Source of the DNA: Deltaproteobacteria bacterium CG11_big_fil_rev_8_21_14_0_20_42_23
Lineage (GTDB): Bacteria; UBA10199; 2-02-FULL-44-16
DNA length: 48,141 nt
Reading direction: 5' to 3'
NCBI GenBank assembly: GCA_002796345.1
Contig: PCXC01000011.1
Location: 1-48,141, forward strand
How positions within the stretch are numbered: the stretch's first letter is position 1; the number at the start of each line of letters is the position of its first letter. This document shows, piece after piece, positions 1-48,141 of this stretch. Below the pieces are notes generated by a model. It saw only the letters and a program-made list of their open reading frames with translations. It did no database searches and had not been told where the DNA came from. The translations under genes and the position numbers were made by a program.

Positions 1-96
1 GTATCTTCAGTCGCTTTGAAAAGCTCGACATCATGTTCATTGGCTTTATTCTTTTCGTGCTTATCGTGGAGGGTCTTAAATAGTGTTAACACGCCC
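1..96 (+). mobile_element. Right end of an IS5-like insertion sequence (partial)
   Basis: The first 83 bases encode the C-terminus of a transposase, and the next bases (GTGTTAACACGCCC, about 83-96) look like the terminal inverted repeat of the element. Read inward, the end is GGGCGTGTTAACACTA. A TAA triplet at 97-99 could be one copy of the target duplication. The rest of the element lies left of the window. Position and style are typical of IS5-family elements, but the exact group cannot be named from one end. Confidence 0.6.
3..83 (+). CDS. Transposase C-terminal fragment (IS5-like, DDE)
   Basis: An open frame enters from the left edge and ends at a TAG at 81-83, giving 26 residues that begin IFSRFEKLDIMF and end VEGLK. 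The pattern R-[FY]-[ED]-K-L-D followed by a hydrophobic stretch is what IS5-type DDE transposases show in their last 30 residues. Only the tail is visible, so catalytic residues and integrity cannot be judged. It runs against the interrupted gene at 86-346. Confidence 0.6.
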   Translation: MFSRFEKLDIMFIGFILFVLIVEGLK

Positions 97-346
97 TAAG
101 TGTAACCGTAGTATTGTTAATGGTAACGTCATCGCTAGAAGTTGGAACAGCATCTCCACTCCAGTTTGTCGCAGATTCCCACAAACCATTTCCCGCACCT
201 CCATCCCAACTAATGCTATCAGCCAAAGCAGAAGACGAAAGACAAAATACCACAATAAAACCAAATGAGAGTGTAAGCAATTTTCTCTTTAGCATCTGAA
301 AAGACGAAGGGTGTCTCTGTAAAAAATTTGAGTGGCATTTTCTCAT
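86..346 (-). pseudogene. Secreted autotransporter-like protein, cut off by an IS
   Basis: The 86-residue product has a signal peptide (hydrophobic core about residues 24-38, likely cleavage after SSALA) followed by DSISWDGGAGNGLWESATNW and a GDAVPTSSDDVTI segment. That W-GG-G-W-NW-P-D-V-I pattern is typical of the N-terminus of autotransporter-associated beta-strand or PEP-CTERM-type surface proteins, which normally run for hundreds of residues. Here the frame ends only because it runs into the IS end: the last codons (R, A, C, stop) are IS bases. The 3' part presumably lies beyond the IS, left of the window. The start at 346 has GGAAAG upstream; an internal Met at 295 is an alternative. Confidence 0.6.
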
Positions 347-608
347 GAACTTTCCATCCCCCTACTTTTCTCAAAAGTTCTGAAATGACTCAGGAAAGTA
401 TACTTCATCCAAGCTCCAAAATGAACATGTCTTTTCTTATTTTGATCTTTTTGTTTCACATTTGAGGAATTAATGATTACAAATTTATCATTTTGATAAC
501 TTAATGGTAAAACCGTATAAAAATCAGGGGGCTAGGCTTAGGGGAAAGAATGCACTCCCGCTAGAAAAGGTGGGGACTAAAGTCAGCATTGAAAAAAAAG
601 AAGAGCGC
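347..608. other. Non-coding gap between truncated gene and pgi
   Basis: The 262 bases hold no convincing gene. A promoter-like pair for the truncated gene is annotated separately within it. The short plus-strand frame starting at 504 has no family resemblance and runs into antisense pgi sequence. I see no clear terminator hairpin with a T-run after pgi. Confidence 0.5.
397..425 (-). promoter_or_regulatory. Possible promoter of the truncated secreted gene
   Basis: On the minus strand a TATACT hexamer (397-402; five of six matches to the -10 consensus) lies 17 bases after TTCATT (420-425). This would give a leader of about 45 bases before the start at 346. The -35 match is weak, so this rests mainly on the -10 box. 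Confidence 0.3.
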
Positions 609-1880
609 TTATTTGCTCTGGAGATACTCCTCCGTGAGTTTTTTTGCGAGTTCTACTCCAGGCTGGTTGAAGGGATTGATGTCATGAAGAGCACCCGAAA
701 GTGCCGTGGCCATTTCATACACCATAAACAGTCCGCCAAGGCTTTTGGCATCTAGCCTTGCCAGCTTCACACATATATTAGGGCGGTCAACTTTTCGCAA
801 AGCCTCTGCTACCGCCATTTGCTGGGCATGAAGAATTTCTGAAAGCTTTTTTCCTTCAAGAGGAAGTGAAAATGGTGAGATGTTTTTTATTTGTGTTTCT
901 TCCACTGCAAACTGTTCAAGCTTGAAAAACGTAAACACTTTGTCGTTTGGCCCCTCCATAAACAATTGCAATTGCGAATGCTGGTCGGTAGCACCTAAGG
1001 CTTTGAGTGGAGTTTGCCCTTTCCCTTCTTTGCCCAAACTTTCTGCCCACAGTTGAATATACCAATCTGCAAACAACGAAAGCTTATCGGTATACGGAAA
1101 TAAAACTGAAATGTGTTTTTGTTTTTTGGTATTCAGCAAAAAATGAATGCGCGCTACGTTACACGCATCGTACGCATACTCTTGCTGCGCATAATCTGCT
1201 CCGTCAAGCAACGCATCAATGTCAACACCCGCAACTGCAGCGGGGAGAAGCCCCACCGGCGAGAGCACGGAAAATCTTCCCCCCAATTGGCTGGGCACAA
1301 CAAACGAACGAAGCTGATGTTCATCTGCAAATGCACGCAATTTTCCTTGCCTTGCATCGGTGCAGAGCAGCACATGTTCTTTCCATTCTGCTGGAAGTTT
1401 CGTTTGCAACTGTTGCATTACCAAAAGTAATTGCGAAATGGTTTCAGTAGTTCCACCTGATTTTGAAACCACATAAAAACACGTTTTCTTGAGATCGAGT
1501 TTATGCAGCAAAGGATAAAAAGTAGATGGATCAATGTTATCGCACACCACAACACGAGTTGATACAGATGAAAACAAAGCATCGTTATCAGTTAATGCTG
1601 AAAGCAAACATTTTGTACCAAGCGCTGATCCGCCAATACCAAGAACTACAAGCGTGCTGAATTTTTCTCGTACTTTTGTTGCAATACGTTTTATTTCGGC
1701 CAGTTCATCACGTTCATGAGGCGCGCGAAGAAAAGAAGCCTCTCCACTTTTTTCCCAGACTTGTAATTGTTGTTGCGCTTTGGAAAGTTCCACTTCACTT
1801 ACTTGCCATTCAGCTTGGCTGATCCCATGCGCTTCGCCCACGTGTTCTGCAAAAATATTCTTGATGTCGAATTGAATCAT
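609..1880 (-). CDS. pgi: Glucose-6-phosphate isomerase
   Basis: Cytoplasmic enzyme interconverting glucose-6-phosphate and fructose-6-phosphate. The 423-residue chain matches the short bacterial form (about 420-450 residues), not the 550-residue E. coli type. Visible signatures are the phosphosugar-binding GIGGSALG (about 81-88), SKSGGTTET (139-147), the active-site stretch around ATDQHSQLQL (297-306) with the conserved His, and the C-terminal QPGVELAKK (about 407-415) carrying the catalytic Lys. It follows the scpAB/pseudouridine synthase cluster on the same strand but is separated from it by a palindromic repeat, so it is probably its own unit. Together with glpX elsewhere in the window it supports a complete hexose-phosphate segment. 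Confidence 0.96.
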   Translation of the reverse strand: MIQFDIKNIFAEHVGEAHGISQAEWQVSEVELSKAQQQLQVWEKSGEASFLRAPHERDELAEIKRIATKVREKFSTLVVLGIGGSALGTKCLLSALTDNDALFSSVSTRVVVCDNIDPSTFYPLLHKLDLKKTCFYVVSKSGGTTETISQLLLVMQQLQTKLPAEWKEHVLLCTDARQGKLRAFADEHQLRSFVVPSQLGGRFSVLSPVGLLPAAVAGVDIDALLDGADYAQQEYAYDACNVARIHFLLNTKKQKHISVLFPYTDKLSLFADWYIQLWAESLGKEGKGQTPLKALGATDQHSQLQLFMEGPNDKVFTFFKLEQFAVEETQIKNISPFSLPLEGKKLSEILHAQQMAVAEALRKVDRPNICVKLARLDAKSLGGLFMVYEMATALSGALHDINPFNQPGVELAKKLTEEYLQSK

Positions 1881-1934
1881 GTTTCACCTTTAGGATGTTT
1901 TGTGTTCGGTTTTTTTCATTTCGTTGTCCATGAT

Positions 1935-2003
1935 TGTCATCCTGAGTGAAACGAAGGATCTCCTTAAAATGACATAGATTCTTCGCATACGCTCAGAATG
2001 ACA
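1935..2003. repeat. Palindromic dispersed repeat, TGTCAT...ATGACA type
   Basis: The segment starts TGTCATCCTGAGTGAAACGA and ends CGCTCAGAATGACA. Its two ends are inverted copies (TGTCATCCTGAG against CTCAGAATGACA, and ACGAAGGATCT against AGATTCTTCGC), so it can fold into a long imperfect hairpin. Closely similar sequences occur as dispersed MITE- or REP-like repeats in many unrelated bacteria. It lies between the end of the pseudouridine synthase gene and the start of pgi, where it may serve as a transcription terminator. Confidence 0.65.
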
Positions 2004-2025
2004 GCACGTTAGGAGAGGAGGAAAA

Positions 2026-2754
2026 TCACAACATATTTTTAAGTGACGCGATTTCTTTAGCATTCAAAAAACGCCAAGCGCCTTTTTTGAGGCGTCCAAT
2101 TTTGAGTGAGCCCACTGCAATGCGGCGAAGACGAATCACCGGATGGCCAACGGCATCGCACATGCAGCGAAGCTGACGGTTTTTTCCTTCTCGAATAGAA
2201 ACTTCAATCCAAGAATGTTCTTCCCCTTCTCGTACTGACGAAACTTTTGCCGGTAGAGTTTTTCCATCTTCAAGCTCAACACCTTGGCGCAACTCATCTA
2301 ATGTATGTCTGCTAGGCTTTCCCGAGACTTTGATTTGATAGGTTTTCCAGAACTCATGCTTTGGATGCGTGAGGTGTTGGATAAAATCACCATCATCCGA
2401 AAGCAACAACAAGCCTTCAGTTTCGAAATCTAACCTGCCCACAGAATTGAGCGAGTTTTTAAATTTAGAAAGATGATCCCAAATAGTATTTCTTCCTTTT
2501 GGATCTGATTTTGTCACCAGACAAAGTGGTGGTTTGTAAAAAGCAACGTAGGTAAACCGCTTAGGCAACGTTAAATTTCTGCCGTCGAGTTTTACGTGAT
2601 CTTTGCTGGGATCAACTTGAGTTGCCAATTTGGTAATGACGGCACCGTTTAAAATAACGCGGCCTTTTTCAATGGCTTCATCAGCTGCTCTGCGCGACAA
2701 CTCAGTGGTAAGAGCTATCAGACGGTTCAGTCTCATCGTTTGCGGCAGATTCAT
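2026..2754 (-). CDS. rluB: Ribosomal large-subunit pseudouridine synthase, RsuA/RluB family
   Basis: Isomerises uridine to pseudouridine in rRNA. An N-terminal S4 RNA-binding domain begins at RLNRLIAL with RRAADEAIEKGRVILNG, followed by the catalytic domain with the family motif GRLDFETEGLLLLSDDGD, whose Asp is the nucleophile, and the conserved REGKNRQLRCM segment. The gene overlaps the 3' end of scpB. The frame is open to 2883, but the stretch upstream of 2754 lies inside scpB and its basic composition may simply be the shifted reading of scpB's acidic codons. Starts at 2763, 2754 and 2736 all precede the S4 domain and none has a strong ribosome site, so the start is uncertain. The scpA-scpB-rluB order is common in bacteria; RluB is chosen over RsuA or RluE on that context. 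Confidence 0.85.
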   Translation of the reverse strand: MNLPQTMRLNRLIALTTELSRRAADEAIEKGRVILNGAVITKLATQVDPSKDHVKLDGRNLTLPKRFTYVAFYKPPLCLVTKSDPKGRNTIWDHLSKFKNSLNSVGRLDFETEGLLLLSDDGDFIQHLTHPKHEFWKTYQIKVSGKPSRHTLDELRQGVELEDGKTLPAKVSSVREGEEHSWIEVSIREGKNRQLRCMCDAVGHPVIRLRRIAVGSLKIGRLKKGAWRFLNAKEIASLKNML

Positions 2755-3667
2755 CTTCGGCATGGGAATGTGTTGATTCCGCTTCTGATGCGACGGAGTA
2801 CTCTTCTTCTTGGGCTGATAAACTCTGTTCTTCATGACTTTGTTTTCCACTTTTTTCTTCCCCCTCGTCATCGAGTTTAACATCCTTGAATTGTTCCTTT
2901 ACTACGGGATGTGTAAAAATGTCTTTTTCGAGTAAGCGCACAGATTTTAACGTATAATCAAGATCTGCAATGGCTTCTTCATCTTCTTCTTCACTTATTT
3001 CTAATTGCGAAATCACTTCGGTTTCTTCTTCACCTTGCTCAATCACTTCGGTTTGCTCTTCATCATCGTCACCATCACCTGATAGCAGCTCCATTTGCCG
3101 TCCGGTGCCTTCTTCGGTGAGCACTTGTTTCTTCTGCATTATTTCTTGAATTTCAGAAAGACTTGGCAAGGCTTTTAAATCGGAAAGATCAAATAATTCC
3201 AAAAATGTTTTAGTGGTTCCATACAACAACGGCTGACCCGCTTCGTCGCGCTTACCCACAATTTTCACCAAGTCTTTTTCAAGTAAAGTTTTGATGACAC
3301 CGCCAGAATCAACTCCGCGCACATCTTCAATTTCTGAACGAATACAAGGCTGCTGATAAGCAATGATAGCAAGGGTTTCCAAGGCAGCTGGTGAAAGCCT
3401 TGTTGGCTTTGGAAGATTTAAACGCTTCAAGGCATCGGCACATTTTTCTTTTGAACGAAACTGGTATCCACCTGCAATTTTTTTGAACTGAATCCCTCGC
3501 GCTGGATTTTCATTGTAACTTTGCTCAAGCTCATCCAACACTTCTTTCACTTCATCTCTTGAAACACCTTGATCTTCCAAAAGATCGGCAAGGCGTCTGT
3601 CGCTTAAAGGTTCTTCGGAAACAAAAATATAGGCCTCAATCAGAGAACAGAGTTCTTGCTTTTCCAT
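2702..3667 (-). CDS. scpB: Segregation and condensation protein B
   Basis: Winged-helix kleisin-associated subunit of the SMC-ScpAB condensin, which compacts and segregates chromosomes. Residues 1 to about 180 carry the family fold, including RLSPAALETLAIIAYQQP (about 90-107) and DLVKIVGKRDEAGQPLLYGT. Bacterial ScpB is usually 170-200 residues. This one continues to 321 with a low-complexity acidic tail, rich in Glu and Asp, with a short internal repeat (EQTEVIEQ / EETEVISQ). The tail should be disordered and its role is unknown. The start codon abuts the stop of scpA with no gap, indicating translational coupling. Confidence 0.93.
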   Translation of the reverse strand: MEKQELCSLIEAYIFVSEEPLSDRRLADLLEDQGVSRDEVKEVLDELEQSYNENPARGIQFKKIAGGYQFRSKEKCADALKRLNLPKPTRLSPAALETLAIIAYQQPCIRSEIEDVRGVDSGGVIKTLLEKDLVKIVGKRDEAGQPLLYGTTKTFLELFDLSDLKALPSLSEIQEIMQKKQVLTEEGTGRQMELLSGDGDDDEEQTEVIEQGEEETEVISQLEISEEEDEEAIADLDYTLKSVRLLEKDIFTHPVVKEQFKDVKLDDEGEEKSGKQSHEEQSLSAQEEEYSVASEAESTHSHAEDESAANDETEPSDSSYH

Positions 3668-4468
3668 TTAGCTTTCCTCACTTTTTACGGAACCATATTC
3701 ATCAACTTGAATTTTCATTCGCTCTTCTTCAGAAATTTTTTCAACTGAACCACGAAGGTAAATAGTGCCGCCGCGTTCAATTTGGTAGAGCTTAATCATT
3801 TTAAGACGGCACATTTCCAACAACGATAAAAAAGTAATGATGACATCGTACACATCAAACACATCGGTTAAAATTTCTTCCATAGTGGTGGTGGCATCTT
3901 TTTGAATGCGATCCATCAGCTGATAAATGCGAGCATTGACGCTAATGCGATCGAGTCCAACGCCGTGAAATTTTTTCTCGGGGACACGCGCAATAAGTTT
4001 TCCAAACGCCTCAAGCAATTCGTAAATATCAACTTCGAGTGGACCATCATGCGTGGGCTTCACTCTTTCAGGACTTTGCGGAAGAAAAACATCGCGACCA
4101 AGCTGGGCGCGGCCTTCCAGCTGATTGCCAGCTTCTTTATATTTTTGATACTCCAGCAAACGTTCCACAAGACTTGCGCGTGGATCATTGCCTTCATCTT
4201 CAAGCACACCCTGCTCTTCAATGGGAAGCAACAAGCGCGATTTGATGTGCGCCAGTTCAGAAGCCATCAGCAAAAACTCACCCGCAAAATCAATATCGAT
4301 GTCTTTAATCTCTTCGATGTACTTCATATACTCTTCAAGTACGAAGGTGATGGGAATGTTGTAGACATCGATGTCATTTTTTTTGATGAGGTGAAGCAAG
4401 ATATCCAGCGGACCTTCGAAAGCATCTAAATTGACGCGGTAATCTTGAGCAAATTGAGTAGCTTCCAT
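3668..4468 (-). CDS. scpA: Segregation and condensation protein A (kleisin)
   Basis: Kleisin subunit that bridges SMC heads and binds ScpB. The 266-residue length is normal. The N-terminal signature (LDAFEGPLDILLHLIKKNDI) and IDIDFAGEFLLMASELAHIKSRLLLP are characteristic of ScpA, and the C-terminal winged-helix region has FLSLLEMCRLKMIKLYQ. The start is supported by AGAGGAAAC five bases upstream. The gene sits 15 bases after trpS and abuts scpB, so trpS-scpA-scpB-rluB form one unit. Confidence 0.96.
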   Translation of the reverse strand: MEATQFAQDYRVNLDAFEGPLDILLHLIKKNDIDVYNIPITFVLEEYMKYIEEIKDIDIDFAGEFLLMASELAHIKSRLLLPIEEQGVLEDEGNDPRASLVERLLEYQKYKEAGNQLEGRAQLGRDVFLPQSPERVKPTHDGPLEVDIYELLEAFGKLIARVPEKKFHGVGLDRISVNARIYQLMDRIQKDATTTMEEILTDVFDVYDVIITFLSLLEMCRLKMIKLYQIERGGTIYLRGSVEKISEEERMKIQVDEYGSVKSEES

Positions 4469-4483
4469 AGTTTCCTCTTAACA

Positions 4484-5482
4484 CTAGGTGTAGTGAAGTC
4501 CCACCTTTTCTTTCACTTTTTCTAATGTGGCTTCTGCGCTTTCACTTGCCTGCTTTGAGCCAGCGCTAAGCATTTGAAGCAACTCTGCTTCTTTTCCGTC
4601 CCACTTTTTACGCTCTTCCCGTATGGGATTCCAGAACTTCAGCGCATTGGCAATACATTTCTTTTTGCAGTCCACACAGCCAATTTTGGCACTTCTGCAA
4701 TCGGCATCTACTTCGGCGCGTTCTTCATCTGGTGTAAAAAGACGATGATAATCATAGAGCCGGCACTTGTCCGGATCTCCAGGATCTGCGCGTCTTTGCC
4801 GTGCAGGGTCTGTGATGGTGGCCATCACTTTTTTACTCATCTCTGTTTCGTCATCAGCAATGTAGATGGCATTGCCAAAACTTTTCGACATCTTTCTGCC
4901 GTCGATGCCAGGCACTCGAGGAGTTTTGGTAAGCAACGCTTCAGGTTCCACAAAAATATTTTCAGCCTTCAAGACAAAGTGAAAACGCCTGATAATTTCT
5001 CGCGACAACTCAATATGCGCTAGCTGATCTTCACCCACCGGAACACAAGCCGCACCATAAAGCGCCACATCAGCCGTTTGCAAAACAGGATAGCCCAAGA
5101 AACCGTAGGTATCCAAATCTTTGCCTTCCATTTGCAGCTTCATGTCTTTGTAGGATGGAACACGTTGCAACCACGAAAGCGGCGTAATCATAGAGAGGAT
5201 AAGGTGAAGCTCGGCATGTGCTGTTACAAACGATTGCAAAAAGAGAGTAGATTTTTTGGGATCAATGCCCACAGCCAGCCAGTCTTTCAGCACTTCTTTC
5301 ACATTGCTTTGAATGTCACTCACATCTTCATAAGCTGTAGTAAGGGCATGCCAGTCGGCGATAAAAAAGAAGCAGTCAAATTTTTCTTGAAGCTCAACCC
5401 AATTCTTAAGTGCACCAAAATAATTTCCCCAATGCAATTTTCCGGTTGGCCGCATGCCACTGACAAGTCGTTTTTTCTTCAT
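4484..5482 (-). CDS. trpS: Tryptophanyl-tRNA synthetase, probable [4Fe-4S] type
   Basis: Class I aminoacyl-tRNA synthetase charging tRNA-Trp. The HIGH-like motif is TGKLHWGN (13-20) and the KMSKS loop is GRKMSKS (about 195-201). The length of 332 residues is normal. Cysteines at 240, 262, 269 and 272 (C-x21-C-x6-C-x2-C) match the arrangement reported for the iron-sulfur TrpRS of Thermotoga (C-x22-C-x6-C-x2-C), placed in the anticodon-binding region, so a cluster is likely here. The gene is upstream of scpA and downstream of the M50 protease gene, all co-directional. Confidence 0.95.
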   Translation of the reverse strand: MKKKRLVSGMRPTGKLHWGNYFGALKNWVELQEKFDCFFFIADWHALTTAYEDVSDIQSNVKEVLKDWLAVGIDPKKSTLFLQSFVTAHAELHLILSMITPLSWLQRVPSYKDMKLQMEGKDLDTYGFLGYPVLQTADVALYGAACVPVGEDQLAHIELSREIIRRFHFVLKAENIFVEPEALLTKTPRVPGIDGRKMSKSFGNAIYIADDETEMSKKVMATITDPARQRRADPGDPDKCRLYDYHRLFTPDEERAEVDADCRSAKIGCVDCKKKCIANALKFWNPIREERKKWDGKEAELLQMLSAGSKQASESAEATLEKVKEKVGLHYT

Positions 5483-5500
5483 TCTCTTCCCATCTCTTTT

Positions 5501-6166
5501 TTAAGGTAACATCCACTTCGCCACCACGAAAACTGGAATCAGCACATAGCGCAATAAACCTGCAATAAAAAGGACTAACAAAATAACCATTCCATATCGT
5601 GAAAACTGATCAAAGCCGTGCACCATGCGTTCTGGAAGCAGGCCTCTTAGCACAGCACTGCCATCTAAGGGAAAGAAAGGCAGCATGTTGAAGGCAGCAA
5701 ACAAGAGATTGATGATCACTCCCATTTCTAAGATAGATTTAATGCCAATGAGAACCGAAAAAGAAGTTGTGCCAGATTCAGGAAACGTTGAAAAAACTTG
5801 CGGAATCAAGGCCAAAAGCGCCCAAGACAAAGCTGCGCAAACACTTGCCACAACGATGTTTGAAAGCGGTCCAACCGCTGCAATCCACAAGTGATCTTTA
5901 CGCGGATTTTTGAGTCTATTTCCATTTACCGGAACAGGCTTTCCCCATCCGATAATCGGAAAACCGGTCAAAATCCCAAAAATGGGCAAGAAGGCAGTTC
6001 CAATCACATCCATGTGCGGCAGCGGATTCAACGTAACGCGGCCCAAGTCTTTTGCCGTACTATCGCCAAAACGATTGGACATCCATGCATGTGCCGTTTC
6101 ATGAACAGAAAGCGAAAACAAAAAAAGCGGATAAAAGAGGAACAATTGTATGATTCTATCGTGCAT
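5501..6166 (-). CDS. Site-2 protease family (M50) integral membrane metalloprotease
   Basis: Predicted intramembrane zinc protease of 221 residues with about five membrane segments. The zinc motif HExxH is VHETAHAW (about 21-28) in the first membrane segment, and the third zinc ligand is in NMLPFFPLDGSAVL (about 160-173). This is the compact group without PDZ or CBS domains, which commonly sits next to trpS and scpAB in bacteria. The substrate is unknown. The spacing to trpS is 18 bases, so the two are probably co-transcribed. Confidence 0.9.
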   Translation of the reverse strand: MHDRIIQLFLFYPLFLFSLSVHETAHAWMSNRFGDSTAKDLGRVTLNPLPHMDVIGTAFLPIFGILTGFPIIGWGKPVPVNGNRLKNPRKDHLWIAAVGPLSNIVVASVCAALSWALLALIPQVFSTFPESGTTSFSVLIGIKSILEMGVIINLLFAAFNMLPFFPLDGSAVLRGLLPERMVHGFDQFSRYGMVILLVLFIAGLLRYVLIPVFVVAKWMLP

Positions 6167-6233
6167 AGGCTGCAGGGTTTACGGTTAAGCACTTGATTTG
6201 TCAATGCTTCTCGTCTGCGGGAGAAAGGCCTTC

Positions 6234-7160
6234 TCACCCGCGTGGATGGAATTTTTTGTGGAGGGCTTTTATGTGTTTCTTGGAGACGTGAGTGTAGATT
6301 TGCGTGCTAGCGATATCGGCGTGGCCCAAGAGCAATTGGAGCGAGCGCAAGTCGGCTCCGTTTTCCATCATGTGTGTTGCGAACGAGTGCCGCAAGATGT
6401 GAGGTGTAACGCGTTTTGTGATGCCCGCAAGCTTTGCATATTTTTTTACCAACATCCACAAACGTTGACGAGTTAAGGTTTTCCCGCCTCTTCCTACAAA
6501 CACCGCATTGGTGCTTTTGCCCTTCAAGAGTTGTGGCCTCTCTTTTTCCAAATAGGCCTGCAGGGCTTTGATGGACTCTGAACCCAAAGGCACAAAACGC
6601 TCTTTGTTGCCTTTTCCTGTTGGCCTCGCCCATCCCGACTGAAAATCAATTTGCTCCAGCGAAAGGTTCACCATTTCTGAAATACGCATGCCACTGGCGT
6701 AGAACACCTGAAGAAGTGCAGCATCCCGCAAACCCAGGTGGGATCTGGTGTCTGGAGCATTGAGTAATGAATCGACTAGATCTGGCGACAAAATTTCTGG
6801 AATCTTAAAAAGAAGTTTTGGCGACTCCAAAAACTGGGCGGGATCGTGTTGCAAAACAGAAGTATAGCGCAAAAACTGAAAAAAACTTTTCAGCGACGAG
6901 AGAATGCGCGCTTGCGATCTGGCTGAAATATTTTTTTTATGCAAGCTCAGCAAAAAAGCCAAAAGATGTTCGCTTCCAATTTCTTTTGGCGAAGTAAGTT
7001 TGTAGGAAGAAAGCACCGTGATAAAATCAGCAATGTCTTTTGAATAAGCAAGAATGGTATTCTGTGAAAATCTTTTCTCCAGCTTGAGGTAATCCACAAA
7101 ATCATCCAAAAGCTGATCAAAGCTCAATACAAGTTGTTCTTGCTTTTGCGTCATCATCAC
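6234..7160 (-). CDS. xerD: Tyrosine recombinase XerD-like (chromosome dimer resolution)
   Basis: Site-specific recombinase of 308 residues with the N-terminal SAM-like core-binding domain (about 15-105) and the C-terminal catalytic domain. The catalytic set is complete: Arg159 (ASGMRISEM), Lys183 (GKGNKERF), His254 and Arg257 (HILRHSFATHM), His280 (LLGHADI) and Tyr289 (TQIYTHV). Length and motifs fit XerC/XerD, not a phage integrase, and the neighbours trpS-scpAB are chromosome maintenance genes. The choice of XerD over XerC rests on overall look and context. No dif site is recognisable in the window. Confidence 0.88.
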   Translation of the reverse strand: MMMTQKQEQLVLSFDQLLDDFVDYLKLEKRFSQNTILAYSKDIADFITVLSSYKLTSPKEIGSEHLLAFLLSLHKKNISARSQARILSSLKSFFQFLRYTSVLQHDPAQFLESPKLLFKIPEILSPDLVDSLLNAPDTRSHLGLRDAALLQVFYASGMRISEMVNLSLEQIDFQSGWARPTGKGNKERFVPLGSESIKALQAYLEKERPQLLKGKSTNAVFVGRGGKTLTRQRLWMLVKKYAKLAGITKRVTPHILRHSFATHMMENGADLRSLQLLLGHADIASTQIYTHVSKKHIKALHKKFHPRG

Positions 7161-7211
7161 CCCAAGGGAATCGTGCTTGAACTTTGAACAGGCCTACTAT
7201 ATCACAACGCT

Positions 7212-7997
7212 ATGAAAACAATAAAATCATTTAGAGATGGATTGGCCTATTTTTTCAAAGGTTTTCATTATTTTGCCAAGCACAAAAAACTTTTTCTCTA
7301 CGCCATTATTCCTACGCTTATCAATCTTGCTCTCATGAGTGTGCTCATTAGCTACTTCACCGATTTTTTCAACACGGCTTATCATATTTTGATCGACCTT
7401 TTGCCTTCATTCAACGTGAACATCGAAACCGCTTGGCTTGCACATTTGCTGTCGGCACTCATTTGGTTTGCAAAACAAATCATAAAACTTTTGATTTTGC
7501 TTTTGAGCATTCTTTTCCTCTTTTTGTTTTTTTATATGGCTGGACTTATTCTTTCATCACCATTCAATGATGCTCTATCAGAAAAAGTGGAAGAAATTGA
7601 ACGCGGAAAAAATGAAACGCCCTTTTCTTGGGAACGGCTCGCCATCGACTCTCTAAGAGCCATCAAAAATGAAAACATTAAAACAGTAATCTTTTTGCTT
7701 ATTCCACTGGTTTTGCTGCTGATTGCTTTTATTCCAGTATTGGGTTCCCTTCTCTATCCCTTTATTACCGCTGCTTTCTCGTCATTTGATTTTGGGTTTA
7801 CGTATGTCGATTTGCCCATGGCGCGAAAAGGGTATCCTCTTAAACAGCGTCTCTCTTTTTCACTTCAGCACAAGTGGAGCATTATGGGTTTTGGCTCGTT
7901 TCTGCTCATTCCTTTTCTCAATTTTTTCCTCATGCCTGCTATGGTGGTGGGAGGAACACTTCTGTTTCTGGAACTTTCCGAAACAGATCAGCCTTGA
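7212..7997 (+). CDS. EI24/CysZ-like multi-pass membrane protein
   Basis: The 261-residue protein begins with FRDGLAYFFKGFHYFAKH and has four to six hydrophobic segments (about 27-50, 78-115, 155-180, 225-250), which matches the EI24 domain family. The E. coli member CysZ is a sulfate transporter, but no cysteine-synthesis genes are nearby, so the substrate is not assigned. It is the first gene of a short plus-strand pair with trmB, divergent from xerD. Confidence 0.8.
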   Translation: MKTIKSFRDGLAYFFKGFHYFAKHKKLFLYAIIPTLINLALMSVLISYFTDFFNTAYHILIDLLPSFNVNIETAWLAHLLSALIWFAKQIIKLLILLLSILFLFLFFYMAGLILSSPFNDALSEKVEEIERGKNETPFSWERLAIDSLRAIKNENIKTVIFLLIPLVLLLIAFIPVLGSLLYPFITAAFSSFDFGFTYVDLPMARKGYPLKQRLSFSLQHKWSIMGFGSFLLIPFLNFFLMPAMVVGGTLLFLELSETDQP

Positions 7998-8030
7998 CAA
8001 AAACAGCAAAGCTTGGTTTTCGCTGCCAAG

Positions 8031-8645
8031 ATGATTTGCCCTCGCTTTCACGAAAAAACTTCCAAAGAACGCAAAGAGCAGCTTTACTGCTATCCTGCCG
8101 GCCTCGATATTTCACCTTCCAAAAAAGTGATTGTTGAAATTGGACCTGGACGTGGTGATTTTTTGTGGCATCTCAGCAAAAGCAACCCTGATGCGATTGT
8201 GGTGGCAGTTGAAATAAAAGGGAAACGCAGCGCAAAACTCATTACAAGAAGTCAGCAACGAAAACTTGATAATATTGTGATTGTGCAAGGAAATGCGAAA
8301 CAGGCCTTACCCGCATTTTTTCCATTAGAATCTATTTCTGAATTACACGTAAACTTTCCTGATCCATGGCCAAAAACAAAACACAGAAGCAATAGACTGT
8401 TGCAAAGAGATTTTTTATTGAGCTGCATTGAACGGTTGAAGAAAGAGGGAGAATTCTTTTTTGCTACCGATTACGAAGACTATGCAAAATCAGTTGCAAA
8501 ACTTGTGAGCACCCTTCCAGCATTTAAAACTTACTACGAAGAGCGCATCGTCCAAGAAGCAGAGCACGCCTTTCCTACTTTCTTCTTTGAAAAGTGGAAG
8601 CAAATGGGCCGCAGTTTTTATTATCAGCGCTATCGAAAAGTGTGA
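8031..8645 (+). CDS. trmB: tRNA (guanine-N7-)-methyltransferase
   Basis: SAM-dependent enzyme that makes m7G46 in the variable loop of tRNA. The SAM-binding motif is VEIGPGRGDFL and the family hallmark is HVNFPDPWPKTKHR, followed by the RLLQRDFL segment and a C-terminal FFFATDYEDYA. The frame opens at a TTG at 8013, but the ATG at 8031 is the more conventional start; neither has a good ribosome site. It lies 33 bases after the EI24 gene and is probably co-transcribed with it. Confidence 0.93.
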   Translation: MICPRFHEKTSKERKEQLYCYPAGLDISPSKKVIVEIGPGRGDFLWHLSKSNPDAIVVAVEIKGKRSAKLITRSQQRKLDNIVIVQGNAKQALPAFFPLESISELHVNFPDPWPKTKHRSNRLLQRDFLLSCIERLKKEGEFFFATDYEDYAKSVAKLVSTLPAFKTYYEERIVQEAEHAFPTFFFEKWKQMGRSFYYQRYRKV

Positions 8646-8653
8646 CGGCAATT

Positions 8654-8749
8654 CTCCCCTCTTAAATTAAGAGGGGCTGGGGGAGTTATGATTTTCGAGT
8701 GTGAAAAAACAATAACCCCACCTAACCTCCCCTTAATCTAAGGGGAGGG
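8654..8749. repeat. Nested inverted repeat at the trmB/dsbD convergence
   Basis: Two small hairpins, CTCCCCTCTTAAATTAAGAG at the left and CTCCCCTTAATCTAAGGGG at the right, flank a spacer with GGGGGAGTTAT and ATAACCCCACC. The whole unit is therefore itself an inverted repeat. Similar CCCCTTA-type palindromes are common mobile-looking repeats in bacterial genomes. It fills the space between the convergent genes trmB and dsbD and may end transcription from both sides. Confidence 0.6.
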
Positions 8750-8763
8750 ATAAAAACTTTTCA

Positions 8764-10419
8764 TCACGGTAAAACGTTTTCATTTTCTTCATTCAACTTC
8801 GGCAAAAGTTTTAGCGCTTCATACATATTTCTCTCGAGCCTGTCTGGATCGTAAGCGGTTACCACAAGGTCTTCGTAGACAGTTCCATCTGGAGAAAGAA
8901 GTAAAACGGTTGGCCATCCTACTACTTTATATTTATCGATCACGCGTTTCACTTCTTCTGTTTCAGTGGTGGCATCAACGCGGATCATCACAAACTTTTC
9001 ACTTAAGCTTGCAATGTCCGAACGTGAGAAAAACTTTTTTTCCAATGCCAAACAAGGAGGACACCAATCGGCGTAGAAATCAATGACAATGGGCTTTTGC
9101 AAGTCGCGCGCTAATTGCAAACCTTCTTGCTCTGAAGAAATCCAATGCACCATTTGCACTTGAGTTTGTCCAAAAAAACGGTTCGGAGTATAACCAACAA
9201 GCACTCCAAAATAGTACAATGCTGGCAACAGCAAAATCAGTCCCAGAAGCCTTTTCACCCACACCATCCAAGGTCCATTTTTAAGCGCATTGCTCACACT
9301 TGCCGAAAAAATACCCAAAAGCAAAAACAGAAGCCCCATTCCAAAACCGTAAACGACAAGCATGACAAAACCTAAGAGGTAACTTTTTTGCAACAGCACA
9401 TAGGTGAGAATGGCAGCAATAACTGGCCCAACACAAGGTGTTGCTATAATACCGGTTCCAAGCCCTGCCAGGAAAGCACCGCAAATACCGCTTCCCCCAA
9501 GTTGATGTAAAAAGTGATGGAGTTTTTGGGGTAAGCGGAGGTGAAACAAGCCCAACATAGAAAGACTCATCGTGAGAAACACAATCACAATCAACGCCAA
9601 GAAAAACCTGCTCTGAAAAAGAAACCCCAAATTTTTTCCCAGCAAGGCTGCCATCATTCCTAAAACTGCATAAACCAAAACCATACCGCACACTAAACTG
9701 AAGGACAGCAAGGCATTGCGCTTCAAGCTTGATTCGGGGTGAATACCCACCACCAAAAGTGTTACCGGAATTAATGGCCAGACGCAGGGTGTAAGCGAGG
9801 TGAGCAAACCAGCTAAAAAAACCACTAAAAGCGTTAGCCCCATTCCGTGCTGAGTGAGGGTTGAGAAGCGTTCTGCGTCGAGGAGATTCCAAAAACTTGG
9901 AGCTTCGTCAGAGCGTTTTATTTCGTTTTGGCTTTGTGATGAATCTCGAGTTTGCGCATTCAAAACAGTGATGAAAAGGGAAAGACTGCGCGACTCTGGC
10001 CTCAAGCACAATTGCGGAGTACAGCCCTGCAACTCAAGCCCCATCACAAGTTCCCGTTTTCCCACTTCTAAGTCTTCGGGAATGTGGCCAGTGATACGAA
10101 TGACAGCTCTTCCCGTATACACCAGAGATTGCTTTCCCAAAAAAGGATCTTCGTGTGATGTTGCGGTGGGATAAGCAATGTCATCAATTTGAACACCTTC
10201 TAAGGTTTCGAAAAAAACTTCGGTTTTATCGGCATAGACATAATGATCTTCTGGCATATCGATAACGAGGTTCGCCTCAAACTGGCTTCCGGTCTCAAGA
10301 TACAGATGTGACTGATCGAGGTAGGCGTTAAAGGGCGAGTCTGGAATAAGCGCCGCCCGAGCCAGATAAGACGAGAAAAGAACCACCAGCAGCACTAGAT
10401 ATTTCAGGGATTTCATCAT
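8764..10419 (-). CDS. dsbD: Thiol:disulfide interchange protein DsbD
   Basis: Inner-membrane reductase that moves electrons from cytoplasmic thioredoxin to periplasmic proteins. A signal peptide (MMKSLKYLVLLVVLFSS, ending SYLARA) precedes the alpha domain with Cys pair GCTPQLC. Eight or so membrane segments follow, with the two conserved Cys in LTSLTPCVWP and IIATPCVGP, and a C-terminal thioredoxin-like gamma domain with WCPPC. All three redox pairs are present. The frame is open to 10491, but 10419 is chosen because GGAGAG lies six bases upstream and the signal peptide begins there. It is divergent from the diadenylate cyclase gene. Confidence 0.95.
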   Translation of the reverse strand: MMKSLKYLVLLVVLFSSYLARAALIPDSPFNAYLDQSHLYLETGSQFEANLVIDMPEDHYVYADKTEVFFETLEGVQIDDIAYPTATSHEDPFLGKQSLVYTGRAVIRITGHIPEDLEVGKRELVMGLELQGCTPQLCLRPESRSLSLFITVLNAQTRDSSQSQNEIKRSDEAPSFWNLLDAERFSTLTQHGMGLTLLVVFLAGLLTSLTPCVWPLIPVTLLVVGIHPESSLKRNALLSFSLVCGMVLVYAVLGMMAALLGKNLGFLFQSRFFLALIVIVFLTMSLSMLGLFHLRLPQKLHHFLHQLGGSGICGAFLAGLGTGIIATPCVGPVIAAILTYVLLQKSYLLGFVMLVVYGFGMGLLFLLLGIFSASVSNALKNGPWMVWVKRLLGLILLLPALYYFGVLVGYTPNRFFGQTQVQMVHWISSEQEGLQLARDLQKPIVIDFYADWCPPCLALEKKFFSRSDIASLSEKFVMIRVDATTETEEVKRVIDKYKVVGWPTVLLLSPDGTVYEDLVVTAYDPDRLERNMYEALKLLPKLNEENENVLP

Positions 10420-10446
10420 GAAATGCTCTCCAATGTTATAATTTAC

Positions 10447-10475
10447 TTGAAGTCTCGCTGTATTGGCTTTAACAT
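10447..10475 (+). promoter_or_regulatory. Possible promoter of the diadenylate cyclase gene
   Basis: TTGAAG (10447-10452) and TAACAT (10470-10475) are exactly 17 bases apart, each matching four of six consensus positions. A transcript from here would begin near 10482, which fits a start codon at 10513 better than the upstream ATGs at 10423 and 10474. Confidence 0.4.
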
Positions 10476-10512
10476 GAGAAAAATCAACCATTTACAGAGG
10501 GCTTTCGTTTAC

Positions 10513-11403
10513 ATGAATTCTGAGAACAAATACATTATCAAGGCAGCCTTCACGATTGCAAGTAAAACCAATTCAAGTGCAGTATTTATCCATGCCGATC
10601 CCCTTGATGATCTGATTTATGATGAAAAATTTCTAAAGAAAAAAATTAAACTGTTTTTCATTTCCAAAAAGAAGAAACTTGAAAGTCCCGAAAATGATCT
10701 TTTCCTTTCTGAAGCAAAGGCAACCATCACCGTTCCCAAAATTTCACTCACAAGGCTTTCACTGATTAAAGTTGTCACCACACTTGCCATGTCGCAAGAG
10801 CTTATCGAGCCTGGTGAGAAAATTGTGTTTGCCGTTGGACAAGCCGAAAACAATAAACTTGATCTGATTCAAATTGTGGATACTTCGAAAGAGTCTGAAA
10901 TTATCATTGGAAAAAACTTTTCCAAAATTAGCCACGCTGCAAATCCTGAAGTGTTTCAAGCAGTCCTAAACCTTGCCATCGAATTGGCTGATAAGGGCCG
11001 TGAGGGAAAACCGGTGGGCACTATCTTCGTTATTGGAGATCATGAAAAGGTGCTTCAGTTTTCAAAGCAAATGATTATGAACCCTTTCAAGGGCTACGAC
11101 GAAGAAGACAGACATGTCCTCTCAAACCAGCTTAAAGACACCATTAGAGAGTTTTCTGCCTTAGATGGCGCTTTTATCATCAGTGATGACGGCACTTTGC
11201 TGACCGCCGGAAGGTACCTAGGAGCCGCCATCGACGATTCCAATTTGCCCCGAGGTTTGGGCAGCAGACACCAGGCAGCTGCCGGAATTACCAGCTTGAC
11301 GAATGCGGTGGCCATTGCTATCAGCGAGTCCTCTGGCGATGTCCGCATTTTTAAAGGTGGAAAAGTGGTCATGCACATTGAAAAGGCCCCCTCTAAAAAG
11401 TAA
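10513..11403 (+). CDS. Diadenylate cyclase (DisA_N/DAC domain) with an extra N-terminal domain
   Basis: Makes the second messenger c-di-AMP from two ATP. The C-terminal third is a DAC domain with both signature motifs: DGAFIISDDG and GLGSRHQAAAGIT (RHxAA), followed by the usual NAVAIAISESSGDVRIFKGG. The segment GREGKPVGTIFVIGD just before it is typical of the same proteins. The N-terminal 120 or so residues (IIKAAFTIASKTNSSAVFIH) resemble the pyruvate-kinase-C-like domain of the DacZ class; that part is inference. There are no membrane segments, unlike CdaA. The frame opens at 10423 and there is also an ATG at 10474; 10513 is chosen because the candidate promoter overlaps the earlier ones. 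A 70-aa gene follows. Confidence 0.85.
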   Translation: MNSENKYIIKAAFTIASKTNSSAVFIHADPLDDLIYDEKFLKKKIKLFFISKKKKLESPENDLFLSEAKATITVPKISLTRLSLIKVVTTLAMSQELIEPGEKIVFAVGQAENNKLDLIQIVDTSKESEIIIGKNFSKISHAANPEVFQAVLNLAIELADKGREGKPVGTIFVIGDHEKVLQFSKQMIMNPFKGYDEEDRHVLSNQLKDTIREFSALDGAFIISDDGTLLTAGRYLGAAIDDSNLPRGLGSRHQAAAGITSLTNAVAIAISESSGDVRIFKGGKVVMHIEKAPSKK

Positions 11404-11456
11404 GGCTTTCGGCACAAATCTTAAGAAGGCACACCATCCACGAAGGAGAAACAAAG

Positions 11457-11669
11457 ATGTTGAAGAAACTTGAAAGCATGAAATTTGACCGAAGACTTGT
11501 AGAGCGACAACTTCGCGACACTACCCTTACCGAAAAAGAATACAGCGCTTACCTTAGCAAATTAGAAGACGACGCGGAAAACGTTACCTACGTTGAATTT
11601 GAGCACAACTCAAATGGAAGTGACGATGGCGAACTTGGCGAGCTTACTTTTACTCCAGTTTCACTCTAA
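11457..11669 (+). CDS. Small conserved-looking acidic protein, unknown function
   Basis: A 70-residue soluble protein with no recognised domain. Its first half is charged and probably helical (KKLESMKFDRRLVERQLRDT, then LTEKEYSAYLSKLEDDAE). Its second half is acidic and glycine-containing and ends FTPVSL. The start has a strong ribosome site (AAGGAG, seven to eight bases before the ATG). It lies 53 bases downstream of the diadenylate cyclase gene and is followed by a clear terminator, so it is almost certainly expressed and probably co-transcribed with the cyclase. Confidence 0.75.
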   Translation: MLKKLESMKFDRRLVERQLRDTTLTEKEYSAYLSKLEDDAENVTYVEFEHNSNGSDDGELGELTFTPVSL

Positions 11670-11690
11670 GAATACTCAACATTTCAAAAG

Positions 11691-11717
11691 AAAAGCAGCT
11701 TCGTGCTGCTTTTTTTA
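11691..11717 (+). terminator. Rho-independent terminator, bidirectional
   Basis: A perfect stem AAGCAGC/GCTGCTT with a short TTCGT loop is followed by seven T on the plus strand and preceded by A-rich sequence. It ends the diadenylate cyclase/small-protein unit and also lies at the 3' end of lipB on the other strand. Confidence 0.85.
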
Positions 11718-12392
11718 TTTGTGCTGACACTTTTTTCCTTCTTCAGTAAACACCGCCCTCACTTGCTTTATGATTTCCTTTTTCACTTCCTCTTCACTTG
11801 GAGTGTTTTCTTTCAGCTGCATTTTTAAAGAAGTAATTCCTCGTTCCGCAATACCGCACGGAACAATGTGACGATAATGCAAAAGATCTGGATCAACGTT
11901 AAATGAGAATCCGTGCTGGGAGACACCTTGCACAAAGTTAAGACCAACAGCTGCGATTTTATTTTGCCCAATCCAGAGACCCGGATATTCAGGATCTCTG
12001 CGGCCTTCCACTCCAAAATGCTGCAGTGTTCGAAGACACACTTCTTCAACGGCGCACACAAAATCTTTAACGCCCTTTTTGGTAGAATGAAGGGAAAAAA
12101 TAAAGTAGCCCACAATTTGCCGTGGACCGTGATAGGTAATTCTTCCACCTCGATTTGACTTGATGATGTCGATGCCATCACTACGAATTTCATCTTCAGA
12201 GGAAAGAAAGTCTTCAGCCGAATCTCTTCGGCCCATAGTGTAGACGGGAGGATGTTCAACCAGAAGAAAAGTATCGGGAATTTTGTTGGAAATTCTAAGC
12301 GCGCGTAATTCTTCTTGGAGATCCCAAGCCTTTTGGTATTCAAGCACACCCAAATCTTTGCAGTCTATCACCTTGCCTCCAACACCAAACAT
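11715..12392 (-). CDS. lipB: Octanoyl-ACP:protein N-octanoyltransferase (LipB)
   Basis: Transfers octanoate from acyl carrier protein to lipoyl domains, the first step of endogenous lipoate synthesis. The family motif RGGRITYHGP is at 81-90, the catalytic Lys is in NKIAAVGLNF (Lys145) and the catalytic Cys in HIVPCGIAERG (Cys179). The length of 225 residues is normal. The start codon abuts the stop of pgsA, so expression is probably coupled. Its partner lipA is in this window at 46951-47841, not adjacent. Confidence 0.95.
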   Translation of the reverse strand: MFGVGGKVIDCKDLGVLEYQKAWDLQEELRALRISNKIPDTFLLVEHPPVYTMGRRDSAEDFLSSEDEIRSDGIDIIKSNRGGRITYHGPRQIVGYFIFSLHSTKKGVKDFVCAVEEVCLRTLQHFGVEGRRDPEYPGLWIGQNKIAAVGLNFVQGVSQHGFSFNVDPDLLHYRHIVPCGIAERGITSLKMQLKENTPSEEEVKKEIIKQVRAVFTEEGKKCQHK

Positions 12393-12989
12393 TTACGACA
12401 TTTCTTTTTTCTTTTTTACATTGTGCTTCAAAATTTTTAAACCCGTGATGAAATACTGCAAGGCACTTAAGGCAATAAGACCTGCGGAGACAAAAAGGAA
12501 AAGCTGAAAAGCAAAAACATATTCAGACGAACCTAATTGCAAAAACGGCTTCCACCAAAAAATAAGTCCAAGCACGGCCGTTGAAAGTTGAAACAACGTT
12601 GCAAATTTACTGGTGAGTACGGGTTCGTAGCGAAAAGAAATTTTGTTGCGTTCAAGATAATAAATCCCACATAAAATAAAAAAATCCCTCGTAAAAGCGA
12701 TGGCAAAAAACCACCAAGGCAAAATGCCAACGATGGTCAGCAAAACAAAACACGATTCTACTAAAAGTTTATCCGCAACAGGATCTAGAATAGCTCCAAG
12801 TTTTGAAGGTTGTTTCAAAAGTCTTGCTACTGTTCCATCAATCAGATCGGTAAACCCGGCGATGGCAAAACACAAAACCGCATAAAGATGCTCGGAAAGA
12901 AAAAACAAAAGAACAAAAACTGGAACCAGCGCAAGTCGTGAAAGCGTCAGCATATCAGCTATTGTATATTTATGTTTCATGGCGCGCAT
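12393..12989 (-). CDS. pgsA: CDP-alcohol phosphatidyltransferase, probable PgsA
   Basis: Membrane enzyme of phospholipid synthesis, most likely CDP-diacylglycerol-glycerol-3-phosphate phosphatidyltransferase. The family signature D-G-x2-A-R-x8-G-x3-D-x3-D is complete at residues 51-73 (DGTVAR, GAILDPVADK). Four to six membrane segments are visible and the length of 198 residues is normal. AGAGG six bases upstream supports the ATG at 12989. It sits in a tight minus-strand operon after hflX and a secreted protein and before lipB. The substrate assignment (glycerol phosphate, not another alcohol) is by family. Confidence 0.88.
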   Translation of the reverse strand: MRAMKHKYTIADMLTLSRLALVPVFVLLFFLSEHLYAVLCFAIAGFTDLIDGTVARLLKQPSKLGAILDPVADKLLVESCFVLLTIVGILPWWFFAIAFTRDFFILCGIYYLERNKISFRYEPVLTSKFATLFQLSTAVLGLIFWWKPFLQLGSSEYVFAFQLFLFVSAGLIALSALQYFITGLKILKHNVKKKKEMS

Positions 12990-12998
12990 TATAACCTC

Positions 12999-13613
12999 TC
13001 ACTTTATTTTGACAAGTCTCTTTACAGCATCAAAGCAAGACTTCCGAGAGGAAATCTGGAAGGCTTCTTCTTCTGAAACATGAACTGCCTGAGCAAGGCT
13101 TTTTTCTTTCTTTGCCATTGCAGTACTTGTGGTGGAAAGCAAGCATGTTGCTTCGGTATAAACAGAGATTCTGAAGTCTCTGGACCTTTCTTTTTTCTTC
13201 AATTTTGCCTCGCAGCTGATGAGACTGTTCATGTTTGGAGCTAGGGGAAAAGCAAATGAAAGCAAAAGTTCACGCGGCATTTCGTCTACTTCTTCCGCAT
13301 ATCTTTGAAGTGCATTTTTGTATTTATAGACAGCCGCTAACGCAGATTTGGAAACAGTTTGCGGGAAACTTCTTTTTTTATCTTCACTTAGTGCCGCAGC
13401 TATTCCCTGCTCGCAGGCATTGTAAACTGGTGAAAGGTTTCCATCGAAGTTGGCTTTAAATATTTTTTGAATAAGGCCAGGTGAAGCAAGTTTATGTTGT
13501 TCAAATATCTGCGCCACGAAAAAGGTATTGGCATCTTGAGGTTGTGCTAAAAGAGTATGAGGTGAGCAAAAAAGAAAAACAATAAAACAAAAGAAATGTA
13601 AAAAAAGTTTCAT
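12999..13613 (-). CDS. Secreted protein of unknown function with four cysteines
   Basis: The 204-residue product begins with a clear signal peptide (MKLFLHFFCFIVFLFCSPHT, cleavage likely after LLAQ). The mature part has four Cys (NACEQG, ISCEAK, ATCLLS, KSCFDA) that could form two disulfides in the periplasm, and is otherwise mostly helical with many Lys and Glu. I recognise no family. It lies between hflX (32 bases) and pgsA (9 bases) and is surely co-transcribed with them. Confidence 0.75.
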   Translation of the reverse strand: MKLFLHFFCFIVFLFCSPHTLLAQPQDANTFFVAQIFEQHKLASPGLIQKIFKANFDGNLSPVYNACEQGIAAALSEDKKRSFPQTVSKSALAAVYKYKNALQRYAEEVDEMPRELLLSFAFPLAPNMNSLISCEAKLKKKERSRDFRISVYTEATCLLSTTSTAMAKKEKSLAQAVHVSEEEAFQISSRKSCFDAVKRLVKIK

Positions 13614-13645
13614 AAACGTTTTTCGGCCTCAAGGGGCCCTAGTTT

Positions 13646-14905
13646 TTACTGCTGGACTTGGATAAATGCTTTGTACTTGCCTAAAAATTTTTCTTGAAGA
13701 TCACATTCAACTTTTATCCCCTTTTCAAGGCGCTCAACTTTTTTTACAAAGGCTAGCTCGTAAAGATGCGAGAGGATATCTCCTCTCTCGTAGGGAATAA
13801 AAAGTGAAGTAGCAAGAAATTCTTTTCGCAAAGCTTTATCCAGCGTTTCTAAAAGATGACTTATGCCAGTACCTTCCAGAGCAGAAATACATTCAACATC
13901 TTGCGGACAATGGAACTCATCCAACGTATCCACTTTGTTGTAGGCCAAAACTAAAAGTTTTTTTGAAAGCTGAAGCTCTTCAAGCACCTTCGACACCACT
14001 GCAATGTGATCTTGATACCGATGATGTGACACATCAACCAAGTGCAAAAGCAAGTGCGCATTTCGAACTTCTTCAAACGTGGCTTGAAATGCGTCCACCA
14101 ATTGATGCGGCAATCGGTGGATGAAACCTACAGTGTCTGCAAGTAAAACAATTCTTCCTGAAGGAAGTTTCAGTTTTCTTACGGTAGGATCGAGGGTTGC
14201 AAAAAGTTTATCTTCAACCAACACATCGGCCTTGGTAAGCGACTTCATGAGGGTTGATTTTCCGGCATTGGTATACCCAACAAGAGAAATGAGAGGAAGC
14301 GGAACTTTATCTCTTCTTTTGCGATGAAGTGTTCGGTGTTTTCGCACCTCCTTCACTTCACGCTTGAGTTGTGTAATTCTTTCTCGAATGCGTCGGCGAT
14401 CTTGCTCTAGCGCTGTTTCTCCTGGGCCTCTTGTTCCAATTCTCCCCACCTGTTGCGACAAATTTTTTCCACTGCCCACAAGACGCGGTGCTAAATATTC
14501 AAGTTGCGCAAGCTCAACTTGCAAGCGCCCTTCTTTTGTTTGTGCTCGCATGGCGAAAATATCGAGAATCACTGCCGTTCGGTCTAAGACACGAACGCCA
14601 AATTCATTTTCCAAGTTACGATTTTGCACAGGGCTTAACTCATCATCAATCACCACAAGGTCAAGATGATGTTCTTCGCAAAGGTGTTTGGCTTCTGCTA
14701 CTTTTCCTTTTCCAATAAAAGTAGCGGGATGAATTTGTTTCAGTTCTTGGGTAATGGTAAAAACTGTTTCTCCACCTGCTGTGGAAACAAGATTTTTAAG
14801 TTCTTCAAGAGAAAACAGCATGTCCTCTCTTTTCATATTTGGTTTTCCAACACCAATGAGAAGAGCCTTTTCTTTCATCACTTCGCTTTTAAGATGAGAC
14901 ATCAT
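13646..14905 (-). CDS. hflX: Ribosome-associated GTPase HflX
   Basis: GTPase that splits stalled or heat-inactivated ribosomes in better-studied relatives. The N-terminal HflX domain includes TFIGKGKVAEA, the glycine-rich linker is RIGTRGPGETALEQDRRRI, and the G domain starts near 207 with GYTNAGKST (P-loop), DTVGFI (G3) and NKVD (G4). The length of 419 residues is normal. The start at 14905 is a double ATG; an alternative Met lies at residue 10. The gene follows dnaE by 12 bases. Confidence 0.95.
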   Translation of the reverse strand: MMSHLKSEVMKEKALLIGVGKPNMKREDMLFSLEELKNLVSTAGGETVFTITQELKQIHPATFIGKGKVAEAKHLCEEHHLDLVVIDDELSPVQNRNLENEFGVRVLDRTAVILDIFAMRAQTKEGRLQVELAQLEYLAPRLVGSGKNLSQQVGRIGTRGPGETALEQDRRRIRERITQLKREVKEVRKHRTLHRKRRDKVPLPLISLVGYTNAGKSTLMKSLTKADVLVEDKLFATLDPTVRKLKLPSGRIVLLADTVGFIHRLPHQLVDAFQATFEEVRNAHLLLHLVDVSHHRYQDHIAVVSKVLEELQLSKKLLVLAYNKVDTLDEFHCPQDVECISALEGTGISHLLETLDKALRKEFLATSLFIPYERGDILSHLYELAFVKKVERLEKGIKVECDLQEKFLGKYKAFIQVQQ

Positions 14906-14917
14906 CGTAAGTAATTC

Positions 14918-17900
14918 CTAAACAGTCGTAAACTTCATCACGTCTTCACCAAAGCGATGCGAAATATCATGTGCCAGCTCTCGTGAAGGCATGACGTAGA
15001 GTTGCGGGGGAAGAGATAAAACCGTTTCTGTTTTTCCATCTGTAAGAAAATGCAGAAAACTTGGGCAACTCCCTTTATGCTGAGTGAGCATTTTTTTTAA
15101 TTCATCTAAATCACTGCTTTGAACTTGCTTCGTATCCAAATAAAAATGGACACTCTTCGTAAAGTTAATCGCCACTTCATCAACAGAGCAAATGTCTTTC
15201 GCGATTATTTTTACTGTTTCACCATCAGACTCTGCAAGCCCCGTCACAAAAAGTGGTTCATCGGATTTGATAAGATCGGAAGCTTCAGAATAGAGATCGG
15301 AAAAAACAACCAACTCAACTGTTCCCTGCAAATCTTCAAGCGTCACAAAAGCCATGCGATCGCCTTTGCGTGTCATAATTTCTTTCATTCTTGAAACGAG
15401 ACCGCCAACTCTCACTTCTTTATTTTTTTTCACTTCTTGAACAGATAGCGTATTGCTCGTGGCATACGTTTTTAAAAGCAGTTCATATTGATGAAGAGGA
15501 TGACCAGTAATATAAAGCCCCAACGTTTCTTTTTCGTAAGAAAGCCGTTCTTTTTCCTGCCATTCCGGAAGCTCTGGAAGTTTTTCTTCTGTAAACTCAG
15601 TGTCGGAGCTGTTGAAGGTATCAAAAAAACTTACCTGTCCTGAAAGCCTGTCTCGTTGATGCGAGAACGCCATCTCTAAAGCGTGATCAAGTCCGGAAAA
15701 AAGCGAAGCCCTTGTCGTTTTTATAAAATCAAAAGCTCCACATTTTATTAAACTTTCTAAAACACGCTTGTTCACTTTTCTTGTATCAACGCGTCGGCAA
15801 AAATCGTGAAGCGAACGATAGGCTTCTGTTTTCTCACGTTCATGCACAATACTTTCGATAGCTGCTGCGCCTACATTTTTTACAGCGCCCAAACCAAAAC
15901 GAATAATACCTTCTTCAATAACTGAAAAATCTTTTACACTTTCGTTTACATCTGGCGGCAGAACTTGAATAGCATGCGTTTTGCAGTCAGCAATGTAGGG
16001 AAGAACTTTATCGGTGCTTCCTTGATCGCAGGTCATGATGGCGGCCATATATTCGGTGGGATAGTGAAATTTCAAGTAGGCTGTTTGATATGAAACAAGG
16101 GCATAAGCTGCCGAGTGACTTTTGTTAAAACCGTATTCAGCAAACTTCGCCATAAGATCGAAAATAAACTCAGCCTTTGCATCTGGGATTTCATTTTTCT
16201 TTGCACCTTCTAAAAACTTTTCGCGCTGCTTTTCCATTTCTTCTGGTTTTTTCTTTCCCATTGCTCGACGAAGCAAATCTGCATCGCCAAGAGAGAAGCC
16301 CGCAAGCTCAGATGCAATGCGCATTACCTGTTCTTGATAAACAATAACTCCGTACGTATCTTTCAAAATGGGCGCAAGATGTGGCAACGAATATTCAATC
16401 GCTTTTCTGCCATGCTTGCGGTCGATAAAATCATCCACCATTCCACTTCCAAGTGGACCGGGTCTAAAAAGGGCTACAAGAGCTACAATATCTTCGAAAC
16501 TACTAGGCTTTAGCTTTAGAATAAGCTCGGTCATTCCCTGACCCTCTAGCTGAAAGATGCCAAGTGTATCGCCCTCGGAAAGTTTTTGATACACAAGTTC
16601 ATCATCAAGCGGAATGTCATCTATATTGAGGGTTTCGCCACGATGCTTCTGAATAAGCTGGAGGGTGTCATCTATTACTGTAAGCGTTTTCAATCCTAAA
16701 AAGTCAAACTTAATGAGACCAACACTTTCAACTGCTTTCATGTCAAACTGTGTAATCACCTCATCATTTTGGCCTTTTGAAAGAGGGAGATATTCAGTGA
16801 GTTCTTTATCCCCAATCACCACTCCCGCTGCATGCGTTGAAGCATGGCGCGGATAACCTTCCAGCTTTTTTGCAATTTCTATCAGCTTCGCAATTTGCGG
16901 ATCTTTCTTCATCGCATCTACAAGCTTTGGTTCTTGCTCCAAAGCAGTTTGCAACGTGGTGCCAAGTGTATCGGGAACAAGTTTTGCAATTCTATCTACA
17001 TCGGCGTAAGGCAGACCTAAAACCCGCCCCACATCTCGAATTCCTGCCTTTGCCTTCATTTTTCCGAAGGTAATAATTTGCGCCACGTTTCCATATTTTT
17101 GTGCAACGTAGTCAATGACTTCATCTCGTCGTCGCATACAAAAATCGATATCAACATCAGGCATGCTAATACGTTCGGGATTCAAAAACCGCTCGAAAAG
17201 TAAATCATGGAGAAGAGGATCGATATTGGTAATCCCCATTACATAGGCAACAAGAGAGCCTGCAGCAGAGCCCCTTCCCGGACCAACAGGAAGTGAACTC
17301 TTGCGTGCGAAAGAAATAAAATCAGCAACGATAAGAAAGTAACCAGCAAAACCCATTTGTTTGATGATGCCAAGTTCTCGTTCAAGCCTATCGAGATACA
17401 CTTTTCTTTTTTCTTCATTGAGTTCACCCTTTGCTTCGAGGTGAGATAATTTTTCGTCTAATCCCCTTCTGGATTCAGATTCAAGAAAGGCTTCCAAGTT
17501 TTGCCCTTGTGGCGGTTCAAAATGAGGAAAGTGATATTCTGTGGTGTTCAGATCGAGATCGATGGAATCGGTAATGACAATCGTGTTGTCCAGTGCTTCA
17601 GGATGATCTTGAAAAAGTTTTCCCATTTCAAGTGGTGACTTGAAATAGTACTCATCATTTTGCATTTTTTGACGTCGATCATCATGAATGGTTTTTCCAT
17701 CTTTAATACACATCAGCACATCAAATGATTCTGCATCTTCTTGATGCAAATAGTGGACATCATTCGTAGCAACAAGTGGCAGGCCTTTTTGCTTGGCAAG
17801 ATACAACAACGAATCAGTTACCTTTTCTTCTTCTGGCAAACAATGATTGACCAGCTCAACATAAAAACGCCCGTCAAAAAGTTTGAGCAACGCGTCTGCT

Positions 17901-18376
17901 TGTTGATGAGCTTCTTCAGTTTTGTCTTGAAGCAAAAGCTTCGCAAGCGGGCCTGTCATGCCTCCTGACAAAGCAATAAGGTCTTCGCTGTAAGCCGTGA
18001 GCAATTCCAAATCTACTCGAGGTTTATAGTAAAATCCTTCCAAATAACTGTTGCTGACCATGCGGCATAAATTTTTATATCCATTTATATTTTTCGCTAA
18101 CAACGTTAAGTGCGTTAAACTTTTTGCATACCGAGGATCACGCTCTTTTCGCTTTCCTTCTGGAAGAAAATAAATATCACAGCCGATAATTGGCTTCACT
18201 CCTGCCTTCATCATTGTTTGAAAAAATTCGTAGGCCGCAAACATATTTCCATAGTCAGTAATGGCAACAGCTGGCATACCAAGCTCTGCCGCCCTTGTTG
18301 CAAGCTTTTGAATGGAACATGCACCGCTTAAGAGGCTATAATTGGTGTGAAGGTGAAGATGAACAAAACCCCGCAT
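14918..18376 (-). CDS. dnaE: DNA polymerase III alpha subunit
   Basis: Replicative DNA polymerase catalytic subunit, 1152 residues, the usual DnaE1 size. An N-terminal PHP domain (about 1-270) begins HLHLHTNYSLLSG. The polymerase core has GPGRGSAAGSLV (365-376), the catalytic Asp pair in PDVDIDF (406-412) and the third Asp in FDFLGLK (near 558). A tandem helix-hairpin-helix region and a C-terminal OB domain (VRVGGLVSRMKEI) follow. In the PHP domain the usual T-D-H-G-N reads TDYGN (40-44), so one potential metal ligand is changed. A strong promoter precedes it and it leads the hflX-pgsA-lipB operon. Confidence 0.97.
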   Translation of the reverse strand: MRGFVHLHLHTNYSLLSGACSIQKLATRAAELGMPAVAITDYGNMFAAYEFFQTMMKAGVKPIIGCDIYFLPEGKRKERDPRYAKSLTHLTLLAKNINGYKNLCRMVSNSYLEGFYYKPRVDLELLTAYSEDLIALSGGMTGPLAKLLLQDKTEEAHQQADALLKLFDGRFYVELVNHCLPEEEKVTDSLLYLAKQKGLPLVATNDVHYLHQEDAESFDVLMCIKDGKTIHDDRRQKMQNDEYYFKSPLEMGKLFQDHPEALDNTIVITDSIDLDLNTTEYHFPHFEPPQGQNLEAFLESESRRGLDEKLSHLEAKGELNEEKRKVYLDRLERELGIIKQMGFAGYFLIVADFISFARKSSLPVGPGRGSAAGSLVAYVMGITNIDPLLHDLLFERFLNPERISMPDVDIDFCMRRRDEVIDYVAQKYGNVAQIITFGKMKAKAGIRDVGRVLGLPYADVDRIAKLVPDTLGTTLQTALEQEPKLVDAMKKDPQIAKLIEIAKKLEGYPRHASTHAAGVVIGDKELTEYLPLSKGQNDEVITQFDMKAVESVGLIKFDFLGLKTLTVIDDTLQLIQKHRGETLNIDDIPLDDELVYQKLSEGDTLGIFQLEGQGMTELILKLKPSSFEDIVALVALFRPGPLGSGMVDDFIDRKHGRKAIEYSLPHLAPILKDTYGVIVYQEQVMRIASELAGFSLGDADLLRRAMGKKKPEEMEKQREKFLEGAKKNEIPDAKAEFIFDLMAKFAEYGFNKSHSAAYALVSYQTAYLKFHYPTEYMAAIMTCDQGSTDKVLPYIADCKTHAIQVLPPDVNESVKDFSVIEEGIIRFGLGAVKNVGAAAIESIVHEREKTEAYRSLHDFCRRVDTRKVNKRVLESLIKCGAFDFIKTTRASLFSGLDHALEMAFSHQRDRLSGQVSFFDTFNSSDTEFTEEKLPELPEWQEKERLSYEKETLGLYITGHPLHQYELLLKTYATSNTLSVQEVKKNKEVRVGGLVSRMKEIMTRKGDRMAFVTLEDLQGTVELVVFSDLYSEASDLIKSDEPLFVTGLAESDGETVKIIAKDICSVDEVAINFTKSVHFYLDTKQVQSSDLDELKKMLTQHKGSCPSFLHFLTDGKTETVLSLPPQLYVMPSRELAHDISHRFGEDVMKFTTV

Positions 18377-18393
18377 GAGAAAACTCCAAAGAC

Positions 18394-18422
18394 ATTATAA
18401 GAAAAAGGTTGATTTTACTCAA
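18394..18422 (-). promoter_or_regulatory. Promoter of the dnaE operon
   Basis: On the minus strand TTGAGT (18417-18422) and a perfect TATAAT (18394-18399) are 17 bases apart, and a TTGGAG ribosome site lies between the -10 box and the dnaE ATG. The leader would be only about a dozen bases. Confidence 0.65.
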
Positions 18423-18492
18423 AAAAACCGCTTTGTGTAAAAGTTCGTAGCTTAATACCCATGCTTTCAACCTTTTTCAAGGAGTATATTCC

Positions 18493-19665
18493 ATGGAAAC
18501 AACACTCGTAACAAGCCCTGAGGGGATTTTGTCAATCCTCATCGCCACCTGTCTGTTTTTTTTCTATTTGGAAAAAACTGGCAAAATGAAAAGTATTTTC
18601 AAAATTTTTCCACCGCTTATCTTCATTTATTTGATTCCAGTGTTCTACAGCAACTCTGGCCTTATACCTCAAAGTGCACCAGTATATGACACGCTCAAAA
18701 CCTACTTACTCCCTCTTTTCATTACCCTCATGTTGCTTGATGTTGATATTCGTCAATGCGTCAAGGTGATGAAACGTGGAACCGTGGTGATGCTGTTTGG
18801 AACGCTTGGCGTTATAGTTGGAGCCGTTGGTGCTTACGCCATCGTAAAAAATTTCCTTGAACCAGAAGCTTGGAAGGCCTTTGGAACCTTGGCTGGAAGC
18901 TGGATTGGCGGAACCGGAAATATGGCTGCCGTTGCCGGCGCTCTTAATACACCGGAGCATCTTTTTGGTATTGCAGTTTTGGCCGATAACCTTGTCTATT
19001 TAGTTTGGCTTCCCATTATGCTCGCTTCAAAAAATTGGAATCGTTTCTTCCAACGTTTCACCGGAGTAAGCGATGAATACACTGAGAAAATGCACGAACT
19101 TGCTTCAAACATGGTCCAAAAGGATAAAACAGTTGAAATGACCCATGTTCTTGGCCTGCTGTTCTGCGGATTTGCCGTTACCTGGGCAGCTACTACTCTT
19201 TCAACCTTGTTTCCTGTGCTTGAGCCCGTTTTCTCACCTGCTGTGTGGAGAATGCTGCTTATTACTACATTTGCTCTTTTGCTTTCTTTTTCTCCAGCAA
19301 AGAAACTTCAGGGAAGTCATGCTATTGCTATGGCTCTGATTTACGTTTTTGTTTCTATGATGGGAGCAAGAGCTGACTTAAGCGGTCTCACTCAAGCACC
19401 TTGGTTTATCGCTGGTGCTTTCATTTGGATTTTCATCCATGGCTTATTCTGTTTGCTTGGTGCAAAAATTATGAAGGTTGATGTCCACACTGCAGCCATA
19501 GCTTCTGCAGCTAACATTGGTGGAGCTGCATCAGCACCAATTGTTGCAGCTTACCATAACGAAAGCCTCGTGCCCGTTTCCATCCTCATGTCTTTAATTG
19601 GTTATGCTGTTGGTAATTATGGTGCTCTTTTGGCTGCACAAATTTGTTATTGGATTGGTGGTTAA
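18493..19665 (+). CDS. DUF819 family integral membrane protein
   Basis: A 390-residue protein with about ten to twelve hydrophobic segments, matching the DUF819 (YjcL-like) family: the conserved LLPLFITLMLLDVDIRQCVK, GSWIGGTGNMAAVAGALN and the C-terminal ASAANIGGAASAPIVAAYH are recognisable. The two glycine/alanine-rich motifs in the two halves suggest an inverted-repeat transporter fold. No substrate is known for the family. AAGGAG eight bases upstream supports the start. It is a single-gene unit, divergent from dnaE and closed by a terminator. Confidence 0.85.
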   Translation: METTLVTSPEGILSILIATCLFFFYLEKTGKMKSIFKIFPPLIFIYLIPVFYSNSGLIPQSAPVYDTLKTYLLPLFITLMLLDVDIRQCVKVMKRGTVVMLFGTLGVIVGAVGAYAIVKNFLEPEAWKAFGTLAGSWIGGTGNMAAVAGALNTPEHLFGIAVLADNLVYLVWLPIMLASKNWNRFFQRFTGVSDEYTEKMHELASNMVQKDKTVEMTHVLGLLFCGFAVTWAATTLSTLFPVLEPVFSPAVWRMLLITTFALLLSFSPAKKLQGSHAIAMALIYVFVSMMGARADLSGLTQAPWFIAGAFIWIFIHGLFCLLGAKIMKVDVHTAAIASAANIGGAASAPIVAAYHNESLVPVSILMSLIGYAVGNYGALLAAQICYWIGG

Positions 19666-19687
19666 TAAAAGACCTCCTTCGCACTCC

Positions 19688-19720
19688 AAAAAGCCCACTG
19701 TAAAGTGGGCTTTTTTTATT
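19688..19720 (+). terminator. Rho-independent terminator, bidirectional
   Basis: A perfect nine-base stem AAGCCCACT/AGTGGGCTT with a GTAA loop is followed by a T-run. It lies between the convergent ends of the DUF819 gene and the zincin-like gene and can serve both. Confidence 0.88.
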
Positions 19721-19723
19721 TTT

Positions 19724-20233
19724 TTACTTCACTTCTAAAACAGAAAAAAGTTGTTTCGTGAGACTGTTTTCTCGTTTGTAAAATCCTTGCGTGTGGAAAG
19801 AGTCCTCAAGCTGTAGGGCTGTATAATCGAGGTGATGTAAAAATTCGTGAATGAGGGTTCTAAAAAAAGTTTTGAACGCAACCACTTTCTTTTGTTTCAC
19901 GGTTCTCAGCCATAAGGTGATCACTGCATGTTGAGGACCGCCTTCAAATTGATACAAACCATGCAGCTCACCATGTGAATTGGAAGGCCTCACGGCAAGC
20001 ACTTTCATTTTTGGAACTGACACGAAAAACACGGCTGACAAGGCTTTGAGACACGCAGCACATTCACGTTGAACCGCAGATGCATCTTCTTGCGCCAATG
20101 CCATTTTGATCTTGTTTAAAAAAGGAAGAAAGGCTTGAGGATCTTTCACCCGCGCAACGACAATGGCATCGCTTTTATCGTAGATGGCTTTTTCTTTTTT
20201 GGTGAGCTTTTTATAGTAAGAAAATTTTGGCAT
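19724..20233 (-). CDS. Small zincin-like protein with an HExxH motif
   Basis: A 169-residue soluble protein. Near residue 128 it has HEFLHHLDY followed by DSFHTQGFYKRE: an HExxH zinc-binding motif with a further Asp and a downstream His, as in several short zinc metallopeptidase-like families. The remainder is basic at the N-terminus (SYYKKLTKKEKAIYDK) and has two Cys in RECAACL. I do not recognise a named family, and proteolysis is only a possibility. It ends at a shared terminator and lies downstream of guaA with a palindromic repeat between them. Confidence 0.7.
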   Translation of the reverse strand: MPKFSYYKKLTKKEKAIYDKSDAIVVARVKDPQAFLPFLNKIKMALAQEDASAVQRECAACLKALSAVFFVSVPKMKVLAVRPSNSHGELHGLYQFEGGPQHAVITLWLRTVKQKKVVAFKTFFRTLIHEFLHHLDYTALQLEDSFHTQGFYKRENSLTKQLFSVLEVK

Positions 20234-20252
20234 ACGTGGATAATTAATGTGC

Positions 20253-20347
20253 TGTCATCACGAGGAAGCGAAGCTGACGTGGTGATCTCGATTTTTGAAT
20301 TGTCGGAGGAGATTGCCACGTTTCGTTTCACGAAACTCGCAATGACA
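20253..20347. repeat. Palindromic dispersed repeat, TGTCAT...ATGACA type
   Basis: The element begins TGTCATCACGAGGAAGCGAA and ends TCGCAATGACA. Its arms (GACGTGGTGATCTC against GAGATTGCCACGT) are imperfect inverted copies around a short AT-rich centre. It shares the TGTCAT/ATGACA ends with the repeat at 1935-2003 but has a different inner sequence. Such elements are widespread in bacterial intergenic regions. It sits just after the guaA stop, where the hairpin could end transcription. Confidence 0.65.
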
Positions 20348-20392
20348 AAATCCTCATTATCCACACACGCCCTAGCGTTTATTACGCAGCAA

Positions 20393-21934
20393 TCATTCCC
20401 ACTCTATGGTTCCTGGTGGCTTTGAAGATATATCGTACACCACCCTATTTACACCCTTCACTTCATTGATAATGCGATTGGAAACGGTACCCAAAAGGTT
20501 ATACGGAAGATGCGACCAATCGGCTGTCATTGCATCGGTGCTATTTACCGCACGAAGTGCAATTACGTTTTCGTAGGTGCGTTCATCTCCCATCACTCCA
20601 ACGGCTTTCACTGGCAAGAAAACGCAAAAGGCCTGCCACGTTTTTTCATACCAACCAGAGTTCTTTAACTCTTCCATAAAAATGGCATCGGCTTCACGCA
20701 AAATATCCAGCTTTTCCTTCGTCACTTCTCCTAAAACACGAATCAATAAACCTGGCCCAGGAAAAGGATGACGGTGAATCATCTCTGCTGGAAGTTTGAG
20801 TTCTTCACCAACAGCCCTCACTTCATCTTTAAAAAGTTCACGAAATGGCTCAACAAGTTTTAAATGCATTTTTTCGGGCAAGCCACCAACATTGTGGTGC
20901 GTCTTGATTGTAGCCGATGGACCTTTGAAGGAAACCGATTCAATCACATCCGGATATAAGGTTCCTTGAGCCAAAAACTTTGCGTTACCAACTCGCTTTG
21001 CTTCTTCTTCAAAAATTTCGATGAAAAGATTTCCCGCTTTTTTTCTTTTTTCTTCAGGGTCACTAATGCCTTTTATTTTTTTAAGAAAGCGATCGCTTGC
21101 GTCAACCACATCAAGTTGAATGTGAAAATTATCTCGAAAGATTTTTTCTACATAGTGACGTTCATCTTTTCGCAAAAAACCATTATCTACAAAAATACAC
21201 GTGAGCTGATCGCCGATGGCCTTGTGCAGCAGCACAGCAGCAACCGAAGAATCAACACCACCGGAAAGACCACAGATGACATTCTCTTTTCCAATTTGTT
21301 TTCTGAGCACTTCAATTTGAGTTTCAATAAAGGAATGCATGTTCCAATTAGCTTCACATTTCGCGACATCGAAAAGAAAAGCTTTTAAAATTTTTTTCCC
21401 CTCAAGCGTGTGAACCACTTCAGGATGAAACTGCAATCCAAAGATAGTTGAACTTGCATTCGCAAATGCTGCACATGGAGAATTTCCACTAATGGCAATG
21501 ACATCAAACCCAGGTGGCACCTTGGCTATACGATCACCGTGACTCATCCATACTTGCATTGGCCAGGTTTTGAGGTGATTGAAAAGTACTGTCGATTTAG
21601 TATCCTTGAGATAAGCCTTACCATATTCCCGATGAGCAGCAGCTTCAACTTTTCCGCCAAGCACTTGAGTAATGGCTTGCATACCATAGCAAATTCCCAA
21701 AACAGGAATTCCCATTTGCAAAATTTCGGGATGAAGCTTTGGTGATTTTTTATCCAAAACAGAATCTGGTCCGCCAGAAAGAATAATGGCTTTTGCCCCA
21801 AATTGTTGCACTTCTTTTAAGGGTAAGGTGCAAGGATGAATCTCGCAGTACACATGCATTTCCCGAATGCGTCTTGCGATAAGTTGAGTATATTGAGAAC
21901 CAAAATCTAGGATAAGAATTTTGTCTGTAGACAT
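20393..21934 (-). CDS. guaA: GMP synthase (glutamine-hydrolysing)
   Basis: Converts XMP to GMP with ATP and glutamine. The N-terminal class I amidotransferase domain has the nucleophile in GICYGMQAI and the His-Glu pair in FHPEVVHT. The ATP-pyrophosphatase domain has [15 protein letters not shown] (about 222-236), and the C-terminal dimerisation domain ends in the invariant PPGTIEWE. The length of 513 residues is normal. It is 29 bases downstream of guaB, so both steps from IMP to GMP are made together. Confidence 0.98.
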
Positions 21935-21963
21935 TTCTAAAACCTTAGCTTTCTAAATGGAAA

Positions 21964-23430
21964 TTATGCTCCACGATAATTAGGGGCTTCTTCTGTTACC
22001 ACAACATCATGAACATGAGATTCTTTGAGGCCTGCTGAAGTAATTTTTACAAATCGAGTTTCACTTGCAAGGGCAAGAAGATTTTTTGAACCCGCATATC
22101 CCATGCCCGAGCGAAGACCACCGATGAGCTGATAAATGACATCCCTTAGTTTTCCTCGGTACGGAACCCGCCCTTCAATTCCTTCCGGCACCAGTTTTTT
22201 TGCATCATTTACTTCACCCTGAAAATAGCGATCTTTGCTGCCACGTTGCATCGCACCAAGTGAACCCATGCCGCGGTAAAGCTTGTAGCTTCGGCCTTGG
22301 TAGACGATGGCTTCTCCTGGCGTCTCTTCCGTTCCCGCAAAAAGCGAACCCACCATCACCGCACTTGCTCCTACTGCCAACGCTTTTACCATATCGCCGG
22401 AGTGTTTCACGCCGCCATCGGCAATAACGGGAACATTTTTCTTTTTGGCTACTTTCAATACTTCGGAAAGTGCCGTTACTTGAGGAACTCCGCAACCAGA
22501 AATAATGCGTGTGGTACAGATAGAACCTGGGCCAACACCAACCTTCAAAATACTTGCTCCTGCAGAAATGAGATCTTCGGCAGCGTCAGCAGTGGCAATG
22601 TTTCCAGCCACGATAATAAGATCGGGAAAAGCTTTACGCATTCTTTTCGTCATTTCAATGACGCCTTCGGAATGACCATGCGCTGTATCAATAACCACTA
22701 GATCTACACCAGCCTGCACACAAGCGCTGGCTCGGTCGAATTCTTTATCACCCACTCCAACGGCAACACCAACTCGAAGTCTGCCATTGGCATCTTTTGT
22801 AGCTTTGGGATAGTCTTGCACTTTCTTGATATCGCGAATGGTAATGAGGCCTTGAAGGTGAAAGTTGGCATCTACAATGGGAAGCTTTTCGATGCGATGC
22901 TGATGCAATATTTTTTTTGCTTCTTCCAGCGAAGTACCTGGTTTCGCCGTCACAAGCCGTTCCGTTGGCGTCATCATTTGCGAAACAAGGCGTGATGTGT
23001 CTGTTTCAAACTGAAAGTCACGTCGAGTAAGCATGCCGACAAGTTTTTTTCCTTCGGTAACGGGAAATCCGCTTACACCTTCACTTTTCGAGAGAGCCTC
23101 TACTTCGCCAAGCGTTTGTCCAGGCGCCACCGTTACCGGATGATCAACCAAGCCACTTTCGAAGCGTTTTACTTTTGCCACTTCTGCAGCTTGAGATTCG
23201 ATGCTCCAGTTTTTATGAATAATGCCAATGCCACCTTCTTGCGCCATGGTAATGGCAGCTTTTGACTCGGTAACCGTATCCATCGCCGCAGAAATAAGGG
23301 GAATGCTTAGGGTGAATTGTGGTGCTAAAAGTGTAGAAACATCAACGTCTTTTGGGAGTACTCGCGAACGCGCAGGGACAATTAAAATGTCATCATAGGT
23401 GAGGCCTTCTTGGATGCGTCCTTCCAACAT
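21964..23430 (-). CDS. guaB: Inosine-5'-monophosphate dehydrogenase
   Basis: Oxidises IMP to XMP with NAD, the rate-limiting step of guanine nucleotide synthesis. The 488-residue protein has the TIM barrel interrupted by a CBS pair (about 95-205; [20 protein letters not shown]), the active-site loop GPGSICTTR with the catalytic Cys (about 303), and the flap region with RGMGSLGAM. The start at 23430 has AGGG seven bases upstream. A promoter lies between it and the OmpA gene terminator. Confidence 0.98.
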
Positions 23431-23436
23431 CGCGGG

Positions 23437-23466
23437 ACCCTACATAAAAGCTTGTTCCATTGTCAA
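23437..23466 (-). promoter_or_regulatory. Probable guaBA promoter
   Basis: A perfect TTGACA (23461-23466 on the minus strand) is followed 18 bases later by TAGGGT, a weak -10. It starts immediately after the terminator hairpin of the upstream gene. If used as drawn, the leader is very short, so the true -10 could be shifted. Confidence 0.45.
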
Positions 23467-23492
23467 GCAAAAAAGGGCTTTAAACGCCCTTT
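23467..23492 (-). terminator. Terminator of the bamB/OmpA unit
   Basis: On the minus strand AAAAGGGCGTTTAAAGCCCTTTTTT forms a GGGC/GCCC-centred stem with a T-run, 30 or so bases after the OmpA-family stop and before guaB. Confidence 0.75.
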
Positions 23493-23521
23493 TGCTCTCC
23501 TTTTGCTAAAATGAACTCTTT

Positions 23522-25465
23522 TTAACGAATCGTAAAAAGCACCCGTCTGTTTTTTGCTCTGTTGTATGCTGAGTTGTTTGGTGCAGCGGGTTTGCTGGCT
23601 CCGAAGGCGACGGGATCTAGCTTTAAGCTTTTTCTTATGCCTCTTGCTTGAAGCATTTTGATAACTGCTCCCGAGCGACGCTCGGAAACAAGCTTATTCA
23701 CTGCTGAAGAACCAATGCTGTCGGTATGACCAGAAATTTTCACGGTGCGAATCCACGTGTTTTGGTTGAGCACTGCAACCACGTCATCCAAAGCGGCAAC
23801 GGCATCACGACCCAAATCCCAACTGTTAAAGTCAAAGTAAACTGGCCTTGCAGCTAGAACTTGTCCACCCGCAATCACAGAACGCTTGTTGTCTGGGCAA
23901 CCGTCATAATCGGCTATGCCATTTTTATCTTCCATTTGACCCGGACAAGCATCATCGAAGTCGAGGATGCCATCTCCATCTGAATCTCTTCCAGCCATGG
24001 CTTCCACCACCGACCACTCGGCAGAAGCGTATGTTTGCCGAAGCTCGTAATACTTGGGACAACGTGGGCTATCGATGCCTTGTGCAAACGCTTCGGGTGC
24101 TGGACAAGTGTCCATCAGTTCAACGACTGAAGCCAGCTCGTAATATTTCGGGCAACCGGGATCGTGTAAAGCTGAATCAAAGTCTTCGGGATTGTTTGGA
24201 CAACGAAGTTTCATTTGGCTCACCGAAAGGGTAACCATGTTATACAAATCGAATTCACTGTATTTGTCGGCTAAGCTAAACACCTTTGGACAAGCTGGAT
24301 CGTGAATTTTTGGATCAAACTTTTCTGCATCTGGACAGGAGAAATAAAGTGCAGCGACATCACGCAGCTCGTAATACTTGGGGCAGCGCCTGTCATGAGT
24401 ATCTGGAGAATATTCTTCTGCATCAGCAGGACACGATTCTTGAAGTTCATAAAAAGCCGTTGTGGAAACCGTTTTATCAAAAAGAGCCAAAATGGCGTTG
24501 TCGTACTGTTTGTCGCGTGATCGATAGTTGTTGTTCATATAACGATAGCTCAGCTGAGCCACCCCGCGGACACGCGCCCCACCGACACCACAAGAGATAC
24601 AGGTTCCGCCTGCCAACTTTGCACCAAGGCCAATACGAGAAGAATCAATGGCAACACCAGCCAAGGCTTCGGATTGATTCAAGTCTCCGTTGTTAAAAAA
24701 ATTGCTGTTCATCGGCCCAAAGGCATTCACTTCTGCAAAAAGTGAAAACAGCGGAGAAATCTTAAACCGACTTCCAAGACCTAAGAAAAGCCGCTCTCTA
24801 TAATTGATATTATAAAAAGTAACACGATCATTATACTGAAGTGCTGCATTTAAAGTGATGAGCCATTTAGGATGCGGAACCCAATCGAAAAGAAGCTTTC
24901 CCCCAAAAGCATATGTGGCGTCGCCTACAAAATAAGTACTTTTGCCCACGGGAAGTGTTGCATAAGGAAGAAAAGCAATTCCAACTTTGTGACGGGTAAG
25001 ATCGAGTAAGCGAATTTTTGCTTCTACTTCTACATCTCCAAGACTCATTTTGTTTGTGAAACCCGTTCCTGGAATTGTATTTGGATCTTGAAAACGATTG
25101 TAGACAACATATGGCACTTGGGCCCCAAGCTGAAGCCAATTGGTAAGACCAAGCGCAAATGCAGCGTGCGTCACGATCAGCTGATCGATAACCCCCTGAA
25201 GCTTCACTCCACTTTGGCGAAGATCGAGGGGATGGTAAGCGTATGTAGTGGATTCACTCACATACAACTGCCAAGGATAAAGGACGCGTGTTCCATCCAA
25301 CATGGCGTAGTCATTCTTGCCTACTGCTGGGGTGAAAAAGAGTGCATTAAAGGTTGTATTTGCTGCGTACACTTTGGGTAAAAATGAAATGTGAGTAACG
25401 ATGAAAAATAGAAAAAGGATGAAATAAAAAAAACTTTTTTGAAAACACGAAAATATTTTCATCAT
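23522..25465 (-). CDS. OmpA-family outer-membrane protein with cysteine-repeat linker
   Basis: A 647-residue envelope protein. A signal peptide (hydrophobic core 12-30, cleavage after KVYAA) leads into a beta-barrel-like region (about 40-330, alternating aromatic strands such as ITLNAALQYNDR). Then come four units of the form CP-x-E-x-F-x-HD-x2-CPK-YY-x-L (345-476), a calcium-binding thrombospondin-type-3-like segment (DSDGDGILDFDDACPG, 494-509), and a C-terminal OmpA peptidoglycan-binding domain (541-647) with GHTDSIGSSAVNKLVSERR. It probably anchors the outer membrane to the cell wall. It follows bamB by 24 bases. The cysteine units are unusual and are described under findings. Confidence 0.88.
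   Translation of the reverse strand: MMKIFSCFQKSFFYFILFLFFIVTHISFLPKVYAANTTFNALFFTPAVGKNDYAMLDGTRVLYPWQLYVSESTTYAYHPLDLRQSGVKLQGVIDQLIVTHAAFALGLTNWLQLGAQVPYVVYNRFQDPNTIPGTGFTNKMSLGDVEVEAKIRLLDLTRHKVGIAFLPYATLPVGKSTYFVGDATYAFGGKLLFDWVPHPKWLITLNAALQYNDRVTFYNINYRERLFLGLGSRFKISPLFSLFAEVNAFGPMNSNFFNNGDLNQSEALAGVAIDSSRIGLGAKLAGGTCISCGVGGARVRGVAQLSYRYMNNNYRSRDKQYDNAILALFDKTVSTTAFYELQESCPADAEEYSPDTHDRRCPKYYELRDVAALYFSCPDAEKFDPKIHDPACPKVFSLADKYSEFDLYNMVTLSVSQMKLRCPNNPEDFDSALHDPGCPKYYELASVVELMDTCPAPEAFAQGIDSPRCPKYYELRQTYASAEWSVVEAMAGRDSDGDGILDFDDACPGQMEDKNGIADYDGCPDNKRSVIAGGQVLAARPVYFDFNSWDLGRDAVAALDDVVAVLNQNTWIRTVKISGHTDSIGSSAVNKLVSERRSGAVIKMLQARGIRKSLKLDPVAFGASKPAAPNNSAYNRAKNRRVLFTIR
24038..24433 (-). 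repeat. Four tandem cysteine repeats within the OmpA-family gene
   Basis: Units start at residues 345, 377, 422 and 454. Each pairs an opening Cys-Pro with a second Cys-Pro-Lys about 16 residues later (CPKYYEL three times, CPKVFSL once), with HD or DS before it. The DNA repeats GCTCGTAATACTTGGG-type segments near 24045, 24142 and 24369. Eight Cys could give four intra-unit disulfides. Confidence 0.85.
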
Positions 25466-25489
25466 TACGTTCTCATAAAATGAAGTTTT

Positions 25490-26728
25490 TTATTTTGCAA
25501 GGGGAACCCATTTTTTCTTCTTCTCTTCTATTTTGTATCCGTACAAATAACTTTTATTTGCCAAAATATACAAGGTATTCTCAAGCGCCACAGGATCTGC
25601 GTAAGCACCATGAGGAATATAGCGCGTAAAGAGCAAATCACCATTATCACGATCAACAAAATACACTTCGTCTTCAGTGGTCGTCACAGCGATGAAACTT
25701 GGATTTCCCAAAACAGGTGAACCTAACCACGAAACTCCAAAGTCTTGCTGCCACACAAGAAAACCTGTTTTTGCATCGAAGGCCGACAACACTCCACTGC
25801 CCGTCACAAAAAGTTTGCCCTCGTGGTAAGAGAGATTTCCATCACCGGCATTATCATGAGACCACATAATATTTCCGGTGAAGGGATCGATGCGAAAGAG
25901 ACCTCCGTCTGCCGTAGCCGTGTAGAGTGAATCATCGGCAACAAGACTTTGCGTATCAACATCAAAAAACTGCTCGCGCCTGTCTCCCAACTGCCTCAGC
26001 CAACGAATATCTCCAGTGTCTTTTTGATAAGCCACAAGCAAGCCCGAAGAACTTCCCACAAAAATCATATCTTGGAAGAGTGTGGGGTTGCTCAAGCCAT
26101 GAATGGAAAACCCCCACGTTTTTTCAAGCGCATCGGTATGCCACAGTTCAGCGCCAGTCTCTCTGCTTATCGCAAAAAGTCTGCCCGAATGCGTGAAGGC
26201 ATAGATTTTTCCATCCGCTACGAGAGGCTTTGAAATAATGGCATCATCCAACTGACGTCTCCACACTTCTGCACCCGTCTCTTTTGAGAGAGCATACAGA
26301 AAGCCTTTTGCATCTCCAAAAAAAACAGTGTTGTCATCAAAAGCGGCGGTAGATTCAACGGGGCCAAGCGTTTCAAAGGACCATCGTTTTTTGAGCGTGA
26401 AAAGATCAACCGCATAAAAACGATTTGCTTCCACACCAAGATAGATGGTTTTTTGATCGATAGCAGGATGAGAAAATTGAAAAGGTCTTCTGTTAAAGAA
26501 AGAACTTTTTTTGAATCGCACTAGTTTACGTTGGGTTACCTTTAAGTGTCTTGTTTGCTTTCGGATATCTTTCCACTCGCGGTAACACTTTTTAATTTGG
26601 AGAGATTCTACACTGGAAACGTGAGGCTTAAAGCACGTGCTCGCCTGAAGAACAGGAGTAAAAAAACAGCACAAGAGAAAAGCACAAATACTTAGGAAAC
26701 ATTTTCTTGATTGACGGCTGAAAGCCAT
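25490..26728 (-). CDS. bamB: PQQ-repeat beta-propeller protein, BamB-like
   Basis: Periplasmic beta-propeller resembling BamB, the scaffold of the outer-membrane protein assembly machine. At least six blades are visible with the tryptophan-docking pattern, for example FLYALSKETGAEVWRR, LFAISRETGAELWH and VLSAFDAKTGFLVWQQ. A signal peptide ends near VLQAS; the first Cys is preceded by S-T, which is a poor lipobox, so lipidation as in E. coli BamB is doubtful. AGGAGAG six bases upstream supports the start, which overlaps the end of the YfgM-like gene by 37 bases. That pairing and the nearby der support BamB over a generic dehydrogenase. Confidence 0.8.
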   Translation of the reverse strand: MAFSRQSRKCFLSICAFLLCCFFTPVLQASTCFKPHVSSVESLQIKKCYREWKDIRKQTRHLKVTQRKLVRFKKSSFFNRRPFQFSHPAIDQKTIYLGVEANRFYAVDLFTLKKRWSFETLGPVESTAAFDDNTVFFGDAKGFLYALSKETGAEVWRRQLDDAIISKPLVADGKIYAFTHSGRLFAISRETGAELWHTDALEKTWGFSIHGLSNPTLFQDMIFVGSSSGLLVAYQKDTGDIRWLRQLGDRREQFFDVDTQSLVADDSLYTATADGGLFRIDPFTGNIMWSHDNAGDGNLSYHEGKLFVTGSGVLSAFDAKTGFLVWQQDFGVSWLGSPVLGNPSFIAVTTTEDEVYFVDRDNGDLLFTRYIPHGAYADPVALENTLYILANKSYLYGYKIEEKKKKWVPLAK

Positions 26729-27375
26729 ATGAGTCTCTCCTGACTTCGTTCTTTCACAGATTCAAACGCTTTTTCACTTCTTTCCAAAAGTTCTTGGTAC
26801 AAGTGTTTGGCTTCGGCTTTTTTTCCATCAAGTTCAAAACAAAGTGCCAACTGAAACAAACTTTCAGCTTCCAGCACATTACCCTTTATGTGAGACGCTT
26901 CTTCAAAGAGTTTTGCTGCAAGGCCAAATGATTTGGTATCGCGATAAAAATTGGCCATCTCAAACAAAAGCGCTGTATGAAAAAAAGGATCGTTGCGCGA
27001 CGTTTTCTCAAGTGCCCGAAAAATACTTTCGGCTTCTTCCTTGTTTTGATCTGAGATGTAACCTTGGAGAAGCTTGAACTGAACTAGCTTTGCCGTTGCT
27101 GTGTTTTCATATTGAGCCACAATATGCTTAAGGGCTTCACGTTCTTTTTCACCTTCGAGTTTTTCTTTTTGAAGCATGTAATAGGCAAGCGAAGCCTGTT
27201 CATTTTTTTGGCTTTTGTAATACGAAAAACCATAAACAGAAGCGAGCACTCCCACCAATACCAACACACTTGCTAATAATTGTTTCCATCTTTCTTTAAA
27301 AAAAAGAAAACCATGCAGAAGTGTTTCTTTTACAGCATCGTGGCGATACGCTTTTCGAAGATTTCCCTGTTTCAC
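26692..27375 (-). CDS. YfgM-like membrane-anchored TPR protein
   Basis: One N-terminal membrane segment (about 25-45, LLASVLVLVGVLASVYGFSY) is followed by helical tetratricopeptide-like repeats such as FFHTALLFEMANFYRD and AESLFQLALCFELDGKKAEA. This is the layout of YfgM/Tol-Pal-type periplasmic chaperone partners, and it sits directly before bamB as in E. coli (yfgM-bamB-der). The frame is open to 27417, but a GTG at 27375 with GAGGGAG six bases upstream is the better start and removes an odd N-terminus. Confidence 0.75.
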   Translation of the reverse strand: MKQGNLRKAYRHDAVKETLLHGFLFFKERWKQLLASVLVLVGVLASVYGFSYYKSQKNEQASLAYYMLQKEKLEGEKEREALKHIVAQYENTATAKLVQFKLLQGYISDQNKEEAESIFRALEKTSRNDPFFHTALLFEMANFYRDTKSFGLAAKLFEEASHIKGNVLEAESLFQLALCFELDGKKAEAKHLYQELLERSEKAFESVKERSQERLIWLSAVNQENVS

Positions 27376-27432
27376 AAAACACTCCCTCTGTAGAATTAAG
27401 GCTAGAGCACGTAGCAAAGCCGCTTTCCAAAG

Positions 27433-28953
27433 TCAAACCTTGCTCGAAAACTTTTCTGATGAGCTTGTTCCCTCTTCGTCTGGCTCTTCTTTGACCCAGG
27501 CTTTTTTTGCAAGTAAACAAGCAAGCCCAAACGTAAAGACAAGCCACCCACAGCCAAGCACAAGAAGAGAAACCCATGAATAGCCTCCATAAGGCTCTGA
27601 AATATTTCTTCTTACTTCTACAATAATCAAAAGAGTTAACAGGCTGGGAGTAAGGTACTTCACCAAAAATGTCCAGGCTCTAAGAAGCGTGCTTTCTCTT
27701 TCGGGCAAATAGCAAATAATTTTGCTGGCTCCAAAAATCCATCCAATAAGAATAGCTTCAAGCAAGCCCATCAACAGCAAACCAAAATGATTGAGAAAGT
27801 AATCAACAATATCCAACCAGTACAAACCGGAACCAAAGGTAAACACAAGGCTTCCCGTCAAACCGAGAAGGCTAAAGTAAGAAGTTGCTTTCAAGCGAGA
27901 ACATTGAAACTTATCAACCACACCAGAAATAAAGGCTTCAAAAATAGAAATGGCCGATGAGGTTCCTGCGAGAAGCAAGGCAGAAAAGAAAAGAATGGCA
28001 AATGTTCGCTGCCCGAAAGGAAGCAGTGAAATAGCTTTTGGGTAAGTGATGAAGGCCAAACCAGGGCCACCTGTCACCACCTCTCCAACTGGAGTGCTGG
28101 AAACAAAAGACATATAACCAAGCACAGAAAAAACAGCCAGCCCGGCAAAAATTTCAAAGCTTGAGTTTGCAATGCACGTAATGAGCGAGTTTCTCAGCAC
28201 AGGAGTTTTGCGAGGGAGATAACTTGCGTAAGCCACCATAATCCCAAAGCCAAGTGAAAGTGAAAAAAAGATTTGTGAAAAAGCGGCCGACCACACTTGA
28301 GGATCTGACAAACGCGATGGATCGGGAGTAAGGTAAGCTGCTATGCCTGCTTTAGCGCCTGGTAAAAATAAACTCCACACCACAAGCACCGCCATTTGGA
28401 AAAAGAGAACAGGAATAATAATTTTGCTCATTTTCTCAATGCCACTTGCAATGCCTTTTCCCACTACGGCCCATACTGCCACCCACGCAAACAACGTTCC
28501 CACCACAATGGGAAACTGCATACTCCCTATCTCACTGGGCCCAGAAGTTAGGCCTAAAAAACTGTGATAGAAAAAATGTTCGGTATCCACTCCCCACTTC
28601 AAGTTGAAAGCATAGAAAAGAAAATTGGCGCACCATGAAATAACTACGTTGTAGTACAATAAAATTCCGAAGGAACAAAAGCAAACGGCCCACCACCCTA
28701 CCTTTTCCCATCGTTTTCTAATTTTCGCCGCCACCGCTGGAAATGAGAGCTGAAAGTATGTTCCCGTGCATTGTTCCAAAAGCATCAACGGAATACCCAC
28801 GAGAAGCAACGCAATAAGATAAGGAAGAAGAAAAGCGCCACCGCCATTTTTGAAGCAAATGTAAGGGAATCGCCAGATATTTCCCAAGCCCACAGCCGAA
28901 CCTATGGCCGCAAGAAGAAAACCATACCGTGAATCCCATCTTCCTCGCATCAT
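27433..28953 (-). CDS. Sodium:neurotransmitter symporter (SNF) family transporter
   Basis: A 506-residue inner-membrane protein of the LeuT fold, probably a Na+-coupled amino acid importer. The N-terminal family signature is GSAVGLGNIWRFPYICFKNG (17-36), with the unwound helix 1 Asn-Ile-Trp-Arg-Phe-Pro motif intact and eleven or twelve hydrophobic segments. The substrate cannot be read from the sequence. Its start overlaps the stop of the YihY gene by four bases (ATGA), so the two are translationally coupled. Confidence 0.93.
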   Translation of the reverse strand: MMRGRWDSRYGFLLAAIGSAVGLGNIWRFPYICFKNGGGAFLLPYLIALLLVGIPLMLLEQCTGTYFQLSFPAVAAKIRKRWEKVGWWAVCFCSFGILLYYNVVISWCANFLFYAFNLKWGVDTEHFFYHSFLGLTSGPSEIGSMQFPIVVGTLFAWVAVWAVVGKGIASGIEKMSKIIIPVLFFQMAVLVVWSLFLPGAKAGIAAYLTPDPSRLSDPQVWSAAFSQIFFSLSLGFGIMVAYASYLPRKTPVLRNSLITCIANSSFEIFAGLAVFSVLGYMSFVSSTPVGEVVTGGPGLAFITYPKAISLLPFGQRTFAILFFSALLLAGTSSAISIFEAFISGVVDKFQCSRLKATSYFSLLGLTGSLVFTFGSGLYWLDIVDYFLNHFGLLLMGLLEAILIGWIFGASKIICYLPERESTLLRAWTFLVKYLTPSLLTLLIIVEVRRNISEPYGGYSWVSLLVLGCGWLVFTFGLACLLAKKAWVKEEPDEEGTSSSEKFSSKV

Positions 28954-29783
28954 TTTTCATCTCCTTGTTTCACCGGGAAGTGAAACATTTTTTGTGACTG
29001 TAATACGGCTGTAACTTCAAGCGCAAAAAGAGTGACAACGGCAAGATAATAAATCCACAAAATGGAAAGAACCAAAGCAGACAAAGAACCATAAACAAAA
29101 TTGTACCGTTCAAGTGCAAAATACATGTACCAACGGAAAAACAACTTTGCTCCCAGCAAACCAAAAGAAAAAACAAGCGCACCAAAAGCAGAATATCTAA
29201 GCGCCACCTTTCTGGTAGGAATAATATGCACTGCAAGAAGATAAGCAATAAAGGTGGACAAAATAAAAAAAACTTTCGCATTAAAAAAATCGCGCAGAGC
29301 AAACGGAACAGCATAGCCACCAAAAAGACCAGCAAGAAGCTGAAGCATACTTGGTGCAAAAAAGAGAATGCTAATCAGAAAAATAATTAAAATACCTAAC
29401 ATATGTGACTGAAAAATATTTCGCGATCTCGTGGTTTGGAAAATTTTATTCATCACCTTTTCAAGATTGGTAAAGAGAATAGTTGCTGTAAAAAGCAAAA
29501 AGAAAATTCCCAAAATTCCAAAAGAGGATTTGTTGGCAAGAAGTGTGTTTATGTTTTGAAGTAAATCAGGATACGAAAGCGGAACCATGTGTACAAAATC
29601 TTGTGCAAGTTTTTCAACAAGACCTTCGTAGGAGCCAAAAAGAAAACCTGCAACTGAAAGCATAATAATGGAAAGTGGAATGAGTGAAAGAATGGCATAA
29701 AACGAGAGGCTTGCAGCAAGGTTTAAACAATCATGTTCAAAAAATGCCTGGAAGATGTGAAGAAAAACTTTCTTACTTTTCAT
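28950..29783 (-). CDS. YihY/UPF0761 (BrkB) family membrane protein
   Basis: A multi-pass inner-membrane protein of about 277 residues with the family N-terminus (FFEHDCLNLAASLSFYAILSLIPLS) and six hydrophobic segments. It was once called ribonuclease BN by mistake; the family's function is unresolved. The frame extends to a TTG at 29813, but the ATG at 29783 is the first conventional start. It lies between der and the SNF transporter in one operon. Confidence 0.88.
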   Translation of the reverse strand: MKSKKVFLHIFQAFFEHDCLNLAASLSFYAILSLIPLSIIMLSVAGFLFGSYEGLVEKLAQDFVHMVPLSYPDLLQNINTLLANKSSFGILGIFFLLFTATILFTNLEKVMNKIFQTTRSRNIFQSHMLGILIIFLISILFFAPSMLQLLAGLFGGYAVPFALRDFFNAKVFFILSTFIAYLLAVHIIPTRKVALRYSAFGALVFSFGLLGAKLFFRWYMYFALERYNFVYGSLSALVLSILWIYYLAVVTLFALEVTAVLQSQKMFHFPVKQGDEK

Positions 29784-29877
29784 TTTTATTTGCACGTGCA
29801 CCTCGAGCTTCAAAAACTATAATGTCATAATGTGAAGTGCAAGTTTCTTATCGGAAAGAGAAACAATTTGGCGTGAA

Positions 29878-31179
29878 TTAATTTTTTCTGCGGAAGAAGG
29901 CTCGAATGGGAACACCTTTAAATCCAAAAGCCTCTTCAAAAGCATGTATGACATAGCGTTTGTATGCTTCCGGAATTCCTTCGGGGCAATTAGAATAAAA
30001 GAGAAAAGTGGGAGGATAACTTGTCATCTGCGTTACATAATTAATTTTCACAGATTTACTACGGTAAACGGGAAGATGATGTGCAGCAAGAGTTTCCTCA
30101 AGAACTGCATTCAATTTTGAAGTACTTATTTTTTTCGAAAGCAGCGCATCCATCACATCGAGAAGGTGAAATACTTTTACACACCCCTGCCCTGTTTTAG
30201 CGGAAACTTTCAGCATTTTAATGTGACCAAAGGCTCTCAGCTGATATTCTAGATCGGCTTGAAATTCTGGCCACGGCTTTTCCATCAAATCCCATTTATT
30301 CACCAGCAAGGCTACAGCCTTTCCTTGTTCATGAGCATAACCCGTCAAATGCAAGTCCTGTTTGGTCATGCCGTGAGTGGCGTCAATCAGCTGACAAACA
30401 ATATCACTTCGTTCAATGGCTCGAAGACTTCTAAAAGCCGTATTTTTTTCTAGGGGCTGTTCAAGTCGATACCCTTTTTTAATTCCGGCGGTATCTACAA
30501 AAGTATAAGACTTTTCTTTGTGCACAATTTCCACATCGATGGCATCGCGCGTAGTTCCAGGTGCATTATGAACAACGCAGCGGTTCTCACCTGCCAAATA
30601 ATTGATAAATGTGGATTTGCCGACATTCGGTTTACCAACAACAGCAATTTTTCTTCCTTTTGTTTTGTCTTCAAACGGAATTTCTTCTGGAAAACAAGAA
30701 AGCATTTGATCAAGGAGAAGATCTATCCCAAGTCCGTGTTCGGCTGATACTGGAAAAATTTTTCCCAAACCAAATTTGTAATACTGAACAAGATTTTTTT
30801 CATCGCGAGGAACATCAATTTTATTTGCTACCCAAATAACGGGTCGCTTCAATTTTCGCAGATACAAAATAAGTTCTTCATCCAAAACACCAGGTTCGGC
30901 ACGGCCATCAAACACCACCATCACCACATCGGCCTCTTCCATAGCCTTCATGCTTTGCGATGAAACTTTTTGCTCTAAATCCACTTCGGGAATGAGATCG
31001 ATACCACCGGTATCAACAAGGATATAGTCACGGCCAAGCCAAGTGGCATCGGCATAGTGCCGGTCGCGCGTCACGCCAGCAAGGTTGTGAACGATAGCAC
31101 TCTCAGACCCCAGCAAACGGTTGAAGAGTCTGGATTTGCCCACATTTGCACGGCCAACAATGGCAACGATTGGTTTCAT
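29878..31179 (-). CDS. der: Ribosome biogenesis GTPase Der (EngA)
   Basis: Double-GTPase required for 50S subunit assembly. Two G domains are present: the first with GRANVGKSRLFN (9-20), VTRDRHY and DTGGIDL; the second with GKPNVGKSTFIN (about 182), TTRDAID, DTAGIKKG and NKWDL. A C-terminal KH-like domain ends RAFFRRKN. The length of 433 residues is normal. It is the first gene of the der-YihY-SNF-YfgM-bamB-OmpA run. Confidence 0.97.
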   Translation of the reverse strand: MKPIVAIVGRANVGKSRLFNRLLGSESAIVHNLAGVTRDRHYADATWLGRDYILVDTGGIDLIPEVDLEQKVSSQSMKAMEEADVVMVVFDGRAEPGVLDEELILYLRKLKRPVIWVANKIDVPRDEKNLVQYYKFGLGKIFPVSAEHGLGIDLLLDQMLSCFPEEIPFEDKTKGRKIAVVGKPNVGKSTFINYLAGENRCVVHNAPGTTRDAIDVEIVHKEKSYTFVDTAGIKKGYRLEQPLEKNTAFRSLRAIERSDIVCQLIDATHGMTKQDLHLTGYAHEQGKAVALLVNKWDLMEKPWPEFQADLEYQLRAFGHIKMLKVSAKTGQGCVKVFHLLDVMDALLSKKISTSKLNAVLEETLAAHHLPVYRSKSVKINYVTQMTSYPPTFLFYSNCPEGIPEAYKRYVIHAFEEAFGFKGVPIRAFFRRKN

Positions 31180-31276
31180 GTTTACGTCAATTTCTGGCTT
31201 ATAGTTTACAGTTCTTTGTAGCCACTCTTGATACTTTATGGAGGAAAAAGTGCTTTTACTGCTGTACTGGCAATTT

Positions 31277-31353
31277 TGGTAGCGGAGGGCGGACTCGAAC
31301 CGCCGACCTGTGGGTTATGAATCCACCGCTCTCACCAACTGAGCTACCCCGCC
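31277..31353 (-). tRNA. tRNA-Met (CAT)
   Basis: A full 77-base cloverleaf on the minus strand: GGCGGGG acceptor, GCTC/GAGC D-stem, anticodon loop TTCATAA, T-arm GGCGG-TTCGAGT-CCGCC, and an encoded CCA. The G1-U72 and G6-U67 pairs are wobbles, and position 31:39 of the anticodon stem is an A-C mismatch. The standard elongator form is favoured over initiator because the anticodon stem lacks three G-C pairs. A lysidine-modified tRNA-Ile cannot be fully excluded. Confidence 0.93.
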
Positions 31354-31361
31354 ATGTCGCA

Positions 31362-31389
31362 AAATTAGGGCGCAAATTGCCCGTTTCAA
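31362..31389 (-). promoter_or_regulatory. Possible tRNA-Met promoter
   Basis: TTGAAA (31384-31389, minus strand) and TAATTT (31362-31367) are 16 bases apart and end eight bases before the tRNA. Another TTGACT lies further upstream, so the exact boxes are uncertain. Confidence 0.4.
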
Positions 31390-31424
31390 GGAAAAAGTCA
31401 ATCCATTTTTAGGGGTGAAAGAGC

Positions 31425-31967
31425 CTAGAAAAACCTTCGCTCGATATCTGAAATTTCCTCAGCAAAAGCCACTCCCACCTCGTAGACGCGTCGAAACAAC
31501 GATGGATTATACATTTGAGCCCAGCAGACGGTGCCAGGGATACTTTGGCTGGCAGGGTTCGAGCATACAATCACAATACGCTGCCCTTTTCCTACGGGCT
31601 CGGCAGTTTGAAATTTAATTCCCGTGGAGGAAATATTACAAACACGACCTGCATACCATCTATGGTCTTGCGCCACACAATAGGAAATACCTGCTGCAAT
31701 TTCTTTTCGTGCTGCAATTCTTCGTTCTTCTTGGCTGTTTCTTTCTGCTTTTTTTCCGCTTTGAATTAAGGTTTTATCGTAGACGGCTCTTTTTTCGGGA
31801 TGGGAAAGGGTTGAATAGGCTTCTCCCAGCAAAGAGGCGTCCTGCGAGCTTTCCCCAAGCTCGGGGTGTTTTTTGAGCGCAGACATCAAAACCAAGTAAG
31901 CCGCATGAATCACTTCGGTGGGAGCTTCTGGGCTTACGCGTAAGAGCTCATAAAAATTGCTGTCCAT
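31425..31967 (-). CDS. J-domain/PilZ fusion protein
   Basis: A 180-residue cytoplasmic protein. Residues 1-70 resemble a DnaJ J-domain (FYELLRVSPEAPTEVIHAAY, then LLGEAYSTLSHPEKRAVYDK). Residues 83-178 are a PilZ domain with the c-di-GMP-binding signatures RIAAR (RxxxR, 83-87) and NISSTG (NxSxxG, 111-116). The invariant HPD of J-domains reads HPE at 34-36, so Hsp70 stimulation may be lost and the J part may act only as an interaction module. AAGGAGG just upstream fixes the start. It lies 71 bases after era at the end of the mnmA-mtaB-rnc-era run. Confidence 0.85.
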   Translation of the reverse strand: MDSNFYELLRVSPEAPTEVIHAAYLVLMSALKKHPELGESSQDASLLGEAYSTLSHPEKRAVYDKTLIQSGKKAERNSQEERRIAARKEIAAGISYCVAQDHRWYAGRVCNISSTGIKFQTAEPVGKGQRIVIVCSNPASQSIPGTVCWAQMYNPSLFRRVYEVGVAFAEEISDIERRFF

Positions 31968-32038
31968 ATTTCCTCCTTCGCTTTTCCTTCAGAAGCTTAT
32001 CGCTTCTTCTCAAAAAAAGTTGCGTAAAAAAATGGAGC

Positions 32039-32917
32039 CTAATACCCAAAATCCTTTAGCTGCGAATCGTTTTTTGTCCAGCTTTGTTTCACTTTTACAA
32101 AAAGTTCAAGATAAACTGACGTTCCAAACATAAGTTCAAGGTCTTTTCTGGCGGCGAACCCAATCTCTTTTAATTTTTTTCCGCCCTTTCCAATCACCAT
32201 GCCCTTTTGAGAATCTCTTTCTACGATGATGGCCGCAAAAATACGATAAACACTATGACTTCCGCTTGGTTCTTCAAATTTTTCAATTTCTACTGCGCAT
32301 GAATAAGGAATCTCTTCATGCAAATGCAAAAAAGCCTTTTCCCGAATAATTTCGCCACATAAAAATCGTTCGGTGTGATTGGTATAATACTCTTCGGGAT
32401 AGAGAAACGGGCCTTCCGGTAAGTGCTGCATGAAATACTGAATAAGCTCTTCCGTTCCTTCTTCTTTTAGCGCGGAAAGAAACATAATATTTTTCACACC
32501 TAACTCAGCATAAATTTTATTGGCGAGTGATTCATATTCTTCTTTGGAGACAAGATCTGCTTTGTTCACCAAGACAATACATTTTTCGCGATCAACTTTT
32601 TGTAGTAAGCTTTTGTCTTGTTCTAGGCGTGGAAGTTTTGGATCGAGCACAAGGCAAACCATATCATTTTGCAACAGCACTTCATCAATGCTTCTCAACA
32701 TAGACTGGTTCAATTTTTTAGAAGATTCGTGATAGCCCGGAGTATCCAAAAAAATCATCTGACAGTTATCTTTGGTAATGATCCCCAAAATACGTTGACG
32801 TGTTGTTTGAACTTTTGGACTTACAATAGAAAGATGTTCACCCAGCAAAGCATTGAGCAGTGTTGATTTCCCAACGTTTGTCTGGCCAATAATAGCAATG
32901 TATCCACACTTAGTCAT
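32039..32917 (-). CDS. era: GTPase Era
   Basis: Essential GTPase that binds 16S rRNA near its 3' end during 30S maturation. The P-loop is GQTNVGKSTL (about 11-20), the switch region TTRQRILGI, G3 DTPGYH, G4 NKADL, and the C-terminal KH domain contains GMVIGKGGKKLKEIG. The length of 292 residues is normal. It follows rnc by ten bases, the classic rnc-era pairing. Confidence 0.97.
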   Translation of the reverse strand: MTKCGYIAIIGQTNVGKSTLLNALLGEHLSIVSPKVQTTRQRILGIITKDNCQMIFLDTPGYHESSKKLNQSMLRSIDEVLLQNDMVCLVLDPKLPRLEQDKSLLQKVDREKCIVLVNKADLVSKEEYESLANKIYAELGVKNIMFLSALKEEGTEELIQYFMQHLPEGPFLYPEEYYTNHTERFLCGEIIREKAFLHLHEEIPYSCAVEIEKFEEPSGSHSVYRIFAAIIVERDSQKGMVIGKGGKKLKEIGFAARKDLELMFGTSVYLELFVKVKQSWTKNDSQLKDFGY

Positions 32918-32927
32918 GAGTTTGTTC

Positions 32928-33659
32928 TCATTTTTCTTGCAGCTCTTCTTGTGCTAAATGTTCTAGTGCAAGTTTTGCTGCGTCTTGCTCGGCAGCTTTT
33001 TTACTGCTGCCTTTTCCTAAGCCTAGTACTTTATCACGAACTGAAAGTTCTACTTCAAAGATTTTTTTGTGATCCGGACCTGTTTCTTTTCGGAGTGCAT
33101 AACGAGGAATAGTACGAAAACGACTTTGCACTTCTTCTTGCAATCTTGTTTTATAATCTTTTTCAAAGCCAACAATATGTGATCTGGTAACTACATAAGC
33201 AAAATGTTTTGCAACAAGCGCTGCAACTTTTTTATATCCGCGATCAAGATAGACGGCGCCAAGCACCGCCTCATAAGCATCAGAGAGGAGCGAGCTTTTT
33301 TCTCTTCCTCCAGTTAAATCTTCACCTTTTCCTAAAAAAAGATATTCTCCAAGCGAAAGTTTTTTTGCCAGTTCAGCTAACTCATGTTCATTCACAAGTG
33401 CAGCGCGCATTTTTGAAAGCTCGCCTTCAGGTTGATCTGAAAACTGCTGCATCAACAAAGTGCTGATGCATAATTCTAAAACGGCATCGCCCAAAAATTC
33501 GTAGCGTTCATTATGTTCAGTGGCAGGAAGCTTTTGCTCGTTGGTATATGATTTGTGCGTAAGCGCTCTTTTGAGATGCGTTTTATCTTTGAACGAATAT
33601 CCAAGATGCGATTCGAATGCTTTTATAATTTTTTTTTCTTCACGTGTTACTCTAGGCAT
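32928..33659 (-). CDS. rnc: Ribonuclease III
   Basis: Double-strand-specific endoribonuclease for rRNA and mRNA processing. The signature HNERYEFLGDAVLEL and the downstream acidic residues in SDAYEAVLGAVYLDRG mark the nuclease domain; the C-terminal dsRNA-binding domain has GLGKGSSKKAAEQDAAKLAL. The frame extends to 33707, but MPRVTREEKK at 33659 is the conventional start and overlaps the mtaB stop by 13 bases. Confidence 0.96.
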   Translation of the reverse strand: MPRVTREEKKIIKAFESHLGYSFKDKTHLKRALTHKSYTNEQKLPATEHNERYEFLGDAVLELCISTLLMQQFSDQPEGELSKMRAALVNEHELAELAKKLSLGEYLFLGKGEDLTGGREKSSLLSDAYEAVLGAVYLDRGYKKVAALVAKHFAYVVTRSHIVGFEKDYKTRLQEEVQSRFRTIPRYALRKETGPDHKKIFEVELSVRDKVLGLGKGSSKKAAEQDAAKLALEHLAQEELQEK

Positions 33660-34978
33660 GTTCCGTATACCTTTAACCCTTCTACCTTTTCTACCTTCAC
33701 GGTACAAAGTGAACGATGCGCCAAATGCTTTTCCGCAAGCAAAAGAGGAACGTCGTTATCGCTTATCGCTGTTGTGAAACCACTTTCACCTTGTCGTTTG
33801 TCAATCACAATGGCTTCACATATTTTTCCTTGCAAGGAAGCATAAAAAGCTTCTCGTTTCTGATGTGCAATGGCCGAAAGTTCGCGAGCTCGCTGCTTTA
33901 CCACCTGCGGATCGAGCTTATCAACGCGCCTTGCAGCCGCAGTGCCTTCTCGCGCTGAAAAAGGAAAAACATGAATCCACGACAAAGGTGCTTCTTCCAA
34001 AAAAGTTTTTGTTTCCAAAAATTCTTCTTCGGTTTCACCAGGAAAACCAGCAATAATATCTGCAGAAATTGCCATATCAGGAATATGCTTATCTAACGAT
34101 TGAACAAGCTTTCTTGCTTGATGCGAATCAGTTTTTCTCATCATGCGCTTAATCACTGTGTTGGAAGCGCTTTGCAAAGAAAGGTGTAAATATCTGCATA
34201 CTCTTTTTTCGTTTTCTAAAAGATGTTTAATATCATCATCAACACCTTCTGGATCGAGTGAAGTGAGACGAATGCGTTTGATATCGGTATGCTTAAGAAG
34301 AGCTTTTACCAAATCTGAAAGCTTACACTTTTCATCGAAATCATTTCCATAACTTCCAATATGAATTCCAGTGAGTACAATTTCATTGTAGCCAGCTTCA
34401 ACTAATGCATTGGTGTGTTGAATAAGTTCAGGAATAGTCTTACTTACACTTTTTCCTCGTGCACGCCAAATGATGCAATAGGTACATCTGCGGTCACAAC
34501 CATCTTGAATTTTAAGATAAGCTCTAGCGCGTTGCTGATGATATGGCACGAGATCATCCAAAGTTGATGGAGGTGTTTCTTCAAGAGGAGAAAAAGATTT
34601 AAAAAGATATTCAATTAACTGATGACGATCACTCGTTCCAAAAACAGCATCCACTCCGTCAATTGCTCTCAATTGTTCCGGATACATTTCACCAGAACAA
34701 CCCGTTGCAATAACCAAAGCTTCTTTATTAAGTCTGTGCGCTTTGCGAAGCAAATTTCTGGCGCTGCGATCGGCAGCGTGAGTGACGGTGCAGGTATTCA
34801 CCACATAAACATCGGCACCTTTTTCGAAAGGAACGATTTCAAAACCAAGTTGCTCACACCGTGCTGCGATGGATTCTGAATCATAGACATTTGCTTTGCA
34901 GCCTAAGGTTTCAAGAGCAAGCTTCACTTTTCTTTCTTTTAGAAAGGGAAGTTTTTTTTCTTGATAGGCTAAGTTCAT
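33647..34978 (-). CDS. mtaB: tRNA t6A methylthiotransferase MtaB
   Basis: Radical-SAM enzyme converting t6A37 of tRNA to ms2t6A. The N-terminal UPF0004 domain carries three cluster Cys (27, 63, 94) in TLGCKANVYDSE, NTCTVT and GCSGEMYP; the radical-SAM CxxxCxxC is CDRRCTYC (161-168); a TRAM-like C-terminus follows. The N-terminal pattern LETLGCKANVYDSE fits MtaB better than MiaB or RimO. Its ATG overlaps the mnmA stop (ATGA), so two tRNA-modification enzymes are coupled. Confidence 0.92.
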   Translation of the reverse strand: MNLAYQEKKLPFLKERKVKLALETLGCKANVYDSESIAARCEQLGFEIVPFEKGADVYVVNTCTVTHAADRSARNLLRKAHRLNKEALVIATGCSGEMYPEQLRAIDGVDAVFGTSDRHQLIEYLFKSFSPLEETPPSTLDDLVPYHQQRARAYLKIQDGCDRRCTYCIIWRARGKSVSKTIPELIQHTNALVEAGYNEIVLTGIHIGSYGNDFDEKCKLSDLVKALLKHTDIKRIRLTSLDPEGVDDDIKHLLENEKRVCRYLHLSLQSASNTVIKRMMRKTDSHQARKLVQSLDKHIPDMAISADIIAGFPGETEEEFLETKTFLEEAPLSWIHVFPFSAREGTAAARRVDKLDPQVVKQRARELSAIAHQKREAFYASLQGKICEAIVIDKRQGESGFTTAISDNDVPLLLAEKHLAHRSLCTVKVEKVEGLKVYGTCLE

Positions 34979-36108
34979 CTAATCCAGCCTCCACCTAACA
35001 CTTCATCACCATCATAGAACACTGCCGCTTGCCCAGGTGTAATGGCACTTTGCGGTTCATGGAATCGAACTGAAAGTTTGTCTTCTCCCACTTGGGTTAA
35101 TGTTGCATCGGCAGCCAAATGCTTTGCTCTAATTTTTACTTGAATCGTTCTGCCCATATAGGAACTTCCATCACCATTGGCAGCTGCGCCAAATTGTTTT
35201 TTCAGTTCTTCGGAAGCAAAACGTGAAACAGGTGCGTTGGTCCAGTTCACTTCATCCACCATCATGGTATCACGAAGCAAATCATCTTCATCCCCAAGAA
35301 CCACTTCATTGCTTTCTACGCGGATTTCTTGAACGTACATTTTCTTTCCGGTGCTAATACCCAAGCCTCTCCGCTGCCCAATGGTATAGACATGTATTCC
35401 TTCGTGCCTTCCCAAAATATTTCCGGCGCTATCGACAAATGAACCTGAAGTTCCAAGTGAATCAGGATCAAACTCTTCCAAGAAATCAACATAGGAACCT
35501 TTTGTGACAAAACAAATTTCTTGGCTGTCAGGTTTATCGCTGGTTTCCAAACCAAATGATCTGGCCATCGCGCGCACTTCTGTTTTATGCAGATTTCCCA
35601 AAGGGAACTCAATCGACTTCAACTCATTTTGGCTTAAGTGAAAGAGATAGTACGTTTGATCTTTTCCACCATCAACTCCGCAGTGCAAAGTGTAACGTCC
35701 ATCTTTTTCTTGAATGCGCGCATAGTGACCTGTGGCGACTTTGCTGGCATTCATGCGATGCATGTCTTTAAATAATGCCGAAAACTTGAGCTTCACATTA
35801 CAGCTGACACACGGAATTGGAGTCCTGCCTTTTGCATATTCGGCTACAAAGGGTTGGATAACCTGCTGCTTAAACTCTTCACGATAATCAAGGCTGTGAA
35901 AAGGAATGCCGAGGCGATGACACACCATTTGGGCATCAAGTCTATCTGCGGCTGAGCAACAGCTTTTTTCGGTGGTGCGATGACAACTTACCAAGTGCAT
36001 GGCAACACCAACCACATCGCGGCCTTCCTCTTTTAGCAGCAAGGCAGCAACAGAGCTATCGACTCCGCCAGACATGGCGACGAGTGTTTTTGGCAGCGTT
36101 TTTTTCAT
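34975..36108 (-). CDS. mnmA: tRNA-specific 2-thiouridylase MnmA
   Basis: Forms 2-thiouridine at wobble position 34 of Lys, Glu and Gln tRNAs. The PP-loop is [13 protein letters not shown] (13-25), the catalytic Cys pair is Cys100/Cys103 (PCVSC) with Cys199 in DSQEICFV, and the GHYARI and RRGLGI signatures are present. The length of 377 residues is normal. It starts the mnmA-mtaB-rnc-era-J/PilZ operon. Confidence 0.97.
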   Translation of the reverse strand: MKKTLPKTLVAMSGGVDSSVAALLLKEEGRDVVGVAMHLVSCHRTTEKSCCSAADRLDAQMVCHRLGIPFHSLDYREEFKQQVIQPFVAEYAKGRTPIPCVSCNVKLKFSALFKDMHRMNASKVATGHYARIQEKDGRYTLHCGVDGGKDQTYYLFHLSQNELKSIEFPLGNLHKTEVRAMARSFGLETSDKPDSQEICFVTKGSYVDFLEEFDPDSLGTSGSFVDSAGNILGRHEGIHVYTIGQRRGLGISTGKKMYVQEIRVESNEVVLGDEDDLLRDTMMVDEVNWTNAPVSRFASEELKKQFGAAANGDGSSYMGRTIQVKIRAKHLAADATLTQVGEDKLSVRFHEPQSAITPGQAAVFYDGDEVLGGGWIR

Positions 36109-36234
36109 AAAGAAATACTTACTTTTTCAGAGCTTAAGTGCTTTTAGTCCTTAATTAAGTGAGGCGGGACTCTAATAGAGCAAGGCTCGGATCGTCAAGG
36201 TTTTTCACGTTATAAGGCGAACCGAGCCGCTCTG

Positions 36235-36308
36235 TCGGGGCGACTGGACTCGAACCAGCGGCCTCTTGCACCCCATGCAAGCGCGCTACCAGGCTGCGCT
36301 ACGCCCCG
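36235..36308 (-). tRNA. tRNA-Pro (GGG)
   Basis: Minus-strand cloverleaf with acceptor CGGGGCG, anticodon stem CTTGC/GCAAG and loop ATGGGGT (anticodon GGG), T-arm CTGG-TTCGAGT-CCAG and discriminator A. The next bases are CAG, so the CCA end is not encoded. It lies 81 bases after the MerR gene and may be part of the same long transcript. Confidence 0.94.
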
Positions 36309-36389
36309 AAATAGGCTAAAAAATCAAAGAGAAACGCGGGTGTTCAACCTTAGTTTGGAAAAAATTGCAAGTGAAGAGTGAAACAAGGA

Positions 36390-37013
36390 TTAGGTGCGAA
36401 TAATGTGCAAAATCTCGCTTAAGTCTTTTTTGAGTTTCAACAAAACTTTTTTTCCTTCGTAGTGGTGATGTTCATCATTGGGCTGCTGAGAGACCAACTT
36501 CTGTTTTACGTTTGCGTGAAGTACAGGAGAAACTTTTAGCACTGGTGGTGTTTGGGTTTGCACAATTTCTTTCTTTTGTTCTAGAGGAGCTGTATTTTTT
36601 TCAACTGGTATCGGATGATGTGCGCTTTCACGTTTCTCTTCAAGAGAGCTGGAAGAAGCAAGCAATTCAGCAGCTAAGTCTTCAGCCGAAGGAGAGTGAT
36701 TTGTCTTGTGTTCATTCGTACCGTTTCCATTTGATGTGAAGGGAGCTCTTGCCCATTCTTTCAAACGTTTTCTGGCACCCGTGATGGTAAAACGTTCGCG
36801 GTACAAAAGTTCTTTGATGAGCAAAAGCATTTCAACATCTTTTCGTTTGTAGAGACGTTGTCCTGATTTTGACTTTGAAGGTTTGATGTCCGTAAACTCT
36901 GATTCCCAATACCGCAAAACATAAGGCTTTACTCCAACAAGATCACTTACCTCGCCAATGCGAAAATAAAGTTTGTTCGGAATTTGCTCATGAAAAGGAT
37001 ATTCTTGGTTCAC
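36390..37013 (-). CDS. MerR-family transcriptional regulator
   Basis: A 207-residue DNA-binding protein. The winged helix-turn-helix is [20 protein letters not shown] (17-36) with [19 protein letters not shown] after it. The C-terminal half is a polar, probably flexible region without a recognised ligand domain or Cys motif. It starts with GTG, with GGGAG nine bases upstream, and lies 23 bases after ihfA, an arrangement seen in deltaproteobacterial genomes. The target and signal are unknown. Confidence 0.88.
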
Positions 37014-37036
37014 TTGAACACGCTCCCATCGTTATA

Positions 37037-37345
37037 TTACATATTAAACTGATGTGCTTTTTCTTCCTCTTCTTTATTGAGTGCTGCTTTCAATACTTGA
37101 CTCGGCCTAAAGGTGAGCACTTTTCTTGCTGAAATTTCTATCTCTTCACCTGTTTGAGGATTGCGGCCAACGCGCGGTCGTTTCTGGCGAACAACAAAAT
37201 TTCCAAAACCAGAAATCTTTATTTTTTCGCCACGCTCCAAGGTTTCCTTCATGGTGTCGAAGACAAGCTCTACAATTTCTGCAGATTCTTTCTTGGAAAA
37301 ACCGATCTTCTCATAAATTTGTTCTATTATTTCTGCTTTTGTCAT
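37037..37345 (-). CDS. ihfA: Integration host factor alpha subunit
   Basis: DNA-bending HU/IHF-family protein, 102 residues from MTKAEIIEQIYEK, with KIKISGFGNFVVRQKRPRVG and the GRNPQTGEEIEI arm that intercalates into DNA. AAGGAGG immediately upstream fixes the start at 37345, although the frame is open to 37399. Its position after pheT is the same as in E. coli and supports IhfA over HU. Confidence 0.93.
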   Translation of the reverse strand: MTKAEIIEQIYEKIGFSKKESAEIVELVFDTMKETLERGEKIKISGFGNFVVRQKRPRVGRNPQTGEEIEISARKVLTFRPSQVLKAALNKEEEEKAHQFNM

Positions 37346-37394
37346 GTGCCCTCCTTGACGTAAATAAGCGAGTAAAATCCAGGCTGTAGACGGC

Positions 37395-37423
37395 ATCATA
37401 ACACTAAAGAGCGCTTTCGTCTA
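37395..37423 (-). promoter_or_regulatory. Possible internal promoter for ihfA-merR
   Basis: TAGACG (37418-37423, minus strand) and TATGAT (37395-37400) are 17 bases apart, with four and five matches to consensus. It lies in the 129-base gap between pheT and ihfA. Confidence 0.4.
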
Positions 37424-37474
37424 TAATTCTCTGCACTTACCGTAAAAAGCTTAAAAACAGCTTTAAAGTAGCGT

Positions 37475-39538
37475 TTAAACCCTTAATACGGCGTTGAGTT
37501 TTTCGCTGAGGCTCTTCACAACTCGCTGGTGAAGCTCTTCCACTTCGTTATCCGTCAGTGTTTTTTCACTTGAAGCATAACGCAGCGTGCAGGCGATACT
37601 TTTCTTTCCGGCTGGAATTCCTTTGCCTTTGTAGAGATCGAAGAGAAAATAATGCGTCAAAAGTTTTTGACCTTCTTTTCGGATAAGCTGTTCTACTTTC
37701 TCAGCTGAAATACTTTCATCCAAAAGCAAAGAAAGATCTCGTTCTATGAAAGGATACTTTGAATAAGCGTGATAGGTTTTTTTCACTGCAGCAAAAATCT
37801 GAGTAAACGCATCTACATCAAGTTCGAATACAAAAACATCGCCTAATTCAAGTTCTGCTGAAAGCACGGGAGAAAGCTGACCAAGAAAACCAATTTTGGA
37901 ATTGCCGTGAAAAATGCATGCGGATTTTCCAGGATGAAGAAAGTCGTAGGTTTCGGAAACAAAACGAAATGCCGCGAGATCAATACCAGCTCTTTCACAC
38001 AGCCCTTCGAATAATCCCTTAAGGTCAAAAAAATCAGCCATGCTGGAACCTGAACTCCAATCGGCTTTATTTTTTCTTCCCACAACAAGGCCAGTTAAAT
38101 GGAGAGATTCCTTTACAGTATTTTTTTTTGCTTTTTCATAAACACGTTGAAGTGAAAACAATTTCAGGTCTGGCTCTTGCCTTCTTTTGTTGCGTGATGC
38201 CACTTGAAGCAGTGCGGGCAAAAGACTAACGGGCATCTGAGCTTGTTCTTGAGAAAGAGGATTTTGAAGTGAGACAGCATCTTTTTTCAGAGCTGTAGCA
38301 AACGAAGCCTGTTCCTTTTCGCCGATGAAACTCAAGAGGACAGACTCGCTGAAACCAGCGTCAATACAGTAGTTGCTGGCAATGCGCGAAAATTCTGCAC
38401 GCTTCGTTTCCTTCACTTGGTGCAAGGTAAGCGAGGGTTGTTTTTCTTCGATTTTGTCATAACCGTGCAGCCTAGCAATCTCTTCGATGAGGTCGATAGG
38501 CCTTGTGAGGTCTGGACGAAAAAGAGGAATTTCACATTTTGCGTCTTCGTTCTCTTGGCTTAGCACCTTAATGCCCAAGGGAAGCAAAAGTGTTAGCATT
38601 TCTTTAAGCGTAAGTGATGTGCCTAAAATTCTGTTTGCCTCAGCTGCATTTAATTCCACACAAGGCGATGCGTATTCGCAAAGTTGATGATCTATCCAGT
38701 CTGCAGTTGCAGTTCCACCGGCGAGTTCCAAGATGAGATCGCACACTCGATGGAGCACTGAAAGCGTTGCATGAGGATCAACACCTCGTTCAAAACGCCG
38801 TGAAGAATCACTTGAGAGGCCAAGGCGTTTTGATGTTTTTCTTACTCCACTTGGATCAAAATAAGCTGCTTCAAGAATGAGGGACTGAGTTTTTTCATCC
38901 ACTTCAGAATTTTGGCCACCCATGATACCCGCTAGGGCTATAGGTTTGCTGGCATCGCAAATGAGCAAATCTTCTTCAGTGAGTTTTCGAGCTATGCCAT
39001 CAAGAGGAACAAAATTTTCATTCTGTTTTGCTTTTCGGAGAACAATACTCTTTCCAGAAATTTTTGAAGCGTCAAAGGCATGCAACGGCTGACCCGTTTC
39101 CAACATCACATAATTGGTGGCATCAACAACGTTATTAATGGAACGCATTCCCGAAGCTTCAAGGCGTTTCACAAGCCAATCTGGAGAAGGTTTCACTTTT
39201 ATATCTTGAATTACTCTAGCGGTATATCGCGAACAGCCCAGCTTTGCTGACGTAAGTGAGACCGAGAGTTGGTTTGAAATGTTTTCTTTTCCGCTTGGAA
39301 TTTTTGATGTCGGGAAATGGCATGCTCTTCCAGAAAGCGCCGAAAGCTCACGTGCAATACCAAAAAGGGAAAGGCAATCTGCTCTGTTTGGAGTAATACC
39401 CAAAACAAATGAAACATCTTTCGCAAAAGGAATTATTTCTTCTACTTCGAGCCCAGCCATTGTTAGCTTGTGCGCTAGATCTGCTGGTTTTTCTTTGATG
39501 TCAATGTAGTCGCGTAACCATTCTAGGGAAACTTGCAT
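37475..39538 (-). CDS. pheT: Phenylalanyl-tRNA synthetase beta subunit, short form
   Basis: Partner of PheS in the alpha2-beta2 synthetase. At 687 residues it is about 110 shorter than the usual bacterial form. The N-terminus VSLEWLRDYIDI...MAGLEVEEI (1-35) runs directly into DVSFVLGITPNRADCLSLFG (41-60), with no room for the EMAPII/OB tRNA-binding domain that normally separates these. The B3/B4 editing region, B5 domain, catalytic-like domain and C-terminal FDX-ACB domain (HAYSKYPFIERDLSLLL onward) are present. The frame is intact, so this is a domain loss, not a pseudogene. Confidence 0.95.
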   Translation of the reverse strand: MQVSLEWLRDYIDIKEKPADLAHKLTMAGLEVEEIIPFAKDVSFVLGITPNRADCLSLFGIARELSALSGRACHFPTSKIPSGKENISNQLSVSLTSAKLGCSRYTARVIQDIKVKPSPDWLVKRLEASGMRSINNVVDATNYVMLETGQPLHAFDASKISGKSIVLRKAKQNENFVPLDGIARKLTEEDLLICDASKPIALAGIMGGQNSEVDEKTQSLILEAAYFDPSGVRKTSKRLGLSSDSSRRFERGVDPHATLSVLHRVCDLILELAGGTATADWIDHQLCEYASPCVELNAAEANRILGTSLTLKEMLTLLLPLGIKVLSQENEDAKCEIPLFRPDLTRPIDLIEEIARLHGYDKIEEKQPSLTLHQVKETKRAEFSRIASNYCIDAGFSESVLLSFIGEKEQASFATALKKDAVSLQNPLSQEQAQMPVSLLPALLQVASRNKRRQEPDLKLFSLQRVYEKAKKNTVKESLHLTGLVVGRKNKADWSSGSSMADFFDLKGLFEGLCERAGIDLAAFRFVSETYDFLHPGKSACIFHGNSKIGFLGQLSPVLSAELELGDVFVFELDVDAFTQIFAAVKKTYHAYSKYPFIERDLSLLLDESISAEKVEQLIRKEGQKLLTHYFLFDLYKGKGIPAGKKSIACTLRYASSEKTLTDNEVEELHQRVVKSLSEKLNAVLRV

Positions 39539-39575
39539 AGCTTTTCTTTCATATAAGAAATGAACAATTTCTTTT

Positions 39576-40610
39576 TTAGAATTGCTCTAAAAATCGAAGA
39601 TCGTTTTCATAAAAAAGTCGAATGTCATCTATGCTGTACTTCAACATCGCAACACGTTCCACACCCATTCCGAATGCAAAACCACTTACTTTTTTTGGAT
39701 CGTAGCCAACAGCTTCAAACACGGCGGGGTCAACCATGCCCGAACCTAAAATTTCAACCCAACCTGTATTTTTGCACACTCTACATCCCTTGCCATCGCA
39801 AATAACACATTCGATATCTACTTCAGCTGACGGTTCGGTAAAGGGGAAAAAACTTGGACGAAATCTTACGCCTCTTTCTCCAAACATTTGTTTGCAAAAA
39901 AGAGAAAGTACAGACTTCAAGTGAGCAAAGCTAATGCCTTCATCAACCAAAAGCCCTTCTACTTGATGAAACATGGGTGAATGGGAAACATCGTTGTCAC
40001 GACGGTAAACGCAACCCGGCGCAATGATAGCAATGGGAGGCTTTTCCCGTTGCATAGTATGAATTTGAACGGGTGAAGTATGCGTACGCAAAAGCAATTC
40101 ATCTGAAACGTAAAAAGTATCTTGCATGTCGCGCGCAGGATGATTGGCAGGCACATTCAAGGCTTCGAAGTTATAAAAATCGGTTTCAACTTCTGGTCCT
40201 TCTTCAACAGAAAAACCCAAACCTTGAAAGACAGCAATAATTTCATCCATTACCTTACGCAAAGGATGGCGAAAACCAGGTCTTACCCTTCTTCCAGGAA
40301 GAGTGATATCAACCTGTTCACTTTGGATTTTCTTTAGCTGCTCGCTTTGTTCGTGCTGGCTGAGAAGAGTATCAAAAAGTTCATCAAGCTCTTGTTTGAG
40401 CTCATTTACTTTTTTTCCTACGAGCGGACGGTCTTCCTTGCTCACTTGTCCAAGACCTTTGAGAAGCTCGGTTACTTTTCCTTTTTTGCCTAAGTATTGA
40501 ACTTTCGCTTCTTTGGCTTCTTGAAGACTTGTAACGCGAGACGCTTCTGCTTTTGCCGAAGCCTTAATTGATGCTATCGATTCAAGGAAATCGCTCATAG
40601 TTTGACCCAT
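39576..40610 (-). CDS. pheS: Phenylalanyl-tRNA synthetase alpha subunit
   Basis: Catalytic class II subunit. An N-terminal coiled coil (about 1-85) is followed by the class II core with HPARDMQDTFYV, RTHTSPVQIHTM and VYRRDNDVSHSPMFHQVEG, and a four-Cys zinc-knuckle-like CVICDGKGCRVC near the C-terminus, as in many bacterial PheS. The last motif is GFAFGMGVERVAML. The frame opens at 40655; an AGGTG about nine bases before 40610 favours that start, with MSDFLESIAS at 40598 as the alternative. Confidence 0.96.
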   Translation of the reverse strand: MGQTMSDFLESIASIKASAKAEASRVTSLQEAKEAKVQYLGKKGKVTELLKGLGQVSKEDRPLVGKKVNELKQELDELFDTLLSQHEQSEQLKKIQSEQVDITLPGRRVRPGFRHPLRKVMDEIIAVFQGLGFSVEEGPEVETDFYNFEALNVPANHPARDMQDTFYVSDELLLRTHTSPVQIHTMQREKPPIAIIAPGCVYRRDNDVSHSPMFHQVEGLLVDEGISFAHLKSVLSLFCKQMFGERGVRFRPSFFPFTEPSAEVDIECVICDGKGCRVCKNTGWVEILGSGMVDPAVFEAVGYDPKKVSGFAFGMGVERVAMLKYSIDDIRLFYENDLRFLEQF

Positions 40611-40667
40611 AAAAGAAAGCACCTGACATGGACAGAAGAATTCAACCCAAATCAAGTGCTTTTTATT

Positions 40668-41015
40668 TTACTTATTCGCAACTGCAACAAGTTGTTCAAA
40701 GTCTGCAGGATGATGAATTGCCATCTCGGAAAGCATTTTACGGTTGAGCTCGATATTTTTTGATTTGAGCGCTCCCATAAATTTGCTGTAAGAAACTCCG
40801 TGAGCTTGTACCGCTGCGGCAATACGAGTTTGCCACACCGCTCTGAAATCTCTTTTGCGAAGCTTTCTTCCTTTGTATGCAGTCTTGAGTGCGTTATCAA
40901 CTGCCTCAACTGCCGTTCTTAGCAAACGGTGACGCGCACTGAAAAAGCCTTTTGCTTGACGCAAAATTCTTTTTCTTTTTCTCATTCCCTGAAAACCACC
41001 TTTAACTCTTGGCAT
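40668..41015 (-). CDS. rplT: 50S ribosomal protein L20
   Basis: Early assembly protein of the large subunit, 115 residues, with the canonical MPRVKGGFQGMRKRKRILRQ start and FMGALKSKNIELNRKMLSEM. GAAGGAG upstream supports the start. It follows rpmI as in most bacteria. Confidence 0.98.
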   Translation of the reverse strand: MPRVKGGFQGMRKRKRILRQAKGFFSARHRLLRTAVEAVDNALKTAYKGRKLRKRDFRAVWQTRIAAAVQAHGVSYSKFMGALKSKNIELNRKMLSEMAIHHPADFEQLVAVANK

Positions 41016-41071
41016 AACCTACTCCTTCTTTTCTACGATCGTCTGTTTTTTCTTAAAGAGACAAGATCCAA

Positions 41072-41266
41072 TTATCCATTTAACATGCGTGTAGCATTCG
41101 CTTGATCAGCTTTGCTCAAGTAAGCACCTTTACGGAACTTACGTTTTGACTTTGTAGATTTTGAAGTCAAAATGTGGCGCAGCTTAGAGCGTTTCACTTT
41201 AATTTTTCCACTTGCTGTTTTTTTGAAGCGCTTTGCAGCTGCTTTATTTGTTTTTAATTTTGGCAT
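41072..41266 (-). CDS. rpmI: 50S ribosomal protein L35
   Basis: Small basic ribosomal protein, 64 residues, with the family core [20 protein letters not shown] and [21 protein letters not shown] upstream supports the start. It is 27 bases after infC. Confidence 0.98.
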
Positions 41267-41293
41267 AACCTGCTCCTGTACTAAATTGCTTTT

Positions 41294-41833
41294 TTATTTC
41301 TTTTTGAGTGGAGACAACACCATTGCCATCTGCCTACCTTCAAGTTTTGGTGCAAGATCAATTTGAGCAATCTCTTTTAAAAGATCAGTCACTTCTTTCA
41401 GGCGACCCATTCCAATTTCTTGATGCGCCATTTCTCTTCCACGAAAACGAATTGAAAACTTTACTTTATCACCGTGCTCTAAAAACTTTTTTGCGTGTCT
41501 TAATTTTGTTTGAAAATCATGATCATCAGTTGTTGGGCGAAGCTTGATTTCTTTCAATTTCACTTGAATCTGATGTTTCTTTGCTTCATGCATTTTCTTT
41601 TTCATTTCATACTTATATTTTCCAAAATCCATTATCTTACAAACAGGAGGCCTTGCCGTAGGAGAAACTTCCACAAGATCCAAACCAACATCTTGGGCAC
41701 GTTGAAGCGCTTCTCGTGTGTCAACAATTCCAAATTGTTCTCCATTTTCATCCACCAATCTTACTTGGGGAATCCGAATGAAACGATTGATTCTTGGTCC
41801 TTCTCTCTTTGGTCTTCGTTGTTCCACGTTGAT
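41294..41833 (-). CDS. infC: Translation initiation factor IF-3, probable AUC start
   Basis: Binds the 30S subunit, blocks early 50S joining and checks the initiator codon. The N-domain (INRFIRIPQVRLVDENGEQF) and C-domain (RFRGREMAHQEIGMGRLKEV) are complete. The only canonical start is a GTG at 41825-41827, twelve bases from AGAGGAGG, which is too far. In frame and six bases from GGAGG is ATC (41831-41833), and ATT (41834-41836) is three bases from it. The ATC is therefore the likely start. Rare AUU/AUC starts are known for infC (AUU in E. coli; AUC reported for Myxococcus xanthus) and allow IF3 to repress its own synthesis. Confidence 0.93.
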   Translation of the reverse strand: MNVEQRRPKREGPRINRFIRIPQVRLVDENGEQFGIVDTREALQRAQDVGLDLVEVSPTARPPVCKIMDFGKYKYEMKKKMHEAKKHQIQVKLKEIKLRPTTDDHDFQTKLRHAKKFLEHGDKVKFSIRFRGREMAHQEIGMGRLKEVTDLLKEIAQIDLAPKLEGRQMAMVLSPLKKK

Positions 41834-41891
41834 AATACGCCTCCTCTTTAATTAAACCATTTTCTTCATGAGACATTCCCACGAAGAAAAA

Positions 41892-43628
41892 CTACTTTGT
41901 TGTTTCTGCTTTCAACAGAGCAACAAACTCTTGAACCGATTTGGCGCCCAGATCTCCTTGGTCACGCGAGCGAACGGCAAGTGTTTTTGATTCTACTTCT
42001 TTGTCACCTAACACAAGCATGTATGGCACTTTTTCCATTTGGGCTTGTCTAATTTTGAAGCCTAATTTTTCATTTCTTTCATCTACTTCTACTCTAAAGC
42101 CTTCGGCCGCTAATTCAGCATAGACAGCATCTGCAAAGACACGCTGATGTTCCGAAATGGGAATTATTTTTGCCTGCACCGGAGCAATCCAAGTTGGGAA
42201 AGCACCTGCATAATGCTCGATAAGAACTCCAAAAAATCTTTCGAGCGAGCCCATCAAAGCGCGATGCACCATGATTGGGCGTTTTTTCTCTCCACCTTGC
42301 TCGACGTAATCGAGATCGTAACGCTCTGGAAGATTGAAATCTACTTGAATGGTAGAACACTGCCATGAACGCTTCAGTGAATCTTTAATTTTAATATCAA
42401 TCTTCGGGCCATAAAAAACGCCTTCACCCGGATCGACTTGATATGCAATACCAGCATTTTTCAAAGAACTTTCAAGAGCCTTTGTGGCCAAATCCCATTC
42501 GGCGTCTTCACCTACATATTTTTCGGGCTTGGTTGAAAGATAAATATCGAAATCTTCAAATCCAAACGTACGTAAAATGTTTAAACACAATTGCAACGCA
42601 TGACTAATTTCTGCTTCAAGTTGATCTGGTCTACAAAAAATATGTGCATCATCTTGAGTAAACCCGCGAACCCGCATCAGACCGTGCAATACGCCGGAGC
42701 GTTCGTAGCGATATACCGTTCCAAGTTCTGCCCAACGAAGCGGCAGATCACGGTAGCTTTTCATTTCAGTTTTATAAATCTGAATATGAAAAGGACAATT
42801 CATCGGCTTCAATTCATATTCGGTGTTGTCAATTTGCATGGGAGCAAACATATTGTCGCGGTAGAAATCCCAGTGACCTGAAACTTTCCACAAATCTAAA
42901 CGCGCAATGTGTGGCGTGTAGACAAGCTCATAGCCATTTTTAATATGTTCACTTCTCCAATAATTCTCAATCACATTTCTAATGCGGCCGCCTTTTGGAT
43001 GCCACAAAATAAGACCTGCTCCAAAATCTTCCATAGAAGAAAAAAGGCCAAGCTGTTTTCCTAGCTTACGGTGATCTCTTTTTTCTGCTTCAGCTGTTCG
43101 CTCTAAATACTCATCGAGTTCTTGTTGCGAAGGAAAAGCTGTTCCGTAAATACGTTGCAGCCTTTCTCTTTTTTCGTCACCGCGCCAGTAAGAACCTGCA
43201 ACCTTTAAAAGCTTGAAGGCCTTGATTTTGCCGGTGCTCTCTACATGACCACCACGACATAAATCTGTCCAGTTTCCATGCTTACAAATGCCAAGCTCTT
43301 GTTCACCAATGTCTTCGATGAGTTCGAGTTTAAACGTTTCATTTTTCTCTTTGAAGAAACGCACGGCTTCTTCTTTTGAAATTTTCTTTTCTTCAAAAGG
43401 AAGATTTTCAGCAACGATGCGCTTCATTTGCTTTTCAATTTTTTTTAAATCTTCAGTCGTAAAACCTTTTTCATATTCAAAATCATAATAGAATCCGTCT
43501 TCAATAGCTGGACCTATAGTCACTTTTGCTTCTGGGTAAAGCCGCTGAACGGCATCGGCCAACACATGCGCTGCGGAGTGACGCAATTTTTCTAAATCAC
43601 TCAATTGTTTATCTTGTTTTTCTTCCAT
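41892..43628 (-). CDS. thrS: Threonyl-tRNA synthetase, TGS-less form
   Basis: Class II synthetase charging tRNA-Thr. The chain (578 residues) begins directly before the second additional domain (LRHSAAHVLADAVQRLYP) and lacks the N-terminal TGS domain of the usual 640-residue enzyme. Editing-domain residues HSAAH and CRGGHV, the zinc ligands in NCPFHIQIY, GVLHGLM and VHRALMG, and the C-terminal anticodon-binding domain are present. The start is an ATG at 43628 directly after a GTG (43631). It leads the thrS-infC-rpmI-rplT-pheS-pheT-ihfA run, the E. coli order. Confidence 0.95.
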   Translation of the reverse strand: MEEKQDKQLSDLEKLRHSAAHVLADAVQRLYPEAKVTIGPAIEDGFYYDFEYEKGFTTEDLKKIEKQMKRIVAENLPFEEKKISKEEAVRFFKEKNETFKLELIEDIGEQELGICKHGNWTDLCRGGHVESTGKIKAFKLLKVAGSYWRGDEKRERLQRIYGTAFPSQQELDEYLERTAEAEKRDHRKLGKQLGLFSSMEDFGAGLILWHPKGGRIRNVIENYWRSEHIKNGYELVYTPHIARLDLWKVSGHWDFYRDNMFAPMQIDNTEYELKPMNCPFHIQIYKTEMKSYRDLPLRWAELGTVYRYERSGVLHGLMRVRGFTQDDAHIFCRPDQLEAEISHALQLCLNILRTFGFEDFDIYLSTKPEKYVGEDAEWDLATKALESSLKNAGIAYQVDPGEGVFYGPKIDIKIKDSLKRSWQCSTIQVDFNLPERYDLDYVEQGGEKKRPIMVHRALMGSLERFFGVLIEHYAGAFPTWIAPVQAKIIPISEHQRVFADAVYAELAAEGFRVEVDERNEKLGFKIRQAQMEKVPYMLVLGDKEVESKTLAVRSRDQGDLGAKSVQEFVALLKAETTK

Positions 43629-43662
43629 CACTTCCCATTCCCCTAAAATCTTTAACGTTTTG

Positions 43663-43736
<74 letters not shown>

Positions 43737-43856
43737 TCTTGACAAAGCCAACTCCAGCATTTTTCCTGCATGCGCAACAACAACACACTAAAATGAAGAA
43801 ATGAACTTCACCGGAGTTATCGTAGAGGCAAAAAAATTACAGCGAGATGCGGCGCA

Positions 43857-43885
43857 GTCTTAGATAAGCCCTTAAAAAAAGTCAA
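43857..43885 (-). promoter_or_regulatory. Candidate promoter of the tRNA-Val/thrS operon
   Basis: TTGACT (43880-43885, minus strand) and TAAGAC (43857-43862) are 17 bases apart, followed by a GC-rich discriminator (TGCGCCGC) of the kind seen at stringently controlled stable-RNA promoters. It lies directly downstream of the trxA terminator. The -10 match is weak. Apart from this and the terminator, the 230 bases between tRNA-Val and trxA hold no gene I can support. Confidence 0.45.
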
Positions 43886-43901
43886 GAAAATCACTACACC
43901 A

Positions 43902-43936
43902 TAAAAAAGAACCCATCCCTTCAAGGAATGGGTTCT
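43902..43936 (-). terminator. Terminator after trxA
   Basis: On the minus strand AGAACCCAT and ATGGGTTCT form a nine-base stem followed by a run of T. It lies about 30 bases after the trxA stop and closes the lipA-glpX-rodA-trxA run. Confidence 0.88.
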
Positions 43937-43967
43937 AAAAACTTTCTAAGTGCTTGTTTTGTAAGAA

Positions 43968-44294
43968 TTATCCTACCTTTTTAATCACTTCTTCAATGGC
44001 ACCCTTCGCCACATTGCCCACAAGTTGTTCCACCTTTTGTCCGTTTTTGAAGAAAAGAATGGTGGGGATACTGCGAATACCGTACTTTGCGGCCACACTT
44101 GGGTTTTGATCTACGTCCACTTTGCACACCTTTACTTTGCCACTTTGCTCGGTAGCAAGCGTTTCTAGCGTTGGTGCCAAGGCTCTACACGGCCCGCACC
44201 AAGTAGCCCAGAAATCTACCACAACGGGAACGTCGGATTGAAGAACATCACCATCAAAACTTGCGTCGCTCACTTCAATAATATTTTCAGCCAT
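43968..44294 (-). CDS. trxA: Thioredoxin
   Basis: Cytoplasmic disulfide reductase of 108 residues with the active site [14 protein letters not shown] (WCGPC at 32-36) and the cis-proline in [20 protein letters not shown] directly upstream supports the start. It could be the electron donor for DsbD in this window. It is the last gene before a strong terminator. Confidence 0.97.
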
Positions 44295-44376
44295 AACTCC
44301 TCCTTACATTTTGTCTCACGCTCGTAGCGCATCATATCATACACGTCAACAACGGGTGCAATTTTTTTAGCCTGAT

Positions 44377-45477
44377 TTAAAACATATGTTTTCGCAAACT
44401 GACATTCAGCACAAATCCAGATGCAGCAAGCATTACGATAATGGAAGAACCTCCATAACTTAAGAAAGGAAGCGTTACTCCCGTAAGCGGAATTAACCCC
44501 AACACCCCGCCAAGGTTGATGACCAGCTGCCAAGAAAGCCACGACACAATGCCCATGACCAAAAAAATACCAAAACGATCACGCGCACCTTTTGCAATAT
44601 CAACCCCAAGCAACAAAAAAGAAAGGTACAAACTCAAGACAAAAAGAGAACCTACAAACCCCCACTCTTCAGCAAGAACGGGAAAAATAAAATCGGTGTG
44701 CCTCTCTGGTAAATACTGAAGCTTGTTGATGTTGCCCTTCAGATATCCTTTTCCAAAAAATTTTCCCGAGCCCACTGCAATCTTTGACTGCATGAGGTGA
44801 TAACCTTTTCCTCGCACATCTTCTTCAGGATGCATGAAGGCCAAGATACGATTGCGTTGATATTCTTTAAGGCCAAATTTGTACGTTCCAAAGCCTGCCA
44901 ATAAGGCAAGAGCGATACACACCAACAGCGTTTTCTTTTTCACGCCAAGAAAAAGTGAGATAGAAACAAAAATAGCCAAAAGAAAAAAGGCTGAGCCCAT
45001 ATCGCCCTGGTACAAAATAATTCCAAAAGGAAGAAAGGTAAGCAAAGCGGGCTTCCATAATTCACGAACACCATAGCCATCGGCACTTGGATGATCGTTG
45101 AAGTATTTCGCCATCACAAAAATATAGGTGAGCTTCGCAAATTCAGCTGGCTGAATGCCTACAGAGCCGATGCGTATCCAGCCTTTGGTTCCACGGATTT
45201 CTTGGCCGAAAAGTGCGGTGAATAAAAGCATAAACAAAACAATGAGGTAAAAATATTTCCCCCAATCTTTGAAGAGGCGATAATCAATAAAGGTTGTGGC
45301 TGCCATCACCAGCAAGCCAAGAGCAATCCAGATAAGTTGGTTCCAAAAAATAGAAAGGGAACCACTTTCTTCCCAATAAAAAACCGCACTGTAAAGATTA
45401 AGCAAGCCAACGCCAACAAGTGCACAAACAACAAAAAAGAACGGCCAGTTAAAAGTTTCGGAAAATCTTTTTGTCAT
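44377..45477 (-). CDS. rodA: Rod-shape-determining protein RodA (SEDS glycosyltransferase)
   Basis: Peptidoglycan polymerase of the elongation machinery, 366 residues with about ten membrane segments. The SEDS signature LPERHTDFIFPVLAEEWGF (about 249-267) and the C-terminal GLIPLTGVTLPFLSYGGSS are intact. MTKRFSETFNWPF and the length fit RodA rather than FtsW. GAGGAG upstream supports the start. It suggests a rod-shaped cell; mreBCD and the partner PBP2 are not in the window. Confidence 0.95.
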   Translation of the reverse strand: MTKRFSETFNWPFFFVVCALVGVGLLNLYSAVFYWEESGSLSIFWNQLIWIALGLLVMAATTFIDYRLFKDWGKYFYLIVLFMLLFTALFGQEIRGTKGWIRIGSVGIQPAEFAKLTYIFVMAKYFNDHPSADGYGVRELWKPALLTFLPFGIILYQGDMGSAFFLLAIFVSISLFLGVKKKTLLVCIALALLAGFGTYKFGLKEYQRNRILAFMHPEEDVRGKGYHLMQSKIAVGSGKFFGKGYLKGNINKLQYLPERHTDFIFPVLAEEWGFVGSLFVLSLYLSFLLLGVDIAKGARDRFGIFLVMGIVSWLSWQLVINLGGVLGLIPLTGVTLPFLSYGGSSIIVMLAASGFVLNVSLRKHMF

Positions 45478-45517
45478 GTTTACTCCTCATGATTACGAAG
45501 AGAAAAGTGAAGCGAGT

Positions 45518-45940
45518 TTATTTCTGTTCGGCGTGTCTTTTAAATTCATTTAACATTTTTGGCAAGGAAGCATCGATAAGACTTTGAAGCATTATCTCTG
45601 GCATCCAGAGTTTGAGTTCGAAGTTTACTTCATAAGAGGCAAAAAGTTTTTTTCCCTTTTGAGAAAGTTGCCATGAACCTTCATAGGTTTTAAGTATTTC
45701 GCTTTCAACTAAGCTCCATGAAATTTTTTTGTCTGAGTCAAAAACGAAGTGAAGTTTTGCCTCGAAAAACTGAACAAGGTCGATGCCAAATACCACTTCT
45801 GCTTCATCCTTATCTTGAAACAAAATCCGGACACATTTTATGTGGCTTAAAAATGAGGGATAAGCAGAAAAATCAAGCAATTGCTTGTAAAACACATCGG
45901 CGGAGGTGCAGAGCTCAAGCGTACGGGAGAGCTTTGCCAT
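45518..45940 (-). CDS. START/COQ10-like (SRPBCC) protein
   Basis: A 140-residue protein with the polyketide-cyclase/COQ10 START pattern: STADVFYKQLLDFSAYPSFL-like N-terminus (here CTSADVFYKQLLDFSAYPSF), a central beta region and a long C-terminal helix (MLQSLIDASLPKMLNEFKRH). Relatives include ubiquinone-binding COQ10 and the RatA-type proteins; ligand binding is plausible but not assigned. Its ATG abuts the glpX stop, so it is coupled to it. Confidence 0.8.
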   Translation of the reverse strand: MAKLSRTLELCTSADVFYKQLLDFSAYPSFLSHIKCVRILFQDKDEAEVVFGIDLVQFFEAKLHFVFDSDKKISWSLVESEILKTYEGSWQLSQKGKKLFASYEVNFELKLWMPEIMLQSLIDASLPKMLNEFKRHAEQK

Positions 45941-46930
45941 TTAGTTTTCCTTGTGCGTTGAAATGCTTCCGTCTTTTTCGGGGCGGTAAGGTTTGCGCGT
46001 GAAATCGTGATGAGTTCTGATGTAACGCACCGTTCCCGTAGCGGATCGCATCACCACAGATGTGGTCATGGCTTTCCCCGCCTCAAAATGAACTCCACGC
46101 AAGAAATCTCCGTTGGTTACTCCGGTGGCCGCAAACATCACATTGCCTTTGGCCAAATCTTCAGTGCCGTAAATACGATTTAAATCTGTAACGCCCATTT
46201 TGAGCGCGCGTTCGCGTTCATGATCGTTTCGCCACATCATTTTGCCGTAAAAACCACCGCCCAAACAACGAAGCGCAGCGGCAGACAATACGCCTTCTGG
46301 CGCTCCGCCTATACCCATGAGTGCATCTATACCAGAGCGCGGTTGGCAGGTAGCAATAGCCGCTGAGACATCACCATCGGTAATAAGATGAATGCGCGCA
46401 CCTGCTTTGCGAACTTCTTGAATGAGGTCTTCGTGACGAGGCCTGTCCATAATCACAATAGTAAGATCTTGAACGCTGCACTTTTTTGCGTTTGCAATTG
46501 CCTTCAAATTTTCGCTTGCTGATTGCTCCAAACTTACGCAATCTCTGGCTTCGGGACCCACCGCAAGTTTTTGCATGTAGCTATCTGGCGCGTGAAGAAA
46601 ATTTCCTCGATCGGCCATAGCAATAACGGCCAAGGCATTTTCTCTGCCTGTGGCGCAAATGGTGGTGCCTTCAAGCGGATCAAGTGCAATGTCAATTTCG
46701 GGTCCGCCTCTTCCCACTTCTTCGCCAATGTAGAGCATGGGGGCTTCGTCCCGCTCGCCCTCACCAATTACCACTCTGCCGCTGATGTCCATGTCATTGA
46801 GAGCATGTCGCATGGCTTCAACCGCAACTTTGTCGGCTAAGTGTTCGTCACCTCGGCCCATAAGCCTGGCCGCTGCAAGGGCTGCAAGTTCGGTAACTCG
46901 AATCATTTCTAAGGCTAAATTTCGCTCCAT
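45941..46930 (-). CDS. glpX: Fructose-1,6-bisphosphatase class II
   Basis: Hydrolyses fructose-1,6-bisphosphate in gluconeogenesis. The metal-binding DPLEGTTICATGREN (84-98), VVIGEGERDEAPML and GIGGAPEGVLSAAALRCLGG motifs are those of GlpX-type enzymes. The length of 329 residues is normal. TTTTGGAG upstream supports the start. It is 20 bases after lipA. Confidence 0.96.
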   Translation of the reverse strand: MERNLALEMIRVTELAALAAARLMGRGDEHLADKVAVEAMRHALNDMDISGRVVIGEGERDEAPMLYIGEEVGRGGPEIDIALDPLEGTTICATGRENALAVIAMADRGNFLHAPDSYMQKLAVGPEARDCVSLEQSASENLKAIANAKKCSVQDLTIVIMDRPRHEDLIQEVRKAGARIHLITDGDVSAAIATCQPRSGIDALMGIGGAPEGVLSAAALRCLGGGFYGKMMWRNDHERERALKMGVTDLNRIYGTEDLAKGNVMFAATGVTNGDFLRGVHFEAGKAMTTSVVMRSATGTVRYIRTHHDFTRKPYRPEKDGSISTHKEN

Positions 46931-46950
46931 GATTTCTCCAAAAATAAAAG

Positions 46951-47841
46951 CTAAACAGTTTTTTCAAACACTTGTTCTGCCATGTAAGAACTACGCACAA
47001 ATGGTCCGCTGAAGGCGTGAGTGTATCCCATCTCAAGCGCTTTATCGCGGTAGACATCAAACTGCGCGGGTTCAATAAATTCTTTTACTTCCCAATGTTT
47101 TTGCGTTGGCTGCAAATACTGACCAATAGTGATGGCGCGAACACCGACATCGTAGAGATCGCGCAAAGTTTGAATGACTTCTTCAGAAGTTTCACCCATA
47201 CCAAGCATGATTCCAGACTTCAGCAAGCGATGTGGCAACAGTTCTTTTGAAATGCGTAGCACTTCGAGGGAGCGACGGTATTTTGCACGGCTGCGAATGA
47301 GCGGTGTAAGACGTTCCACGGTTTCGATGTTGTGGCTCATCACATCAGGATCTGACGCACAGAATGTTTCAAGGTGTTCTCGCACAGCATCAAAATCTGG
47401 CGTGAGCACTTCAATTCTGGTTTGAGGATTAAGCCTTCTTACTTCGCGCACCACTTCTGCAAAATGTGCTGCGCCACCATCGGGCATGTCATCGCGGTCT
47501 ACGGAAGTAATCACCACATGCTTGAGGCCCAAGGCCTTCACTTGTTCGGCAGTTTGAAGCGGCTCGCCAGCATCGAGTGGAAGCGGCTTTCCCGTTTTGA
47601 CATTGCAAAATTTGCAAGCGCGGGTGCAGGTGTCGCCCATCACCATAATGGTGGCGGTGCCGCGCGACCAGCATTCGCCCAGGTTTGGGCAACGCGCTTC
47701 TTCGCACACCGTAGCCAGCTTACGAATACGCAAGTCTTTCTTTAAGTTGTGAACTTTATCCCAGTCACTCGCCGGCTTTTTAAGCCAGCTGGGCAATCGC
47801 TTTCTCTCCACACGCGGCATAATAGGAGTTGATTTTTCCAT
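46951..47841 (-). CDS. lipA: Lipoyl synthase
   Basis: Radical-SAM enzyme inserting two sulfurs into protein-bound octanoate to make lipoyl cofactors. Both clusters are visible: the auxiliary CxxxxCxxxxxC in CEEARCPNLGEC (Cys46, 51, 57) and the radical-SAM CxxxCxxC in CTRACKFC (72-79). The RSSY motif near the C-terminus (PFVRSSYMAEQ) supplies the Ser ligand. The length of 296 residues is normal. The start at 47841 has no clear ribosome site; MPRVERKRLP seven codons later is an alternative. A palindrome-containing promoter lies directly upstream. Confidence 0.97.
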   Translation of the reverse strand: MEKSTPIMPRVERKRLPSWLKKPASDWDKVHNLKKDLRIRKLATVCEEARCPNLGECWSRGTATIMVMGDTCTRACKFCNVKTGKPLPLDAGEPLQTAEQVKALGLKHVVITSVDRDDMPDGGAAHFAEVVREVRRLNPQTRIEVLTPDFDAVREHLETFCASDPDVMSHNIETVERLTPLIRSRAKYRRSLEVLRISKELLPHRLLKSGIMLGMGETSEEVIQTLRDLYDVGVRAITIGQYLQPTQKHWEVKEFIEPAQFDVYRDKALEMGYTHAFSGPFVRSSYMAEQVFEKTV

Positions 47842-47851
47842 AGTAGCCCGG

Positions 47852-47879
47852 GGTTTAGCATGAGCTCATGCCAAGTCAA
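47852..47879 (-). promoter_or_regulatory. Candidate lipA promoter with operator-like palindrome
   Basis: On the minus strand TTGACT (47874-47879) is followed after 16 bases by TAAACC (47852-47857). The spacer holds the perfect 14-base palindrome GCATGAGCTCATGC (47858-47871). Its placement between the -35 and -10 boxes is typical of a repressor site. The implied leader is very short. Confidence 0.4.
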
Positions 47880-47909
47880 ACGAAAAGAAGCTTCAGTTTT
47901 TTAATCGTC

Positions 47910-48050
47910 TCATCGCAAAAACATCTGCAATGATCTATGGGCTGAAATAAAATCACGCACACTTCTCTCCACTCTCACGCGAGTTTGTTCAGCGTTTCGT
48001 TCATTAATTGGAGAAAATTCAACGACTGAGGGAAGCTGGATCTCTATCAT
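47910..48050 (-). CDS. Possible small protein of 46 residues (doubtful)
   Basis: A frame starting ATG at 48048-48050 and ending TGA at 47910-47912 encodes a charged peptide (MIEIQLPSVVEFSPINERNA onward, with RVRVERSVRDFISAHRS near the end). A GGGAG lies upstream but too far for a good ribosome site, and an in-frame stop precedes the ATG by three codons. It matches no family I know. It may be a chance frame or the tail of a gene disrupted by the element at the right edge. Confidence 0.25.
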   Translation of the reverse strand: MIEIQLPSVVEFSPINERNAEQTRVRVERSVRDFISAHRSLQMFLR

Positions 48051-48072
48051 ATCAAGGTGTTACTCCCACGGT

Positions 48073-48141
48073 AAAATGTCCTCCCTTATTCCAAGGATAG
48101 AATGTCCTCCCCTGTTGGTAACTTCTTGATATCCTTAGCTT
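48073..48141. mobile_element. Direct repeats at right edge, possible insertion-sequence end
   Basis: Two copies of AATGTCCTCCC (48075-48085 and 48101-48111) lie 26 bases apart, each preceded by A-rich sequence; on the minus strand they read GGGAGGACATT. Paired GGGGACATT-type direct repeats are seen in the terminal regions of some insertion sequences of the IS1202/ISNCY kind. No transposase is visible because the window ends, so this is a suggestion only. Confidence 0.35.

Follow-up and report, generated by a model that had tools for sequence, protein, structure and literature searches.

A J-domain with an HPE motif fused to a PilZ domain, and its relatives in one bacterial phylum

The window analysed here, which is the whole stretch of 48,141 nucleotides, encodes a protein in which a J-domain is fused to a PilZ domain. 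It is called the J-PilZ protein below. With moderate confidence, it is read as a J-domain joined to a PilZ sensor of c-di-GMP whose mode of action is most likely that of a class C J-domain protein, though with a variant motif. This reading is built on the two domains and their motifs, on the folds seen in a model, on conservation, and on the presence of genes for DnaK and for c-di-GMP enzymes in the source genome.

The relevant features of the window are as follows.

31425..31967, minus strand: J-PilZ protein gene, an open reading frame of 180 amino acids with Pfam DnaJ and PilZ matches and with homologues in the phylum
31776..31958, minus strand: J-domain, residues 4-64, with HPE at 34-36; Pfam DnaJ match, and fold match to solved J-domains
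31434..31724, minus strand: PilZ domain, residues 82-177, with RxxxR at 83-87 and NxSxxG at 111-116; Pfam PilZ match, and fold match to c-di-GMP-bound PilZ structures
32039..32917, minus strand: era, a GTPase gene (Pfam MMR_HSR1 and KH_2), upstream of the J-PilZ gene with a gap of 71 bp
32928..33707, minus strand: rnc, a ribonuclease III gene (Pfam Ribonucleas_3_3 and dsrm), start codon uncertain
31277..31353, minus strand: tRNA-Met (CAT), from ARAGORN, between the J-PilZ gene and der
29878-31179: der, downstream of the J-PilZ gene

Domains, motifs and modelled fold

The reading frame is intact, starts with ATG and is preceded by AGGAGG, a good ribosome-binding site. The first-pass annotation, made from the sequence alone, had called a fusion of a J-domain with a PilZ domain, and this call holds. 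The Pfam DnaJ profile matches at E 4.2e-9 with 36.8 bits (cut-off 27.8), the Pfam PilZ profile at E 2.7e-10 with 40.9 bits (cut-off 22.5), and the model resembles solved examples of both. The change of HPD to HPE is confirmed at residues 34-36, where the Glu codon is GAG. A strict definition of a J-domain protein asks for HPD, and here the motif is HPE; this is why the protein is only said to ‘work like’ a class C J-domain protein.

A PilZ receptor of c-di-GMP is taken here to be defined by RxxxR plus D/NxSxxG, and the protein has both. The first consists of R83 and R87, and the second reads N111-I-S113-S-T-G116. The signatures had been described as intact, and R83, R87, N111, S113 and G116 are indeed all present. 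Judged by sequence, the PilZ part is likely to bind c-di-GMP.

An AlphaFold2 model of the protein has a mean pLDDT of 80.2, with residues 72-89 below 50, and shows J-like helices and a strand barrel. Taken half by half, the top structural matches are solved J-domains and PilZ-bearing proteins. In VIA-align, the PilZ half matches c-di-GMP-bound VCA0042 (2rde) with Z 11.2 and an rmsd of 2.3 over 88 residues. The J half matches the J-domain 2och with Z 11.6 (rmsd 1.4 over 65 residues) and the DnaK-bound DnaJ of 5nro with Z 8.8; for small helical bundles, a Z below about 13 may lack specificity. Because a Z near 11 is by itself indecisive for such a small helical half, the J-domain call rests on Pfam too. 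A J fold was to be expected at residues 1-70 if the call was right, and AlphaFold2 together with VIA-align places one there.

A control model of a relative with HPD (L040) is similar, with a mean pLDDT of 78.5. Confidence in the motif loop is low in both models, with block means of 65 for the HPE protein and 56 for the relative. What HPE does to the domain therefore cannot be read from these models.

Relatives and gene neighbours

There are 16 full-length J-PilZ proteins, the present one included, in 14 of the 46 phylum genomes. A search of 385 genomes, which include these 46, gave no full-profile match outside the phylum among the matches listed. Relatives with a name are from draft assemblies labelled Deltaproteobacteria and Bdellovibrio sp. 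R83, R87, S113 and G116 are invariant in all 16 homologues. In 15 of the 16 the motif His lies 10 residues past the helix II Tyr/Trp (counted by eye for L011). In L010 this spacing is 8, as in E. coli DnaJ.

J-PilZ proteins with a longer linker are found in Gammaproteobacteria, in Desulforhopalus and in two other genomes (L043-L046, L061, L062). They have the same type of J-domain, with two extra residues before HPD, and a PilZ match at the C-terminal end. They differ in that HPD is intact and the linker holds CxxC pairs. Three of the six (L044, L046, L061) pass the Pfam PilZ cut-off, and L043, L045 and L062 fall below it.

Three further proteins (L063, L064, L047) have a J-domain with two extra helix II residues and another C-terminal part. 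That of L063 has no Pfam match and by eye resembles L064. The genome that holds L061 also has a second strong J-domain match of J-PilZ type, at G273:C18:45536-45778. A mobile-element origin of the J-PilZ protein was considered and rejected: no plasmid record matched at E 1e-5, and the single match on a viral contig is partial, covering residues 6-70 only, at 31% identity.

A fusion of PilZ with a part of the Hsp70 system is already known in kind, from Myxococcus xanthus. PMC8316039 describes proteins of this species that combine PilZ with a DnaJ or DnaK domain. For the PilZ-DnaK proteins CsdK1 and CsdK2, PMC10313047 reports that they raise the accumulation of CdbS, a PilZ protein that binds c-di-GMP, also under heat. 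These M. xanthus proteins are like J-PilZ in that PilZ is fused to an Hsp70-system part. They differ in that CsdK1/2 carry Hsp70 itself and J-PilZ a J-domain; the M. xanthus DnaJ-PilZ proteins can be compared by description only. Deletion of 24 M. xanthus PilZ genes gave a motility or development defect only for plpA, pixA, pixB and pkn1, and left EPS unchanged in all, according to PMC8316039. The DnaJ-PilZ proteins of M. xanthus therefore showed no role in those tests. Within a limited literature search, judged by the papers' listed entries, only these two M. xanthus papers bore on PilZ combined with DnaJ or DnaK, and no report was found of a conserved J-PilZ family in the phylum or of an HPE member.

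As the first-pass annotation stated, the gene is encoded with era and rnc, which are both upstream and on the same strand. It also took this position as a link to ribosome maturation. The order rnc-era-J-PilZ is found in 3 of the 14 genomes (G000, G001 and G004), and in G001 the era stop overlaps the J-PilZ start, as TAATG. The fetched flanks of the other 11 showed neither rnc nor era; in G007 one of the flanks is cut short by the end of the contig, about 200 bases beyond J-PilZ. Position thus ties the gene to ribosome maturation only locally, in three genomes. Between era and the J-PilZ gene there is no terminator match on that strand, which is uninformative.

The other genomes have different neighbours. 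A separate single-domain PilZ gene adjoins the J-PilZ gene in all three of G005, G006 and G007. A second type of J-PilZ sits beside the first in the G005 and G006 genomes, and alone in G008. In these three it follows a gene from a cluster that scored as ThiI-like/NFACT-R in G006, and on the far side of that gene is one from a cluster that scored as response regulator plus HD domain, again in G006. Proximity to c-di-GMP genes is likewise a local feature, seen in four genomes (G005-G008). These PilZ and HD response-regulator neighbours are at least as good a pointer to c-di-GMP signalling as era and rnc are to ribosome maturation.

The layout at the loci with the second type (L085, L086, L087) is conserved and divergent: the gene of the HD response-regulator cluster faces one way, the ThiI-like/NFACT-R gene and then J-PilZ the other. 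In G033, G034, G035 and G037, J-PilZ has a member of a pseudouridine-synthase cluster (as scored in G034) nearby. More broadly, genes of RNA maturation or modification recur near J-PilZ genes in varied contexts: rnc/era, SpoU, ThiI-like, pseudouridine synthase and a PF08003 methyltransferase, which is presumably cmoB. This recurrence was noticed after the fact, at loci L080-L087, L091-L094, L043 and L046.

It could be argued that the PilZ domain is structural or binds another ligand, and that the rnc-era cluster here includes an ordinary co-chaperone for ribosome biogenesis. The gene order kept in three genomes, the overlap in G001 and the RNA-processing and modification genes in other contexts would all fit. 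This explanation is nevertheless improbable. It has to account for 11 of 14 genomes with neither rnc nor era in the fetched flanks, for c-di-GMP motif residues that are invariant throughout the family, and for PilZ or HD response-regulator-cluster genes nearby in four genomes.

The HPE motif and the Hsp70 partner

A survey of relatives had been proposed for the fusion and its motif. The fusion recurs, as described above; HPE is not shared. All 15 other phylum members have HPD, and HPE is seen in the present protein only, which makes it a local change.

The J-domain has changed at other places as well. Four of the 15 J positions that are invariant in the other members are altered here (Y5F, D36E, G39E and N48G), while the other members, treated alike over 11 or 12 positions, have zero or one such change each. 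Among PilZ positions invariant in the others, one of nine is altered, and this change (D111N) still fits D/NxSxxG. In addition, a Leu replaces R25, a residue that the other five close homologues all share. In E. coli DnaJ, positively charged residues in the stretch equivalent to R25, as mapped by alignment, bind DnaK, according to PMC8215388. With four of 15 invariant J positions altered, it is plausible that the contact with Hsp70 is weakened or re-tuned.

On a fixed tree, the branch of the present protein is 0.58 for the J part and 0.40 for the PilZ part, and that of G001 is 0.51 and 0.50. These lengths hint that J has changed faster than PilZ. Decay of the J-domain as a whole was considered and is not favoured: the J and PilZ parts are equally close to the nearest relative, with an identity of 0.51 each, although the branch lengths lean the opposite way.

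An error in sequencing or assembly, or a gene in decay, is a very unlikely source of HPE. In favour of such a source, the genome is a draft of 81 contigs, and the 46 phylum genomes searched hold no second genome of its genus. Against it, the frame is open and has its good ribosome-binding site, the PilZ motifs are intact, and D36E has other changes close by (G39E, N48G, D56H), a pattern that one read error would not yield.

There is precedent for HPE. A 2026 review (PMC13254874) states that changing D to N or H to Q in HPD abolishes Hsp70 stimulation, and that HPE seems to be the one replacement that is tolerated, with E. coli DjlB and DjlC as its carriers. Both sequences were inspected, and both have HPE and a Leu after the helix II Tyr, like the J-PilZ protein. 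They are unlike it in size, at 475 and 483 amino acids, in being described as tail-anchored (PMC8215388), and in a spacing from the helix II Tyr to HPE that is two residues shorter. PMC8215388 files DjlB and DjlC as class C J-domain proteins and reports that DjlC stimulates the ATPase of the Hsp70 HscC.

The first-pass annotation held that the J-domain had lost the Asp needed for Hsp70. This is right about the residue, as Asp has become Glu; loss of stimulation is not established, given that DjlB and DjlC carry HPE. These two proteins and the review together weaken the case for HPE as a plain loss of stimulation.

The source genome has only one full-length Hsp70, which is DnaK. It keeps the residues R167, E206, E217, Q378, L391, P419 and D477, which PMC8215388 names as J contacts of E. 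coli DnaK; D211 falls in an alignment gap. A second, HscC-like Hsp70 was considered as a partner and rejected: the sole other HSP70 match fits MreB over the 98-residue stretch tested. The DnaK partners given in PMC8215388 are DnaJ, CbpA and DjlA, and DjlB and DjlC are absent from that list. It counts against the class C reading that the E. coli HPE proteins, as far as this source goes, pair with HscC, and that the source genome offers DnaK only. The protein could work with DnaK, do so weakly, or not at all, and sequence cannot decide between these.

One alternative deserves to be taken seriously, even if it is tentative. In this lineage the domain may be a pseudo-J-domain (type IV, Pam16-like) that folds and docks but does not trigger the DnaK ATPase, so that the protein would act as an adaptor that depends on c-di-GMP, or would compete with DnaJ. 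The first-pass annotation proposed something close to this, a receptor that borrows a J-like bundle for docking. For the family that proposal fails, with HPD in all 15 others; for the present protein it gains from the further conserved J positions that are altered. The four altered positions, D36 among them, speak for a pseudo-J-domain, as no other member has more than one. So do the single PilZ change with its motif kept, the branch that is longer in J than in PilZ where G001 is about equal, and the J fold kept in the model. J-like domains that act without Hsp70 have also been proposed, for example TbPam18.

Against this stand the equal identity of both parts to the nearest relative, which argues that J is not decaying as a whole, and the HPE motif itself. 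Type IV proteins are those with a non-conservatively replaced HPD that are unable to stimulate Hsp70, according to PMC13254874. Here the motif is altered, but to the one replacement called tolerated there, and DjlC with HPE stimulates HscC (PMC8215388). Pam16 is similar in its J fold and altered HPD, but has DKE or DKS (PMC13254874), where the J-PilZ protein changed Asp to Glu only. A dead J-domain is possible.

A possible c-di-GMP switch

The source genome has diguanylate cyclase genes, with four GGDEF matches, two of them with intact GGEEF; it also has two HD_5 matches. One of the latter shows GYP and is in the same open reading frame as a degenerate GGDEF. There is no EAL match in the source genome, and there are four PilZ matches. 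Two of the proteins involved have other parts, as seen by eye: in L096 a GGEEF diguanylate cyclase follows an FHA-like N-terminal part, and L098 is ABC-transporter-like and has a weak C-terminal GGDEF match. The motifs, some of the neighbours and these enzymes suggest that J-PilZ may sense c-di-GMP.

The preferred reading, in which the protein works like a class C J-domain protein, would then run as follows. c-di-GMP would bind the PilZ barrel and the RxxxR stretch, which is at the end of the interdomain linker. Binding would alter how the J-domain is presented, or a client held by the PilZ face. DnaK would then be recruited to the client in a c-di-GMP-dependent way. With HPE and three further altered invariant J positions, stimulation of DnaK is expected to be kept, weaker or re-tuned, rather than lost. 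Nucleotide binding, DnaK contact, the switch and the client are the predicted elements here, and the changes at Y5, D36, G39 and N48, with R25 to Leu, weigh against the reading.

A bolder form of this idea is speculative and rather doubtful. Through the J-PilZ family, c-di-GMP might gate the recruitment of DnaK by an Hsp40, and in the present protein HPE, together with the helix II Leu, might make a c-di-GMP-controlled brake or a slow DnaK partner near the products of rnc and era.

If c-di-GMP does control a J-domain protein, this would mean that a second messenger acts directly on the choice of Hsp70 clients. The relatives with HPD and the one member with HPE would form a natural pair for testing such control.
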